From Desulfobacteraceae bacterium Eth-SRB1 (GTDB taxonomy: Bacteria; Desulfobacterota; Desulfobacteria; Desulfobacterales; ETH-SRB1), in assembly GCA_004193555.1 (NCBI GenBank), contig RPGP01000001.1, positions 794,790-858,789 of the forward strand: a DNA stretch of 64,000 nucleotides, read 5' to 3'. Of the stretch, positions 1 through 64,000 are shown piece after piece. The notes beneath the pieces are model-generated. The model searched no databases, was not told the origin of the DNA, and saw nothing but the letters and a program-made list of their open reading frames with translations. The translations under genes and the position numbers were made by a program. How positions within the stretch are numbered: position 1 is the first letter of the stretch; each line of letters opens with the position of its first letter.

Positions 1-85
1 AGACAGGTGCCGGCACAGGCAGGGGAGTTGCTGAACTGCAATACGAGTTCTTGGGTTGAAGGCTGAAGGTAAAAGTCTTCAACCT

Positions 86-339
86 TCAACTATCTCGCAA
101 CGCTCGAATCAAAACATTCAAGACCTTCTCTGCTTCGACAATCTTTGGTTCAATCAGAGATGAATCCTGGTTGCGCAAGAATCCCAAACGCTTCGACAAA
201 TTTAGCTGATAATGCAGTTCTTTTAATGACCCAAAGGCTATGTAAAGAAACCGAAGGTAATCGGCCTGACTGTCACGTGCGCATCCTTCAACGATGTTTG
301 ATGGAACTGAAACCGCCGAAGTTTGGTATGATCACGCAT
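86..339 (-). pseudogene. Decayed S23-type four-helix-bundle protein gene
   Basis: Read on the minus strand, an ATG at 339 preceded by AAGGGGG encodes MRDHTKLR, the usual N-terminus of 23S-rRNA-intervening-sequence (S23) four-helix-bundle proteins. After a frame change the sequence continues with VPSNIVEGCARDSQADYLRF, then SLKELHYQLNLSKRLG and a full C-terminus ending ...LIRALRDS at the TGA at 86-88. About 35 residues of helix 1 are missing at the junction (near 310-325) and the two parts are in different frames, so no intact protein can be made. The family is about 120 residues and of uncertain function; it is structurally related to the Avd accessory proteins of diversity-generating retroelements. 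Identity is clear from the conserved central motif; the deletion size is an estimate from memory of the family. The open frame on the opposite strand is a shadow. Confidence 0.85.
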
Positions 340-467
340 GATTTGCCCCCTTCAACCTATCCACCTGAGTTGCTACTAAAGTTTTTTTATTTTTTGCCGA
401 TTACAATAGTTACATTGGATGAAATCGTTGCGTATTGCCTAATTTTTTGCATGCAAAAGGTGGTTAA

Positions 468-680
468 ATGGCGGAATCGCTCTATTCTACTTCAGAAGTA
501 GCTGTGTTGTTTAATGTTAATCGGGTTACAATTTATCGATGGATAAAAGAGGGGAAGATTAAGGCCTATAAGATAGGCAAACATTATAAGATTTCTGTTT
601 CCGAGGTGGTGAGATTGTTGAGAAAATTCGGTTTTCCAGAATCAGCGATCCATGATCTTTGTGGCGACGTAAGGGAATGA
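468..680 (+). CDS. Excisionase/MerR-type helix-turn-helix DNA-binding protein
   Basis: This 70-residue protein is essentially one winged helix-turn-helix of the excisionase/MerR N-terminal class. The recognition segment is [20 protein letters not shown], followed by [21 protein letters not shown], typical of the 'helix_turn_helix_17' family. It probably binds DNA as a small regulator. The start ATG at 468 has AAGGTGG a few bases upstream. It lies 38 bp before the true start of the first chemoreceptor and faces the same way, so it could regulate the chemotaxis operon or be a leftover of a mobile element. The sequence does not distinguish these. No integrase is nearby. Confidence 0.8.
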
Positions 681-718
681 GAAACCAGCAACGAGTAACG
701 AGTAATGGAGGAGAAAAA

Positions 719-2593
719 ATGTTCAAGAATATGAAAGTAGGCGCAAAGATAGCGTCAGGATTTGCACTTATCACCATTTTAGCAATTATAGTCGGTATTG
801 CCGGTTATATGATCATCAATAATATTACTCATCAGGTAGAGATTGCGGAGGTGGGTTATATGATAAAAGAAGGTTCTCTTGAAACACGAAGGCAAGAAAA
901 GAACTATATAATCCGCAAACAGGAAGAGTATTTCAAGCGCTGGGAGGCAGCAGCCCAGGAGATTAAAACCGTGGCCGCAAAAGGGCAAAAAATTGCGGAC
1001 GATGGCGATATCCAGGGCTGGTTGAGAGACGGTCTTAAAGAGCTGGATCAGTATGCGGCCCTTGGGCACAATCTCAGGGAAGTGATTTTAGAAGGGAATA
1101 ATATGGACAGCCAGATGCGTGATGCAGGCCGCGCAATCGGAGCATACCTTAAAAACATGGAAGGTTCGATGCCTGCCATCATAGGCATTTTAAATGCCCG
1201 CAGGCAGGAAAAGAACATATTTTTATACTGGCACAAGCTGTTGCGTGACGGTGAAAAAACCTACGTAGAAAAATGGCAGGATGCTATGGCAAAAGTAGAA
1301 AACTGGTCTGGCGCTGATACAGGTCTTAAAAATTTAACGGCCCGGTATTCGGACGTCTTCTTTGAGCGAGTCAAGAAGATGGAACAGTTTTATGATATTG
1401 ACAGTAATATCGGAGTCGTAGCTGATGCTGTTATCAAGAATGCCAAACAGATACTGGATAAGAGCGAAAAAGCCATGCATGCGGCCCAAAATACCGGCAA
1501 GACTATGATTCTGGTTATCCTGGGAATAAGTGTTCTGGTGGCAACTCTGCTTGCCTTTTTTATAACCCGCGGCATTACAAAACCGATCAACCGGATTATC
1601 GAAGATTTGAACGAAGGCTCCGGCCAGATAGCCTCAGCCTCGGGCCAGGTCTCATCCGCCAGCCAGTCACTTGCTGAAGGAGCATCCGAGCAGGCAGCCG
1701 CAATCGAAGAGACATCATCATCTCTCGAAGAGATGTCCTCCATGACCAAACAGAATGCGGATAATGCGGGTCAGGCAGACAGCCTCATGAAAGAGACCGG
1801 CCATGTGGTGGCAGATGCCAATTCTTCCATGACCGAGCTTACCACATCCATGAAAGATATTTCAAGCGCCAGCGATGAAACCCAGAAGGTCGTCAAGACA
1901 ATAGATGAAATCGCATTCCAGACCAATTTGCTTGCTTTAAATGCGGCAGTAGAAGCAGCCCGTGCAGGCGAGGCAGGAGCAGGCTTTGCAGTAGTGGCTG
2001 AAGAGGTTAGAAATCTGGCGCTTCGCTCTGCCGAAGCAGCCAAAAACACGGCTGTGCTGATAGATGGAACGGTAAAAAAGGTCAAAGGCGGATCAGATCT
2101 CGTAGAGCGAACCAATAATGCATTCAGCAAGGTTGCGGAAAGTTCCTCCAAAGTAGGAGAACTAATAGCCGAGATCGCCGCGGCATCGAATGAGCAGTCT
2201 CAGGGCATTGGGCAGACAAACACCGCTGTAGCCGAGATGGACAAGGTAGTCCAGCAGAACGCAGCAAATGCCGAAGAATCCGCCTCCGCCTCTGAAGAGC
2301 TGAACGCACAGGCAGAGCAGACCATGGGGATTGTAGAAGAACTGGCAGCCTTAGTTGGGGGTCAGGGATCAGGGGTCAGGGATCAGGAGTCAGGGGCCAG
2401 GGATCAGGGGCCAGGGATCAAAAACGAACATCGAACATCGAACGTCCAACATCGAATGTTGAATGGAAAAAATGAACAAACAAAAATAGCTGTTCTTGGC
2501 GCACCTGCTGCGACCGGGCGTAAGCACGGCGAGAAGGAAGTCAGTCCTGATAAGGTTATCCCCATGGAAGAAGGGGATTTTAAGGATTTTTAA
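719..2593 (+). CDS. Methyl-accepting chemotaxis protein with helical-bundle (HBM-like) sensor
   Basis: Transmembrane chemoreceptor that signals through CheW/CheA. I choose ATG 719 (GGAGGAGAAAAA just upstream) over the in-frame ATG at 659, which would overlap the upstream HTH gene. The 624-residue product has TM1 at about 13-33, a periplasmic all-helical region of about 230 residues, TM2 near 265-285, then the signalling domain with the conserved hairpin tip [20 protein letters not shown]. The sensor has two repeats of an RRQEKN motif (ETRRQEKN and NARRQEKN), as in HBM sensors such as McpS that bind organic acids; that assignment is by motif only. HAMP is very short after TM2. From about residue 546 the tail is interrupted by translated repeat sequence ([19 protein letters not shown], then [13 protein letters not shown]) before the conserved end [12 protein letters not shown]. 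Its last 660 bp of signalling domain is almost identical to the second receptor. Confidence 0.95.
2350..2480 (+). repeat. Translated oligomer repeats inside receptor 1 tail
   Basis: Tandem copies of GGGGTCAGGGATCAGG-type units (about 2357-2422) are followed by a unit built from ACATCGAACGTCCAACATCG (about 2430-2465). The same two units occur outside genes: the first at 15653-15680, 17032-17062 and 20882-20905, the second at 3316-3352. Here they are read through in frame as receptor sequence. The second unit recurs in the tail of receptor 2 (about 5595-5640). Confidence 0.85.
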
Positions 2594-2627
2594 TCCACAG
2601 ATTACGCAGATTACGCAGAAGGTAGAT

Positions 2628-2712
2628 AGGCTGTAGGCTGTTAGGCTGTTAGGGCTGGAGGAATATTAATCATATCTACCTACAGTCTAATAGCCTACAG
2701 CCTAAACAACCT
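2628..2712. repeat. Intergenic hairpin of TAGGCTGT oligomers
   Basis: The left arm holds TAGGCTGTAGGCTGTTAGGC and the right arm CTAATAGCCTACAGCCTAAA, giving a long imperfect inverted repeat between receptor 1 and cheW. The same family is at 5808-5935, 6781-6838, 8873-8938 and 17847-17912, always between chemotaxis genes. The cheW ribosome-binding site AAGGAGG lies immediately after it. Confidence 0.85.
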
Positions 2713-2734
2713 AAATATTAAGGAGGTATAAAAA

Positions 2735-3274
2735 ATGACGGAATTAACGGAAACAATGGACCAGGCAGTAAAGGTCATGAAAGACCTGTCTGCCGGTTCG
2801 GCACAGGCAGGCAGAGAAGGAAAATATCTTACCTTTTCTCTTGCAGACGAAGAGTATGGTGTAGGCATCCTGAAGATCAAAGAGATCATCGGGATGATGC
2901 CGATTACCACCGTGCCGCAGACACCGGAGTTTGTGAAAGGAGTGATAAACCTTCGCGGCAAGGTTATCCCTGTGATCGATTTAAGACTGAGATTTTCAAT
3001 GGAAGAAACCGACTATACCGAACGCACCTGCATAATCGTGGTTGATCTCAAGAGCCGTGGAGCGGACGTCCTGATCGGCGTAGTGGTCGATTCCGTTTCA
3101 GAGGTCTTAAACATCAAAGCAGATGACATCGAAGATACGCCTACATTCGGAACCAGCTTGAATACAGACTACATTCTCGGCATGGCCAAAATAGGAGGAA
3201 GGGTCAAGATACTGTTAGATATCGATCGGGTGCTCAGCGAAGAGGAGGTAGCTGCCTTGGAGAACGCGGCGTAG
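2735..3274 (+). CDS. cheW: Chemotaxis coupling protein CheW
   Basis: A soluble SH3-like scaffold that links chemoreceptors to the CheA kinase. The 179-residue protein has the CheW core from about residue 25 onward: YLTFSLADEEYGVGILKIKEI, the receptor-contact loop PEFVKGVINLRGKVIPVIDL, and IIVVDL with GVVVDSVSEVLNI. A roughly 25-residue N-terminal extension precedes the fold. Start ATG 2735 follows AAGGAGGTATAAAAA. It sits between the two receptors, and a remnant of a third receptor lies directly downstream, so this is probably the coupling protein for this array. Confidence 0.97.
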   Translation: MTELTETMDQAVKVMKDLSAGSAQAGREGKYLTFSLADEEYGVGILKIKEIIGMMPITTVPQTPEFVKGVINLRGKVIPVIDLRLRFSMEETDYTERTCIIVVDLKSRGADVLIGVVVDSVSEVLNIKADDIEDTPTFGTSLNTDYILGMAKIGGRVKILLDIDRVLSEEEVAALENAA

Positions 3275-3309
3275 ATGGAGGGATTAGAGGATTAGAGGGC
3301 GAGAAGGGA

Positions 3310-3475
3310 AAAGAGATGAACGTCGAACATCGAACGTCCAACATCGAATGTTGAATAGGAAAAATGAACAAACAAAAATAGCTGTTCTTGGCGCACCTGC
3401 TCCGACCGGGCATAAGCACGGCGAGAAGGAAGTCAGACCTGATGAGGTTATTCCTATGGAAGAAGTGGATTTTTA
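3310..3475 (+). pseudogene. Orphan C-terminal tail of a third chemoreceptor
   Basis: Downstream of cheW, one frame reads ...[19 protein letters not shown], then [20 protein letters not shown] and a close of VIPMEEVDF before TAG at 3473-3475. This aligns residue for residue with the ends of both intact receptors, including the translated ACATCGAACG-type repeat. No start codon, sensor or signalling domain precedes it, so it is what remains of a receptor gene lost by deletion. The final KDF of the other two copies is missing because of an earlier stop. Confidence 0.85.
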
Positions 3476-3633
3476 GGTCGAGACAATCTGAGCAGTTACT
3501 AATGCTTTTATAATTTCTTCGTGTCATTCGTGTTCTTCGCGGTGAGAAAATGATTGATAGGAGGAATAGGATAGTTGGATGGTTGGGATGTAAAATATCC
3601 AGCAACGAGCAACTAAAAAAGGAGGAATATCCA

Positions 3634-4131
3634 ATGTTAACAAGAGCAAAAAATATTCTATCAAGAACGTTATGCATCTATGTTCCGCTTTCGCTTTGCT
3701 TGCTATGTTATATGCCTTTTGGCAGTGGCGGATGTGAAGCAGGGGGTAACGCCTATGTTGGTTCGGATGCATGCATGGAATGTCATGAAACAGAGTACAA
3801 AAACTTTAAAACATTTGCACACAAAAGTAATTCATTCAAAACTATCAAAGCCATGAAAAAGAGATTGACTGATGAAGAGTTTAGAGGATGCTTTAAATGT
3901 CATACCACAGCATACGGCGAACCAGGCGGGTTTAAATCAGAAGCCGAAACACCGCATCTTAAAAACGCCGGCTGTGAAGTCTGTCATGGTCCCGGCAGCG
4001 TTCATGTGGAAACCGGCGACCCCGAGGATATCGATGGGCAATTGACACTGAAGGCGTGTGAAACATGCCATAATTCGGAACGTGTGGGAGCCTTTCATTA
4101 TAAACCCTTAATCTATGGGGGGGCGCACTAA
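3634..4131 (+). CDS. Exported tetrahaem cytochrome c (c554/c3-like)
   Basis: The start is ATG 3634 because AAAAAAGGAGGAATATCCA precedes it; the longer frame from 3550 has no ribosome-binding site. The 165-residue product begins with a Sec-type signal ([19 protein letters not shown], then Gly/Cys) and carries four CXXCH haem c motifs: CMECH, CFKCH, CEVCH and CETCH. The spacing resembles cytochrome c554/NapC-partner-type multihaem proteins. It should be a periplasmic electron carrier or redox-sensing partner. Its stop shares a base with the start of the next gene (TAATG), so the two are translationally coupled. That gene is a receptor with its own haem c motif, suggesting they work together. 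A signal-peptide cysteine could alternatively make it a lipoprotein. Confidence 0.9.
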
Positions 4132-5768
4132 TGAAAAATAAAACGACAAATAAAACGACAAAAAGCGTGCCGTTTATGATCGGCGGGCTTGCGATTCTCT
4201 TTTCACTTATTCTTGGCTCTATAATCTATATTAATATCTCAGATCAACGCAGTCATATTAAAGCAGGGTTAGTTCATACAGCAAACATGCTTGCCGACAC
4301 ATTCTATAACGGCATGATATATCCAATGGCTACAGGTGACTCCAAAGCTATCGAACTCCAGATGGAAGGGTTTGAAGCCTTTACGGAAGAAGGGGAAGAG
4401 GTCTTAATTTTTGGTTTTGACAAGCAGATATCTTATGCCTCTGAAAAAAATAGAATCGGAAATAAGGTAACCGAACTGACCGATTCATCCGACCTTAAAG
4501 CCGCCATCAATCAATTGATACAAAACGGCAGATCCGATAAAACCGGATATGAAGAAATCGCAGGAGGAAAGCCTTACCTGACCACGATTCGCCCAATTCT
4601 GAACGAAAATCGCTGCTCTCACTGCCATGGTTCAAGTCAATCTGTCCTCGGAGGCCTGATGGTAAGAGAGAGTCTCGAAATGATCTATAAAGACCTTGGA
4701 AAGCTTCGGAACAAGAATATAATTATAGGCCTTTTTGGAAGTTTAATCGTTATCCTGACGCTTTTTCTATTGATTTCGAGAGTGGTTATCCGTCCCATTA
4801 AAAGAGTCGCAAATAGACTGCATGAAGCAGTCGGCCAGGTAGCCTCATCATCCGGCCAGGTCTCATCATCAAGCCAGTCTCTTGCCGAAGGAGCATCCGA
4901 GCAGGCAGCCGCAATCGAAGAGACATCATCATCTCTCGAAGAGATGTCCTCCATGACCAAACAGAATGCGGATAATGCGGGTCAGGCAGACAGCCTCATG
5001 AAAGAGACCGGCCATGTGGTTGGAGATGCCAATTCTTCCATGACCGAGCTTACCACATCCATGAAAGATATTTCAAGCGCCAGCGATGAAACCCAGAAGG
5101 TCGTCAAGACAATAGATGAAATCGCATTCCAGACCAATTTGCTTGCTTTAAATGCGGCAGTAGAAGCAGCCCGTGCAGGCGAGGCAGGAGCAGGCTTTGC
5201 AGTAGTGGCTGAAGAGGTCAGAAATCTGGCGCTTCGCTCTGCCGAAGCAGCCAAAAACACGGCTGTGCTGATAGATGGAACAGTAAAAAAGGTCAAAGGC
5301 GGATCAGACCTCGTAGAACGAACCAACAATGCATTCAGCAAGGTTGCGGAAAGTTCCTCCAAAGTAGGAGAACTAATTGCCGAAATCGCCGCGGCATCGA
5401 ATGAGCAGTCCCAGGGCATTGGGCAGACAAACACAGCCGTAGCCGAGATGGACAAGGTAGTCCAGCAGAACGCGGCAAATGCCGAAGAATCCGCCTCCGC
5501 CTCCGAAGAGATGAACGCACAGGCAGAGCAGATGATGGAGATTGTAGAAGAACTGGAAGATCTGGTCGGCGGAAAGGGCCAGAGGTCAGGGATCAAAAAC
5601 GAACATCGAACATCGAACGTCCAACATCGAATGTTGAATGGAAAAAATGAACAAACAAAAATAGCTGTTCTTGGCGCACCTGCTGCGACCGGGCGTAAGC
5701 ACGGCGAGAAGGAAGTCAGGCCTGATCAGGTTATCCCCATGAAAGAAGGGGATTTTAAGGACTTTTAA
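4131..5768 (+). CDS. Haem-c-containing methyl-accepting chemotaxis protein
   Basis: A 545-residue chemoreceptor. TM1 is at about 14-34, and a periplasmic domain of about 160 residues ends with [19 protein letters not shown]. That CXXCH site fits the Tll0287/DUF3365-like haem-binding PAS-type sensors known from Geobacter receptors, so the ligand is probably redox state, NO, CO or O2. TM2 follows at about 195-215, then the signalling domain with the tip [20 protein letters not shown]. The tail has the translated repeat [13 protein letters not shown] and ends [12 protein letters not shown]. The signalling half is nearly identical at DNA level to receptor 1 (offset 3211 bp), which points to gene conversion. 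The GGGGGGG before the start is the likely ribosome-binding site. Confidence 0.95.
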
Positions 5769-5807
5769 TCCACAGATTACGCAGATTACGCAGAAGGCAG
5801 ATAGGCT

Positions 5808-5935
5808 GTAGGCTGTTAGGCTGTTGGTAAAAGGTAGAAGGTAATTATAATTAATATTCCTCCAGCCCTAACAGCCTTCAGCCTAAACAACCTGAGTATA
5901 GTCTTCAGCCTTCAATCTTCTACCTAAATATTAAG
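5808..5935. repeat. Intergenic hairpin of TAGGCTGT oligomers before cheR
   Basis: The left arm is GATAGGCTGTAGGCTGTTAG and the right arm is CCAGCCCTAACAGCCTTCAG followed by CCTAAACAACCTGAGTATAG. The first 60 bp, beginning AATCCACAGATTACGCAG just after the receptor stop, match the sequence after receptor 1. The block downstream of the receptor was therefore duplicated with it. Confidence 0.8.
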
Positions 5936-5946
5936 GAGATACTGGT

Positions 5947-6780
5947 TTGGCGAATATGGTGTCTGAGCTGAGAGATATTGATTTTGAAAAGATAAGCCGT
6001 CTTGTTTATGAACAGAGCGGCATCAATCTGCATGCCGGTAAAAAGGAACTTGTAAAGGCCCGGTTGGGCAAACGTTTGAGGGAGGGAAATTTTAAGTCTT
6101 TTGCGGATTATTATCGCTATGTGACAACCGAAATGGGGATCAATGAATTGGTTTCCATGATCGATTCCATCTCTACAAATTTGACAAGCTTTTTCAGGGA
6201 AGAGACTCATTTTCGCAAGCTTCGCGAGGTTATACCTGCGCTGATAGAGACGTCAGGCAATGGTTGTCCTGTGCCCAGGCTGAAGATATGGAGCGCAGGG
6301 TGTTCGACAGGTGAGGAGCCATACTCGCTTGCAATTATTTTGAGGGAGATTGCTGATGGCGGAAAAATTGATCCTCGAATACTGGCCACCGATATTTCTA
6401 CTAAGGCGCTTAAAACCGCATTAGCCGGTGTGTATCCGAAGGAAAGGCTTGGGAACATTTCCCCCTTGCTCCTGAGAAAATATTTTCAGATTGGGCAAAA
6501 CCATTGGAGTGGATATTATCGAGCAAAGAATAATATTAAAGATATTATAAACTTCAGGAGATTCAATCTTATGGAAACTCAGACCTTTAATAGTCTTTTT
6601 GACGCTATATTCTGCAGGAATGTTATGATATATTTTGATAAAGAGACACAAGATGGTCTGGTAAACAAATTTTACGACAGCTTGAAACAAGGGGGCTATT
6701 TCTTTGTCGGTCATTCCGAAAGCCTGACCGGTTTGCCCCACCGGTTTAAGTATGTCGAGCCGAGTGTTTATCGGAAATAA
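5947..6780 (+). CDS. cheR: Chemotaxis protein methyltransferase CheR
   Basis: Methylates receptor glutamates using S-adenosylmethionine. The 277-residue protein has the CheR N-terminal helical domain (about 8-75), with the motif SIDSISTNLTSFFREETHF, then the SAM-binding domain with KIWSAGCSTGEEPYSLAI (about 113-130), ILATDIS (binds the adenosine ribose) and FDAIFCRNVMIYFD. The length is normal. The start is TTG 5947 with AAGGAG upstream; ATG 5956 is a weaker alternative. Neither intact receptor ends in an NWETF-type pentapeptide, so CheR recruitment here is probably not by that tether. Confidence 0.97.
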   Translation: MANMVSELRDIDFEKISRLVYEQSGINLHAGKKELVKARLGKRLREGNFKSFADYYRYVTTEMGINELVSMIDSISTNLTSFFREETHFRKLREVIPALIETSGNGCPVPRLKIWSAGCSTGEEPYSLAIILREIADGGKIDPRILATDISTKALKTALAGVYPKERLGNISPLLLRKYFQIGQNHWSGYYRAKNNIKDIINFRRFNLMETQTFNSLFDAIFCRNVMIYFDKETQDGLVNKFYDSLKQGGYFFVGHSESLTGLPHRFKYVEPSVYRK

Positions 6781-6838
6781 ATGATAGGCTGTAGGCTATT
6801 AGGCTAAAAACTAACAGCCTACAGCCTAAACAACCTGA
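6781..6838. repeat. Cargo-free TAGGCTGT hairpin between cheR and cheD
   Basis: ATAGGCTGTAGGCTATTAGG is followed after a few bases by CTAACAGCCTACAGCCTAAA. This is a nearly perfect hairpin that fills most of the spacer, and it is the simplest member of the family seen in this locus. Confidence 0.85.
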
Positions 6839-6852
6839 GTAGGTATAACTTT

Positions 6853-7335
6853 ATGAGCCGGATTATAGTCGGAATTGCAGATCTCAGAATAAGTCAAAAT
6901 ATTGACGATGCGTTGATTACTTATGCGCTCGGCTCATGTATTGGTATTGCTGTTTATGATCCAGGAGTAAGAGTAGGAGGGCTACTGCATTTTATGCTTC
7001 CGGACTCATCGCTTGATTTAAACAAGGCAAGACAGACCCCTGCAATGTTTGCCGATACGGGCATACCTTTTCTGTTCAAATCGTGTTACAGGTTGGGAGC
7101 AAAAAAAAAACGTATGGTCGTAAAGATTGCCGGTGGCGCCAATATCCTGGATAATTCAAACTATTTTCGGATCGGCCAGAGAAACATAACCGCCTTAAGA
7201 AAGATATTCTGGAAAAATAATGTCCTGATAGATGGAGATGACACCGGTAAATCTCACAACCGGACCGTTCAACTGAATATTTTTAGCGGCAATGTTGTTG
7301 TTAAGAACTCCAGCGGGATATGGAAGGAGTTGTAG
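6853..7335 (+). CDS. cheD: Chemoreceptor glutamine deamidase CheD
   Basis: CheD deamidates receptor glutamines and is stimulated or inhibited through CheC-type phosphatases. The 160-residue protein has the family core: YALGSCIGIAVYD with the catalytic Cys, GGLLHFMLPDSS with the catalytic His, and KIAGGANIL. The length matches intact CheD. It is the intact copy; a second, broken cheD lies at 8481-8871. ATG 6853 has no strong ribosome-binding site (GTAGGTATAACTTT). Confidence 0.95.
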   Translation: MSRIIVGIADLRISQNIDDALITYALGSCIGIAVYDPGVRVGGLLHFMLPDSSLDLNKARQTPAMFADTGIPFLFKSCYRLGAKKKRMVVKIAGGANILDNSNYFRIGQRNITALRKIFWKNNVLIDGDDTGKSHNRTVQLNIFSGNVVVKNSSGIWKEL

Positions 7336-7338
7336 GGT

Positions 7339-7569
7339 AACCGTTCACAGTTTACAGTTATCGGTTCACGGTTAAAAAAAACAGATTGCACTAGGAACGG
7401 TTGCGGAGCTGAGAACACATATTTATATTTCATGAGAACTTATATATTTTCTGATTTAGATGCGAAAGAATTAATTCAAAAATTGAAATCAATATCCAAA
7501 ACGCTTCAATCGTTGCATAGTTCATTGGAAAAACTGTGAACTGTGAACCGACAACCGTGAACGGTTAAG
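7339..7569. repeat. Oligomer-ended element carrying an S23 gene remnant
   Basis: The left end begins ACCGTTCACAGTTTACAGTT and continues CGGTTCACGG. The right end is GTGAACCGACAACCGTGAAC, so the ends are inverted copies of one another. Between them is a decayed four-helix-bundle gene (7394-7538). The same left end, gene end and right end recur at 58692-58900, so this is one repeated element. Confidence 0.8.
7394..7538 (+). pseudogene. Remnant of an S23-type four-helix-bundle gene (C-terminal part)
   Basis: One frame reads GTVAELRTHIYIS and hits TGA; an adjacent frame then reads DLDAKELIQKLKSISKTLQS and ends LHSSLEKL at TGA 7536-7538. Both segments match the last third of S23-type four-helix-bundle proteins. 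The N-terminal two thirds are absent and a frameshift separates the two pieces. Confidence 0.8.
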
Positions 7570-7578
7570 GGAGTTATT

Positions 7579-8010
7579 ATGTCTTTCAATGTGCTGATTG
7601 TGGATGATTCAAGCTCGATGCGCGCCGTTATAAAGAAGATTGTTTCAATTTCAGGTTTTAAGATGGATCAATGCACTGAGGCCGGAAATGGTAAAGAGGC
7701 GCTGGACACCCTGGCAGGCAACTGGGTGGATGTGATTATATCGGATATAAATATGCCGGAGATGAATGGTTTTGAATTGTTGGGGATACTGAAGAAAGAC
7801 AATCTTCTCAAGGATATTCCAGTCATATTTATAACCACGGAAAGCAGCGAGAAACGCATGCAGGATGCTTTTAATCTGGGAGCAAATGGTTTCATAAAAA
7901 AACCTTTTACTCCTGAGGAGGTTAAAAGAACTCTTTATGAAGTTATAGGGGTGAGTGATGAAGGAGAATATGAAGAAGATAGAGGAGACAATGAGGCTTT
8001 CGATTTTTGA
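7579..8010 (+). CDS. cheY: CheY-type response regulator
   Basis: A single receiver domain of 143 residues: LIVDDSSSMR (acidic pocket), phospho-acceptor Asp56 in IISDINMPEMNG, Thr/Ser switch in VIFITTESS, and Lys in KKPFTPEE. The last 25 residues are an acidic extension that overlaps the next gene by about 50 bp. GGGAGTTATT precedes the ATG. With no output domain it should be phosphorylated by CheA and act on the motor or as a phosphate sink. It differs from the second cheY (12329), which has the more classical SDWNMP motif. Confidence 0.95.
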   Translation: MSFNVLIVDDSSSMRAVIKKIVSISGFKMDQCTEAGNGKEALDTLAGNWVDVIISDINMPEMNGFELLGILKKDNLLKDIPVIFITTESSEKRMQDAFNLGANGFIKKPFTPEEVKRTLYEVIGVSDEGEYEEDRGDNEAFDF

Positions 8011-8467
8011 GGTCTTTGAAAAGATGTTTTATATCTTTCTTGAACCTTTAAATGATGAAAGTGATGAGTATGATATGGATGCTGCCATAAGGTTCAAAGG
8101 TTCCATGAGTGGGGAGATCAGGATTTTACTTTCCATGGATATAGTGAAAACCATGATTCAAAACATGCTTGGTTTAAAGGAAGATAAAATTACCACACAG
8201 AGAATGGAAGATTGTTCAAAAGAAGCGGTTAATGTGATCTGCGGAAATTTTCTTGGCAAACTTAACAGCTCAAAGGTGTTTAATCTATTACCGACGGTGT
8301 TTGGGGAGGGTTCGGATGAAAAATCCAGAGACTCCGGATTAAGCGAAAACATCTGCAGGATGGATTTTGACTCGGATGGCGGAAGAGTTGGTATAGTGGC
8401 AACCCTGTCAGATCAAATTGGTCGAGTGGTTGACTGCTCGGCTACTAACAGGCCCTTGGCGCCTTAG
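7955..8467 (+). CDS. CheC/CheX-like chemotaxis phosphatase
   Basis: A 170-residue protein with the CheC/CheX layout: after a central FKGSMSGEIRILLSM strand region comes the helix EDCSKEAVNVICGNFLG, whose D-x3-E-x2-N pattern followed by a Pro (LLPTVF) is the CheY-P phosphatase signature. It probably dephosphorylates the CheY encoded just before it, with which it overlaps. The start is GTG 7955 or ATG 7958. It is clearly different from the two CheX paralogues at 12758 and 18842, so the locus encodes three such enzymes. Confidence 0.8.
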   Translation: MMKENMKKIEETMRLSIFEVFEKMFYIFLEPLNDESDEYDMDAAIRFKGSMSGEIRILLSMDIVKTMIQNMLGLKEDKITTQRMEDCSKEAVNVICGNFLGKLNSSKVFNLLPTVFGEGSDEKSRDSGLSENICRMDFDSDGGRVGIVATLSDQIGRVVDCSATNRPLAP

Positions 8468-8480
8468 TGGCTGAATAGTT

Positions 8481-8871
8481 ATGAAAAAAAAAGATATCCG
8501 GTTATACGAATATTATCTGAAGCCCGGATATATATTCTTGAATACTGAACCTTCTATAATATCCACGGCCATAGGTTCTTGTGTGGCGGTATCTTTATGG
8601 GATTGCAGGAAAAAATATTAAAGCCCAGATATTTGGCGGGGCATCATTGCAGCATTTATCTGGATGCGGTGAAGTGGCAAAAGAAAATGTCAGTATTGCC
8701 AGAAGCGTTTTGCGAAGATTCAAAATCAGTATTATTTCAGAGGATGTGCGCGGCAATTTAGGCCGAAAGCTTCTTTATAACACTTCTACCAATGAAGCCA
8801 TCGTTTACAAGGCGAAAAAACTTCGCCGCAGTGACTGGTATCCTTATGTAGAAGGTGGAAGGTGGATATGA
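8481..8871 (+). pseudogene. cheD: Broken second cheD
   Basis: From ATG 8481 the frame encodes a good CheD N-terminus, ending [19 protein letters not shown] with the catalytic Cys34, then stops at TAA 8619-8621. A second frame resumes with [19 protein letters not shown] and continues to a CheD C-terminus at 8871. About 40 residues, including the GGxxHFxLP stretch with the catalytic His, have been lost at the A-rich junction near 8608-8615, with a frameshift. The gene cannot make a working deamidase. It lies between the phosphatase gene and cheB. The intact cheD at 6853 presumably covers the function. Confidence 0.85.
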
Positions 8872-8872
8872 T

Positions 8873-9981
<1,109 letters not shown>

Positions 9982-9988
9982 ACTGCTC

Positions 9989-10066
9989 AGGTTCACAGTT
10001 CCACGGTTCAAAGGTTCACGGTTCGGAGGTTAGAGTTCGGAGGTCGCTTGAACCTCTGAACTGTAA
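9989..10066. repeat. GGTTCACAG/GGTTCACGG oligomer repeat
   Basis: CAGGTTCACAGTTCCACGGT continues as similar units and ends with GAACCTCTGAACTGTAACTT. It is a partial inverted repeat of the same class as the ends of the S23-carrying element at 7339-7569. It fills the spacer between cheB and cheA. Confidence 0.7.
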
Positions 10067-10125
10067 CTTCTAAATGAAAACGGAGTTTATTATTCAATAA
10101 ATCACCCCTTAATTAGCAAAGGTTT

Positions 10126-12309
10126 ATGAGGTCTGGAATTATGGAATATGATTCTTTGATAAGTTTGATTGACAGTATAGCTTCCGACTTTTTATTTATT
10201 GACGGCAAAAAGATAGATGTGCCTGCTGCGGGGAAGTTTTTTAATAAACTGGAAGCGTTGATAAAAGAAGCGGACAACCGGAAGATATCTCAGATGAAGA
10301 GTGTTGCCGCCGGCTTGAACTCGCTTCTTGAAAAAATTGTTCTTAATGACATTGATGATGAAGCAGGTTTTAATGCCTTTGAGAAAGGGATTATCCTGAT
10401 GCAGAAAATTGGCGAGAGTTTTAAAAATACAGGCGGTTATGAGGGGGATATTGAGACTTTTGCGGAGTCGATTTGCGCGCTTACGGGAGAGCAAAGAGCA
10501 GAGAGCAAAGAGCAGGGAGTCCGCCAAAGGGCTCTGGCGGACAACGAGATACAGGACGAATCATTGTTAAGAGATTTTATTATTGAAGGCCTCGAATATA
10601 TTGATGAGATTGAAGTGAATCTATTGGATCTGGAGCAGGAGCCTGAAAATCTGGATTGTGTCAATGCTATCTTCAGACCGTTTCATTCCATCAAGGGGGT
10701 GGCAGGGTTTCTCAACTTAGAAACGATTCGTGATCTTGCCCATATTTTGGAGAACCTTCTCGACAGGGTAAGAAGTAAGGAAATATCCGTGAGTTCGCGG
10801 CTTATAGATATAATTCTTGATGGAACCGATGCCCTGAAGGCGCTGATTATTAAATTGAAAGAAGATCTGGAAGGCAATTCTGCCGAACCTCTCGAAATTG
10901 ATCTGGCTGCATTGAGAAAACGGATAGAATGTGTTGAACAGGACGTCCCTGATACTGTGGAAGTAAAGAAACTGGGTGGCATACTGGTCGAAGACGGCGC
11001 TATAACAGAGGAGAACCTGGAACAAGGGCTTGAGGTTGCGCAACAATCAATACCACCAAAAAAAAATGGGGAAGCCCTGATATCTGAAGGCAAGGTTACT
11101 CCGAAGCAGGCCCTGAGAAAACAGACAGGTCAGGCCGCAGATACTGCTGTGATAAGGGTAAATATAAAGAAGCTGGATGATTTAATCGATATGGTTGGTG
11201 AGCTGGTCATCACCCAGTCGATGATCAGGCAGAATTCCTTTGTTCTATCAAATTCCGACAGAAGATTGAGCAGAGATGTTTCCCGTCTGTCCAGTATTAC
11301 ATCGGAACTCCAGAAAACCTCTACCAGATTGAGAATGGTGCCTATCAAGCAGACATTTCAACGGATGTCCCGCCTTGTAAGGGATCTGTCGAGAGATGCA
11401 GGAAAGCAGGTCGCGGTTGTTATGGAAGGTGAGGATACGGAGATAGACAGAAATATGGTGGAGGAGATATATAATCCACTTGTACATATGGTACGAAATG
11501 CCGTGGATCATGGTATAGACTCTTCGGAGGAGCGTATAAAACTCGGTAAACCTGAAAAGGGCATGATACGGCTCAAAGCCTTTCACAGAGGAGGCAATAT
11601 TGTAATCGAAATATCGGATGACGGAAAAGGGCTGGATAGGGACTTAATACTGAAAAAGGCTGTCGAAAAAAAACTTATCGATAGTTCACAGGATCTTTCG
11701 GATCAGGATATTTATAAGCTGATTTTTCTTCCCGGTTTCTCAACTGCCGCGAAGGTAACGGATATCTCCGGGCGGGGAGTAGGGATGGATGTAGTGAAAC
11801 AGGCCGTGGAAAAACTGCGCTGTAAGATAGAGATTGACAGCGCTATTAATAAAGGGTCAACCTTTGCGCTTAGCTTTCCTCTTACAATGGCCATTATTGA
11901 CGGTATGATTGTGAGGGTGGGCAGTGAAAGGTATATTCTTCCTACCACCGCGATCAGACAGTTGCTGCGTCCGGTGGAGGACTCTTATAACAATATAGTT
12001 GGCAAGGGTGAAACGATAAACGTGATGGGAAATCTTTTGCCGTTGGTAAGGTTGTATAAGATTTTCGGCATAGAGCCTGAGCATAAAAATCCCTGGGGAG
12101 CCATAGTGGTAGTGGTTGAAGGTGAAAACAGATCCAAGTGTTTGCTGGTGGATGAGATTTTAGGTGAAGAGGAAGTGGTGATCAAAAGCCTTGGTGAAAG
12201 TTTGAAAAGCGCCAAAGGGGTTTCCGGCGGGGCTATTCTGGGGGATGGTAATGTAGGCTTGATACTGGACCCGGAAGGGCTGTTTGAATTGAGTGAGCGT
12301 TTAGGCTAA
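10126..12309 (+). CDS. cheA: Chemotaxis histidine kinase CheA with atypical middle region
   Basis: The central kinase of the pathway, phosphorylating CheY and CheB. The 727-residue protein has an extra N-terminal helical region of about 115 residues. The phosphotransfer domain has His187 in [14 protein letters not shown] region at about 285-345 then reads [16 protein letters not shown], with [16 protein letters not shown], resembling the GspE/PilB N-terminal fold rather than a usual CheY-binding P2 domain. The dimerisation domain ([13 protein letters not shown]), the ATPase domain ([30 protein letters not shown]) and the CheW-like domain ([16 protein letters not shown]) follow. Residues 121-140 ([15 protein letters not shown]) are read through from an AGAGCAAAGAGCAG oligomer repeat inserted in frame. 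The start ATG 10126 lacks a clear ribosome-binding site; ATG 10141 is an alternative. Confidence 0.95.
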
Positions 12310-12328
12310 ACAAAAGGAGCGCGCGGTC

Positions 12329-12715
12329 ATGGATATTGACAAGAATATGGGAATAGTGGTGGTTGATGATTTTGCCACGATGAGAAAGGTTATTAAAAAT
12401 CTTTTAAAGCAGGCCGGGTATAAAAACATTACCGAGGCCGAAGATGGTGTAGAAGCTTTGAAGGTGCTGAAATCAGAAAAGGTGGATTTTATCATTTCCG
12501 ACTGGAATATGCCCAATATGAATGGTCTTGAATTTCTTAAAGCTGTCAGGGCGGATAGTAAACTTTCCGGTTTGCCGTTTCTGATGGTTACGGCGGAAGG
12601 CCTTAAGGAAAACGTTGTGTTGGCAATTAAGGCGGGTGTCAGTGGTTATATTGTAAAACCTTTTACGGCCGCTGTCCTGAGTGAAAAGATTGAGCAAATT
12701 GCAGAGAAGCTGTAA
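12329..12715 (+). CDS. cheY: Chemotaxis response regulator CheY
   Basis: A 128-residue single receiver domain of classical CheY type: [11 protein letters not shown], Asp58 in [17 protein letters not shown], Thr in FLMVTAEG, Lys in VKPFTAA. The SDWNMP motif matches flagellar-motor-binding CheYs. AAAGGAGCGCGCGG precedes the ATG, 20 bp after cheA. Its last 20 codons and the following cheX form a unit that is duplicated at 18725-19321. Confidence 0.96.
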
Positions 12716-12757
12716 GTGATCAGGTCGTTTAGGCTGAGAGGTGAAAAGGAGAAAAAC

Positions 12758-13231
12758 ATGGATGTCAGATTTATAAATCCCTTTTTAAACGGAACACTTA
12801 ACGTACTGACGACAATGGCATTTGTCGAACCGAAACCGGGCAAGCCTTATCTTAAGAAAGACAGTCTGGCCAGCGGCGATGTTTCAGGGATAATAGGTCT
12901 TACAGGATCGGCAACCGGTTCAATGGCCCTGAGCTTTTCCGAAGGCGCTATATTGAAGGTTGCATCAAATATCTTAGGGGAAGAGATAAGGGAAATCAAC
13001 GACGACATTACTGATGCTGTGGGTGAGATTACGAATATGGTTTCGGGCGCGGCCAGAAAAGAGCTGGAGTCGATCGGCTTAACTGTCACAGCCGCAATTC
13101 CCACTGTAGTCGCAGGCAAAGATCACTTGATTAAACATGTTTTGGGTGGGCCAAGCATTATTATTCCATTTGAGATAGAGGAAGGACTTTTTGCTGTGGA
13201 CGTTTGCATATCAACTCTCAAAGGCACTTGA
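12758..13231 (+). CDS. cheX: Chemotaxis phosphatase CheX (copy 1)
   Basis: Dephosphorylates CheY-P. The start is ATG 12758, preceded by AAAAGGAGAAAAAC; the GTG frame from 12716 adds 14 residues of untranslated leader. The 157-residue product has the CheX/CheC catalytic helix DAVGEITNMVSGAARKEL (D-x3-E-x2-N) and the downstream Pro in TAAIPTVVAG. The position directly after cheY supports the pairing. It is about 80-90% identical by eye to the copy at 18842, with DNA-level identity across the first 200 bp. Confidence 0.92.
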   Translation: MDVRFINPFLNGTLNVLTTMAFVEPKPGKPYLKKDSLASGDVSGIIGLTGSATGSMALSFSEGAILKVASNILGEEIREINDDITDAVGEITNMVSGAARKELESIGLTVTAAIPTVVAGKDHLIKHVLGGPSIIIPFEIEEGLFAVDVCISTLKGT

Positions 13232-13243
13232 TAAAACTTGAAA

Positions 13244-13410
13244 TCAGCGATTAGCGATTAGCTGTTAGCTGTTAGCTGTTAGCTGTTAGATAAATAATTT
13301 TAGAAAGTTATGGCAAGTCTTGTTTTCACCTGTTGGGTGATAATGTTTACTGAAAGAAAAGCTTTAAAATTCAAAGGCTGACGGCTAATAGCCAACAGCT
13401 AATCGCTCAA
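13244..13410. repeat. AGCTGTTAGCTGTT hairpin element with conserved cargo
   Basis: The left end is GCGATTAGCGATTAGCTG plus four more TTAGCTG units. The right end is GCCAACAGCTAATCGCTCAA. The inner part contains TTTTCACCTGTTGGGTGA (about 13323-13340), which reappears inverted in the element at 23092-23210. It looks like a small repeat element in the spacer between cheX and the hybrid kinase. Confidence 0.75.
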
Positions 13411-13439
13411 CTTAGGTAAAATGACAGGAGATTTGAAAA

Positions 13440-15644
13440 ATGACTACAATATCGACAGCCTCGCTTAATAGAGAAATTGACGACCCCAGGCAAACCGACG
13501 ATGCGCTGCAAAAGGCCAGAGCGGATACCGAGGCTGCGGGTAGAGAGCTGGCGGAAGTCAACAAACAGCTTGAAGATGCGATCGCCAGAGCCAACGAGCT
13601 GGCCATGGAAGCTGAAACGGCCAATATAGCCAAGAGCGTATTTCTTGCCAACATGAGTCATGAGATTCGCACCCCCATGAACGGCATCATCGGAATGACC
13701 GGATTACTGCTTGACACGGATCTTGATCAGGAACAGCGCGAGTATGCTGAAACAGTGCGCATCAGCTCCGAATCCCTTCTCCAGCTTATCAATAATATTC
13801 TGGATTTTTCCAAGATCGAGACGGGCAAATTGGAGCTGGAAATTATCGACTTTGATCTGCGGGTGACTGTAGGAGATGTATCCGATATGCTGGCTCCGGG
13901 AATCTACGAAAAGGGACTGGAATTTGCCTGTATGGTTCATCCTGAGGTTCTGTCATGTCTACGTGGAGATCCGGGACGGCTGCGGCAGATCCTTGTCAAC
14001 CTCGTGGGCAATGCGGCTAAGTTTACGAAGAAGGGTGAAATTTTTGTTCAGGTCTCGCTGGAGCAAGAGACTGATACGCACGCTGCTGTCCGGTTTGCCG
14101 TCACAGACACCGGCATCGGCATCCCACGGGATCGCATGGACCGTCTTTTCAAGTCTTTCTCCCAGGTGGATGCTGCATCAACGACGCGTAAGTATGGCGG
14201 GACCGGTCTTGGACTTGCCATTTCGAAACAATTAGCCGAAATGATGGGGGGACAAATCGAAGTTGAAAGCAAAGAGGGAAAGGGTTCGACATTCTGGTTT
14301 AAAGCGCTGTTCGAGAAGCAGCCGGAGGACAGAAGAACGCCGCAGGTTCTTCCCCCCTATGTTTTGAGGAAACGGATTCTCGTAGTTGATGATAACGCGA
14401 CCAGCAGAGAAATCGTCTGCGCTTACCTGAAATCCTGGAACTGCCGGTATAGCGCGGCTTCAGATGCAAATGAAGCGCTTTCCATGCTGAAACAGGCTGT
14501 TGAGGCAAAAGACGCTTTCCATATAGTCATTATTGACCAGTTGATGCCGGCTATGAACGGCGAAGCGCTTGGGCGAGCGGTTAAAAGAACCACGTCGCTA
14601 AAAGACACGACGTTATTAATCATGCTTACTGCTCAGGCCCAGCGCGGAGATGCCCTCCGGGTAAAAAAAATCGGCTTTGACGCCTACCTTACAAAGCCGG
14701 TCAAGCCCTCCAGTCTTTTCGATTGTCTTGTTACAGTGCTGAGCAATACCACTTACCAAAAAGAAGACAGGCGGAAGTTGGCGCTTGTCACACGTCATAC
14801 GCTCTCCGAGGCAAAAAAACGAGGGGTGCGCATCCTGTTGGCCGAGGACAATGCAGTCAATCAGAAGCTCGTCCTGCGCCTTCTTGAAAAATTTGGCTAC
14901 AGCGGCGCCGATGCTGTTATCAATGGCAAAAAGGCGATTGAAGCGCTTGAAAGGATTCCGTATGACCTTGTGCTGATGGATGTGCAGATGCCCGAAATGG
15001 ACGGCTTTGAAGCCACCGGCATTATTCGTGATCCTGAGTCTAAGGTTTGCAATCACGATGTTCCCGTCATTGCCATGACTGCCCATGCCATGAAGGGAGA
15101 TCGCGAACGGTGCATCGAGGCGGGGATGGATGACTATGTTACCAAGCCGGTTGAGCCGCAGAAGTTTCTCGATGCAATTGAAAGGCAGATTCATGATTTG
15201 GCCACTGACGAGACGGATCAGGGGTCAGGGATCAGGGGTCAGGGCAGCGGCACAGAATATAAGGAAAACAGCTCTCCAGTTGAAGAAAAAATTAGTGGTT
15301 TTTCAGATGAAAAAGATGTCTTTGACAAAAGCACCTTGATAGAGCGGCTCGATGGGGATGAGGAGTTTTTAAGTGAGCTTTTAAGTCTATTCGCACAGGA
15401 TACCCCTCTGCAATTGAAAGAGTTAAAGCAGGCCATAGATGACAATGACGCCACACGCGTCACACTGCATGCTCACACCATTAAGGGCTCATCGGCCAAT
15501 ATCGGGGCGAAGGCCCTGAGTAATGCGGCCCTTGATATAGAAATGGCCGGAAAGAATCGTGATCTGAATAACGCCCGTTTGCTTATTGGAAAATTGGAAT
15601 ACGAACTGGATCGTTTGAAGACAGCGCTTCAGAATTTAAGCTGA
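13440..15644 (+). CDS. Soluble hybrid histidine kinase (HisKA-HATPase-REC-REC-HPt)
   Basis: A 734-residue tripartite (BarA-like) sensor kinase without membrane segments or a recognisable sensor domain. The order is: coiled coil (about 20-65); HisKA with His74 in [15 protein letters not shown]; ATPase domain ([27 protein letters not shown]); REC1 ([11 protein letters not shown], Asp in [11 protein letters not shown]); REC2 ([11 protein letters not shown], Asp in [11 protein letters not shown]); HPt with His near 679 in [11 protein letters not shown]. An in-frame TCAGGGATCAGGGGTCAGGG repeat encodes [12 protein letters not shown] between REC2 and HPt. The encoded phosphorelay presumably feeds the downstream REC-HD protein or the CheYs. 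With no sensor it may couple to receptors or to other kinases. Confidence 0.92.
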
Positions 15645-15681
15645 AAGTAGTCAGGGTTCAGGGGTAGGGGGTAGGGATAAT

Positions 15682-17031
15682 ATGGTAGATTTCAACAAAA
15701 ACATAAAGGCGAAAATTCTCTGCGTTGATGATGATCAAACTTCCATTTTGATATGCAGGAAGTTTTTATCTCAACCATGTTTTGAGGTAAAAACGGCATT
15801 ATCGGGCGAGGATGGCCTGAAAATTGCGCGGGAATTCATTCCTGACATTATCGTAAGCGATGTGGTTATGCCCGGTATGGATGGCCTGGAGTTTTGCAGG
15901 AGAGCAAGAAATGAAACCACATTACTTACATCTGTTTTTCTGCTTATGTCTTCGCAAAAGACGGAGGTGGAAGACGCAGTTGAAGCGCTGGAGGGCGGCG
16001 CCGACGATTACCTTGTTAAGCCTTTAAATAAAGATGAGTTTGTAGCGAAGATAAAAGCGTTTTTGCGAATAAAAAGGCTGCAGGATAGTCTAATGGAGAC
16101 CAACGAGAAGCTGGGGAAAGCGGTTCAACCGTTAAACGAATATAAGCTTCGTCTGGAGGAAAAGAATGAGGAATTAGCGCAGGATAAAAAGATCCTGGAA
16201 AACTCCCTCAAGCAGATTTCCCTTATGGCCAGGGAGTTGGAAACAGCCAATAAGGGACTAAAGGAGTTGAACAAAATCCGTGAAGAGGCTCTTAAAAATA
16301 TTACTAACCTCCTGTCCACACTTATTGAATCCAGGCGGCAGTACCACAGAGGCCATGCGAAAAATGTCGCCGAAATATCTGTTTACATTGCTGAAAAAAT
16401 GGGACTTTCCGACAATGAGACAAGGGATATTAAGATTGCTTCCTTGTTGCATGAAATAGGGAAATTCGGGATCTCTGACGAATTGGCAATGAAAAATCCA
16501 AAAGAGCATACAGAGCAGGAAAGAGATATTTTGTCCCAACATCCTGTGACAGGCGCATCCCTTCTCAGTGAATATCCCGGTTTTGAAGGGATTTCCCATA
16601 TTATACGACATTGCCACGAATGGTTGGATGGAACCGGTGTGCCGGACAGGTTGAAAGGAGACGATATCCCGATTGGTTCACGCATTATAACTGTGGCGAA
16701 TCTCTATGATAATATAGTGAATCGAAGCAGGGACGGGACGGTGAAAAAAGCTTTCTCGTTGATAGAAGAAGGCATTGGAACCAGGTATGATGCCTCAGTT
16801 GCGCACTGTCTTCGCCGGTATTCAGAAGAAAAGCAATCCGGTTCGGATGAGAAATTAAAAGAAATGCGAATTTATGAGCTGGAACCGGAAATGATCCTTG
16901 CTTCTGATCTATACACGATGAAGGGGATGAAGTTGATGAATGGTGGTACTGTGCTCACCAAAGAATCAATAGGTAAAATTATACGATATAATAAAATTGA
17001 TCCTCTTGAAGAAAAGGTGTTTGTTAAATAA
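15682..17031 (+). CDS. Response regulator with degenerate HD-GYP-like output domain
   Basis: A 449-residue protein: receiver (LCVDDDQTS, Asp60 in IVSDVVMPGMDG, Lys in LVKPLNK), a coiled coil at about 130-205, then an HD-GYP-type domain. Signature positions are altered: LLHEIGKFGISDE has HE where phosphodiesterases have HD, DGTGVPDRL has GVP for GYP, and VANLYDN replaces the usual VADxYDA. These suggest weak or lost cyclic-di-GMP hydrolysis and perhaps a binding role, by inference from the family. The last 80 residues resemble the C-terminal extension seen in many HD-GYP regulators. It starts at ATG 15682, 37 bp after the hybrid kinase, so the two probably form a pair. Confidence 0.85.
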   Translation: MVDFNKNIKAKILCVDDDQTSILICRKFLSQPCFEVKTALSGEDGLKIAREFIPDIIVSDVVMPGMDGLEFCRRARNETTLLTSVFLLMSSQKTEVEDAVEALEGGADDYLVKPLNKDEFVAKIKAFLRIKRLQDSLMETNEKLGKAVQPLNEYKLRLEEKNEELAQDKKILENSLKQISLMARELETANKGLKELNKIREEALKNITNLLSTLIESRRQYHRGHAKNVAEISVYIAEKMGLSDNETRDIKIASLLHEIGKFGISDELAMKNPKEHTEQERDILSQHPVTGASLLSEYPGFEGISHIIRHCHEWLDGTGVPDRLKGDDIPIGSRIITVANLYDNIVNRSRDGTVKKAFSLIEEGIGTRYDASVAHCLRRYSEEKQSGSDEKLKEMRIYELEPEMILASDLYTMKGMKLMNGGTVLTKESIGKIIRYNKIDPLEEKVFVK

Positions 17032-17062
17032 GGGGCCAGGGTTCAGGGGTCAAGGTTCAGGG
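17032..17062. repeat. GGGGTCAAGGTTCAGGG oligomer repeat before motA
   Basis: GGGGCCAGGGTTCAGGGGTC continues AAGGTTCAGGG. It is of the same type as 15653-15680, as the tail of receptor 1 and as the in-frame insert of the hybrid kinase. It occupies nearly the whole spacer before motA. Confidence 0.75.
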
Positions 17063-17069
17063 ATAATCA

Positions 17070-17846
17070 ATGGATATTGCAACAATTTTAGGTGTATTTT
17101 CCGGCATTGCTCTGATGTTGATTTCCATAAAAATGAACAGTGGGCTGGATTTGTTCATAAGCTATCCGTCCCTTATGATTGTGATGGGTGGAACTGTAGC
17201 GGCCACATTAATCGCTTACCCCTTGAAAGAGTTTTTATCTGTATGGGGTCTTTTTGTCCGTGTCTTTCGTTTTAAAAGCGCGGATCCCGCTAAATTTGTA
17301 GAGCAATTAGTGGATATATCAAAACAGGCAAGGAAAGGAGGATTGCTTTCTATTGAGGACAAGCTTGCGGATATTAAGGATCGTTTTTTAGTGAAAGCCT
17401 TACAGATGACTGCTGACGGTGTTGCCACCGCAGATATTATAGGAATTTTACGGAAAGAGATTACAATTCAACAAAAGAAACACAAGGTAGGGTGGGAAAT
17501 ATTTTCAGCGATGGGAAAGTATTCTCCTGCGTTTGGCATGGTTGGCACCTTGATAGGACTTATTCAGATGCTGGCCTGTCTGGATAATCCTGAAACAATA
17601 GGTCCCAAAATGGGAATTGCGCTGATCACCACGTTTTACGGCGTCATTTTTGCGAATCTCATTTTTGTCCCCATGTCGGTTAAGCTTCAACGGAGAAGCG
17701 AAGAAGAAACTTTAACTATGAATTTGCTGCTTGAGGGAGTGCTTTCGATCAGGGAGGGTGAAAACCCGAGGCTTATGGAAGATCGACTGATGGTTTACAT
17801 CCAGAGTATGAAAAAGGAAACAAAAAAGAAAAACAAAAAAAAGTGA
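17070..17846 (+). CDS. motA: Flagellar motor stator protein MotA
   Basis: The proton- or sodium-channel subunit of the stator, in the inner membrane with MotB. The 258-residue protein has four hydrophobic segments (about 3-22, 30-50, 150-170, 182-202), the cytoplasmic charged region between TM2 and TM3, and the conserved PAFGMVGTLIGLIQM and MGIALITTFYGVIFANL segments. The C-terminus is very Lys-rich (KKETKKKNKKK). Length and motifs fit PomA/MotA. It is followed by motB after a hairpin repeat. The window holds no flagellar structural genes. Confidence 0.95.
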   Translation: MDIATILGVFSGIALMLISIKMNSGLDLFISYPSLMIVMGGTVAATLIAYPLKEFLSVWGLFVRVFRFKSADPAKFVEQLVDISKQARKGGLLSIEDKLADIKDRFLVKALQMTADGVATADIIGILRKEITIQQKKHKVGWEIFSAMGKYSPAFGMVGTLIGLIQMLACLDNPETIGPKMGIALITTFYGVIFANLIFVPMSVKLQRRSEEETLTMNLLLEGVLSIREGENPRLMEDRLMVYIQSMKKETKKKNKKK

Positions 17847-17912
17847 CTACTCAGGTAGAGAGGCTGAAGGCTGTTAGCGCCTAATAGTCTTCAGTCTATT
17901 TACCTACAGCCT
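17847..17912. repeat. Hairpin repeat between motA and motB
   Basis: CTACTCAGGTAGAGAGGCTG then AAGGCTGTTAG forms an inverted repeat with CTAATAGTCTTCAG and CCTACAGCCTG. It belongs to the TAGGCTGT family of the locus and separates two genes that are normally adjacent or overlapping. Confidence 0.75.
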
Positions 17913-17918
17913 GAAAAA

Positions 17919-18725
17919 ATGTCTGATAATAAAAAGAAACAAGAATTGTTGCATCATGAACCCTTTACAGATGAAGATTTCGGTGAAAGCGAAAATGACG
18001 CGGGTTGGATATTAACCTATTCGGATACAGTTACCCTGCTGCTCTGTTTTTTTGTGCTTTTGTTTGCCATGAGCTCTGTGAAGGAGGATTCATTTGATCA
18101 GCTTATGAAATCCTTAAAGGCTGCTATTGGGAAACAGAATATTCCTGAAGAGGGGACAAGAGAAGGCCTGATAATGTATAACATGCCTGCAAAGAAAAAA
18201 TCGGATGCAGTTGATGAACTGGGAGGAATGGTTCAAAAAGAACTGAAATATATTGTTTCGGAGGTTCGGGAGTTTGTTATGTTTAATAACCTGAGTGGAA
18301 AAGTAAAAGTAGAAGGAAATGAAATGGGAGCCACCATTACAATTTCCGATATGGTACTGTTTCCCTCTGGCGGAGCAAAGATGACTTCGGGAGGGCTGGA
18401 AATAATGAAAAAGCTATCCAAGGTTCTAAAGCAATTTTCGTACCACATTAAAATCGAAGGTCATACAGATAATGTCCCAATACATAATGCGCGGTACGAA
18501 TCAAACTGGGAACTCTCTGCGAATCGGGCCTGCGAAATTGTCCGGTTCTTGATTAAGCAGGGGATTGATCACAAATTGTTGTCAGCAGAGGGACGCTCAG
18601 AGTATTCTCCCATCGCCGAGAATGATACCCCGGATGGCCGGGCGAGCAACAGGCGGGTGGGAATCATCTATGAAAGACGATATATTGAAAACAAAATGAA
18701 GGAATTCTATTTCGGGCCTCGTTGA
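17919..18725 (+). CDS. motB: Flagellar motor stator protein MotB
   Basis: A 268-residue stator subunit. One TM helix at about 30-52 carries the ion-binding Asp36 in LTYSDTVTLLLCFFVLLFAM. A plug/linker region follows, then an OmpA-like peptidoglycan-binding domain with IEGHTDNVPIHN and NWELSANRA. It anchors MotA to the cell wall. The start ATG 17919 has no strong ribosome-binding site. Together with motA this ties the locus to flagellar motility rather than to a purely alternative signalling system. Confidence 0.95.
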   Translation: MSDNKKKQELLHHEPFTDEDFGESENDAGWILTYSDTVTLLLCFFVLLFAMSSVKEDSFDQLMKSLKAAIGKQNIPEEGTREGLIMYNMPAKKKSDAVDELGGMVQKELKYIVSEVREFVMFNNLSGKVKVEGNEMGATITISDMVLFPSGGAKMTSGGLEIMKKLSKVLKQFSYHIKIEGHTDNVPIHNARYESNWELSANRACEIVRFLIKQGIDHKLLSAEGRSEYSPIAENDTPDGRASNRRVGIIYERRYIENKMKEFYFGPR

Positions 18726-18799
18726 GTGGTCGGGTAGTCGTGACAAAGCCTGACGATGCCCTGAATGAAAAGATTGAGAAAACTGTAGAGAAGATGTAA
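18725..18799 (+). pseudogene. Stub of a duplicated cheY (C-terminal end)
   Basis: The frame reads SGRVVVTKPDDALNEKIEKT then VEKM and TAA at 18797-18799. This aligns with the end of the cheY at 12329, whose last residues are [20 protein letters not shown] then EKL. It is followed by the same spacer (CAGGTTGTTTAGGCTGAAAG) and by a cheX copy, as at 12716. No start or upstream receiver sequence is present. Confidence 0.8.
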
Positions 18800-18841
18800 C
18801 TACTCAGGTTGTTTAGGCTGAAAGGTGAAAAGGAGGAAGGG

Positions 18842-19321
18842 ATGGATGTCAGATTTATAAATGCCTTTTTAAACGGAACACTTAACGTGCTGACGACAAT
18901 GGCATTTGTCGAACCGAAACCAGGCAAGCCTTATCTTAAAAAGGATGCTTTGGCCAGCGGCGATGTTTCAGGGATAATAGGCCTTACAGGATCGGCAACC
19001 GGTTCAATGGCCCTGAGTTTTTCTGAGGAATCGATATTGAAGATTGTGTCAAACATGTTAGGTGAAGAGACCAAGGAAATCAATGGCGATATTACGGATG
19101 CTGTGGGTGAGATTACAAATATGGTTTCAGGCGCGGCCAGAAAAGAGCTGGAGCCATTAGGCTTAAATATTTTAGCGGCAATTCCTACCGTGGTTTCAGG
19201 CAAAGGTCACTCGATTAAACATGTTTTGGGTGGTCCAAGCATTATTATTCCATTTGAGATAGAGGAAGGACCTTTTGTTGTAGATGTTTGTATAGGTGGA
19301 ATGGAGCAAAAAGCAAATTGA
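18842..19321 (+). CDS. cheX: Chemotaxis phosphatase CheX (copy 2)
   Basis: The start is ATG 18842, behind AAAAGGAGGAAGG. The 159-residue product is a close paralogue of copy 1: same start MDVRFIN, catalytic helix DAVGEITNMVSGAARKEL and Pro in LAAIPTVVSG. Both copies keep the phosphatase residues, so both may work. The stop overlaps the likely TTG start of the next kinase (TTGA), so the two are probably translated together. That links this phosphatase to a PAS-containing kinase rather than to cheY. Confidence 0.9.
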   Translation: MDVRFINAFLNGTLNVLTTMAFVEPKPGKPYLKKDALASGDVSGIIGLTGSATGSMALSFSEESILKIVSNMLGEETKEINGDITDAVGEITNMVSGAARKELEPLGLNILAAIPTVVSGKGHSIKHVLGGPSIIIPFEIEEGPFVVDVCIGGMEQKAN

Positions 19322-20853
19322 AAAAACCAGGAAACAATGACTGTTTAAGTTTTTTGTTAACTTCTGTCAATCTACCTGTTATTGTTTGGGATCGTAAGCA
19401 GAAGGTTGTTGCTTTCAATAAGGCCTTTGAAGAGATGAGCGGTCGCTCCGACATGGAGATGGTTGGTCAGCCCATGGACGTGTTGGTTCCTGAAGAAAGT
19501 CGTTTTGGTTTATCGCAAAAGCTTGAAAGCGCATCAAGGGGAGAAGAACACGAGAGCGTGGAAATCCCGATTTTACACAAGGAAGGCAGTATACGCGTGG
19601 GATTATGGAATTTTTCCGCTATTTATGCCAAGGACGGCGAGACACTGAACGCCACCATTGCCTTAGGACAGGATATTACCGCGCGAAAAAAGACCGAAGA
19701 ACAGATCCGCCATGCCTATAAGATGGAATCTATCGGCATTCTTGCGGGAGGCATTGCGCATGATTTTAACAATCTTCTTCAGAGTATTTCCGGTTATATC
19801 CAGCTTCTTTTAATGAGAAGGGCTAAGGATGATCCCGACTGTGATTGCCTCAACAAGATTGAGCAACTGATCCGGGGGGCGAAAAATCTTATCAGGCAGC
19901 TTCTAATCTTTGGCAGGAGAACAAAGGGAAACTTGAAACCAATGGATATAAATCATGAAATCAGCCGGATGAAAGCAGTCTTTGAGAGACTCTTCCCTGA
20001 AATGATATCCATTGAAACGAATTTGTGTGATGATCTCAAGCTGGTCAATATGGATTCGGTAAAGATTAAACAGATAATAATGAATCTTGCAGTCAATGCC
20101 AGGGATGCCATGCCTGATGGCGGCAGGCTTATTGTTGAGACGGAGAATACAGTTCTGGATAAGAGATACTGTAAGTTGCATTTAGGTGCTATCCCCGGAA
20201 GGTATGTATTGCTAACTATTTCAGATACCGGCTGTGGTATGGACAGTAAAACACTGAAACATATATTTGAGCCCTTTTACACAACGAAAAGCATGGACAA
20301 AGGAACCGGTCTCGGTCTTGCCATTGTTTATGGTATTATAAAAGATTTTAAATGTTACATAACGTGTTGCAGTGAACCAGGTCAGGGAACCATTTTCAGG
20401 CTCTATTTCCCTGTGTTAGAGAAGGCTGTTGAAAATGTAGAGCAAGCACCGGAGCATAAAGGACTAAGAGGTCTGTACAGCAACAATGAGACCATTCTTC
20501 TCGTGGATGACAATAAGTCTGCTCTCGATATAGCATGCGATATACTGGGCCAGTATGATTATACGACCGTTGCGGCGGGAAGCGGAGAGGAGGCCATTGA
20601 GATTTATAAGAGAAAAGGGGACCAGATCGATCTTGTAATTCTGGATATAGGGATGCCCGGCATGGGTGGTCACAGGTGCTTTAAGGAGCTTCTTAAGATC
20701 AATCCAAAGATAAAAGTTCTTATTGCTACCGGTTATTCCGCCGATGGAAAGGTAAAAGAGACGCTTGAAGCCGGCGCTGCCGGTTTTATCGGCAAACCGT
20801 ATCGCTTAATTGCTTTGGTGAAGAAAGTAAGAGAGGTTTTGGACAGAAGATAG
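19318..20853 (+). CDS. PAS-containing hybrid histidine kinase (NtrB-like with C-terminal REC)
   Basis: A soluble kinase of 511 residues from TTG 19318, which overlaps the cheX2 stop by four bases; TTG 19288 would add ten residues. A PAS domain (about 15-130: LPVIVWDRKQKVVAFNKAFEE) precedes HisKA with its His in AGGIAHDFNNLLQSI, ATPase motifs ([32 protein letters not shown]) and a receiver with Asp in LVILDIGMPGMGG. Such kinases often work with NtrC-type regulators; one lies convergently just downstream (20934-22310), which makes it a candidate partner. No membrane segment is seen. Confidence 0.9.
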   Translation: MKKPGNNDCLSFLLTSVNLPVIVWDRKQKVVAFNKAFEEMSGRSDMEMVGQPMDVLVPEESRFGLSQKLESASRGEEHESVEIPILHKEGSIRVGLWNFSAIYAKDGETLNATIALGQDITARKKTEEQIRHAYKMESIGILAGGIAHDFNNLLQSISGYIQLLLMRRAKDDPDCDCLNKIEQLIRGAKNLIRQLLIFGRRTKGNLKPMDINHEISRMKAVFERLFPEMISIETNLCDDLKLVNMDSVKIKQIIMNLAVNARDAMPDGGRLIVETENTVLDKRYCKLHLGAIPGRYVLLTISDTGCGMDSKTLKHIFEPFYTTKSMDKGTGLGLAIVYGIIKDFKCYITCCSEPGQGTIFRLYFPVLEKAVENVEQAPEHKGLRGLYSNNETILLVDDNKSALDIACDILGQYDYTTVAAGSGEEAIEIYKRKGDQIDLVILDIGMPGMGGHRCFKELLKINPKIKVLIATGYSADGKVKETLEAGAAGFIGKPYRLIALVKKVREVLDRR

Positions 20854-20854
20854 G

Positions 20855-20933
20855 CTGTAGGCATTTAGGCTGTAGGCTGAAGGTCAGGGGCCAGGGTTAA
20901 CAACCCCTGAACCTTTGAACCCTGAACGGTTAT
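20855..20933. repeat. Mixed oligomer repeats between convergent genes
   Basis: TAGGCTGTAGGCATTTAGGC runs into GGTCAGGGGCCAGGGTTAAC, then AACCCCTGAACCTTTGAACC and CTGAACGG. The second half is an inverted repeat and could act as a weak terminator for the two convergent genes, although it has no T-run. Confidence 0.65.
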
Positions 20934-22310
20934 TTAAATCTTATATCTCTTTAATTTTTCTACAAAGGTTGTTCTGTTCAGGTTCAATAACTTTGCGGCC
21001 CTGCTTTTTATTCCGTTCGATTTCAGAATGGCCTTTTGGAGCAAATCTTTTTCAAATTGACCGATTATTTCGTTCAAACCCAAGCCGTCATCTGAAATCT
21101 CGATGTTGCTTATAATTTTTTCGGTTTTCCCTGAATTGAGTCTTATCTTATCAGGCAGATCCTTTACTTCTATTTTGTTGTATTGGTTCATGACAACAAG
21201 CATTTCAATCAGGTTTTGCAATTCTCTTACATTGCCCGGCCAGTGATATTTTGTAAGGCAATTCATGGCTTCGGGCGTTAATCCATCTATATTTTTTTCT
21301 TTTAACCTGTTAAATGTTTTCAGGAAATGATTGGCCAGAACAGGTATGTCCACCTTCCTTGTTCTGAGAGACGGAAGATGGATGGGTATTACATTAATGC
21401 GATAAAAGAGATCCTCCCTGAATCTTTTTTCTGCCACGGCTTTTTCCAGATCCTGGTTTGTTGCGGTAATAATCCTTACATCCACATCTATGGTTTTTAT
21501 GCCTCCAATCCGTTCAAACCGTCTTTCCTGTATTACCCTAAGCACCTTTACCTGCAATGAAGGGCTCATGTCGCCTATCTCATCGAGAAAAATCGTCCCC
21601 CCATGGGCTAATTCAAACCGTCCTGTCCTGCTCCGTATGGCTCCGGTAAACGCGCCTTTTTCATGGCCAAACAGTTCACTTTCGAGAAGCTCTTCTGGAA
21701 TTGCCCCGCAGTTCACCGTAACAAGAGGACAGTCTTTCCTGTCGCTATTGAAATGCAGCGCACGGCACACCAGTTCCTTGCCTGTTCCACTTTCGCCGTA
21801 TATTGCAACAGTGCTGTCTGATGAGGCCACCTTTTTAATTTTTTCAAGAACCTCTTTCATACTATCGCTGTAAGCTGTCAATTTGCCGAAATCATATTTT
21901 TCTTCTAAATGCTTCCTGAGCGCGATGTTTTCCTCTTTGAGTTTTGCATGGGACAGCGCCCTCGCAACAGCCAGCTCGATAATATCTTTTTTTAAAGGTT
22001 TTGTTATATAATCAAATGCCCCTATCTTCATGGCATTAATAGCGCTTTTTACGGTGGCATAACCGGTGATCATGATAACGATATTTTCAGGACGCATCTC
22101 TTTTATGAATTTAAGTAGTTGCAGGCCATCGACGTGAGGCATTTTCAGGTCTGTTATGACCAGATCGTAGTTGTCATAAGGAAAGACATCGATTGCCTCC
22201 TTCCCGTCACTGACAGCCTTAACCTCATAGCCGTTTTCAGATAACAGTTCCGTCAGATTTTCTCTGCTAAGATCATTATCTTCCGCAATTAATATCTTGG
22301 TCTTTTTCAT
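20934..22310 (-). CDS. Sigma-54-dependent NtrC-family response regulator
   Basis: A 458-residue transcription activator. The N-terminal receiver has ILIAEDNDLSR, Asp54 in VITDLKMPHVDG and KPLKK. The AAA+ domain has Walker A GESGTGKE, the sigma-54 contact loop GAFTGA and Walker B GGTIFLDEIGD, with R-finger region FREDLFYRIN. The C-terminal Fis-type helix-turn-helix (KSRAAKLLNLNRTTFVEKLK) binds enhancers. All elements for open-complex formation are intact. It is similar to FlrC/AtoC-like regulators and may control motility or the neighbouring chemotaxis genes. I could not identify a clear -24/-12 promoter in the window. Confidence 0.95.
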   Translation of the reverse strand: MKKTKILIAEDNDLSRENLTELLSENGYEVKAVSDGKEAIDVFPYDNYDLVITDLKMPHVDGLQLLKFIKEMRPENIVIMITGYATVKSAINAMKIGAFDYITKPLKKDIIELAVARALSHAKLKEENIALRKHLEEKYDFGKLTAYSDSMKEVLEKIKKVASSDSTVAIYGESGTGKELVCRALHFNSDRKDCPLVTVNCGAIPEELLESELFGHEKGAFTGAIRSRTGRFELAHGGTIFLDEIGDMSPSLQVKVLRVIQERRFERIGGIKTIDVDVRIITATNQDLEKAVAEKRFREDLFYRINVIPIHLPSLRTRKVDIPVLANHFLKTFNRLKEKNIDGLTPEAMNCLTKYHWPGNVRELQNLIEMLVVMNQYNKIEVKDLPDKIRLNSGKTEKIISNIEISDDGLGLNEIIGQFEKDLLQKAILKSNGIKSRAAKLLNLNRTTFVEKLKRYKI

Positions 22311-22856
22311 AGTAATTTATAATTGATGGCTTCGTAAAAAAGTCTAATATAGTTAACCGATTGAGATAATTTTCAGCTACAATTTTGTATTTTATCAACA
22401 AAATAAAGATAAAACAACAGGATTTATATTAAAGATCACAAACAGACTGATATTTTCGAACCATGGAGCTGAGCCCCACAGATTAAGGATAGCAAAGGGA
22501 AGGCTATGCCGTTGGTTATGACTATGACAGAAAAATCCCAGTTCAATATCAATCCAAACTATCCGACTGTAGGGGTTCGGATATGACCATGGACTTATGG
22601 CAGCGTCTCCATTATTCAAAAAAGTTGGCAGCGGTAATCGAAGGGGTTAAATTTGTCGATGGAATAGAAGAAAATCGGAACCTGCATAACACTCAAAGAC
22701 ATATATCAGAGATAGCAGGGTTGGGAAGTTTATAGCAAAGCATTTGTGACAGCTAAATTGTTCGCAAAAAACTGTCGATTTCAATCAATTTGCGTTAGTT
22801 TGCAAAGAAACAGAAAAGGGCTTACAGTCTTAACTACTGTAACCCCTTGTATTTTC
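22311..22856. other. Gene-free stretch with one repeat end
   Basis: No convincing gene is visible. Positions 22324-22344 carry TGATGGCTTCGTAAAAAAGTC, nearly the same as TGATGGTCTCGTAAAAAGTC at 26543-26562 beside the transposase remnant; it is probably the end of a dispersed element. Several short open frames exist in the rest, but none shows a recognisable domain. Confidence 0.5.
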
Positions 22857-22933
22857 TGGTGGGCCGTCGGGGAATCGAACCCCGAACCTACTGATTAAGA
22901 GTCAGGTGCTCTGCCTAGTTGAGCTAACGGCCC
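22857..22933 (-). tRNA. tRNA-Lys (CTT anticodon)
   Basis: On the minus strand GGGCCGTTAGCTCAACTAGG starts a full cloverleaf: D-arm AGCTCAACTAGGCAGAGC, anticodon stem CTGACTCTTAATCAG with anticodon CTT, T-arm CGGGGTTCGATTCCCCG, and acceptor end CGGCCC followed by an encoded CCA. Stems pair fully. Confidence 0.97.
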
Positions 22934-23091
22934 AATGGATATACAGATGTAAAACAACCGGATATTGTTCGTATCAATTTTAAAATCGGTTGTCAATTTT
23001 TTTTGTTTAGGCCGGCATCGGAAATAATAATATCAATTATGAGTACTTGACCTGATTAATCCTATCTGATATTTTATACAAACCTCAATTG

Positions 23092-23210
23092 AGCTTTTAG
23101 CAGTTAGCACAATAATTTCAATATATTGTTAAAGGTTAACATTTCACCCAATTGGTGAAAATCGAATCGCTGGTAACCACCCGAAACAATGAGAGCTGAT
23201 CGCTCATCTT
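23092..23210. repeat. Decayed AGCTGTTAGC-type element before hemL
   Basis: TTTTAGCAGTTAGCAC on the left and GAGAGCTGATCGCTCATC on the right are degenerate ends of the family at 13244-13410. Inside, AACATTTCACCCAATTGGTG is the reverse complement of the cargo there. It occupies the hemL leader. Confidence 0.6.
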
Positions 23211-23231
23211 AGGAAAAAGGGTATCCGAACT

Positions 23232-24521
23232 ATGAATCATGACAACTCAAACAAACTTTTTGATCAAGCTTTAAAACTTATTCCCGGCGGAGTAAACAGC
23301 CCTGTACGCGCATGCAAGCCTGTTGGGACAAAACCAATTTTTATCAACAATGCTGACGGATGCATACTTGTTGATGCAGATGGCAACAGGTTTATCGATT
23401 ATGTTGGTTCATGGGGCCCAATGATATTAGGGCACAGACACACATCGGTTCTTAGAGCAATCGCTTCTACCCTGAACTGCGGCACAAGTTTTGGAGCGCC
23501 TACAGGTCTTGAAATTAAATTAGCCGAACTCATTATTGATGCCGTCCCTTCAATAGATATGATTCGTATGGTAAACTCAGGCACAGAAGCAGCCATGAGC
23601 GCAATACGGCTTGCCAGGGGGGCAACAGGCAGAGACAAGATAATCAAATTTGACGGGTGCTATCATGGGCATGCGGATTCGCTGCTTGTTAAGGCTGGAT
23701 CAGGCATTGCCACTCTGGGTATCCCGGGAAGCCCTGGCGTGCCAGAATCCTTTGTAGAACATACTATGTCTTTACCATATAATGACATCGACTGTATAAA
23801 AAAGGTAATGGATAAGGAAGGTGACAAGATCGCCTGTATAATAGTTGAACCTGTTGCAGGGAACATGGGGCTGGTACCGCCTGTCGACGGTTTCCTGGAA
23901 ACTTTAAGAGAGCTGACTGAAAAAAACGGGAGCCTGCTCATATTTGACGAGGTTATGACCGGTTTCAGGGTGGCGCATGGGGGCGCTCAATCTCTTTATG
24001 GGATCTCTCCGGATCTTACATGCCTTGGCAAAATCATTGGAGGCGGGCTGCCTGTCGGCGCCTATGGGGGAAAACGTAAAATTATGGAGCATATAGCTCC
24101 GCAGGGTCAGGTATATCAGGCAGGAACTCTTTCAGGCAATCCTCTTGCCATGGCGGCAGGCATTGCAACCCTTACCCAATTGAAAAAAACCGGCTTTTAT
24201 GAGGCTTTGGATAAAAAGGCTGATCAACTTGCCACCGGTCTTGAAAAAGCCGCTCAAACAGCAAAAATAAAGATAAATGTAAACAGGGTAGGTTCAATGG
24301 CAGGGCTTTTTTTCACAGACAGAGATGTAAAAAATTTTGATGATGCTAAAACAAGCAATCTCGATATGTTTTCAGCCTTTTATAAGGGCATGCTCGAAAA
24401 AGGGATTTACCTCGCCCCCTCCCAGTTTGAGGCAATTTTTATTTCATCGGCGCACAGCACAGATCATATTGATACAACAGTAAAAGCGGCTGAGGAGGTG
24501 CTGAGTTCTCTCAAGGAATAG
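23232..24521 (+). CDS. hemL: Glutamate-1-semialdehyde 2,1-aminomutase
   Basis: Converts glutamate-1-semialdehyde to 5-aminolevulinate in the C5 route of haem and corrinoid synthesis, with pyridoxal phosphate. The 429-residue protein has normal length and order: [11 protein letters not shown] near the start, [12 protein letters not shown], the signature [31 protein letters not shown], and the PLP lysine in [22 protein letters not shown] 23232 is the evident start. It stands alone rather than in a haem operon. Confidence 0.97.
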
Positions 24522-25224
24522 ACTTTAGCCTCCCTATGGAAAGATCGTGCAAAGGAATCAGTATATCCGCCATCTCTTTTATCTTCTGGGCGGAATCATA
24601 AGCCTCTATTACATTAATATGCACACCGGAAGCAATAGCCGGTCCTGATGCCGGAAAATTTTTATCATTGCAGCAAAAGCCGGTGATAACAGCCTTTCCT
24701 TTTGATGTGTTGATTGCAACAGACTGCCCCCCTACAGTATGCCCTGGCGTAAAAATTACATCGATTCCGTCGAATATATTTGCGTCTCCATCCACCTCAA
24801 TCACATTTACATCATCCAGCACATCTGAATAATACCTGTGATCAATAGGATGAGGGTTTTTAAGAAATTCAAGTTCAGCCTTCTGAACATATACATCTGC
24901 ATTTATGCATTTATAATCATTTTCACAATGATCATTATGAAGATGGGTATGAATAATCACGTCAATATCTTCCGGCTTTAGATTTACAGTTGCAAGCGCC
25001 TCTTCAAATTCAAATATTTCAAATCCACATTTTTCACTCGCTCCCTCAGGCACTACAAACTGTTCAAGCCCTGTATCAATGAGAATGTTTTTGCTTCCCC
25101 CTTTTATGTAAAAAACATAAATTGGAAGAAGAATACTTTTCCCATAATCATGAAGATATGTCATGACCCCCTGGTCTGTTTCATTAATGCCAACTGTCAG
25201 CGGATAAATTGTATATTTCTGCAT
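24511..25224 (-). CDS. Metallo-beta-lactamase-fold hydrolase, AHL-lactonase-like
   Basis: A 237-residue protein with the dinuclear metal signature HTHLHNDH (His94, His96, Asp98, His99), ILIDTG upstream, a third His in [11 protein letters not shown], and the bridging Asp region TGFCCND. The layout and size fit the N-acyl homoserine lactonase-like subgroup (AiiA/AttM-type), but substrate cannot be told from sequence: lactones, thioesters or glyoxalase-type esters are all possible. It overlaps the end of hemL tail-to-tail by 11 bp. No signal peptide is seen, so it is cytoplasmic. Confidence 0.85.
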
Positions 25225-25389
25225 AGTTACCTCGTTTTTCAGGTCTTTATTGTCTGTTCCATATCTTTGAGTGATTTTGGTTGTCCTTCATATTTAAGGC
25301 AGCCCGCAACATCCTTAAGACAGGATTGTATAAATGGCCGCTTAGACTTTTAGAAAATACCATTATCAATATTTTTTGTCCAGCACTGG

Positions 25390-26475
25390 TTGTCGATTTT
25401 TGAAAAATTTTTCCTTACTTTCAGCATTACTCCTTGGACCCGGAGAATTGCGCAGGCAATTCAAAAAGAGCATAAGGTGTATCTCTGGGACTTCCCCAGA
25501 ATAAAGGAACCTGCGGCCCGGTTTGAAAATATGGTAGCAGCAGAACTGTATCGGACGGTTACAGCGTGGAACGATATTGGACACGGTACATTTTCCCTGC
25601 ATTTTATTAAGAATAATGCAAAAGAACCTCTTTTTCAAAGAGCAGATCGTATTCTTTTCATAAAACCGTTTACCATAAAATACATAAACCAGATATTAGG
25701 TGATTATGGTATCAGTGATTTAAAAACCTTATTTGATTATTATGTGTTTACCGGTGGAATTCCAAGATATATTGACATACTGGTAACGAATTCAGCTTTA
25801 TCTTATGAACAGATTGTAGATTTTATACTTGAAACGAATTCACCATTTTTAAACGAAGGAAAAAATCTTCTTATTGAAGAATTCGGCAAAGAGTATGGTA
25901 TATATTTTTCGATTCTTGAGCTTATTTCAGCAGGAAAAACAGCAAGGACGGAAATTGAATCTATTTTAGAACGCAATATAGGCGGATATCTGGAGCGCCT
26001 GGAAAAAGATTATTCAATTATTTCAAAACACAAGCCGATTAATGCAAAACCTAATTCGCGTCTTCAAAAATATTTTATCACCGACAACTTTTTAAACTTC
26101 TGGTTCCGTTTTCTTTATCGTAATTATTCCGCTATTGAAACTGAATATTTTGATTACATCAAAATATTGCTAAAGCGCGATTACTCAACCTATTGTGGCA
26201 GAATACTGGAAAAATTTTATCATGAGTTGTTTACCAATACAGGCAAATATAACCGTATAGGCTCTTATTGGGAAAAAGGGAATCAAAATGAGATCGATCT
26301 TGTTGCTGTTAACGACATGAAAAAGGAAATAGTTGTTGCTGAAATAAAAATGAATCCATCCAGAATCAACGCCAGCATATTAAAACAAAAATCACAAAGG
26401 CTCCTTGTAAGCTACCCTGAATATCGTCCCAAATGGATAGGTTTAAGCCTCAAGGATGCCGTGCATTATCTGTGA
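25390..26475 (+). pseudogene. Chimeric remnant of two AAA ATPases (DUF4143 piece joined to DUF234-type piece)
   Basis: The 361-codon frame is open but joins two unrelated pieces. Residues about 8-80 (SITPWTRRIAQAIQKEHKVY, then RFENMVAAELYR and FSLHFIKN) are the C-terminal DUF4143 part of one AAA-ATPase family. From KEPLFQRADRILFIKPFTIK onward it is the C-terminal two thirds of an archaeal-type ATPase with DUF234 (GGIPRYIDIL, EIDLVAVND, VVAEIKMNPS). Neither part has a Walker A or B motif, and the only start is a weak TTG at 25390. This fits a deletion that fused two neighbouring ATPase genes. The nuclease-like end (EIDLVAV...VVAEIK) is intact, so a residual activity cannot be excluded. Confidence 0.8.
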
Positions 26476-26542
26476 TAAGATAACGCAGGATAATCTCATC
26501 AGGGAGAAAGACCTGAAACATTTTTCAGTGCTGTTTAAGTTT

Positions 26543-26562
26543 TGATGGTCTCGTAAAAAGTC
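26543..26562. repeat. Dispersed element end near transposase remnant
   Basis: TGATGGTCTCGTAAAAAGTC lies 115 bp before the transposase frame and nearly matches 22324-22344. It is a likely terminal repeat of this or a related insertion sequence. Confidence 0.5.
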
Positions 26563-26676
26563 AAAAAACATCTATCTAATTAAAAAACTTTGAAAACAGT
26601 CAAAATACTTCTTGCTTAATCTTCTGCTATATGATACGGAAATTCTGAAAATAATCAGAAGGTTAAGGACAAAATC

Positions 26677-27350
26677 ATGGTCAAAATAAAAAAATCAAAT
26701 CAACTTAACATTTTCGATCCCTGCGATTTTCTTACTCCCAAAAGACGGCAAATGCTTGATGCTGGATGGCCTGGCCTGTTCCGTGAGCACATACTGCCTT
26801 CAATTCCTGTCAATGAGGTCGGCAAGCATTTCAACGCCACATTTGGCCGACCGACCAAGGAACTTTATTCCATGCTGGGCGCTCTTATTCTTCAGCAGAC
26901 GTTCGATCTCACTGACGAAGAAACAATACAATAATATGCCTTTAATATTCAATGGCATTATTCACTCAATTGAAAGAGCACTGCAATATTACCAATGATA
27001 AAGATAATCCTATTGAGCTGAAAAAACCAAAAGAGCTAACAGCCGATAGCCTTTACGGCAGTGATGACAACTGTGAACGTGCAAAAGAACATGACGTAGA
27101 GCTGATTGCTCCGACCATGGGTTCTGTCGAGGAAGACAAGTTGAGCCTTGCTGTTTTTCAATTTTCTGAAAAAGGCAAAGTTGGTGCCCCCGGGGAAACG
27201 CCCCTGCAAAAGTTAAAAAGAGAAAAAGAGTCAGCATTGGATTTGCTTCACATGATTGCCGGAACTGTCCTGAACTATCGAGATGCCCTGTTAAGAAAGG
27301 GGGGAAATATTACTACCTCCGGTTTACTGATAAAAATATTTCCTTCCTGA
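26677..27350 (+). pseudogene. Decayed IS1182/IS5-type transposase
   Basis: The first frame (26677-26934) encodes the N-terminal transposase domain with PTKELYSMLGALILQQTFDL and stops at TAA inside the conserved DEETIQQYAFNIQWHY block. Its continuation appears out of frame. The second frame (26952-27350) holds the central block KELTADSLYGSDDNCERAKE, ELIAPTMG and EDKLSLAVFQFSEKGKV, then a short C-terminus. The region between the two blocks, which normally carries catalytic residues, is deleted, and only about 225 of roughly 500 codons remain. A ribosome-binding site precedes ATG 26677. The element cannot move on its own. Confidence 0.85.
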
Positions 27351-27453
27351 AAAAGCCTTAAACCGCCGATGCTTGAGGACTATAGATTTTTTTTAAATAA
27401 CTAAAGTGTTACAATATGTTTAAAACAAAGTAAATTCATAGGGGTGATTTTTA

Positions 27454-28917
27454 ATGCAACAAATTGACAGTATAATTAATTTATTTAGAGGTAAAGTTTC
27501 TTTTGCCATTATAATTATGGCGGTGGGACTATTTGTTTTTCCGGATTTTTGTCCAGTTGAGGCTGCTGATATACAATCAGTGGATGTTCGGCTGGTGCCT
27601 GAAAATTTCAGCAACCTGTCCGAAAAGGCCAGTCCTGCGGTAGTGAATATCAGGACGGTAAAAATAATCAAAGGCGGTGGACGGGTTTTTCGCCGTTTTT
27701 CAAGGGACCCATTTGGCAAAGACGATCCAATGGAGGATTTTTTTGAAAAGTTTTTTGGAGAAAATCCGCAACAGGAATTCAAGCAGAGAAGCCTTGGCTC
27801 AGGATTTATTATAGATAAAGAAGGCTATATAGTAACGAACAATCACGTTATTGAAAACGCAGACAAAATTAAAGTAAAGTTAAATAACGGCAGGGAATTT
27901 GACGCTGAGATAATTGGACGCGATCCTAATACGGATCTTGCGCTTATCAAGATCAAACCAGCGCGTCATCTGCCTGCAGTAAAGGTGGGAAATTCCGACG
28001 CATTGAAAGTGGGCCAGTGGGTTATAGCAATAGGCAGCCCTTTTGGTCTGGAGCATACTGTTACTGCCGGTATAGTCAGCGCTAAAGGACGTGTTATTGG
28101 TTCCGGCCCCTATGACGATTTTATCCAGACAGATGCTTCAATAAACCCTGGAAACAGCGGAGGGCCGCTTATTAATATGAATGGCGAGGTCATTGGTATA
28201 AATACAGCTATTGTTGCCGGCGGACATGGAATAGGCTTTGCGATTCCGATCAATCTTGCAAAAGGAATCATTAACCAGTTGAAAAAACATGGAGAAGTAA
28301 CCCGCGGCTGGCTTGGAGTAGCTATTCAGGATTTAAATGAAGACCTGGCAAAATATTATGGGGTTGAGGGCAAAAAGGGTGTGCTGGTTGTAGAGGTATT
28401 CCCCGGTGATCCCGCAGACGAGGCAGGAATTAAGCCAAAGGATATTATAGTCGAGGTCAATGGGAAAAAAGTAGAAACCGGCAGGGATCTTACAAGGATA
28501 ATCGCAAATTTTGGTGTTGGTGAGAACGTAAAAATAAAACTATTGCGTAACAACAGAAAAAAGACAGTAAATGTTAGGATTGCAAAAAGGAAAGATTCAA
28601 AGGTGTTTGCCAGGAAAACCCAGACGGGACAAGAGTATGAACTCGGTATTCGAGTTTCAAAATTAACGCCCGAGATAGCCCGTCGATTTAATATTATAGA
28701 ACACAAAGGGGTTGTTGTTGTAGAAGTAGCATCAGGCAGCAAGGCCGAATCAGAAGGTGTGCTTGTGGGAGACATTGTAAAGGAGATAAACCGGACAAGA
28801 ATAAATACTGTGGCAGAATATAACAATACAATAAAAAAATACAAAAATGGGGAATCCATTGAACTGCTGATTAAGAGAATGGGTGTTGGATTTCTTGTTG
28901 TCAAACTAATCAAATAG
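27454..28917 (+). CDS. degP: Periplasmic serine protease of the Do/DegP family
   Basis: Degrades or refolds misfolded envelope proteins. The 487-residue precursor has an N-terminal signal (basic FRGK, hydrophobic VSFAIIIMAVGLFVF, cleavage near VEA-AD). The trypsin-like domain has His131 in VTNNHVIENA, Asp161 in NTDLALIKI and Ser235 in GNSGGPLI. PDZ1 (about 300-385: GWLGVAIQDLNEDLA) and PDZ2 (about 400-487: LGIRVSKLTPEIA) follow. Length and order match DegP/DegQ/MucD. ATG 27454 with GGGGTGAT upstream is the likely start. ispE follows after 18 bp and may be co-transcribed. Confidence 0.95.
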   Translation: MQQIDSIINLFRGKVSFAIIIMAVGLFVFPDFCPVEAADIQSVDVRLVPENFSNLSEKASPAVVNIRTVKIIKGGGRVFRRFSRDPFGKDDPMEDFFEKFFGENPQQEFKQRSLGSGFIIDKEGYIVTNNHVIENADKIKVKLNNGREFDAEIIGRDPNTDLALIKIKPARHLPAVKVGNSDALKVGQWVIAIGSPFGLEHTVTAGIVSAKGRVIGSGPYDDFIQTDASINPGNSGGPLINMNGEVIGINTAIVAGGHGIGFAIPINLAKGIINQLKKHGEVTRGWLGVAIQDLNEDLAKYYGVEGKKGVLVVEVFPGDPADEAGIKPKDIIVEVNGKKVETGRDLTRIIANFGVGENVKIKLLRNNRKKTVNVRIAKRKDSKVFARKTQTGQEYELGIRVSKLTPEIARRFNIIEHKGVVVVEVASGSKAESEGVLVGDIVKEINRTRINTVAEYNNTIKKYKNGESIELLIKRMGVGFLVVKLIK

Positions 28918-28935
28918 GGATGTATCATTATTCGG

Positions 28936-29775
28936 ATGCAGATTCTTTCTCCGGCAAAAATAAATCTGTTTTTACAAATTGTTGGGAAAAGACAGGATGG
29001 CTACCATGACCTGTTTTCCCTTATGTGCTGTATCAGTCTTTACGATACTATTTTTCTTTCCTTTCAAGTCGATAAAACATCTGTTTCCTGCAACAATACT
29101 TTGGTTCCGGAAGATGAAACAAATCTAACTGTTAAAGCGGCAAATCTTTTTTTTAAAACACTAAATAAAGCAGAACATGTACATATTGACATAGATAAAC
29201 AGATACCGGTTGGCGCCGGTCTCGGCGGCGGGAGCAGTAACGCAGCGGCTGTTCTTTCAGGGTTAAACCGTTATTATAATTTCCCATTTTCCATGGAGCA
29301 GCTTATATCAATGGGTATTGCAATCGGATCTGATGTCCCTTTTTTTCTGTTCCGGAAACCGGCAATAGTCACCGGTATGGGCGAGAAGCTGGAAAGTTTC
29401 AATGGACTTAAACAGTTCCATCTTTTATTGATCTATCCCGGTTTTAGTGTGTCAACAGCGAATATATACGGAAAATTGAATTTAGGATTGACAAAATATA
29501 AAAATATAAATAAAAATTATAAGTTTAAGAATCAAAAATATGATGTAGTAGCTAATTTGTGCAACGATCTTGAAACGGTTACCGCATTAATATATCCTGA
29601 TATTATTATAGCACAAAAAGCGCTTTTAACTCACGGGGCCATGGGAGTTTTGATGTCGGGAAGCGGCCCCACGGTTTTTGGCCTTTTTTCAGATATCGAT
29701 AAAGTTAATGAAGCTTATAATGCCCTTTCAGGTAATAATAGATGGGAATTATTTATAACTAAGATGATAGTTTAG
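28936..29775 (+). CDS. ispE: 4-diphosphocytidyl-2-C-methyl-D-erythritol kinase
   Basis: The fourth enzyme of the non-mevalonate isoprenoid pathway, an ATP-dependent GHMP kinase. The 279-residue protein has the substrate-binding N-terminus SPAKINLFLQIVGKRQDGYH, the ATP loop IPVGAGLGGGSSNAAAV (about 92-108), and the C-terminal glycine motif GVLMSGSGPTVFGLF. Normal length. It precedes tRNA-Gln and prs, a frequent bacterial order (ispE-prs-rplY-pth), here interrupted by two repeat elements. Confidence 0.96.
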   Translation: MQILSPAKINLFLQIVGKRQDGYHDLFSLMCCISLYDTIFLSFQVDKTSVSCNNTLVPEDETNLTVKAANLFFKTLNKAEHVHIDIDKQIPVGAGLGGGSSNAAAVLSGLNRYYNFPFSMEQLISMGIAIGSDVPFFLFRKPAIVTGMGEKLESFNGLKQFHLLLIYPGFSVSTANIYGKLNLGLTKYKNINKNYKFKNQKYDVVANLCNDLETVTALIYPDIIIAQKALLTHGAMGVLMSGSGPTVFGLFSDIDKVNEAYNALSGNNRWELFITKMIV

Positions 29776-29778
29776 TTA

Positions 29779-29921
29779 GTGTCCATCCACAAGTGGTAGA
29801 TTTTGGTTCCTGGCAAGGCTCGAGCGTTTTTGCAACCGCAGGCATAGTGCGCCTATTCTGAGGATTGCAAAAAAGTGAGAACGCCGCCAGGGGCCTAAAG
29901 ATGCCATTTGTGGATGGACAC
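29779..29921. mobile_element. Miniature inverted-repeat element (uninterrupted copy)
   Basis: A 143-bp element with terminal inverted repeats GTGTCCATCCACAA/TTGTGGATGGACAC. The centre has CCGCAGGCATA, seven bases, TATTCTGAGGA, flanked by TTTTTGCAA and TTGCAAAAAA arms. It matches the outer element at 48918-49203 in reverse orientation but has no nested insert, so it represents that element's empty site. It lies between ispE and tRNA-Gln, ending six bases before the tRNA. No transposase is encoded. Confidence 0.85.
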
Positions 29922-29927
29922 TTTTTC

Positions 29928-30002
29928 TGGGGCGTCGTCAAGTGGTAAGACACAGGACTTTGGTTCCTGCATTCGGAGGTTCGAATCCTCCCGCCCCAGC
30001 CA
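29928..30002 (+). tRNA. tRNA-Gln (TTG anticodon)
   Basis: TGGGGCGTCGTCAAGTGGTA begins a complete cloverleaf: anticodon stem CAGGACTTTGGTTCCTG with anticodon TTG, T-arm GGAGGTTCGAATCCTCC, acceptor CGCCCCA followed by GCCA with encoded CCA. It sits immediately after a miniature element, which may supply part of its leader. Confidence 0.96.
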
Positions 30003-30074
30003 GGGTACAAAATAATGGAATGACGGATTTGAAGAGGTTTTTGACAATAAAAATTTATTTTTTCTATTTACTAT

Positions 30075-30193
30075 AGGCTTTCAGATAATTCCTTTCACAA
30101 GGCTAAAGGGAGGGCTTCGAGTAGGGCGTACATATTAGTACGTCGTCGAGAAGTCCGACCGATAAGGCAGTGAAATTATTTATCTGAAAGTCT
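30075..30193. mobile_element. Palindromic miniature element upstream of prs
   Basis: A 119-bp imperfect palindrome with ends AGGCTTTCAGATAATT and ATTATTTATCTGAAAGTCT. An inner palindrome is built on GGGCTTCGAGTAGGGCGTAC and GTACGTCGTCGAGAAGTCC. There is no coding capacity. It ends 23 bp before the prs start, so it lies in the 5' untranslated or promoter region. Confidence 0.75.
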
Positions 30194-30216
30194 ACAACAT
30201 CAAAATGGCAGGTTAA

Positions 30217-31155
30217 ATGAAAGACTTTACAATATTTGCAGGCAATGCAAACCCTGAGTTTGCAAAAAAAGTATGTGATTACCTTAAAGTGCCGCTTGGC
30301 GGAGCCAAAGTTAAAAAATTTAGTGATGGTGAAATACAGATCGAAATCAATGAGAATGTAAGGTCAAAGGATATTTATATTATACAGTCAACCTGTCCGC
30401 CGGTTAATGATAATCTCATTGAGCTGCTTCTTATGATAGATGCTTTTAAACGCTCTTCAGCCATAAGGATAACAGCGGTAATACCTTATTACGGCTATGC
30501 CAGGCAGGATAAGAAGGTGGAACCACGCGTTCCAATCAGCGCTAAACTTGTTGCAGATTTGCTGACAGTCGCGGGTGCAAACAGAATAATTACTATGGAT
30601 CTGCACGCTGTCCAGATTCAGGGATTTTTCAATATCCCTGTTGACAACCTTTTTGCTGCTCCTGTGATTCTTGAATACATAAAGGCTAATTTACAGGATC
30701 ATCTTGTGATTGTCTCTCCGGATGCAGGAGGCGCTGAGAGGGCAAGAGCCTTTGCAAAGCGGTTGCATGCAGATCTTGCCGTTATTGACAAGCGGAGAGA
30801 AGCTCCCAATAAGGCCAGGGCCATGGCAGTAATGGGCGATGTCGCAGGGAAAAATGCCGTTATCCTTGATGACATGGTTGATACTGCCGGCACGTTGATT
30901 GAGGCTGCAGGCGCTATCCTGGCACAAGGCGCAAAAGAGGTTCATGCCATTTGTTCCCATCCTGTGCTATCCGGCCCGGCTGTTGACCGGATAAACGATT
31001 CCTCTCTATCAAGCCTGGTCGTTACAGATACAATCCCATTAAACAGCAATGCTGAAGCATGTAATAAAATAAAGGTTCTTTCTATCTCAGAATTGGTTGG
31101 AGAAGCGATAATACGTAGCCATAAAGGTAATTCGGTTACATCTCTTTTTGTATAA
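30217..31155 (+). CDS. prs: Ribose-phosphate pyrophosphokinase
   Basis: Makes PRPP from ribose-5-phosphate and ATP for nucleotide, His and Trp synthesis. The 312-residue protein has [20 protein letters not shown], the ATP/ribose site [10 protein letters not shown], the metal-binding [11 protein letters not shown], and the PRPP loop [13 protein letters not shown]. All catalytic motifs of class I PRPP synthase are intact and the length is standard. Confidence 0.97.
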
Positions 31156-31327
31156 AAAGGTGACTATTCAGCCACAGATTCACACGGACCTGTCCGCCTT
31201 TGGAGGATGAACGCAGACAGGTTTAAATATAAAAAAACTACAGAACATTAAGAATTATTAAAATCCTGCTGATGATCAGCGTAGATCGGTTGGTAAATAG
31301 TTAAAAAAGATTTTTTAAGGAGGAGTT

Positions 31328-31987
31328 TTGGAATTAATCGAACTAAAGACAAATATTAGAACATCTGTTGGAGATGGCCCTGCCCGTGCTTTACGACGTA
31401 ATAACCAGATACCTGCTGTACTTTATGGCCGGGGGACAGAAACGGTTTTACTGTCAGTTGATATAAGCGATCTTGAGAGGGCTTTAAAAGAAAGCACTGT
31501 GAGCCAGCTTCTTTTAAATCTTGTTATTCAAAACGGTGAAACATACACCAAAACCGCTATGATCAAGGAGCTGCAAACCCATCCGGTTTCGCGGGATTTT
31601 CTGCATATCGATTTCTATGAAATAGCCATGGAGCGTAAAATAAAGGTCAATGTTCCTGTTATAACGAAGGGAAAATCAGAAGGCGTCGAATTAGGGGGCA
31701 TGTTGCAGATAATAAGACGTGAACTGGAAGTATTGTGCCTGCCGCTTGAAATTCCAGAGTCAATCGAGATAGATATTACAGATTTAGGGATAGGAGATTC
31801 TGTGCATGTTAATGAAATCTCCCTGGAAGGTGATGCTGAAATACAGGCGGATGTTAATTTTACAGTGCTGACAATACTTAGCCCGAAAGCCGCCGAAGAA
31901 GAAGAGGTGTCCGAGGAAGAGGAAGAGGCTGTTGATGAAGAAGCTGCTGCTGAAGAAGAACCATCTGAAGCCTCTGATGAAAAATAA
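31328..31987 (+). CDS. rplY: 50S ribosomal protein L25 (CTC/TL5 form)
   Basis: Binds 5S rRNA in the large subunit. The 219-residue protein has the L25 N-terminal domain (RTSVGDGPARALRRNNQIPA, LYGRG) and the TL5-type C-terminal domain (DFYEIAMERKIKVNVPVITK). A very acidic tail (EEEEVSEEEEEAVDEEAAAE) ends the protein. The start is TTG 31328, set by AAGGAGGAGT directly upstream; no ATG fits. The order prs-rplY-pth is a common bacterial cluster. Confidence 0.96.
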   Translation: MELIELKTNIRTSVGDGPARALRRNNQIPAVLYGRGTETVLLSVDISDLERALKESTVSQLLLNLVIQNGETYTKTAMIKELQTHPVSRDFLHIDFYEIAMERKIKVNVPVITKGKSEGVELGGMLQIIRRELEVLCLPLEIPESIEIDITDLGIGDSVHVNEISLEGDAEIQADVNFTVLTILSPKAAEEEEVSEEEEEAVDEEAAAEEEPSEASDEK

Positions 31988-32058
31988 TTGAGCTTCTTCC
32001 ATAATAATAAGAGACAACGGCTAATTGCTAACAGCTAATCGCTTTACGTATGTGTAAT

Positions 32059-32102
32059 GAGACCTTTGCAAAATGATATTTTTCAAAGGTCTCGCTTTTT
32101 TT
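32059..32102 (+). terminator. Hairpin with T-run between rplY and pth
   Basis: GAGACCTTTGCAAAATGATA pairs with TTTTTCAAAGGTCTC (10-bp perfect outer stem) and is followed by GCTTTTTTT. It has the form of a Rho-independent terminator for rplY, or an attenuator for pth, which starts 34 bp later. The half-sequence TTTTTCAAAGGTCTC recurs at 58821-58835, so the stem may come from a dispersed repeat. An oligomer repeat (AACGGCTAATTGCTAACAGC) lies just before it. Confidence 0.7.
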
Positions 32103-32135
32103 AGCGCAGAATTGCTGTATTTAACGGATTGAACT

Positions 32136-32732
32136 ATGCCGCAAAAAAAAGTATGTCTGATAGTCGGGTTGGGAAATCCCGGCAGTCAATATGTTGAAAC
32201 TCGTCATAATGCCGGCTTTATGGCAATAGATAAAGTTGCGGGCTCCTTCTCTGTCCTGGTAGAAAAAAGCAAGTTTAATGCGTTATATGGCCGCGGTCGC
32301 ATAGAAAATACAGACGTTATCCTTGCAAAACCCATGGCATTTATGAATAAAAGCGGGTATCCTGTTCAACAAATCGCAGGATATTTCAAGATATCCTGTC
32401 AGGATCTTCTAATTATTCATGATGATATTGACCTTGCTTTCGGAAGGTTGCAAATAAAGGCAGGTGGAGGTTCCGGAGGGCATAAAGGCATTAAATCGAT
32501 TATAGAGGTTTTTGGCGGAAACGATTTTGCCCGTATTCGCATTGGCATCAGTCGTGAAAATTTCAGAAACATGTCCGGTGTTTCAAATTATGTTTTGAGC
32601 CGATTTAATCCGGATGAAAAATTGATTCTTCCAGAGATAATTACGAGAGCAAAAGATGCTGTCGTAACAATTCTGAGCAAGGGCATTAAAGAAGGAATGA
32701 ATATTTTTAACAACAAAAACATTGTGTTATAA
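32136..32732 (+). CDS. pth: Peptidyl-tRNA hydrolase
   Basis: Recycles peptidyl-tRNA released from ribosomes. The 198-residue protein has GLGNPGSQYVETRHNAGF (catalytic His in the RHNAGF segment), KPMAFMNKSG, LIIHDDIDLAFGRLQIK and GGSGGHKGIKSI, all standard for bacterial Pth. ATG 32136 is the natural start. It is convergent with the efflux operon, with only 2 bp between the stops. Confidence 0.96.
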   Translation: MPQKKVCLIVGLGNPGSQYVETRHNAGFMAIDKVAGSFSVLVEKSKFNALYGRGRIENTDVILAKPMAFMNKSGYPVQQIAGYFKISCQDLLIIHDDIDLAFGRLQIKAGGGSGGHKGIKSIIEVFGGNDFARIRIGISRENFRNMSGVSNYVLSRFNPDEKLILPEIITRAKDAVVTILSKGIKEGMNIFNNKNIVL

Positions 32733-32734
32733 CT

Positions 32735-34408
32735 TTAATTTTCTGTCTGCGAAGAATAAGTTTGTGAATTTCTGTTTATAGAATATTCGACAGGGTCGCA
32801 ACCGGGGGCGATAATACCCCTGCGTTTGAGAAGAGAGCCTTCCAGGCGGTAAAAGTTGTTGAGCGCTTTAAGGTAGTTAACCACCGCCTGCACCTCGTTA
32901 ATGCGGCTGGCAAGAAGATCACGCTGGGCCTGAGCCACAAAAAAATTGGTAGAGAGACCCACTCGAAACTTTTCAATTTCAATCCGCAGTTTTTCTTTCT
33001 GAAACTTTAGGGTAGCGGTGCCAGCGGAAATTTGTTCTTTTGTGCGATTGATTTCAATGTAAGCCTTTCGAACATCCAGTTCAATTAGTTGCTTGAGGTT
33101 ATCTAAAGCTATTTCGGCCTGATCTCGGCGAAGAAGCGCTCTCCGGTGCTGTGCTTTTGCTTCGCGGTTGAAGATGGGATATTCAAAATTGAGCCCTACC
33201 ATCGCATCATGGCTGTCTCCAGTAATATTGCTTACCGACCCTGAGAAGGAATCGGCATATCCGGTCTTTCCAAGCGTAATAAAAAGATCCATTCGAGGAA
33301 GAAGCCCGTTTTTGGTGTAAACGATTTCAAGATCTTCCTGCTGAATTGATAGCTTTGCCTGGTTTATCTCCGGCCGCATCTTCATAGCTACAGCCACATG
33401 TGCTCCCACTGCATCGAGTTTTATTTCCGGCAGTGCGGGTAAATGCACCAGGTCGATGTCTCGATACCATAGGGTTTGCCCAGGAGGGTTGAGCAGCCGG
33501 AGCAGCAAGAGCCGGGTGGACTCAAGTGCGCTTTTAGCGTTGATCAGATCCTGTTGCTGGGCAGCCACCTCGGCCTGCACCGCCGCAAGCTCTGCTTCCG
33601 CCATGGTTCCCACCCGGATCATCTCTTCGGTCTCGGCTATCTGCTGCCTGGTAAGCTTCAGCGACTCCTCTACAATTTCGATCCGTCTCTGGGAAAGAGC
33701 ATAGTCCCAACAGGTGGTTTCAACCTGCGCCAGTAATGATTCGCTAAACCCTCGAAGCTCGTATTGGGTGATATTGGTTTCGAGTTGCGATTGACGAAGC
33801 TGCGCCAGGTTAACATCCGTGCCGTATCCGCGAAGCAGCGGCTGGGTGACCGACAGCCCCAAACGGGTGGAGGAGAACGCTTCATTGTATAGGCTGGAGT
33901 CTGTTCTCTCTGTGATTGCGTCTGCTTCCACAAATGTGCCGCTGGGAAAAAATTCTTTGAGAGAAATGCTTCCATGGTAGACATCGTTTACCGAACTTTC
34001 AGTATCGCTTCCGGACCGGGTCTGGCTCTGACTGTCGTTTCGCTGGGCAGAGACTTCCGCCTCTATCGTTGGGTCGAACACGGCCCGCTCCTGATCCTCA
34101 AAGGTTTGCTGGATAGAAGGATTGAGTCTTTCCACCGTAAGCGAGCGGTTGTTCTCCAAGGCAATGAGAATGGCGTCTTTTACCGTGGTTTTAAGCGGAC
34201 CTTTTTCCGGAAGACTTACGGCTTGAGGGGTCATGGGTTTGATTTCAACGGCTGCCGACATATCTTTTGCATTGTATATGGTGGCCGACGGGGTTTTCTG
34301 CTTTGCTGTCCTTATATTTTCTGTGGTCACACAGGATAGCGGCAACAGTAAAAAGCTCAAAACAAGCAGCATTCCAAATGGCTTTCGAAAGCAGAAAATT
34401 ACCATCAT
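32735..34408 (-). CDS. TolC-family outer-membrane efflux lipoprotein
   Basis: The outer-membrane channel of a tripartite efflux pump. The 557-residue precursor starts with a lipoprotein signal, MLLVLSFLLLPLSC, with the lipobox Cys at about 26. Two OEP repeats follow, including GLSVTQPLLRGYGTDVNLAQ and GLNFEYPIFNREAKAQHR, with the long coiled helices typical of TolC hairpins. It is the third gene of a minus-strand operon after the adaptor (37575-38780) and the pump (34489-37578). The gap to the pump is about 80 bp. Confidence 0.93.
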   Translation of the reverse strand: MMVIFCFRKPFGMLLVLSFLLLPLSCVTTENIRTAKQKTPSATIYNAKDMSAAVEIKPMTPQAVSLPEKGPLKTTVKDAILIALENNRSLTVERLNPSIQQTFEDQERAVFDPTIEAEVSAQRNDSQSQTRSGSDTESSVNDVYHGSISLKEFFPSGTFVEADAITERTDSSLYNEAFSSTRLGLSVTQPLLRGYGTDVNLAQLRQSQLETNITQYELRGFSESLLAQVETTCWDYALSQRRIEIVEESLKLTRQQIAETEEMIRVGTMAEAELAAVQAEVAAQQQDLINAKSALESTRLLLLRLLNPPGQTLWYRDIDLVHLPALPEIKLDAVGAHVAVAMKMRPEINQAKLSIQQEDLEIVYTKNGLLPRMDLFITLGKTGYADSFSGSVSNITGDSHDAMVGLNFEYPIFNREAKAQHRRALLRRDQAEIALDNLKQLIELDVRKAYIEINRTKEQISAGTATLKFQKEKLRIEIEKFRVGLSTNFFVAQAQRDLLASRINEVQAVVNYLKALNNFYRLEGSLLKRRGIIAPGCDPVEYSINRNSQTYSSQTEN

Positions 34409-34488
34409 TTCGACTCCTTGCCGATAATCTCTTGAAGCTGACTGTCAGCCGGCTCCATAAGGGTTGATATTTAAGTCTTTTTTAAGTT

Positions 34489-37400
34489 TCAAGTCATGAA
34501 CGGCTTTAGCTTCTTTTGTTCAAAGAGTGCATAGATAGCGGGGACCACCACCAGCGTAATCAGAGTCGAACTGAGCAGCCCGCCTATGATGGCCCGTGCC
34601 ATTGGCGCCTGGGCTTCACCGCCCTCGCCGATGCCCACAGCCAACGGCGTCATGGCTAAAATGGTGGTCGTAGCGGTCATCAGGATCGGCCGGAGGCGTC
34701 TTCTGCCCGCCTCTTCGATGGCTTCTCGAAGCGGCAGCCCGTCCCGGCGGCGAAGCAAGTTGATCTGATCCACCAGTAAGATGGCGTTGTTTACCACAAT
34801 GCCGCCTAACATGATACAGCCGATATAGGATTGAACGTTAAAAGTGGTATCGGTCAAAAAGAGCATCAGGATTACGCCGATAGCTGCAAGCGGCACGGAA
34901 AACATCACCACAAAAGGATATCGCAGCGACTCATAGAGCGATGCCATCACCATATATACCAGCGCCAGCGCCAGCACAAAGCTCATCAAAAGTTCGTGAA
35001 AGGATTTCTGCTGCTCTTCGTAATCTCCCCCAAAGAGTATGCTGAAACCTCTGGGCACAGGCATCGATTGCAACCCCTCCCGGATATCGGCCAGAATAGA
35101 GCCCATATCCCGGCCGCTGATATTGGCCGATACATAGACCACACGCTCCTGGTCTTTGCGTTCTATGAGCACAGGCCCGCGCCTGGGGCGGACTTCCACC
35201 ACGTTTCGAAGCACCACCTGATCGCCCTCAACATTGGTAATGGTAAGGTCCAGAATATCCCGCAGATCTTTTTTCTCCGCCCCCTCGAGTTTTACTCGAA
35301 TTCGATACTCGTTTCCCCCATCCCGGTAGTTGCCTGCAGAAGTCCCGGAAAGCACAGTTTGCAGCATATTGGCAATCCTGGATACTGTAAGTTTCATATC
35401 AGCGGCTTTTTGCCGATTCACGACAATAAGCTCTTCCGGAGTTCCGGTCTCCCTGCTGACTTTAGTGTCGGTGATGCCGGCCACATTTACGATGATTTCC
35501 TCAACTTGATGTGCCAGAGCATTTGATGTTTCAAGATCGTGGCCGCGTACTTCCACCTGGACTTTTTCATTTCCCCCTGTGCCGATTCGAAGCAAAAAGA
35601 GCCCCTGTCCGGCACGAGTGCGAATTTTGACACCCGGCATAAAAACGAGCTTTTTGCGAAGGGCTGCTGCTATTTCTTCGCTGGATCTGGTACGTTCTTT
35701 GACAGGCTTCAGAGCAATGCGCATCTCACCTGCATTGGATCCCCTGGCCCGCCAGGTGGAACCGCCGACAAAGGACACTGTGTTTTCGATCTCAGGCACC
35801 TCCTGCTTTACGATGGCCTCGATCTTCTGAAAGCTGCGGTTGACCAAATCGAGCCGGGTACCTACGGCCATCTCCGCATAGACCCGTACTTCGCTCTCAT
35901 CGGTGGCGGGCATCAATTCAACACCTACCAGCGGAATCAGCAAAAGACTTCCCAAAAGCGTCAGCAATGCAGATCCTAATATCAATGCCCGGTGGTTGAG
36001 GGCAAAGTTGAGAAAATTCTTGTACCAGTTTTCCAGCCAAAGAAAAAAACGTTCCGTTATATTAAAAATCTTCGCGCCATGAGCAGCGTTGCCTTTTGAA
36101 TCAATGATGACCGGCGCATGCAACCGGGAGGCCAGCATGGGCACAAGCGTCAGCGCCGCAATTAGAGAGCAACCCAGCGAAAAGCTCACCACGCAGGCAA
36201 GTTGTTTGAACATGACTCCGGACATGCCGCGCACAAAAATAAGCGGTAAAAAGACGACCAGGGTGGTCAGGGTGCTGGCAATAACCGCTCTTACTACTTC
36301 CTGGCTGCCCTGTGCCGCCGCGGATTCCGGATCCTGGCCGGATTCTCTGAGCCGGTAAATATTTTCCAGCACCACGATGGCATTGTCCACCATCATTCCG
36401 ATGCCAAGCGCAAGACCGCCAAGGGTCATCAGGTTCAGCGTAAACCCGTTTAAATACATCAAGGCAAAGGTGGCAACTATCGATATGGGAATAGTGACGG
36501 CAATAATGGCTGTGCCGGGGATGTTACGGAGAAAAAACAGCAGCACGAACACCGCCAGAACTCCGCCGTAAAGAATTATGACGCCGACGTTGGTGATGGA
36601 GCGCCTGATATAGTCAGAGGTATTGATGATGGGGATTATGTGGAGTTGGGGAATGTCCTGATTGATCCGCTCGATTTCTTTGAGCACACCTGCCGCCACC
36701 TCCACAGTGTTTTTCCCCGACTGTTTATTGACCGAAAGGCGCACACCTGGTTTGCCGTTTATACGAACAATCCGGGTTACCTTTTCCCAGGAATCTTCTA
36801 CGGTAGCGATTTCTTTTAGCTGAATGGGTGATCCTTCCCTGATGGCTACCACCGTATTTTGCAATTCATCGAGATTAGTATAAATTCCAGGGGTCCGGAT
36901 AGTGACATCTAACAGCTCCCGTTCGATAGTGCCGGCCGGAAGATTGATGTTTTCTTCCTTGAGGCGCTTTATAAGCTGATCAATAGGAAGCCCCAGGGCT
37001 TTTATCTTCTCCGCGTTCAGGTTGACATGGATTTCCCTGTCCAGCCCACCCCGAATACTCAAAGAGGCTACCCCGGGAATGCGCTCGATCCTGTTTTTCA
37101 CCTGATTGTCGATAATTCTTCTTATCTGGATGGGGTCCAGGTTGCTGGATACTCCCATAATGAGAATCGGAAAGGAAGCGAGATCAAACTTCCGCAGCAT
37201 GGGTCGGTCAGCATCTTCAGGAAGACGCGGGATTAAGCGATCCAGCCGGTCCCGAATGTCGTTAGCTGCCGCATCCAGGTCAGTATCCCACGTAAAACTA
37301 ACTCGAACGCTGCTTCGGCCTTCAGCAGAAACCGAGGTGACCTCCTCCACTCCCGGTACCGCGCTCATGGCCTCCTCAACGGGACGTGTAATCAGCTCTT

Positions 37401-37578
37401 CGACTTCCTCCGGACCGGCGTTTTCATAATTGGTGCTGATGCTCAGCGTCGGATAGGTAATATCGGGCATCAGGTCGATGGAAAGCCGGGACAAGGAAAC
37501 CGTTCCCACGATAATGACGATCAAAGCAACCATGACAGTCAACACCGGGCGCCGGATAGAAAAACGTGAGATGTTCAT
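34489..37578 (-). CDS. RND efflux transporter permease (HAE1/AcrB-type)
   Basis: The proton-driven inner-membrane pump of the system. The 1029-residue protein has the usual 12-TM plan with two large periplasmic loops: [18 protein letters not shown] at the start, the TM4 charged motif [18 protein letters not shown] (family D407/D408 replaced by Asp-Asn, as in several HAE1 subgroups), [19 protein letters not shown], and the C-terminal [19 protein letters not shown]. Its start overlaps the adaptor stop by four bases (ATGA), so the two are coupled. Substrate cannot be predicted; drugs or organic acids are likelier than metals, given the HAE1-like motifs. Confidence 0.95.
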
Positions 37579-38780
37579 GAATTTCCTTTTCCGGCAGGCG
37601 GTTTATCTTGTTTGACATCGGGTTTTTCGCCTGGAAGAATAATTGAAGCGCCGTCTTCCAGCATGTGATGTCCCAGAGTCACCACCGAACCGGCGATGGT
37701 CGGATTCAGCACCTCCGCCTGAACGCCGTTTACGATACCGACAGTCACCGGAACAAACCGGGCTTTTTGCTCCTGAATATCAATCAGAAAGATACCCTGA
37801 ATATTGTTTCTCTTGACAAGAGCGGCTGCCGGAACCACTGTAGTGTTTTTATGCTCATCGAATTGTATCTGAACCCGTACAAACATCCCCGGCTTCAGAA
37901 GCTTTTGTACATTGGGTATTTCGACTTCCACCCGGGCTTCCCTGGATTTTTCTTTCAGAAAAGGAGCTATTCTAATCACATTTCCGGTAAAGGTGTGGCC
38001 CGGAAATGCATCGGTTGAAATGATCGCTTCCAGCCCATGTTGAATCCTGGGATAATCCAGTTCTATGACATGAATGACGGCAATGAGTTTTTCGATATCG
38101 AGAATAGAGACTATCGGGGTGCTTGGCGCCAGCATGGCCCCTTCATCCACAAAGCGCTCCCCCACTACCCGATAGCCGGTAATGTGGTTTTCAGGCACTT
38201 GAATCCGAGCATAAGAAAGCCGTACTTTGGCTATTTTCAGGGCAGCCTCTTTTTGAGCTATTTGTGCGATAGCCACTTTCAGCTTTGCCTGCTGGGTTTT
38301 AAATTCGGACTCTGCGGCATCGAGCTTTGATTCGGAGGCGATCTTTTTTTTACGCAAGGCTATGGTTCGTTCATACTCTCGTTTTACGTTTTTTAGGGCG
38401 TTTTCCCGCTCCTGAAGATTTGCCCTGGCAACATCCAGTTCCGCCTTTGCCTGGCTTACCTGCTGGCGATATTCATTGTCGTCCAGTACGGCTACCAGCT
38501 CCCCGCCCTTGACCTTATCGCCGATATTGACCAATATCTTTTCGAGCCGCCCGGCAATTTTTGGCGCCAGGATAAACTCAGCAATTGGATACAGTGACCC
38601 GGTAAAACTCGCCACTTCCCGTATTGAGGCTTTCTTTACAGGCACAACTTCGACAGCAACAGATATCTTACGGCGTTCATGCTCGAAGCCTTTTCTGGAA
38701 TCAGATGCCTTTTGATATATCTGCCAGCCTAAAAAGCCGAGCCCAGCCAAAACAATGATGGTGACAAAAATCTTTTTCAT
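37575..38780 (-). CDS. RND efflux periplasmic adaptor (membrane fusion protein)
   Basis: Links the pump to the outer-membrane channel. The 401-residue protein has an N-terminal membrane anchor (IFVTIIVLAGLGFLGWQIY), a barrel-sandwich/lipoyl region (LAPKIAGRLEKILVNIGDKV), a long coiled-coil hairpin (about 95-190) and the beta-barrel domain (GLEAIISTDAFPGHTFTGNV). It is the first gene of the operon. Upstream, 38781-38939 holds AT-rich DNA with no other gene, where the promoter should lie. Confidence 0.94.
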   Translation of the reverse strand: MKKIFVTIIVLAGLGFLGWQIYQKASDSRKGFEHERRKISVAVEVVPVKKASIREVASFTGSLYPIAEFILAPKIAGRLEKILVNIGDKVKGGELVAVLDDNEYRQQVSQAKAELDVARANLQERENALKNVKREYERTIALRKKKIASESKLDAAESEFKTQQAKLKVAIAQIAQKEAALKIAKVRLSYARIQVPENHITGYRVVGERFVDEGAMLAPSTPIVSILDIEKLIAVIHVIELDYPRIQHGLEAIISTDAFPGHTFTGNVIRIAPFLKEKSREARVEVEIPNVQKLLKPGMFVRVQIQFDEHKNTTVVPAAALVKRNNIQGIFLIDIQEQKARFVPVTVGIVNGVQAEVLNPTIAGSVVTLGHHMLEDGASIILPGEKPDVKQDKPPAGKGNS

Positions 38781-38939
38781 ACGGAAAACCTGTAAAATTG
38801 ATCAGAGATACATAGCAGCATAATATTTAGCCTTTACAACTAATTATACACATTTTGCAGATAACAAACAATTAAAATACAACCTCTTCAGCAATAAGAA
38901 AAACCTTTGCAAAACATCTCCTCGGCAGGATAGTGCTCG

Positions 38940-39503
38940 CTAACGGTTGCGTCGTTTCTTTTTTCTCTTCTTTTTCTTTTTGGGATGCCCTGTTTTACGA
39001 ATATCAGGAGGCATCTCCGGCTTTTTATCTTCAGTATTTATCGGACCTTTTGAAATCACACTTTGATCCAAACCTATTTGCACAGGCTTATCAACAACAA
39101 CCGCATCTGAGCTGTCCTCATGAAGAACCTCCTTTACAACCCTGTCGGTAACCTCCTGTAAGTATGTTCCCAGCTCTGAATTGATCTTTTGGAACTCAGG
39201 CCAGAGAGTTTCGTCAACAAAGGTTTTAGGCGCTTTGACCATAACGGTTGTATAGCGCTGCCTGTAATACCGATAGGGCTTTAAATCATAGCGGCGCAAA
39301 AGAGTTGTGAAAACTTTTCTAGACCACATATCAGCAAATGTAAATTTATATTCAACAGCCGGTTCTTTAGGAAGCAGCTCCTCAAGTCGCGCTAGAATAC
39401 GCTGCCTTGCCATTCCCGCGGAAATCCGCTCCCCTTCAGTAGCAGCGCCTGCAAAAAGGGCTTCAATTTTAATCAGTTTTTCTATTAAATTGGTTTCGTT
39501 CAT
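38940..39503 (-). CDS. Conserved protein with DUF2786-like N-terminus and Lys/Arg-rich tail
   Basis: I take ATG 39503 (MNETNLIEKLIKIEALFAG) as start; an earlier Met at 39548 would add 15 residues, and neither has a clear ribosome-binding site. The 187-residue product has a helical N-terminus (KIEALFAGAATEGERISAGM, then ARQRILARL) resembling the DUF2786 helix pair. The middle (WSRKVFTTLLRRYDLKPYRY) is a conserved segment I cannot name. The strongly basic end (KKKKKRKKKRRNR) suggests nucleic-acid binding. No catalytic motif is visible, and the function is unknown. Confidence 0.65.
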   Translation of the reverse strand: MNETNLIEKLIKIEALFAGAATEGERISAGMARQRILARLEELLPKEPAVEYKFTFADMWSRKVFTTLLRRYDLKPYRYYRQRYTTVMVKAPKTFVDETLWPEFQKINSELGTYLQEVTDRVVKEVLHEDSSDAVVVDKPVQIGLDQSVISKGPINTEDKKPEMPPDIRKTGHPKKKKKRKKKRRNR

Positions 39504-39713
39504 GATAGACAACTCAAATTTTCGAACCATGCAAGTATGTTCGATCAAGGGTGAATTCGGTAATGCCGATCATTTCAATACCTCAATATGCCAAGCCTGT
39601 TTATAGCACATCCAGAGATCGGATAAAATAGCCATTTCTGAATGTTCATAAGTCAGGTTAACCTTACATATTCTGGTCAAATTATGTTTCGTGTAAATAA
39701 ACGTAAATCAACC

Positions 39714-39742
39714 TTGACATTCAGCTAAAAATTTAGTATGTT
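39714..39742 (+). promoter_or_regulatory. Putative sigma-70 promoter of the HTH-ImmA/PIN pair
   Basis: TTGACA at 39714-39719, a 17-bp spacer and TATGTT at 39737-39742 form a good -35/-10 pair. The ATG follows at 39786 with AAGGGGGTTATC as ribosome-binding site. The spacer and leader are very AT-rich. Confidence 0.6.
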
Positions 39743-39785
39743 CATATTTACTATTTTATAAAGCTATAAAAATAAGGGGGTTATC

Positions 39786-40889
39786 ATGGAATGGTTAGGG
39801 GAGAAAATTAAAGATTTGATTAAGGAAAATAATTCTTCAATAGTCAAATTAGCCCAAAAAACAGGTGTTTCCAGGCAGACAGTAAATGACTGGATCAAAG
39901 GTCAGATTCCCAAAGGCAACCATTTAATTAATCTTTGCAGAATTTTCAATGTAAATCCCGATTTCTTCTTTTCCAAAGATTTTGACAGTTCAATATCTGT
40001 TCCCGTCCATCGCACAAGAAAAACAGCTAAAGTTACATTGGCAATGCAAAAAGATGCGCTTGAAATGGCCAGAACATATGAAGTTCTTTTCAGAAATGAT
40101 GCGAATTCAAGCGTTCTTCCTGTTGTAAGAGTTCATCACCGCACTGATGAAGTTGCAAAAAAGATTGCAACAGAGTTGAAAAAAAGAGCCGACATCAGTC
40201 AGGATCTTCCTCCCGATTATGAACAAACATTTTCTCTTTTGGAGCAACTTGGAATTAAGGTTATATTCCGGTATTTCCCTGAAAAGATTAAAGCCTATGC
40301 TTTTTATACAAAGATCCATGGACATAGAATAATATTTGTTAATAACAACACAAATATTATCGATCTGATTTTCCCAATTTTACATGAAGCTGTACACGCA
40401 ATACGTGACGAAATCCAGATAAATGACGGCTTTGATGCAGAAGAAGAAAATTTCTGCGACAAGGTAGCTAATAACATTCAATTCCCCGATGGATATGTTC
40501 ATATGGTATACGATGTTATCAATGAGTTGCCTGCGGGAGTCCAGGTAAACAAGCTTAAGACTTTCGGAAAAAAATATGGGCATGCATTATTCGGAATTGT
40601 TAAACAGATTAAAACTATTGATCCTGATTTTAATCTCAAAATTGGAGGCGCTGATTCAAATTTTAAAAAGGGATTTCACACAATTGGTGATATTCTCTTC
40701 ATGGGTGATGATCCAAGAGATTATGTTGCAAAAATTTTCGCGCTAAGCCCGCTTTTTGCAAATATCATCCTTAACCAGATTGACAGTATTACTATCAGCA
40801 AACTCGGAGAAATGCTTGGGATTGAAAGTGTGCTGGACGTAAAAGCAGTTAAGGATGAATTGATCAGAATGAAAAAGGCGGATTCCTGA
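39786..40889 (+). CDS. HTH + ImmA/IrrE metallopeptidase regulator (probable antitoxin)
   Basis: A 367-residue protein. An XRE-type helix-turn-helix fills residues 1-60 (SIVKLAQKTGVSRQTVNDWI). After a linker comes an M78 (ImmA/IrrE) zinc peptidase domain with LHEAVHAI (His200, Glu201, His204) and the third-ligand region AEEENFCD. In this family the peptidase cleaves a repressor, or the protein acts as the antitoxin/regulator of a paired toxin. The next gene, one base after the stop, encodes a PIN-like nuclease, which supports a toxin-antitoxin or stress-induced module. The HTH may autoregulate the promoter at 39714. Confidence 0.88.
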   Translation: MEWLGEKIKDLIKENNSSIVKLAQKTGVSRQTVNDWIKGQIPKGNHLINLCRIFNVNPDFFFSKDFDSSISVPVHRTRKTAKVTLAMQKDALEMARTYEVLFRNDANSSVLPVVRVHHRTDEVAKKIATELKKRADISQDLPPDYEQTFSLLEQLGIKVIFRYFPEKIKAYAFYTKIHGHRIIFVNNNTNIIDLIFPILHEAVHAIRDEIQINDGFDAEEENFCDKVANNIQFPDGYVHMVYDVINELPAGVQVNKLKTFGKKYGHALFGIVKQIKTIDPDFNLKIGGADSNFKKGFHTIGDILFMGDDPRDYVAKIFALSPLFANIILNQIDSITISKLGEMLGIESVLDVKAVKDELIRMKKADS

Positions 40890-40890
40890 T

Positions 40891-41463
40891 ATGTATATTC
40901 TCTGCGATACTTGCAGTGTCTTGATGCTGATAAGGATAGCCCCGGATATGTTTCGTGATGATCGTTATGGGTGTGTAACCCTTCAGGATGTATTTCAGGA
41001 ATTATTTCGTACTCAGAAATTTAAAACCAGGTATCCTTGGAGAACAAGGTATAAAAGCAAGATAAAAGTATTAGGAAAATCAAAGGTTGAAGCTGGTGAT
41101 TTTAAACTATATTTGGAGGCAATACGGAATATTATCGTGACTGGTAAAATAAATAAAAGAACTAAAAGGTTTTTCAATTTGAGCTATGTTGATCAACAAA
41201 TAGCTGCATGTTCCATTGCTCACGGTTTTAAACTGACAACTGTCGACGATGATCTAAATGATTTTGTAATCCAGGAATTTTCAGGAAAAACGATTTCTCC
41301 ATTGGGGATAGTTAATGGCTGGATTAAAAAAGAACTTATTCAATGGGACGACGACAGTCAATCTATTTTAGATGATTGGGATAAATGCAATGAACATCCT
41401 CAGCCTAAAAAGGAAGTTAAGAGATTTGAAAAAATTACTGGTTTTAAATATTGTGGACCATAA
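40891..41463 (+). CDS. PIN-like (DUF4411-type) nuclease, probable toxin
   Basis: A 190-residue protein with PIN-domain acidic residues: Asp6 in ILCDTCSVLMLIR, Asp101 in SYVDQQIAACSIAHG, and Asp119-121 in LTTVDDDLNDF. PIN domains are Mg-dependent ribonucleases. The one-base spacing from the HTH-ImmA/IrrE gene indicates one transcript, as in ImmA/IrrE-DUF4411 pairs. All expected acidic residues seem present, so the toxin may be active. It stands at the edge of a decayed restriction locus. Confidence 0.8.
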   Translation: MYILCDTCSVLMLIRIAPDMFRDDRYGCVTLQDVFQELFRTQKFKTRYPWRTRYKSKIKVLGKSKVEAGDFKLYLEAIRNIIVTGKINKRTKRFFNLSYVDQQIAACSIAHGFKLTTVDDDLNDFVIQEFSGKTISPLGIVNGWIKKELIQWDDDSQSILDDWDKCNEHPQPKKEVKRFEKITGFKYCGP

Positions 41464-41495
41464 TGACATAAAAAAGGTGGTACGGCCAAGGAAAG

Positions 41496-41612
41496 CTATA
41501 TTTCACCTTTTTTCAGAAAGCTGTAATATCCTTTGTGATTAAAAATCATATGATCCAGAAGTTTGATACCAAGGGTTTCACCTGCGTCTTTCAGCCGTTT
41601 TGTGACATAAGC
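41496..41612 (-). pseudogene. C-terminal scrap of radC
   Basis: The minus-strand frame ends with YVTKRLKDAGETLGIKLLDH, then MIFNHKGYYSFLKKGEI. This is the last 35-40 residues of the RadC/JAB-domain family. The metal-binding HxHPSG region that should precede it is gone; upstream codons belong to the hsdR scrap in another frame. Confidence 0.75.
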
Positions 41613-41664
41613 CAAACTGAAATGAATGTTGAAATGCCACGGAGTTTCTTCCCGTAATGTTCCT

Positions 41665-41915
41665 CTATTCTGCCATCCACTCCCTACAAAGCACCTCAGC
41701 CTGTTCCAGAACCGTCTGCGTAGCCTTTTCCTGCTTGTCAGGCGGATAACCATATTTGCGAAGAATCCGTTTGACGATTACGCGGATCTGGGCGCGAGCG
41801 TTTTCGCGCTTGGTCCAGTCAACCGACACACTTCTTTTGACCGACTTAACCAATTCTTGTGCGATGATTTTCAACACATCGTCTCCCAGCACCATTAGCA
41901 CCCCAAACGGGATAT
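41665..41915 (-). pseudogene. C-terminal scrap of type I restriction subunit hsdR
   Basis: The frame reads [20 protein letters not shown], then [20 protein letters not shown] and [20 protein letters not shown] up to the stop at 41665. This is the characteristic end of HsdR (about 80 of roughly 1000 residues). The motor and nuclease domains are missing. It is fused, out of frame, to the hsdS start on its 5' side. Confidence 0.85.
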
Positions 41916-42010
41916 TGACCATCTTCACGGTAAAAAGAGTTTTTAAGATCTTTACCGTTCTTAAGATTTGATATCTCGCCAAGTGTTGCTTCTTTCCACT
42001 CACTCCCCAT
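41890..42010 (-). pseudogene. N-terminal scrap of type I specificity subunit hsdS
   Basis: From ATG 42010 (overlapping the DUF1016 stop) the frame reads [20 protein letters not shown], then [13 protein letters not shown], the start of an HsdS target-recognition domain. It then runs into hsdR sequence near 41900. About 40 of roughly 400 residues remain. Confidence 0.8.
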
Positions 42011-43115
42011 CACCCACTTCCTTGATTTGCTCTTCAATAAACCGTTGCATCTCTTCCTTTTTCGGGAGTTCGAGCTGGTATTTGGAGACAAAGAGGTGGT
42101 TGTCCATGCCGGCGAGGGCGTATTCTACCAGGGTGTGATCTTTTTGTGTGCAAAGCAGGATGCCCACTGGCGGATTGTCACCGTCGGTTGCCATGTTCTT
42201 TTGGTACCAAGTCACATAGGTATTGAGCTGGCCGATGTTTTCGTGGCTGAAATCTTTCAGTTTCAGTTCCACGAGCACATGGCATTTAAGGATACGATGA
42301 TAGAAAACCAGATCGACAAAGTTGTGTGTATGACCGATAAGGATGCGCTTCTGTCTGGCTTCGAAACAGAATCCGTGACCCAGTTCCAGCAAAAACTCCT
42401 GCAGTTTGTCGAGCAGTTGGTCTTCCAAATCGGATTCGCTCATCACATCTTTGGATTTAAGCCCGAGAAATTCAAAGATATAGGGGTCCCGGACGGCCAG
42501 CTTCGGTTCGCTGGCTTCCGCACCGGACCTGACCAGCTCGGCCAGTTTCTTTTTATTGTTAGACAGACCGGATCGCTCGTAGTAGAGGCTGGCAATTTGC
42601 CGTTTGAGTTCACGCACCGACCAGTTTCCGCGAATACATTCAATTTCGTAGAAAGCGCGTTTGAGCGAATCATCCAAGACGACAAAAAGCTCCAAGTGGC
42701 TGTAAGACAACGTATTAATGAGTTTTTCCGGCGGAACTTTCAATTGTGCTGACACTGTCCGCACTTTTTCTTTGTCACTGACAATCGCGGTGGGCAACAA
42801 GTATTTGGATTGTGCGGACACTGTCCGCACAATCTCCGGAAAGACGCGATAGAATGACAGGTAGTTGTACAATTGCCTACGCCCCGTACTGCTGATGTGA
42901 TGCTTTCTCAATTCTTTTGAAAGCAGAGCCAGCAGTTTCTCCCCATACTTGGCCCTGTCAGCGCCACGAAGCTTGTACTCAGCAATATATAAGCCGATCA
43001 ACCAATTTCGCAGGGTCAGGCTGATGTTTACCGCTCGTCCAGCCTGAGCTGCAAGCTGGTCGTGAACTTGGCGTATTGACTGAACCAACGAGTCAAATGT
43101 CAGTTCACTTTCCAT
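42000..43115 (-). CDS. DUF1016 (YhcG-type) PD-(D/E)XK nuclease domain protein
   Basis: An intact 371-residue protein with an N-terminal DUF1016 domain ([35 protein letters not shown]) and a C-terminal YhcG-type PD-(D/E)XK domain ([20 protein letters not shown] with K following, [26 protein letters not shown]). RTVSAQ is duplicated within the protein (about 97 and 119). Such genes are common accessory parts of type I restriction loci. It overlaps the end of hsdM by 11 bp and the hsdS scrap on the other side. It is the only undamaged reading frame of the locus. Confidence 0.88.
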
Positions 43116-43968
43116 AGCCCAACACCTCCAGATTCTTTCGGATCACAGCTTCCAGTTGATCGGCCTTGTCGAATTGCTGGTAAAGGGTGGCGGAGAGTTC
43201 GGACATCTTTTTTTCAAAGGGGATGCCGTCGTCCTCGACTTCTTCCGCGCCGACATAGCGGCCCGGTGTGAGTACATAAGCGTGTGATTTGATCTCATCC
43301 AGCGTAGCGGACTTCCACCAGCCGGGTTTGTCTTCGTATTTGCCGCCGGTGTTACGCCATTCATGGTAAATGCCTGAAATCAGGTCAAGGTCGTCGTTGG
43401 TGATCTCGCGGTGTACGCGGTCGACAAGTGTGCCCATCCTGCGGCCGTCTATGAAAAGCAACTCGCCTTGGAAATATTCGTAAACACGACCGAGGATGTC
43501 CTTCGAGCGCGAGGCCTCGTCGCCCAGACCGATGTTGCCAATAATATCGATGAGTTCGCCAAGGCGGTGCTTGTCAAGCGCAGGGCGGGAGTAGTCTTTT
43601 GGAAGTACGCCCTTGAGAGTGGGGTTTTTCTTTTCGATTGCAACCATGGCGTCATCAATGAGCTTGCCGATGGTCGGTTGCTTAGCTCCTGCTTGCAACT
43701 TATCCCAGCGCGCCTCCCTCGGCACCCAGAAGATGTTGCCGGCGGAGTACTCGTCGCGGTCTTCGGGATCGGTGTAGTCTGTTTCCTGCCGCGAGGCCAG
43801 TTCGTCATACTTGGCCTGAAACGCATCCGAAATGTATTTGAGGAATATCAGGCCAAGAACGACGTGCTTATATTCCCCGGCGTCCATATGGCCGCGCATC
43901 TTGTCAGCCATCTCCCACAGCTTGTTTTCAAAACCAAGATTGGCTCCATTATTGGTTTGCTGTGTCAT
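43105..43968 (-). pseudogene. hsdM: Type I modification subunit hsdM with catalytic core deleted
   Basis: The 287-codon frame starts well (GAGGAATGTC before ATG 43968). It has the HsdM N-terminal domain (ADKMRGHMDAGEYKHVVLGL) up to SRSKDILGRVYEYF at residue 166, then jumps directly to GELLFIDGRRMGTLVDRVHR and the normal C-terminus. The missing ~215 residues include the SAM-binding site and the NPPF catalytic motif. The deletion keeps the frame, so a protein may be made, but it cannot methylate DNA. Normal HsdM is about 500 residues. Confidence 0.88.
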
Positions 43969-44614
43969 GACATTCCTCTTCTCGCTTCAAAATTTAAAGC
44001 GATTATTATCGTTATTCGCTTCAAAAGCAAATAGTTTTTGGCCGGCATGGCTAACAGACCCACAGGGAATCGTAACGTTTGTATGCACTATGGGACATTT
44101 GCAAATCAGTTATCAGCTTAGCCTATTGATTTGTATCAGTTACAGAATTGCATAAGCAAACGGAAATATATCCGACATACCGTTCCATGTACCCCTAACA
44201 GCAACTTCCCAATTTCACCAGCGGCTTCATTCCTTTCTTATTATCTCAAAACACAAGTTGATAGCGGCTTCCAGCACCGAGATATAATCAAAAGTTGTGT
44301 TTAAGGAATTAGGTGGTGTATCCTTCGGGTAATTGTTACCGGCAATAACCCGATCATTTTGAAACATCAAAAAGGAAGGATACACACACCATGAATAAAG
44401 ATAACGTACTCAAGTTTCGCACCCCTGATTTCTATTAATTTCAAGAAGGTAAGGGTTCAAAATAACATTTTTACAGCGAAATCGTTTGCTTATATTTTGT
44501 AACCAGCAACCTGTGCGGCACACATTACGATCAGGCCTGCCTGTGCGTAACCGCACGCAGACAGGCGCAAAGGAGATATAACATATTGAATTTAACGATG
44601 TATTAAGCATCAAC
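43969..44614. other. Gene-free stretch with a copied fic 3' end and a possible IS end
   Basis: Positions 44237-44278 match 46788-46830, the last codons and stop of the fic gene (shared AAAACACAAGTTGATAGCGG), so this is a partial duplicate. At 44311-44395, GGTGGTGTATCCTTC and GAAGGATACACACACC form an inverted pair. They are followed by ATGAATAAAGATAACGTACT, which encodes MNKDNVLKFRTP and resembles the start of IS256-type transposases before it stops. No complete gene is visible. Confidence 0.5.
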
Positions 44615-46588
44615 TTAGATTAAAGCGGCGACCTTGGCGATCCTGTCTGGTGATCCAAGTACAAAAAGCACATCATTAGCATAAAATGGCATGTTTACGT
44701 CTGGATTGGATAATATTTGTTGGTCGCGGCGTATTGCCAATACCGTGACTCCATATTTCTTTCTCAGCTCAATGTCAGCTAAACTTTTTCCAACTAAAGG
44801 CGATTTTTCAGCAACCCTCAAAGTAATAATTTCGACATCGGGAAGCTGAAGTTTTAAATCAGCAAAAGATGACGACTTTTTGGAAATGCTTCGTAACATC
44901 TCATAACCATCTGATCGAACTTCAGCGACAAGCCTTTCGATTTCATCCCTGGGTATAAGATATTTTGTCAAAACCCGGGTAAAAATTTCCACTGATGTCT
45001 CAAATTCTTCCGGGATGACTTCGTCGGCCCCTAATTCGTAAAGGGGCTTCATCTCTTGGAGATAAGGGGTTCGTACGATCAAACAAACTTTCGGATTAAG
45101 TCTCCGGACTGTTTCGGTAATTCTACGTGTTGCTGTGGGATCGTTAATTCCAGCTACCACAATTTTCGCATCTTTGATGTTTGCGTGGTGAAGTACCGCC
45201 TCCTGGGTCGAATCGCCATAATAAATCGGTTCACCATGTGCTTGTTCGCTCCTTACTGTTTCGGGGTTCATTTCAATGATTGCATAGGGAATACCTGCTA
45301 CCCTGGCGGCCCGTGCTACGTTCCTGCCATTCACTCCGAAACCGATGATAATAAGGTGGTGTTTTTTGTCTGCAACCTTTATCTCTGGAACAGGATAAAA
45401 GCCCGACATTAACCTTTTCGGCAGCGGCAATAGAAGGATAATATCCGCCAGGCGTGGCGCCAGGGTTATAATGAATGGTGTCGCAGCCATGGTAAGCACG
45501 GAAAAAGACAGGAATATCTGGTAAGCATTTCCTGTAAGCAAACCGTGTTCAACACCGGTCTTGGATAGAATGAAAGAAAATTCACCAACCTGACCGAGTG
45601 CAAGGCCGACCAGAATTGAAGTGCGAAAAGGGAATCCTAATAAAACCGTTGCAAAGCAGGCAATTATGGGTTTTATGACCAAAACGCCTAAAGCGATCAG
45701 CGCAATAGTTCCAGGTTGCCGGAAAAGGAAACCCACGTCGAGCAGCATGCCAATGGAAACAAAAAAGAAGCTTGTAAAGACATCCCGAAATGGTAAAATG
45801 TTTCCGAGCGCATGATGACTGTATTCAGATTCGGAAATGATCAACCCTGCCAAAAACGCGCCCAGGGCAAGAGAAAGCCCAGCGCTGAAGGTTACCCATG
45901 CAACTGCGAGGCATATTACAATTATGCTCAGCAGAAAAAGTTCCTGGCTTCGCGTCCGGGTGATTTGATATAATACCTTTGGCACAATCCATTTAGCGCT
46001 GACGATGACCAGCCCGATGATTCCGATTCCTTTGGCCACAATAACGAAGATAGATTCGTCTGAACCCCCTGTTGCTCCGGCCAGTAGAGGCGTAACCAAT
46101 ATCATTGGAACAATAATGATGTCCTGGAAGATCAAGATGCCAAGGGTTGTACGTCCATGGGGGCTATCAACTTCAGCTCTTTCCTGGAGTAGTTTGAGCA
46201 CAATGGCTGTGCTGCTGAGGGCTATGAGAAAACCTATAAAGATCGATTTGCCAATGGGTTGACCCAGTTGCCTCACTATAATAAAAGTAACCAGAAGTGT
46301 TAACAAAACCTGAATCGAGCCCCCTATCAGCACTGGTTTCTTGATTTGAAGCAGTCTTTTAAATGAGAATTCAATTCCGATAGTGAAAAGCAATAACACA
46401 ACACCGACCTCAGCCAGAATTTCAACTTCATGAACTGCCTTTACAAGGCCAAGTCCGTAAGGCCCGGCCAATATCCCGGTAAGAAGGAATCCCACAATCG
46501 CCGGCACGCGAAGTCGATGGCATATAAAGAGGATAGCAATGGACAGCCCAAATATGATGACAATGTCATTTAGCAGCGGTATTTCCAT
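44615..46588 (-). CDS. KefB/KefC-type cation:proton antiporter with TrkA-N and TrkA-C domains
   Basis: A 657-residue membrane protein of the CPA2 family. About 12 TM helices occupy residues 5-385, including the pore motifs VGVVLLLFTIGIEFSF, ALSSTAIVLKLLQER and FFFVSIGMLLDV. A Rossmann RCK domain (about 412-530: HLIIIGFGVNGRNVARAARV, YYGDSTQEAVLHHANI) and a TrkA-C domain (about 575-657) follow. It should regulate K+ or Na+/H+ exchange in response to a nucleotide or metabolite bound at RCK. No KefF/G-like partner is adjacent. The start ATG at 46588 is the natural one. Confidence 0.93.
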   Translation of the reverse strand: MEIPLLNDIVIIFGLSIAILFICHRLRVPAIVGFLLTGILAGPYGLGLVKAVHEVEILAEVGVVLLLFTIGIEFSFKRLLQIKKPVLIGGSIQVLLTLLVTFIIVRQLGQPIGKSIFIGFLIALSSTAIVLKLLQERAEVDSPHGRTTLGILIFQDIIIVPMILVTPLLAGATGGSDESIFVIVAKGIGIIGLVIVSAKWIVPKVLYQITRTRSQELFLLSIIVICLAVAWVTFSAGLSLALGAFLAGLIISESEYSHHALGNILPFRDVFTSFFFVSIGMLLDVGFLFRQPGTIALIALGVLVIKPIIACFATVLLGFPFRTSILVGLALGQVGEFSFILSKTGVEHGLLTGNAYQIFLSFSVLTMAATPFIITLAPRLADIILLLPLPKRLMSGFYPVPEIKVADKKHHLIIIGFGVNGRNVARAARVAGIPYAIIEMNPETVRSEQAHGEPIYYGDSTQEAVLHHANIKDAKIVVAGINDPTATRRITETVRRLNPKVCLIVRTPYLQEMKPLYELGADEVIPEEFETSVEIFTRVLTKYLIPRDEIERLVAEVRSDGYEMLRSISKKSSSFADLKLQLPDVEIITLRVAEKSPLVGKSLADIELRKKYGVTVLAIRRDQQILSNPDVNMPFYANDVLFVLGSPDRIAKVAALI

Positions 46589-46797
46589 ATTCTAATTTAC
46601 CTTCTAATTTTATGTCGAAAAACCTGCTACTTACGGAACTTCTATGGGACGTTCCTCAGTTTATAAATTTATATCATCATCCGGTTTTATGCAGTTGATA
46701 TAATTTGTATTCTGTGTTGCACATAAAACATCAAAGTGGAATTTTATAATATCCCCCTTTTTGCACTACGCAGGTTTTCCATTTCTTGCTTATTATA

Positions 46798-47925
46798 TCA
46801 AAACACAAGTTGATAGCGGCTTCCAGCACCCCGTCCCAGCATCTGGAGTAATTCTTGTTTTGTAAGTGTCTTAAGAGTATATTGTACAGTCCGGCGAGGA
46901 AGGCCTGTCTTTTCTACGATATCACCAACCTTCAGACGTTTTTCCGGGCTGGATCTAAAACAGTTCAAAACAGTCGATGCTGATTCCGAAAGCTTTTGCA
47001 GGTTGTTATACCGCTTACGATAAATCTCAATATCGGCTAAAGAAGATTCCAGAATATTGATGAAAAACCAGGCTAACGGCTCTAATTTGTATTGTGTGTA
47101 GTCTGCTTTAAACCTGCCTTCCGAACATTGGTGAAGGATGGAATAATAAAGTATATGGTTTTGCTCAATGTGGCGATCAATAGCAATGTAGGGCGTAATA
47201 CTCGTCAGATATTTATCGCCGGAGTGAAATAAAGCTAGGATAAAAAGCGCCCGTCCCAATCGCCCATTCCCATCCTGGAACGGGTGGATGGCCAGAAAAC
47301 GAAATATAAATTCTGTGGCAACTAATATGGGCCACGGATAGTCCTGGATTGCGGTATTATACCAGTTGATCAGCTCTGCCATAGCAGTCGCCGTTATAAT
47401 GCCGGGAGGAGAGGGCTCTAATACTACACGTTCCTCTCCGGTTTCGTGATTGATAGAGACAACCCTGTTTGGCGCTGTCTTGTATCCTCCTGCATAACTT
47501 GATGCTTTAGGGTAATACCTGAGCAAATCATGATGAAGTCCGCGAACAGTAACTTCTGATAGAGGGAAAAGTTCATCGGCTTGCAAATAAACAGTTGCCA
47601 GCATTTGTCGGCAACCAACTACCTCTTCAACACTTCGTTCTCTATCCTTTGAAAGCTTGTCCAGAATAAAAGATTTTTTTTCCTCAAAAGCGGTTGCCTT
47701 ACCATGTTCATTCAAAGTGGTATCGATCCATTCGATTTCCTGGTCGGTTAGAACAGCGTTTTCTATTCTGGTTGAAGCCCCGATATTACTGATAAAGGCA
47801 CAACGATGAATATATTTCGTCTCATCAGGAGATAAGGCCTCCAAGTCTTTATATGTTTCAGCTAATAACCCCTGGAGTATTTTCAGCCTGTTTTCTATTT
47901 TTTGGCTTGGGGTAAAAGAGAGCAT
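46798..47925 (-). CDS. Fic/DOC family protein with winged-helix C-terminus
   Basis: Transfers AMP (or another nucleotide group) to proteins. The 375-residue protein has the active-site loop FLAIHPFQDGNGRLGRALFI with catalytic His214 and intact HPFx(D/E)GNGR. An upstream helix SNIGASTRIENAVL resembles the N-terminal inhibitory (S/T)xxxE(G/N) motif of self-regulated Fic proteins. A C-terminal winged helix (VGDIVEKTGLPRRTVQYTLK) suggests DNA binding. Fic-3 (Fic/HTH) proteins of this layout are common and often solitary. Confidence 0.93.
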   Translation of the reverse strand: MLSFTPSQKIENRLKILQGLLAETYKDLEALSPDETKYIHRCAFISNIGASTRIENAVLTDQEIEWIDTTLNEHGKATAFEEKKSFILDKLSKDRERSVEEVVGCRQMLATVYLQADELFPLSEVTVRGLHHDLLRYYPKASSYAGGYKTAPNRVVSINHETGEERVVLEPSPPGIITATAMAELINWYNTAIQDYPWPILVATEFIFRFLAIHPFQDGNGRLGRALFILALFHSGDKYLTSITPYIAIDRHIEQNHILYYSILHQCSEGRFKADYTQYKLEPLAWFFINILESSLADIEIYRKRYNNLQKLSESASTVLNCFRSSPEKRLKVGDIVEKTGLPRRTVQYTLKTLTKQELLQMLGRGAGSRYQLVF

Positions 47926-48097
47926 GCGAATCCTTCGTCTAAATGAGACGTTTGCAAAAAGCTAAACTTGCAGGATTTAGGTTTTAAAGAAACTATACGA
48001 TATTGAACAAGATAGCGCAACATATTTCATTTGTTGGTTGCGCATTGTTGCGTATTCCGAAAAATGAACAGGACGTTTCCCTGTTTTAGGATGATTA

Positions 48098-48260
48098 AAC
48101 CTAAGTTGAGCGATTTTTTGCGAAGATATGTGCTGGGATCTTGATGCATAAGGATTTGCAAAAACCGCAGGCATACCCGTGGATATGTCTAAGATTTTTG
48201 CGAAGCCTTTATGCGCAAGAGATCGGCGCAGATCGAGTAAAAAACCGCTCAATTTAGGTT
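48098..48260. mobile_element. Palindromic miniature element with CCGCAGGCATA core
   Basis: A 163-bp element with arms AACCTAAGTTGAGCGATTTT and the inverted partner AACCGCTCAATTTAGGTT. An inner palindrome (GATCTTGATGCATAAGGATT with GCCTTTATGCGCAAGAGATC) surrounds TTGCAAAAACCGCAGGCATA and TATGTCTAAGATTTTTGCG. The same core occurs in the elements at 29779 and 48918, which have different outer ends. An open frame across it is not a gene. Confidence 0.7.
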
Positions 48261-48325
48261 GAAGCTCTCTTGGTTCCATGAGTTTTAAATTATTTAAAAT
48301 TTGTTGGAATTTCTACTGTGTATAC

Positions 48326-48364
48326 AAAAAAAGGCAGAGCATATAATAGCCCTGCCTTTTTTGC
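48326..48364. terminator. Bidirectional hairpin with A/T tails
   Basis: AAAAAAAGGCAGAGC pairs with GCCCTGCCTTTTTT around CATATAATA. It has a run of A on one side and T on the other, so it could terminate in either direction. It lies far from fic and is followed by a possible structured RNA region. Confidence 0.65.
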
Positions 48365-48414
48365 CTTGATGTTTTTTCAAGATCGCATTCTGTTCGGTTG
48401 AGCCGTCACCCGGC

Positions 48415-48680
48415 CAGGGTGCGAAGTCGTCCGAAGTCGTGTTTTATGTTGGTATGCACCAGCAATATTTGTAATGCATACTGATGGTCGGACTGCATAA
48501 TAGTTCCGCCCATTCTTTAATCTTATTATCGGCAGATTTACATATTAACTGAAGTGAATAAAAAAGGTTTCTAAGGGTACCGTTATTTTTTCCTGCGCTA
48601 ATCTCCTTTTTTATATTGGTTGTAGAATATGCCGGGAAAAAAGATGCACGTACACCCGAGAAACCTTTTATATCTGCCGC
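48415..48680. ncRNA. Candidate structured RNA region between fic and nifJ
   Basis: There are two nested structures. At 48429-48493, GTCCGA pairs with TCGGAC and encloses GTATGCA/TGCATAC. At 48562-48669, AAAAGGTTTCT pairs with AGAAACCTTTT, then GGGTAC with a near match GTACACCC, and ATTTTTTCC with GGAAAAAAG further in, giving a bulged hairpin of about 108 nt. No open frame of note spans it. It may be a small RNA on either strand or another palindromic element. I could not match it to a known RNA family. Confidence 0.35.
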
Positions 48681-48917
48681 CTCATACTTCCTTTTTAAAG
48701 TTTAACCATCTGAGGCTTAATGCCAATGTGGTTTTTTTATATGGTGTTGAAGTTGAGGGCAATCAACAATAAGTAAAAACAAAATTCATACCATAGATAG
48801 CCGCAGGGTATAATAAATTAATTGTTATAAGTTTCAAAGAGATAGCTCAGCATCAACAAATACTGCCAAAATATTATGAAAAAAATTGCCTGCTATGTGT
48901 CAAAAAATTGTCTATTG

Positions 48918-49203
48918 GTGTCCATCCACAAATAGCATCTTTCGGCCCCTGGCGGTGTTCTCACTTTTTTGCAATCCTCGGAGGCTGTCCGAGAATAGCA
49001 ATTTTTTCCAAAATCAAGGCTTGCGAAAAAAATTACCGCAGGCATATAGTTGATATTCCGAGGATAATTTTTTTCGCATAACGCAGAGTTTGGGGAAAAG
49101 GGCATTCTCGGACAGCCTCCTCGGAATAGTCGCAGTATGCCTGCGGTTGCAAAAACGCTCGAGCCTTGCCAGGAACCAGAATCTACCACTTGTGGATGGA
49201 CGC
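48918..49203. mobile_element. Miniature inverted-repeat element interrupted by a second one
   Basis: The outer element has ends GTGTCCATCCACAA and TTGTGGATGGACGC and matches 29779-29921 in reverse orientation, but is 286 bp instead of 143 bp. The extra sequence is the nested element at 48982-49118. Confidence 0.85.
48982..49118. mobile_element. Nested 137-bp miniature element with 6-bp target duplication
   Basis: Perfect 15-bp terminal inverted repeats AGGCTGTCCGAGAAT/ATTCTCGGACAGCCT are flanked on both sides by CCTCGG (48976-48981 and 49119-49124). The uninterrupted copy at 29779-29921 has one copy of that target. Inside is another palindrome, TTGCGAAAAAAATTACC to GATAATTTTTTTCGC, around CCGCAGGCATA and TATTCCGAGGA. 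Confidence 0.85.
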
Positions 49204-49240
49204 TAACTGATAAAATATTGCCGCTTACGATATAAAAATA

Positions 49241-49275
49241 AAAGGCCGTTTGCTGAAAGCAAACGGCCTTTTTGT
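49241..49275 (-). terminator. Rho-independent terminator after nifJ
   Basis: AAGGCCGTTTGCTGAAAGCA with AACGGCCTT is a perfect 12-bp stem with a GAAA-type loop. T-runs lie on both sides (TTTTT and, on the minus strand, TTTTATTTTTA). It lies about 20 bp after the nifJ stop. Confidence 0.85.
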
Positions 49276-49293
49276 AAATTTATAAGAAACCAG

Positions 49294-52872
<3,579 letters not shown>

Positions 52873-52978
52873 TTAAGTGTTAAAATAAGATATTTATGCC
52901 TTATATTGAATTATGGGTCAACAAAAAATTATATCTCAAACAATGAATTTAATTCAGCAGACAGATTTTTATTGCAAT

Positions 52979-54589
52979 TTAAGTCAGAAGATTTTCATAA
53001 AAATCGTTACCCTTGTCATCGACAATAATAAATGCCGGGAAATCCTTTACCGTTATCATAAATATTGCTTCCATCCCTAACTCAGGATAATCAACAGTTT
53101 CTATTTTTGTAATACATTCTTTGCCAAGCCTTGCCGCAGGACCGCCTATAGAGCCAAGGTAAAATCCCCCGTATTTTTTACATGATTTTGCAACCTCCTT
53201 TGACCGGTTGCCTTTTGCCAGCATAACCATAGACCCTCCCTGCTCTTGAAAACATGGCACATAGGAATCCATTCTTCCGGCAGTTGTAGGGCCAAAAGAA
53301 CCTGAAGCATATCCATCAGGGGTTTTTGCCGGGCCTGCGTAATATATTATATAATCCTTAAAATATTGCGGGAGCCCTTCCCCTCTGTCTAAGAGTTCCT
53401 GAAGCCTGGCATGAGCTATATCTCTTGCCACTATAATTTTTCCGGACAGAAGCAATGGGGTTGCGACAGAATATTTACTTAAAACCGCGCGTATTTCATC
53501 CATTGGCTTATCAAGGTTTATTTGTACTGCATCCAGTTTATTCCCTTTTGGTTCAGGCAGATACAGAGCCGGATCTGTTTCAAGCTTTTCCAAAAAAATG
53601 CCATGTTTCGTAATTTTTGCCTTAATGTTTCTATCAGCGCTACAGCTTACGCCGAGACCTATTGGACAGGAAGCGCCGTGTCGCGGAAGACGTATCACCC
53701 TGACGTCATGGCAAAAATATTTTCCGCCGAACTGAGCGCCGATTCCAAGTTCACGGGATATCTTAAGTAATTGGGATTCAAGTTCCAGGTCCCTGAATGC
53801 ATGACCGGATTCATTTCCCTTTGACGGGAGAGAATCCAGATATCCTGCAGTAGCTAATTTTACGGTTTTAAGGTTTATTTCAGCAGAGGTTCCGCCCACG
53901 ACAAAAGCAAGATGGTATGGGGGGCATGCGGCTGTTCCAATGGTTTTCAGACTATTTCTCATAAAGTTTACCATTTTTTCAGGCAATAAAATTGCTTTTG
54001 TTTCCTGAAAAAGAAATGTCTTGTTCGCAGAACCGCCGCCCTTTGCCATGAACAGGAAATTATATGTATCTCCCCGAGTGGCATACAGCTCGATCTGTGC
54101 CGGCAGATTACATCCTGTATTTTTTTCGTCATACATGGTTAGGGGAGCTAATTGTGAATATCGCAGATTGTTTTTTGTGTATGCATTATAAACCCCTTTT
54201 GAAAGCGCTTCTTCTTCGGAAAAACCTGTCCAGATCTGTTGTCCCTTTTTGCCGATAATAATTGCAGTCCCTGTATCCTGGCACATTGGGAATACCCCTT
54301 CGGCGGCAATAACCGCATTTTTCAGCATCTCGAGGGCAACATATCTGTCGTTTTCGGAACTTTCCGTGTCTTCAAGAATTGTTGTGAGCAATTTCAGATG
54401 CGTCGGCCTCAGCAGGTGGGACACATCTTTAAATGCCTGTTCGGCAAGAAGAGTAAATCCCTCGGAAGCGATTGTTATGACCTCTGTTTCTCCAAACAAT
54501 TTTAAAAAAACAGAATCCTTTGTCAGCAGACGATATTTTGTATTATCATCTCCCAAAGGAAACATTTCCTGATATGTAAATTTTGCCAT
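52979..54589 (-). CDS. Class I (iron-sulfur) fumarate hydratase, single chain
   Basis: Reversible hydration of fumarate to malate with an oxygen-sensitive [4Fe-4S] cluster. The 536-residue protein matches FumA/FumB in size, with alpha and beta parts fused: [16 protein letters not shown] (cluster Cys), [47 protein letters not shown], and in the beta part GPTTAGRMD. The close relative L-tartrate dehydratase cannot be excluded. In a sulfate reducer it would serve an oxidative or reductive TCA cycle. GTTTCTCG-type oligomer repeats lie upstream. Confidence 0.93.
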
Positions 54590-54676
54590 GATTTTTCTCG
54601 TTTCTCGTTGCTGGTTACTTGTTGCTGGTTACTCTCCGCTCTATGCTTTCAGCTTTGAGCTATCAGCTACGAGCTC
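54590..54676. repeat. GTTGCTGGTTACT oligomer repeat
   Basis: TTTCTCGTTGCTGGTTACTT, then GTTGCTGGTTACTC and later CAGCTTTGAGCTATCAGCTA. The first unit is the reverse complement of CCAGCAACGAGTAACGAG found before receptor 1 (about 686-706) and at 3599-3612. It separates fumarase from the helicase gene. Confidence 0.7.
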
Positions 54677-56530
54677 CTACATCAATGAGTCTTCAATCTC
54701 ATCAAGGAATCTGCTTCTGGGATTGAATTGTCCCTTTCGGTAGCTGACATGACTTAAAAACAAATAGTGTTCCGATCTTGTCATCGCAACGTACATAAGG
54801 CGGCGTTCCTCGTGAACACCCATTTCTGAATCCATCGACCTCCAGTGAGGAAAAAGCTGTTCTTCACATGCAACCACAAAAACCACCCTGTACTCCAACC
54901 CCTTGGAAGCATGAATCGTTGACAGAATTACCCCGCTTTTTTTATCTTCTTCATCTTCTTTGTCCTCCTTAATCAGAGCAGCTTCTTCAAGGTATTCTAC
55001 AATTGTATCTTTCTGCGAGGCTGAATAAATAAGCTGCTCAATATTTTCCTCTCTTGAGGTATAATCCATGGAATTGGCCATAGCATAATGCTTAATATAA
55101 TCCATATATTTAACCTTTGACAAAATTTCGCGGATTGCGGCATCAGGTTTCATGTCCTTAATATCATCAAGCAACCTGATTACCTCGCTCAGAGAATTAT
55201 ATATTCTGGGAGCAAGAAGCTTTTCACTAAGGGCGTTGCGCGCGGCATCCTGAAGGCTCATCCTCCCTGTTTTCATCTGAGAGATCGTATTGACAGCCGC
55301 CGGACCGATCCCCCTTTTGGGAATATTTACAATCCGCTCAAAAGATGCATCATCTTTTTCAAAAACCGCTGCAGCAAGATAGCAATTTATATCCATGACC
55401 TCCTTGCGTTCAAAAAACCCCTTGCCACCTAACATCCGGTATGGAATTCCGAGAGCCCTAAATGTCTGTTCAAAGGAAAGAGAGCAGAATTTAGTCCGGT
55501 ATAAAACAGCCATTTTGCCATAAGCGAGACCCATTTCGCTAAGGGATTTAATCTTTTTGGCAACCCAATCAGCCTCTTTTTTTTCATTGAAAAAATCATA
55601 AATCTCAACCAATCCCCCACGCTTGTCGGAAAAACACCTTTTTTCCATTTTGTGGTCATTATATCCGATCAGATCATTTGCCGTTTTAACAATCTCATCC
55701 GCAGAACGATAGTTCTGTTCCAGCCTGAAAACTTTTGCCTCTTTGTACTTTTCAGGAAACGACAGGAAATGATCCATGTTGCTCCCTCTGAATGAATAAA
55801 TAGCCTGCCAGTCATCACCTACGCAAAAGAGGTTGCCGTTTCTAAGCAACAGCCTGGTGAGATCTTCCTGAAGATTATTGGTGTCCTGATATTCATCCAC
55901 AAGAATAAACTGGAAAAGTTTTTTGTACCGCTTACGCACATCTTTATGACCCCGAAGCAGGTTGCGTGTCAAAAGCAAAATATTATCAAAATCAACAGCA
56001 TTATTTAATTTCAGTTCCTTTTCGTAAAGATTAAAAACATCGAGTAATCTGATACGGAAAGCGTGAAGCTTGCCGTCAAGATAATCAAAAGGATTGCCTG
56101 AGTTTTTTGCGCTGGAAATTTGAGACAGAACAGGCTGGACATGCTTTTTGTCAAAATTCAACTTTCCTACAATAATATCTTTGATTATCTTTTGCTGCTG
56201 GTATCCTGCGTAGATCTGGAGAGGAGTAGTATATCCAAGCAGGGAGCAATGTTTTTTTAAGATTCTAAAACATGCAGAGTGAAATGTTCGAACCCATGTA
56301 AAACGTTCTGACGGGGTTTTTGTCATACGAACAAGACGGCTCTTCATCTCACCGGCAGCCTTATTGGTAAATGTAATCGCAAGAATACGTTCAGGATCAT
56401 AACCGCTTGACATAAGATGAGCAATTTTGGCTGTCAATGTCCGTGTTTTACCTGAACCGGCCCCGGCAACAACGAGAGTCGGAGAGCCAATATATTCAAC
56501 AGCCTTTTTTTGCTGTACTGACAGTTGCAT
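54677..56530 (-). CDS. UvrD/Rep/PcrA-type superfamily 1 DNA helicase
   Basis: A 3'-5' helicase for repair or replication restart. The start is ATG 56530 (MQLSVQQKKAVEYIGSPTLV), with AGGA upstream; the longer frame from 56605 reads through a repeat element. The 617-residue product has motif I GAGSGKTRTL, motif Ia AITFTNKAAGEMKSRL, motif II LVDEYQDTN, motif III GDDWQAIYSFRG, and motif VI region RLMYVAMTRSEH. It is shorter than UvrD (about 720) but complete for the core, closest in layout to Rep/PcrA. The 5' leader lies in the element at 56562-56720. Confidence 0.92.
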   Translation of the reverse strand: MQLSVQQKKAVEYIGSPTLVVAGAGSGKTRTLTAKIAHLMSSGYDPERILAITFTNKAAGEMKSRLVRMTKTPSERFTWVRTFHSACFRILKKHCSLLGYTTPLQIYAGYQQQKIIKDIIVGKLNFDKKHVQPVLSQISSAKNSGNPFDYLDGKLHAFRIRLLDVFNLYEKELKLNNAVDFDNILLLTRNLLRGHKDVRKRYKKLFQFILVDEYQDTNNLQEDLTRLLLRNGNLFCVGDDWQAIYSFRGSNMDHFLSFPEKYKEAKVFRLEQNYRSADEIVKTANDLIGYNDHKMEKRCFSDKRGGLVEIYDFFNEKKEADWVAKKIKSLSEMGLAYGKMAVLYRTKFCSLSFEQTFRALGIPYRMLGGKGFFERKEVMDINCYLAAAVFEKDDASFERIVNIPKRGIGPAAVNTISQMKTGRMSLQDAARNALSEKLLAPRIYNSLSEVIRLLDDIKDMKPDAAIREILSKVKYMDYIKHYAMANSMDYTSREENIEQLIYSASQKDTIVEYLEEAALIKEDKEDEEDKKSGVILSTIHASKGLEYRVVFVVACEEQLFPHWRSMDSEMGVHEERRLMYVAMTRSEHYLFLSHVSYRKGQFNPRSRFLDEIEDSLM

Positions 56531-56561
56531 AACAATCCTGTATTTACCGATAGTCCTTCTA

Positions 56562-56720
56562 AGGGCTCGCTCAAAAATAACTTTACATTTTAAGCGCCGA
56601 TGCATCCCGTCTGGCTGCGTTCCGAACGCTCAGCAATATCTTGATATTCTTAATCTTTCGCGTCTTGCCAGCCAGACGCCTCAACACTTAAAATTGCTAA
56701 TTTATTTTTGAGCGAATCCT
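56562..56720. mobile_element. 159-bp inverted-repeat element in the helicase leader
   Basis: The ends are AGGGCTCGCTCAAAAATAA and TTATTTTTGAGCGAATCCT. Inside, TTTTAAGCGCCGATGCATCC and CGTCTGGCTGCG pair with CAGCCAGACGCCTCAACACT, TAAAA. It codes for nothing and lies between the divergent helicase and acetyl-CoA hydrolase genes, so it may carry or block their promoters. Confidence 0.8.
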
Positions 56721-56812
56721 AAAGAGTTATTTTCCACTTATTCTTGATAATTCTTACCGAATAAGTTAAAAAGAGTCTATATTAAATTTATTTTAATTTT
56801 TTAAGGAGCGCC

Positions 56813-58687
56813 ATGGAAAAAATAATCTATTGGGCTGATCATTATGTGGAAATCAAACGTTCAGTACAAGAGGCTGTAGCTTTAATTAAGCCGGGGCAAA
56901 GAGTTTTTATCGGATCTACCTGCGGAGAACCTCAATATCTGGTCAGGAAGCTTTGTGAAGCATCAGGAAACTTTACGGATCTTGAGATAGTTCGTCTTAT
57001 GTCTCTGGAAAGCACCCCTTTAACCTTGATTGCAAATAAAACTAAAAGCCAAAGCATGAATATAAGATCTTTCTATCTTGGATCTTCCGAGGTCGAAGGA
57101 ATTGCCGGAAATATGAAATTTATAACTCCGATAAACCTTTCTGCTGTGCCCAGTCTGTTTAAAAACAGATATCTTCCGATACATGTCGCGCTTATCCAGG
57201 TTTCTCCGCCGGATGATTTCGGATGGATGAGCCTTGGCATTGCTGTTGATATTACACTGGCCGCAGCCATGTCTGCCGATCTTGTAATTGCCCAGGTAAA
57301 TTACAAAATGCCAAGGGTGCTTGGGAGAAGCGTTATTCATGTAAGCGATGTCGATGTAGTCGTTGAATATGAAGAGGAACTTCTTGCTGTAAATGAACCT
57401 CACAAAACAGAATCCACCGATCTTATCGGCAGGCATATCGCAAGACTTATAGACGACGGTTCAACAATTGCAATTGGCATTGGCGCAGCTCCTCGTGCAA
57501 CCCTTGCTGCGCTTTCTGATAAAAACGATATTGGCGTCCACACTCAATACCTGACAAACGGCATAATGGATCTCGTTTCAAAAGGAGTAATAACAAACCG
57601 GAAAAAAGGGTTCAATAATGGGAGACTGGTGGCAAGCGGCGCTATAGGGACGAATTATCTTTATGACTTTTTAGATGATAATCCTGCAATTGAGTTTCAT
57701 CCTTCAAATTATGTAAATGATCCAGGTATTATTTCACGTCACAACAGGATGGTCTCCATGCATGTAGCAACGGCTATAGACCTCACCGGCCAGGTCGCTT
57801 CTGATGCAATTTCTTACGATTATTATTCCGGAGTTACCGGTATGCTTGACTTTATAAGAGGGACAGCTCAGTCAAAAGGCGGCAAATCGATTATTATGCT
57901 GTCTGCCACATCAATGCACGGGGGAAAAAGCCGTATTATGCCGAAGCTGCATGATATAGCCGTAGTGGTGCCAAGGGGTGATGTCCAATACGTGGTTACC
58001 GAATATGGATCTGTTAACCTGTTTGGAAAGAGTTTTCAGGAAAGGGCTATGGCCATGATAAGCATCGCTCATCCTGATTTTCGCGATGAACTTTTTTGCG
58101 AGGCTCAAAAAATTGGGTTGCTGGGCTCGGAGCGCACCCTGACCGAATCCATTCACGGCGTATACCCGCTGGATCTTGAAGAAACACTAAAAATTGAAGA
58201 TAAGCTGATAACCTTCAGACCTGCAAAGCCGGTTGATGAAAGAATAATACAGGAGCACTTTTATAGCCTTGACAGGGATGATATTATATCAAGATTTTTT
58301 CATAAAAAGACAGCCTTTTTGCAGGATGAAGTTGGAGGTATGTCTCAAATAGACTATATTAAGAATTTAACGATGTTAGCGGTAGTCGGAGAATTAGGTT
58401 TTGAGAAAGTTGTCGCGGTTGGGGAATATCTGCTTGACGAGGCAAAGAACGTTGCTGAAGTAGCTTTTTCCGTCAGCAAAGAGTATCAGGGAAAAGGGGT
58501 AGGCAGGATCCTTCTGAAAAAGCTGGCAGGAGCAGCACGGGAAAAAGGAATATCCGGATTGATTGCATATACTTCGCCCCAGAACCAGATAATGATACGG
58601 TTGTTTAAAAGCCTGCCCTATAAGGTAACAACTTTTTTTGATGGCGATATGCTTTCTTTAACCTGCAGATTTGATGAACTTAAATAG
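56813..58687 (+). CDS. Acetyl-CoA hydrolase/CoA-transferase fused to GNAT acetyltransferase
   Basis: A 624-residue two-domain protein. Residues about 1-440 are an acetyl-CoA hydrolase/4-hydroxybutyrate CoA-transferase-type domain: FIGSTCGEPQYLVRKL, SPPDDFGWMSLGIAVD, GIGAAPRATLAAL, and the catalytic Glu in VVTEYGSVNLFGKSFQERA. Residues about 455-624 form a GNAT domain with the acetyl-CoA loop VSKEYQGKGVGRILL. The fusion could couple CoA-ester turnover to protein or small-molecule acetylation; this layout is known from related anaerobes. AAGGAGCGCC precedes the ATG. Confidence 0.9.
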   Translation: MEKIIYWADHYVEIKRSVQEAVALIKPGQRVFIGSTCGEPQYLVRKLCEASGNFTDLEIVRLMSLESTPLTLIANKTKSQSMNIRSFYLGSSEVEGIAGNMKFITPINLSAVPSLFKNRYLPIHVALIQVSPPDDFGWMSLGIAVDITLAAAMSADLVIAQVNYKMPRVLGRSVIHVSDVDVVVEYEEELLAVNEPHKTESTDLIGRHIARLIDDGSTIAIGIGAAPRATLAALSDKNDIGVHTQYLTNGIMDLVSKGVITNRKKGFNNGRLVASGAIGTNYLYDFLDDNPAIEFHPSNYVNDPGIISRHNRMVSMHVATAIDLTGQVASDAISYDYYSGVTGMLDFIRGTAQSKGGKSIIMLSATSMHGGKSRIMPKLHDIAVVVPRGDVQYVVTEYGSVNLFGKSFQERAMAMISIAHPDFRDELFCEAQKIGLLGSERTLTESIHGVYPLDLEETLKIEDKLITFRPAKPVDERIIQEHFYSLDRDDIISRFFHKKTAFLQDEVGGMSQIDYIKNLTMLAVVGELGFEKVVAVGEYLLDEAKNVAEVAFSVSKEYQGKGVGRILLKKLAGAAREKGISGLIAYTSPQNQIMIRLFKSLPYKVTTFFDGDMLSLTCRFDELK

Positions 58688-58691
58688 ATGT

Positions 58692-58900
58692 GACCGTTCA
58701 CGGTTTACAGTTATCAGTTTACGGTTGAAAAAAACAGAAGGTAGAAGAAAATTATGTGATTCTCTTTTGAAGATTTTCTCGTTCCCATGCGCCCGCGTGG
58801 GAACCAGGCAAAATTGAACATTTTTCAAAGGTCTCAACATACAAGCAATCAGTCGTTGCATAGTTCATTTAAAAAACTGTGAACCGACAACCGTGAACGG
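58692..58900. repeat. Second copy of the S23-carrying oligomer-ended element
   Basis: The left end ACCGTTCACGGTTTACAGTT and right end GTGAACCGACAACCGTGAAC match those at 7339-7569. The cargo is almost gone: 58850-58882 still reads QSLHSSFKKL and TGA, the end of the four-helix-bundle frame. The middle contains CTCGTTCCCATGCGCCCGCG then TGGGAACCAG (about 58779-58807), a palindrome common in this group, and TTTTTCAAAGGTCTC, half of the hairpin at 32059. Confidence 0.75.
58850..58882 (+). pseudogene. Minimal C-terminal scrap of an S23-type gene
   Basis: Eleven codons, QSLHSSFKKL and TGA, align with QSLHSSLEKL and TGA at 7506-7538, and both are followed by the same ACCGACAACCGTGAACGG end. The rest of the gene is deleted. 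Confidence 0.65.
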
Positions 58901-58925
58901 CTACCAAATAAATAATGGATCGGAT

Positions 58926-60896
58926 ATGAACAAACATAAAGTTTTGTTTCTCCCGCATAATAAGGAAGTAATTGTCAAAGATGGAGAAAACCTTATCCGT
59001 GCCGCAATGAAAGCCGGGGTTCATATAAATGCCTCGTGCGGCGGAGAAGGGGTATGCGGGAAATGCCGCGTGCTTATCGAAGATGGGAATGTGGATGGAG
59101 GAACAAGCGAGAAGATAAGTCGGGAAGATTATGCCGCCGGGTACAGGCAGGCCTGCCTGAGCAGCGTAAAAAGTGACATTGTTGTTCGTGTTCCGGTGGA
59201 ATCGGCTATCGACGCAAGCGTTCTTAACGCGTGGAGCAGTCCCAGGCGGGCTGCCGGTGTCAGGGAGGTAAATTTTGAACGGTTCAAGCAAAATGGCTGT
59301 TTTTTACCTCCGGTTGAAAAGAAATATCTGGAACTCCCTAAACCTACCGCAAAAGACAACCTGCCGGATGTCGCAAGGCTTATCAGTTACCTGAAACGCA
59401 AATATAACGAGCAGCGGCTTGTGGTTGATCTCCCGGTTATCAGAAAAATCCCTGATATTTTCAGAGAGTGTAATTTTAATATTACCGTAACACTTGCACG
59501 GCCTGTCCAGATCGGAAGAAAGACGCATATAATAAACATCCAGCCGGGGGACTTAACCGGCGAAAACTATGCAATTGCCCTGGATATCGGCACAACAACT
59601 ATCTATGGCCAGTTGATCGATGTTAATACAGGCGCTATTATGGCGCGTTATGGTAATTTTAACAGGCAAATCAGTTACGGGGAGGATGTTATCGCCCGGC
59701 TTGTATATGCGGAAAAACCAGAGGGTCTGAAAAGGCTTCACGATGTTGTTGTTGAAATCGTTAACCACATAATAAAGAAGATGGCTCATGAGGCTGAAAT
59801 CGATTCCGAACAGATTTCAGTAATGATATTAGCCGGGAATACTACGATGACTCAGCTTATGCTGAAAGTAAACCCGAAATATATAAGACGTTCTCCATAT
59901 GTGCCGGCTTCGGCGCTATATCCGCCGATAAAAGCCGTTGATCTGAATATAACGCTTGGAGAGCATGTTTCAGCGCTGATATTTCCTGCTATTTCAAGTT
60001 ATGTGGGCGGAGATATCGTGGCAGGTGTTATTGCGTCGGAAATGTATAAGGCCGAAGAACTGACAATTTATATGGATATCGGCACAAATGCCGAAGTAGT
60101 TATCGGCAACAGGGATTGGCTTGTCTGTGCCGCCTGTTCTGCCGGACCGGCATTTGAAGGCGGTGGCATTAAGTTTGGAATGCGGGCGATTAAAGGGGCG
60201 ATTGAAGATTTTTCCATTGATCCTCTCACATTGGAACCGATGAATATTACTGTTGAAAATGTAAGGCCAAGAGGCATATGCGGGTCCGGGCTTATTAATA
60301 TCGTGGCTGCTTTATTTGAAACAGGTGTGATTGATAACATTGGAAGATTCAACCGGGACCTGGATACAAACCGGATACGCAGCCAGAACGGCATATATGA
60401 ATATGTGCTTGCCTGGACAGATGAAAACGGTATTGACAAAGATATTGTGCTGACCGAACCGGATATTAACAATCTTATCCGGGCAAAGGGCGCTTTATAC
60501 AGCGGCTGCATGACCCTTCTTGAAGAGGTTGGCATCGGTTTTCATGATATTGACCGGATTGTTCTGGCAGGGGGGTTTGGAAGCTATATAGACCTGGAAA
60601 GGGCCATGACAATAGGTCTGCTGCCTGAAATAGATCCTGACAAATTTACATATATTGGCAACGGCTCCCTTATCGGGGCAACAATCTGCTGTCTTTCAAA
60701 CCATATAAGAAAAGATGTGGTGGAGATTACCAGGAGGATGACCAACTTTGAGCTGTCGGAAACAGCTTCTTATATGAACAATTATATGGCCTCACTCTTT
60801 TTACCCCATACAGACATGAGCAGGTTCCCAAGGATCAAACAGCGCCTTGAAGCTCGTAAAGGAAAAGATTTTGAAGGTAGACTCAAAAGCTCTTGA
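58926..60896 (+). CDS. [2Fe-2S]/ASKHA-domain protein, corrinoid-activator (RACo/DUF4445) type
   Basis: I choose ATG 58926 (MNKHKVLFLPHNKEVIVKDG); the longer GTG frame starts inside the repeat element. The 656-residue protein has an N-terminal plant-type [2Fe-2S] domain with Cys38, Cys44, Cys47 and Cys77 (ASCGGEGVCGKC; RQACLSS). A linker and a C-terminal ASKHA ATPase domain follow (ALDIGTTTIYGQLIDV, MILAGNTTMTQLMLKV, YMDIGTNAEVVIG, GICGSGLINIVAALFE, IVLAGGFGSYIDLERAMTIG). Relatives (RACo, RamA) reactivate cobalt in corrinoid methyltransferases using ATP. No methyltransferase gene is in view, so the target is unknown. It overlaps the next gene by 26 bp. Confidence 0.9.
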   Translation: MNKHKVLFLPHNKEVIVKDGENLIRAAMKAGVHINASCGGEGVCGKCRVLIEDGNVDGGTSEKISREDYAAGYRQACLSSVKSDIVVRVPVESAIDASVLNAWSSPRRAAGVREVNFERFKQNGCFLPPVEKKYLELPKPTAKDNLPDVARLISYLKRKYNEQRLVVDLPVIRKIPDIFRECNFNITVTLARPVQIGRKTHIINIQPGDLTGENYAIALDIGTTTIYGQLIDVNTGAIMARYGNFNRQISYGEDVIARLVYAEKPEGLKRLHDVVVEIVNHIIKKMAHEAEIDSEQISVMILAGNTTMTQLMLKVNPKYIRRSPYVPASALYPPIKAVDLNITLGEHVSALIFPAISSYVGGDIVAGVIASEMYKAEELTIYMDIGTNAEVVIGNRDWLVCAACSAGPAFEGGGIKFGMRAIKGAIEDFSIDPLTLEPMNITVENVRPRGICGSGLINIVAALFETGVIDNIGRFNRDLDTNRIRSQNGIYEYVLAWTDENGIDKDIVLTEPDINNLIRAKGALYSGCMTLLEEVGIGFHDIDRIVLAGGFGSYIDLERAMTIGLLPEIDPDKFTYIGNGSLIGATICCLSNHIRKDVVEITRRMTNFELSETASYMNNYMASLFLPHTDMSRFPRIKQRLEARKGKDFEGRLKSS

Positions 60897-63800
60897 GGTA
60901 AACCTGGCAGACTATCATGTTGATATTACTATAGATGCCAGATATTCAATCCTGCAAGAAGTTATGTCTAAGTATTATGGGCTGACAGAAGGGTTGAACA
61001 CCTTCCTGAAAGAGCTGTCTCATCCCTATAAGAACTGGGAATTTATTGTACAGGAGGCAAGAAGTTATTCCCTGGATTATTTTCATCTCCTCAAAAACCA
61101 TCCAAAGGGGCCTGATGCCGCCCTGCTTTTTGTTGACATCTTTATAAGCGCTATTGAATCAGAATGCCCCATACCAGTCAAATCAGATGCCGCTGATAAT
61201 CTTCTTCTTTTCCTGCAAAAAATAATAAAAGACTCGGACAAAGAGATCGAAAACTTTATGCCGGCAATCAATGATTCGTTTCATCGTATCAGAAATTGCA
61301 AAGAAGAACATTTCCTTTTGTTTGTAAAAAGTTACTATCAGATAAAAAGGCTGGCTGAAGCCCTGTTACAGGCATGTCGGCAGAATCGCTCAAAATCCGC
61401 ATTTATACATGATTTTCAGGCTGTTAATCTGTTGTTGATAAAATATTTCGAGAAGACATATTCCATCTGGCTGAGCGCTGAAGATCCTCAGGTCTGGTTT
61501 GAGAAAGAGATTTGTGGAATTTGTGACAGTGTTAAATGCGATGAAATTTTCAGGGATATATCACATGACCGGATTGCCGGCTTGAAAAGCGGTCTAAACA
61601 GGATTGTTCAGGAAAAAAATACAGGCTCAACAGAGGTGTTGACAAAGCTCCTTGAGATGCCGGGATATAACCAGATTATACAAACATACCGGCAGGTTCC
61701 ACAAAAACTTCTTGAAACAGATAAAACAGATATCGGGGGGAACAGGAGAAAACTTATATTTTTGTTCCATATAATGAAAAACCCCGGTCTGTCGATTGTT
61801 CACGAGGAAACTTTAAGAGAGATTAACAGAACCCTTTCCTGGTTGATAGAGCATGAAGAATATAAAAATATCCGCAAACTGATTCAAAGGACCTTTTCCA
61901 TTTTAAAGGAGCTGACCGATAAGTTTCCTGTCACTGTTTTAAACTGCGTTCTTAATATGGGTAAAGGTGTATATAAAACCGATGAAATTGATCTTGTAAA
62001 TTTCTTTATTGATGCAGTAATAGACTTGGGCTTTCAAACGCCGATGATAGAAGGTATTGGAAACGACTGGCAAATAAAAGTCAACAGCGCCCATATTCAA
62101 AATATCAGAGTGTGGATTGAGCTTATAGAGCTTAACCCCAAATGGTCTGTCAGACTTCTTTCGTTCCTGATAATCCATCTTTCTCTTTGTGGTGTTTTTA
62201 TCAGGGATACCGACCTGTTCCCCCGTGATATTACCAGGTTCTTAAACAGCGACATAGGGCCTGTGTATAATCTTGCCAAACAGCTCGCAATGCTTTTTCC
62301 TGTCTATTTTAATGATATAGGAGCTGAAGGAAAATTAAGGGATATCTCGACAGATCTTGATGAAATCACACACAGAAAGGATGTATTAATACATTTTTTA
62401 AGAAAACAAGGGCATGTTGAAAGCAGCAGTCTGATAATCGGTTTCACTGAAGCGATCTTTCGTTTCTGGCAAACCAGGGAAAAGGATCTCCTTAAGCCCT
62501 TTGTTCCGCCTGACATCTATGATCAGATCGACGACAGAGGAGTATATGTAGATGGTATGCACAGGGTAATGTTACATCTTCATGGAAAAGGGCTGGAATT
62601 GCCTGATGCTTTTATAGCCATTGAAGAAAAAAAACTGGAGAGTCTCCTTGCCGATATTTCAGAAGTGTCTGATCAAGACCTGAAAAGGCTAAAATCAGCC
62701 GTATCGTTCTACAAACTATTATACCAGAAGTACAACCTGACCTTTGGCTTAAAATCAGGCGTTGAAATAGACAACTATTTTGCCAGGCTGAAAATCGAAG
62801 CTTTTCCGGATATTGAAAAGCTGAAAAAAGCTCTAATTGAGCCTGATTTAGAGAAAAAGCTTGCTTTGCTGCTTGATTCCCTCGAGCTGTTAAAAACTAC
62901 AATTTTGTCTCATAAGACATTTGAAATCAGAGAAGATATTTATAAAAAAAGACATTTTACCGTAGATATACCATCCACGTACGGATGTTACCACGAGAGG
63001 AAATTTGATTCACTCGGGCTTACTTTTCGAATAGAATCGGTTGTAAATATTCTTTTTGAGCAGCTAATTGAAAAAATTGATCTCAGTATAATAACAAGAG
63101 CCACCTTTTATCAAATTGACGATCTGCTGAAACTTTTTAACAGAGCATTGAATCTGGACGGAATAGTATCACTTGAAGTTGAACGACAATTTGATCTTTT
63201 AACGCACCTGCTTGAGGTAAGAGGTTTTACCTTTTCACAATATGTTGATATTTTTAAAGGATTTGCTCAGGCTGTAAAAAATATAGTTAACGACTATTTT
63301 AACAATATTCACGAACAGAATCTGACCGGAGTTTTATCCGGGATATCTGTTGATCGCCTTTTGACAAAATATCTTCCCCCGGAGAATGCGCCGGAGAATG
63401 CGCCGATGAATGTAATTGATCATGAAAAATTGACCCACAGGGCATCAGAGATCTTTTTGCGGGATAAAATCGCCCTTTCATTAGGGCTTCAGCAGTTAGA
63501 CCTGTTTGTCAGCCGGATACTTAATACCCTTTTTCGCCAGTCGGACAAACTGCCCAAAGAAAAGCTTCATCTGCTCCTTAATTATGATCCAAAGCGGGCT
63601 ATGACGTCTATATGTCAGCCGGTCAAAATGATTGGCGGAATAATGCATCTCGGCAACAAAGGGTTTAACATAATTAATTTGAATAAACAGGGTTTGCCTG
63701 TACCACGCGGGTTTATCATTACTACAGAAGCATTCCGTTTTCGAGAGGTAATTGACAGCTATGCTCCGGCAAAAGAAAAATTCAGGCAGCAGGTCGGCAT

Positions 63801-64000
63801 CCATATATCTAACCTGGAAAAGGCTACTGGAAAGGTGTTTGGAGATGCAGGAAATCCCATGCTTCTTTCTGTAAGAAGCGGCTCTGCCATCTCGCAACCA
63901 GGGATGATGAACACCTTGCTTAATGTCGGAATAAATGAGGAAATAACAGCCGGTGTTGCCGCACAAACCGGTAATTCCTGGTTTGCCTGGGATAATTATC
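60871..64000 (+). CDS. Very large PEP/pyruvate-binding-domain protein (partial, runs off the window)
   Basis: An uninterrupted frame runs from 60871 past the end of the window, at least 1043 residues with no stop. The TTG at 60871 is the best start: AAGGAA lies six bases before it. Residues 1-910 are a long, mainly helical region I do not recognise (for example NHPKGPDAALLFVDIFISAI and PPENAPENAPMNV, a short tandem). From about residue 920 a PPDK/PEP-synthase N-terminal domain begins: GGIMHLGNKGFNIINL, GLPVPRGFIITTEAFR, MLLSVRSGSAISQPGMMNTL. It should bind ATP and phosphorylate something through a phospho-histidine if a PEP-utilizer domain follows. It overlaps the [2Fe-2S]/ASKHA gene by 26 bp, so the two are probably co-translated. 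Confidence 0.85.
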   Translation, partial: MKVDSKALEVNLADYHVDITIDARYSILQEVMSKYYGLTEGLNTFLKELSHPYKNWEFIVQEARSYSLDYFHLLKNHPKGPDAALLFVDIFISAIESECPIPVKSDAADNLLLFLQKIIKDSDKEIENFMPAINDSFHRIRNCKEEHFLLFVKSYYQIKRLAEALLQACRQNRSKSAFIHDFQAVNLLLIKYFEKTYSIWLSAEDPQVWFEKEICGICDSVKCDEIFRDISHDRIAGLKSGLNRIVQEKNTGSTEVLTKLLEMPGYNQIIQTYRQVPQKLLETDKTDIGGNRRKLIFLFHIMKNPGLSIVHEETLREINRTLSWLIEHEEYKNIRKLIQRTFSILKELTDKFPVTVLNCVLNMGKGVYKTDEIDLVNFFIDAVIDLGFQTPMIEGIGNDWQIKVNSAHIQNIRVWIELIELNPKWSVRLLSFLIIHLSLCGVFIRDTDLFPRDITRFLNSDIGPVYNLAKQLAMLFPVYFNDIGAEGKLRDISTDLDEITHRKDVLIHFLRKQGHVESSSLIIGFTEAIFRFWQTREKDLLKPFVPPDIYDQIDDRGVYVDGMHRVMLHLHGKGLELPDAFIAIEEKKLESLLADISEVSDQDLKRLKSAVSFYKLLYQKYNLTFGLKSGVEIDNYFARLKIEAFPDIEKLKKALIEPDLEKKLALLLDSLELLKTTILSHKTFEIREDIYKKRHFTVDIPSTYGCYHERKFDSLGLTFRIESVVNILFEQLIEKIDLSIITRATFYQIDDLLKLFNRALNLDGIVSLEVERQFDLLTHLLEVRGFTFSQYVDIFKGFAQAVKNIVNDYFNNIHEQNLTGVLSGISVDRLLTKYLPPENAPENAPMNVIDHEKLTHRASEIFLRDKIALSLGLQQLDLFVSRILNTLFRQSDKLPKEKLHLLLNYDPKRAMTSICQPVKMIGGIMHLGNKGFNIINLNKQGLPVPRGFIITTEAFRFREVIDSYAPAKEKFRQQVGIHISNLEKATGKVFGDAGNPMLLSVRSGSAISQPGMMNTLLNVGINEEITAGVAAQTGNSWFAWDNY

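Follow-up and report, generated by a model that had tools for sequence, protein, structure and literature searches.

To our knowledge, S23 genes, also annotated as 'four helix bundle', have no accepted function, and neither nuclease nor transposase activity is known for S23. Structures have been solved for the S23 relatives 2GSC and 2RLD (five chains each). One described setting of these genes is the intervening sequence of 23S rRNA, in which an S23 gene lies inside terminal inverted repeats that form a long stem; the accessible portions of PMC11270868 also place 23S_rRNA_IVP genes inside insertions found in the rRNA of CPR bacteria. Tandem 7-nt units between genes are described separately, both as the STRR heptamers of cyanobacteria, which can form hairpins and whose function, according to the part of PMC2670836 available to us, was still obscure in 2009, and as the TAACTGA repeats of Beggiatoaceae, Cyanobacteria and Bacteroidetes (accessible text of PMC4679880). 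In the literature covered by our search, outside which most subscription journals fall, S23 genes outside rRNA were not found joined with heptamer ends.

The window analysed here is a stretch of 64,000 nt from the 3.34-Mb draft genome of Desulfobacteraceae bacterium Eth-SRB1 (G000; G and L numbers designate genomes and loci throughout). Alignment bore out the initial annotation in that two loci of the window, at 7337-7568 and 58692-58904, share their left end, their right end and the last codons of an S23 gene, and differ in the cargo that is left: relative to the full-length copy L033, the first retains offsets 52-86 and 301-481, and the second retains offsets 56-128 and 423-479, with other sequence in between. 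The parent element, an S23 (PF05635) gene between inverted arrays of a 7-nt unit, is complete in sister genera (L033, 424 nt; L037, 442 nt), where both copies match PF05635 above the cut-off and hence encode an S23/IVP protein; L349 is a further full-length copy, of 435 nt, and other deletion forms occur elsewhere in the genome (L053, L057 and L061). By these alignments, both window loci are internally deleted copies of one element of ~425-440 nt.

The first derivative (~230 nt, + strand) lies between cheD-like and cheY-like genes, named by reading. Its left arm (7338-7373, +), in which the units GTTCACA, GTTTACA, GTTATCG and GTTCACG can be read, is 78% complementary to its right arm of inverted 7-nt units (7532-7567, +), and alignment to L033 places the 3′ part of the S23 gene at 7385-7539 (+), in an interrupted frame that ends ...LHSSLEKL-stop. 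The second derivative (+ strand) has arms at 58694-58720 and 58874-58900 (81% complementary) and unrelated sequence inside; aligned with L033, its first S23 codons occupy 58754-58776 (+), an ATG at 58754 followed by a stop, and alignments place the last codons, ...SLHSSFKKL-stop, at 58844-58882 (+). A Pfam search gave no S23 match within either locus because both are too degraded, and their S23 content was established by DNA alignment to intact copies. Folded as RNA, positions 7335-7570 had a z of -3.7, equalled by none of 200 shuffles; folded as DNA they had a z of -2.7, equalled by one of 200. Rfam models matched only two tRNAs in the window, and the window elements lie between protein genes, outside rRNA.

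The ends of the element are dispersed. A 22-nt pattern of the right end had 62 matches in the genome with up to three mismatches, whereas the reversed pattern had none. Among 30 fetched copies of the end, 24 matched the full element somewhere and 11 at both ends, and just nine kept at least 20 nt of the S23 interior. The 40 dispersed copies with both ends measured 56-435 nt. No inverted pair 0.4-2.3 kb apart occurred among the end matches of this genome (≤3 mismatches), so that these ends are not seen on any larger element there. The derivative at 7337-7567 matched eight other places in G002, G003 and G004 over almost its whole length, with 78-89% identity. Across the source family, the ends (≤2 mismatches) were present in all 17 genomes, with 3 to 79 matches each; outside the family but within the same order, they were present in 2 of 21 genomes (one and four matches), and the reversed pattern matched in none of these 38 genomes. 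S23 proteins at least 77% identical to that of L033 were found in nine of the 17 family genomes, complete in four, and in none of the 21 order genomes outside the family, where the best match was 43%. The ends and this S23 subfamily extend almost equally far across genomes. Eight of the 17 family genomes had the ends and no S23 of the L033 subfamily at E 1e-6.

The 40 two-ended copies have the borders G[TAACC...GGTTA]C, with G before the element in 31 and C after it in 31. An exact 8-nt direct repeat flanked eight of the 40, against 0.18 expected from permuting right flanks; with up to one mismatch the count was 13 (0.47 expected by the same procedure), and with up to two it was 20 (1.7 expected). 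The copies with exact duplications were derivatives of 77-235 nt in AT-rich spacers, which argues that derivatives themselves moved. The initial annotation had proposed looking for target duplications in the flanks of its two loci; they are present in the family to which these loci belong, but absent at both 7339 and 58692. In other S23 families, exact direct repeats of at least 8 nt bracketed the arms at 7 of 133 loci, versus 2.5 expected, and borders were less sharp there.

Genes were called on both sides of 33 of the 40 copies. Both neighbours ran along the S23 strand in 24 cases and against it in four (binomial p = 2e-4 for 24 versus 4, assuming independent copies), five pairs converged and none diverged; the median gap was 7 nt between the left gene and the copy and 19 nt between the copy and the right gene. 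With a cruder gene call, covering 28 copies, 18 pairs ran along (++), one against (--), three converged (+-) and five diverged (-+). The sense bias may be due to selection or to the mode of insertion.

Comparison of relatives revealed both filled and empty spacers, the sites present or absent between strains that had been suggested as a check. The operon in the window is conserved in G001, from the same genus, and G005, from another genus; G001 carries the element at 7337-7568, and the corresponding spacer in G005 is an empty site of a dozen nt. For the S23-bearing spacers L001, L014, L010 and L004, relatives likewise hold nothing or something else. At L004, G001 is empty, and in G003 and G005 8-nt arrays flank GxxExxY-type genes (a PF13366 match in G003, identified by reading in G005); at L010, G005 has an S23 gene of a different subfamily with TCAGGGG arrays. 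The spacer at 6791 contains a GGCTGTA hairpin in G000, an S23 remnant with TCAGGGA-type ends in G001 and other arrays in G005.

Inverted arrays are a common feature of S23 loci. We scored 187 S23 loci by the best inverted match between their two 300-bp flanks. The sample was uneven: 20 loci came from this genome, 28 from relatives, 62 from the phylum (in which S23 or 'four helix bundle' genes occurred in 152 of 297 sampled genomes) and 77 from the best 80 matches of a capped list, drawn from a scan of named genomes that included Bacteroidetes, Acidobacteria, Planctomycetes, Nitrospirae, Clostridia, candidate phyla, Methanophagales and others; L025, L130, L167, L216, L236 and L241 (short flank or N) and L123, L124, L142 and L170 (incomplete) had been excluded. 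In a same-locus control (n = 282) the 95th percentile was 19 and the 99th was 22.2. Of the S23 loci, 133 exceeded the former and 93 the latter, and 54 lay below the array threshold. The lower threshold of 19 was passed at 5 of 116 other ORFs from these loci, after shuffling of the flanks at 2 of 187, and at none of 23 ParE genes (PF05016; seven of 30 loci were left out for a short flank). Note that one same-locus pair scored 66; it was kept in the control, and percentiles were used rather than the maximum. We used the same-locus and gene controls in place of a mismatched-flank control, whose 99th percentile was exceeded by 9 of 48 loci; TCAGGG-type arrays, common to several loci, had inflated that control.

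At lag 7, the autocorrelation of the 186 arms scoring above the 99th percentile ranged by group from 0.46 to 0.55, and at lag 14 from 0.40 to 0.54, compared with 0.27 in the control; it peaked at lag 7 or 14 in 109 arms and at lag 8 or 9 in 50. On the S23 strand, the purine fraction of arms was 0.64 (0.53 outside) and the C fraction 0.115 (0.234 outside). None of the 60 named S23 loci tested with Rfam, out of 80, had an rRNA model match. We conclude that an S23 gene between inverted arrays is an architecture general over many phyla.

The array unit follows the S23 subfamily. We compared arms with S23 identity for 95 loci with periodic arms, giving 4361 pairs at non-orthologous sites, with pairs from the same genome left out and arms called alike at a score of at least 14. 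Arms were alike in 15 of 16 pairs with S23 identity of at least 0.7, in 48% of 71 pairs at 0.6-0.7, in 11% of 768 pairs at 0.5-0.6 and in ~4% of 3506 pairs below 0.5; the mean of the 87 pairs with identity of at least 0.6 was reached in none of 2000 permutations. Note that the pairs are not independent, and that both filters (periodic arms and non-orthologous sites) were chosen after the unfiltered result, a weak correlation of arm with S23 similarity (Mantel r 0.12, with 1 of 999 permutations as high). Pairs with differing outer flanks have matching arms, and arms of the GGCACAAAG type are common to L024 (from the same family as the window), L180 (Desulfobacteraceae), L181 (Nitrospirae) and L182 (KSB1). 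In Flavobacterium and its kin (L183-L195), S23 genes at a shared site with similar outer flanks have arrays that are partly different, indicating that arrays can be altered at their site or exchanged for others. We conclude that each S23 subfamily has its own array unit.

Other arrays of the window can be read against these arms. At 86-331 on the - strand lies an S23 remnant that lacks its N-terminus (PF05635 at 116-325, E 4.9e-19; stop codon at 86-88). The initial annotation listed it, at 86-339, as a third S23 remnant, and it is a genuine S23 fragment; it is, however, of another subfamily and not a third copy of the element at 7339 and 58692, since the adjoining GGTTGAAGGCTGAAGG-type array (54-100, no strand assigned) matches an arm of a different S23 family, that of L041. 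Arms of S23 elements have matches at fourteen intervals of the window; four of these are the two loci themselves, and three of the remainder fall in sequence also hit by reversed arms. CATCGAA-type arrays at 2425-2465 (+, a single arm seen), 3311-3357 (+) and 5591-5640 (+) resemble the arms of S23 loci L010 and L011 of G000, and a gene-free hairpin at 13242-13407 (+) has arms (13242-13294 and 13377-13407) that resemble those of S23 locus L126. The suggestion that the empty hairpins of the window could be scars of an S23 unit is supported by several arrays, and not by the GGCTGTA hairpins at 2627-2704 and 5802-5885, which match none of the S23 arms compared.

Several further observations concern composite or additional repeats. 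TCAGGGA and CATCGAA arrays at 2353-2590 lie inside a chemoreceptor-like ORF (659-2593), to which they add a C-terminal tail with the frame intact. Another long inverted repeat family (GTGTCCATCCACAA...) occurs at 29778-29922 and 48894-49227, gene-free to the eye, and similar sequence is found at L077. Locus L060 is chimeric, with a CATCGAA-type array on the left and an end of the GTTCACG family on the right. Two S23 genes, L009/L015 (G000:C40:202982-203582) and L008/L012 (G000:C37:8777-9439), are split near model positions 45-51 by an insert of 280-360 bp that, by reading, resembles a small GIY-YIG gene and has the ends ACCCTGTTAAATA...TATTTAACAGGG; this is perhaps another short element, one that targets S23 genes.

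S23 matches were also present on 24 of 72,556 plasmid records, and the 21 whose names were listed all belong to genera that we take to be cyanobacteria; phage records contained no S23 match. Seven of eight cyanobacterial plasmid loci examined had inverted arrays scoring above 19 (Nostoc HK-01 had none), with units such as GGGAGTA (Nostoc edaphicum), GGGAACA (Nostoc C052), GGTGACA (Anabaena 90) and AAAAGCT (Pseudanabaena). On plasmids of Anabaena 90 and Pseudanabaena galeata (L426 and L427), the S23 gene is located between cas6 and cas4. The clean heptamer arrays round S23 genes of cyanobacterial plasmids suggest a link to STRR repeats and to rRNA intervening sequences; from their unit length and host, these arrays are presumably the published STRRs.

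Similar ends surround GxxExxY (PF13366, PDDEXK_3) genes. Inverted arrays were detected at 18 of 26 such loci, compared with 3 of 52 in the same-locus control; four of 30 loci had been left out for a short flank, and one of the 18 passes, L288, is GC-rich with no visible array. Loci with flanking arrays are G003:C89:51152-51493 (L271) and those within L275-L304. By reading, their units are 8-10 nt long, and their mean autocorrelation is weak (0.33-0.34 at lags 8-10). Compared with S23 arms, 7 of the 18 scored above the best of 10 shuffles, and most were unlike. We regard the GxxExxY elements as sister elements of the S23 elements. The loci are as first described, the observation is wider than was stated, and the interpretation that S23 genes and oligomer ends move or spread as one unit is partly supported: the two co-occur at unrelated sites, where close S23 proteins have the same oligomer, but most fetched copies of the end have lost the S23 interior, and the ends of GxxExxY genes count against a strict S23 unit.

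We consider it probable that the two loci derive from short transposon-like elements, in which an S23 gene lies within subfamily-specific inverted arrays of ~7 nt, insertion occurs as DNA at an 8-nt target and S23 acts as an end-binding factor. Such an element would consist of the gene between two inverted arrays of a unit characteristic of its S23 subfamily, and would enter a staggered target as DNA, generating the 8-nt direct repeat, in AT-rich spacers, mostly immediately downstream of a stop codon and in sense orientation within the operon. Internally deleted copies would keep the arrays and would have moved themselves, in which case the moving activity acts in trans, as for MITEs with helper elements; decay would leave solo arrays and hairpins. 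The S23 protein, a four-helix-bundle protein, would be the element's own end-binding factor, and another enzyme would be required for cutting and joining; this role is suggested by the co-inheritance of array and gene and by kinship with Avd (accessible portions of PMC10053308). The anatomy and its generality, the co-inheritance of unit and subfamily at unrelated sites, the target duplication in one family, the filled and empty sites and the many deletion derivatives are the observations on which we base this reading. Counting against it are the family genomes that have the ends and no matching S23, the ends of GxxExxY genes, the 54 S23 loci below the array threshold, the fact that no nuclease or transposase activity is known for S23, the direct repeats at just 7 of 133 loci in other S23 families (2.5 expected) and the absence of a duplication at 7339 and 58692 themselves.

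The same 8-nt duplications raise the likelihood that the arrays are MITE ends moved by an ordinary transposase, from a resident or lost IS with an 8-nt target, and that S23, GxxExxY and other genes are passengers in the loop. Duplications of 8 nt are typical of several transposase families, most copies of the ends have no S23, other genes have such ends, and eight of 17 family genomes have the ends alone. We nevertheless regard this as rather unlikely, since passengers need not have an array unit that tracks their subfamily over phyla, nor need most S23 loci have arrays, and the genome shows none of these ends on a longer element. The duplications lower, by contrast, the likelihood that these are RNA elements, whose arrays are kept as an RNA stem cut from the transcript, as in rRNA intervening sequences, and whose spread is incidental. 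The accessible part of PMC4990558 describes just such a case, a Coxiella intervening sequence with an S23 gene, a 28-bp stem and tandem heptamers that is cut by RNase III, and both the sense direction of copies (24 versus 4) and the RNA fold (z -3.7) would fit; however, stem mismatches show no preference for G-U over A-C (158 versus 171, 95 loci), and duplications and dispersed derivatives indicate DNA insertion, making this explanation improbable.

Tandem arrays can slip and draft assemblies can mislead, and the partly different Flavobacterium arrays at one S23 site could be read as repeats multiplied by recombination, slippage or neighbourhood transfer, with no transposition; the 8-nt duplications, the sharp borders and the agreement of arms despite differing outer flanks make this very improbable. 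A chance or low-complexity artefact has next to no likelihood and was rejected: the arrays are of low complexity, and one control pair did reach 66, but the reversed pattern gave 0 matches against 62, and the gene, same-locus, shuffled-flank, ParE and outside-family controls all argue against it.

Extending the reading of S23 loci as transposon-like elements, we tentatively suggest that S23 could recognise the ends, made of heptamer arrays, of a class of transposable elements that is widespread but so far unrecognised. The rRNA intervening sequences, STRRs and other intergenic heptamer hairpins would be members or scars of this class, and its sister elements would use a PDDEXK-type (GxxExxY) protein and 8-10-nt units. 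Joining S23 genes, STRRs and rRNA intervening sequences to one element type would give each a testable role, and one element type would account for much of the spacer turnover seen here between related species.

The arrays described here resemble both STRRs and TAACTGA repeats in being tandem 7-nt units between genes, and differ from the accounts of these repeats, in whose accessible portions (PMC2670836, PMC4679880) S23 is not mentioned, in bracketing S23 genes. With diversity-generating retroelements they share a related four-helix-bundle protein, Avd (PMC10053308, as far as accessible); unlike those elements they have no obligatory reverse transcriptase, a partner that we rejected since 5 of the 17 family genomes have the ends and no RVT_1 match at E 1e-10, although these drafts are perhaps incomplete. 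Like MITEs, the elements are short and multi-copy, with inverted ends, a target duplication and internal deletions of a longer unit; unlike MITEs, their ends are arrays of a 7-nt unit, and the longer unit encodes S23 and no known transposase. In plan, the elements also resemble the 23S rRNA intervening sequences, with an S23 gene inside terminal inverted repeats and, as in the ~430-nt Coxiella example (PMC4990558, accessible part), tandem heptamers beside the gene; unlike those sequences, the elements described here lie between protein genes, are many per genome, have dispersed deletion derivatives and are flanked by an 8-nt target duplication.
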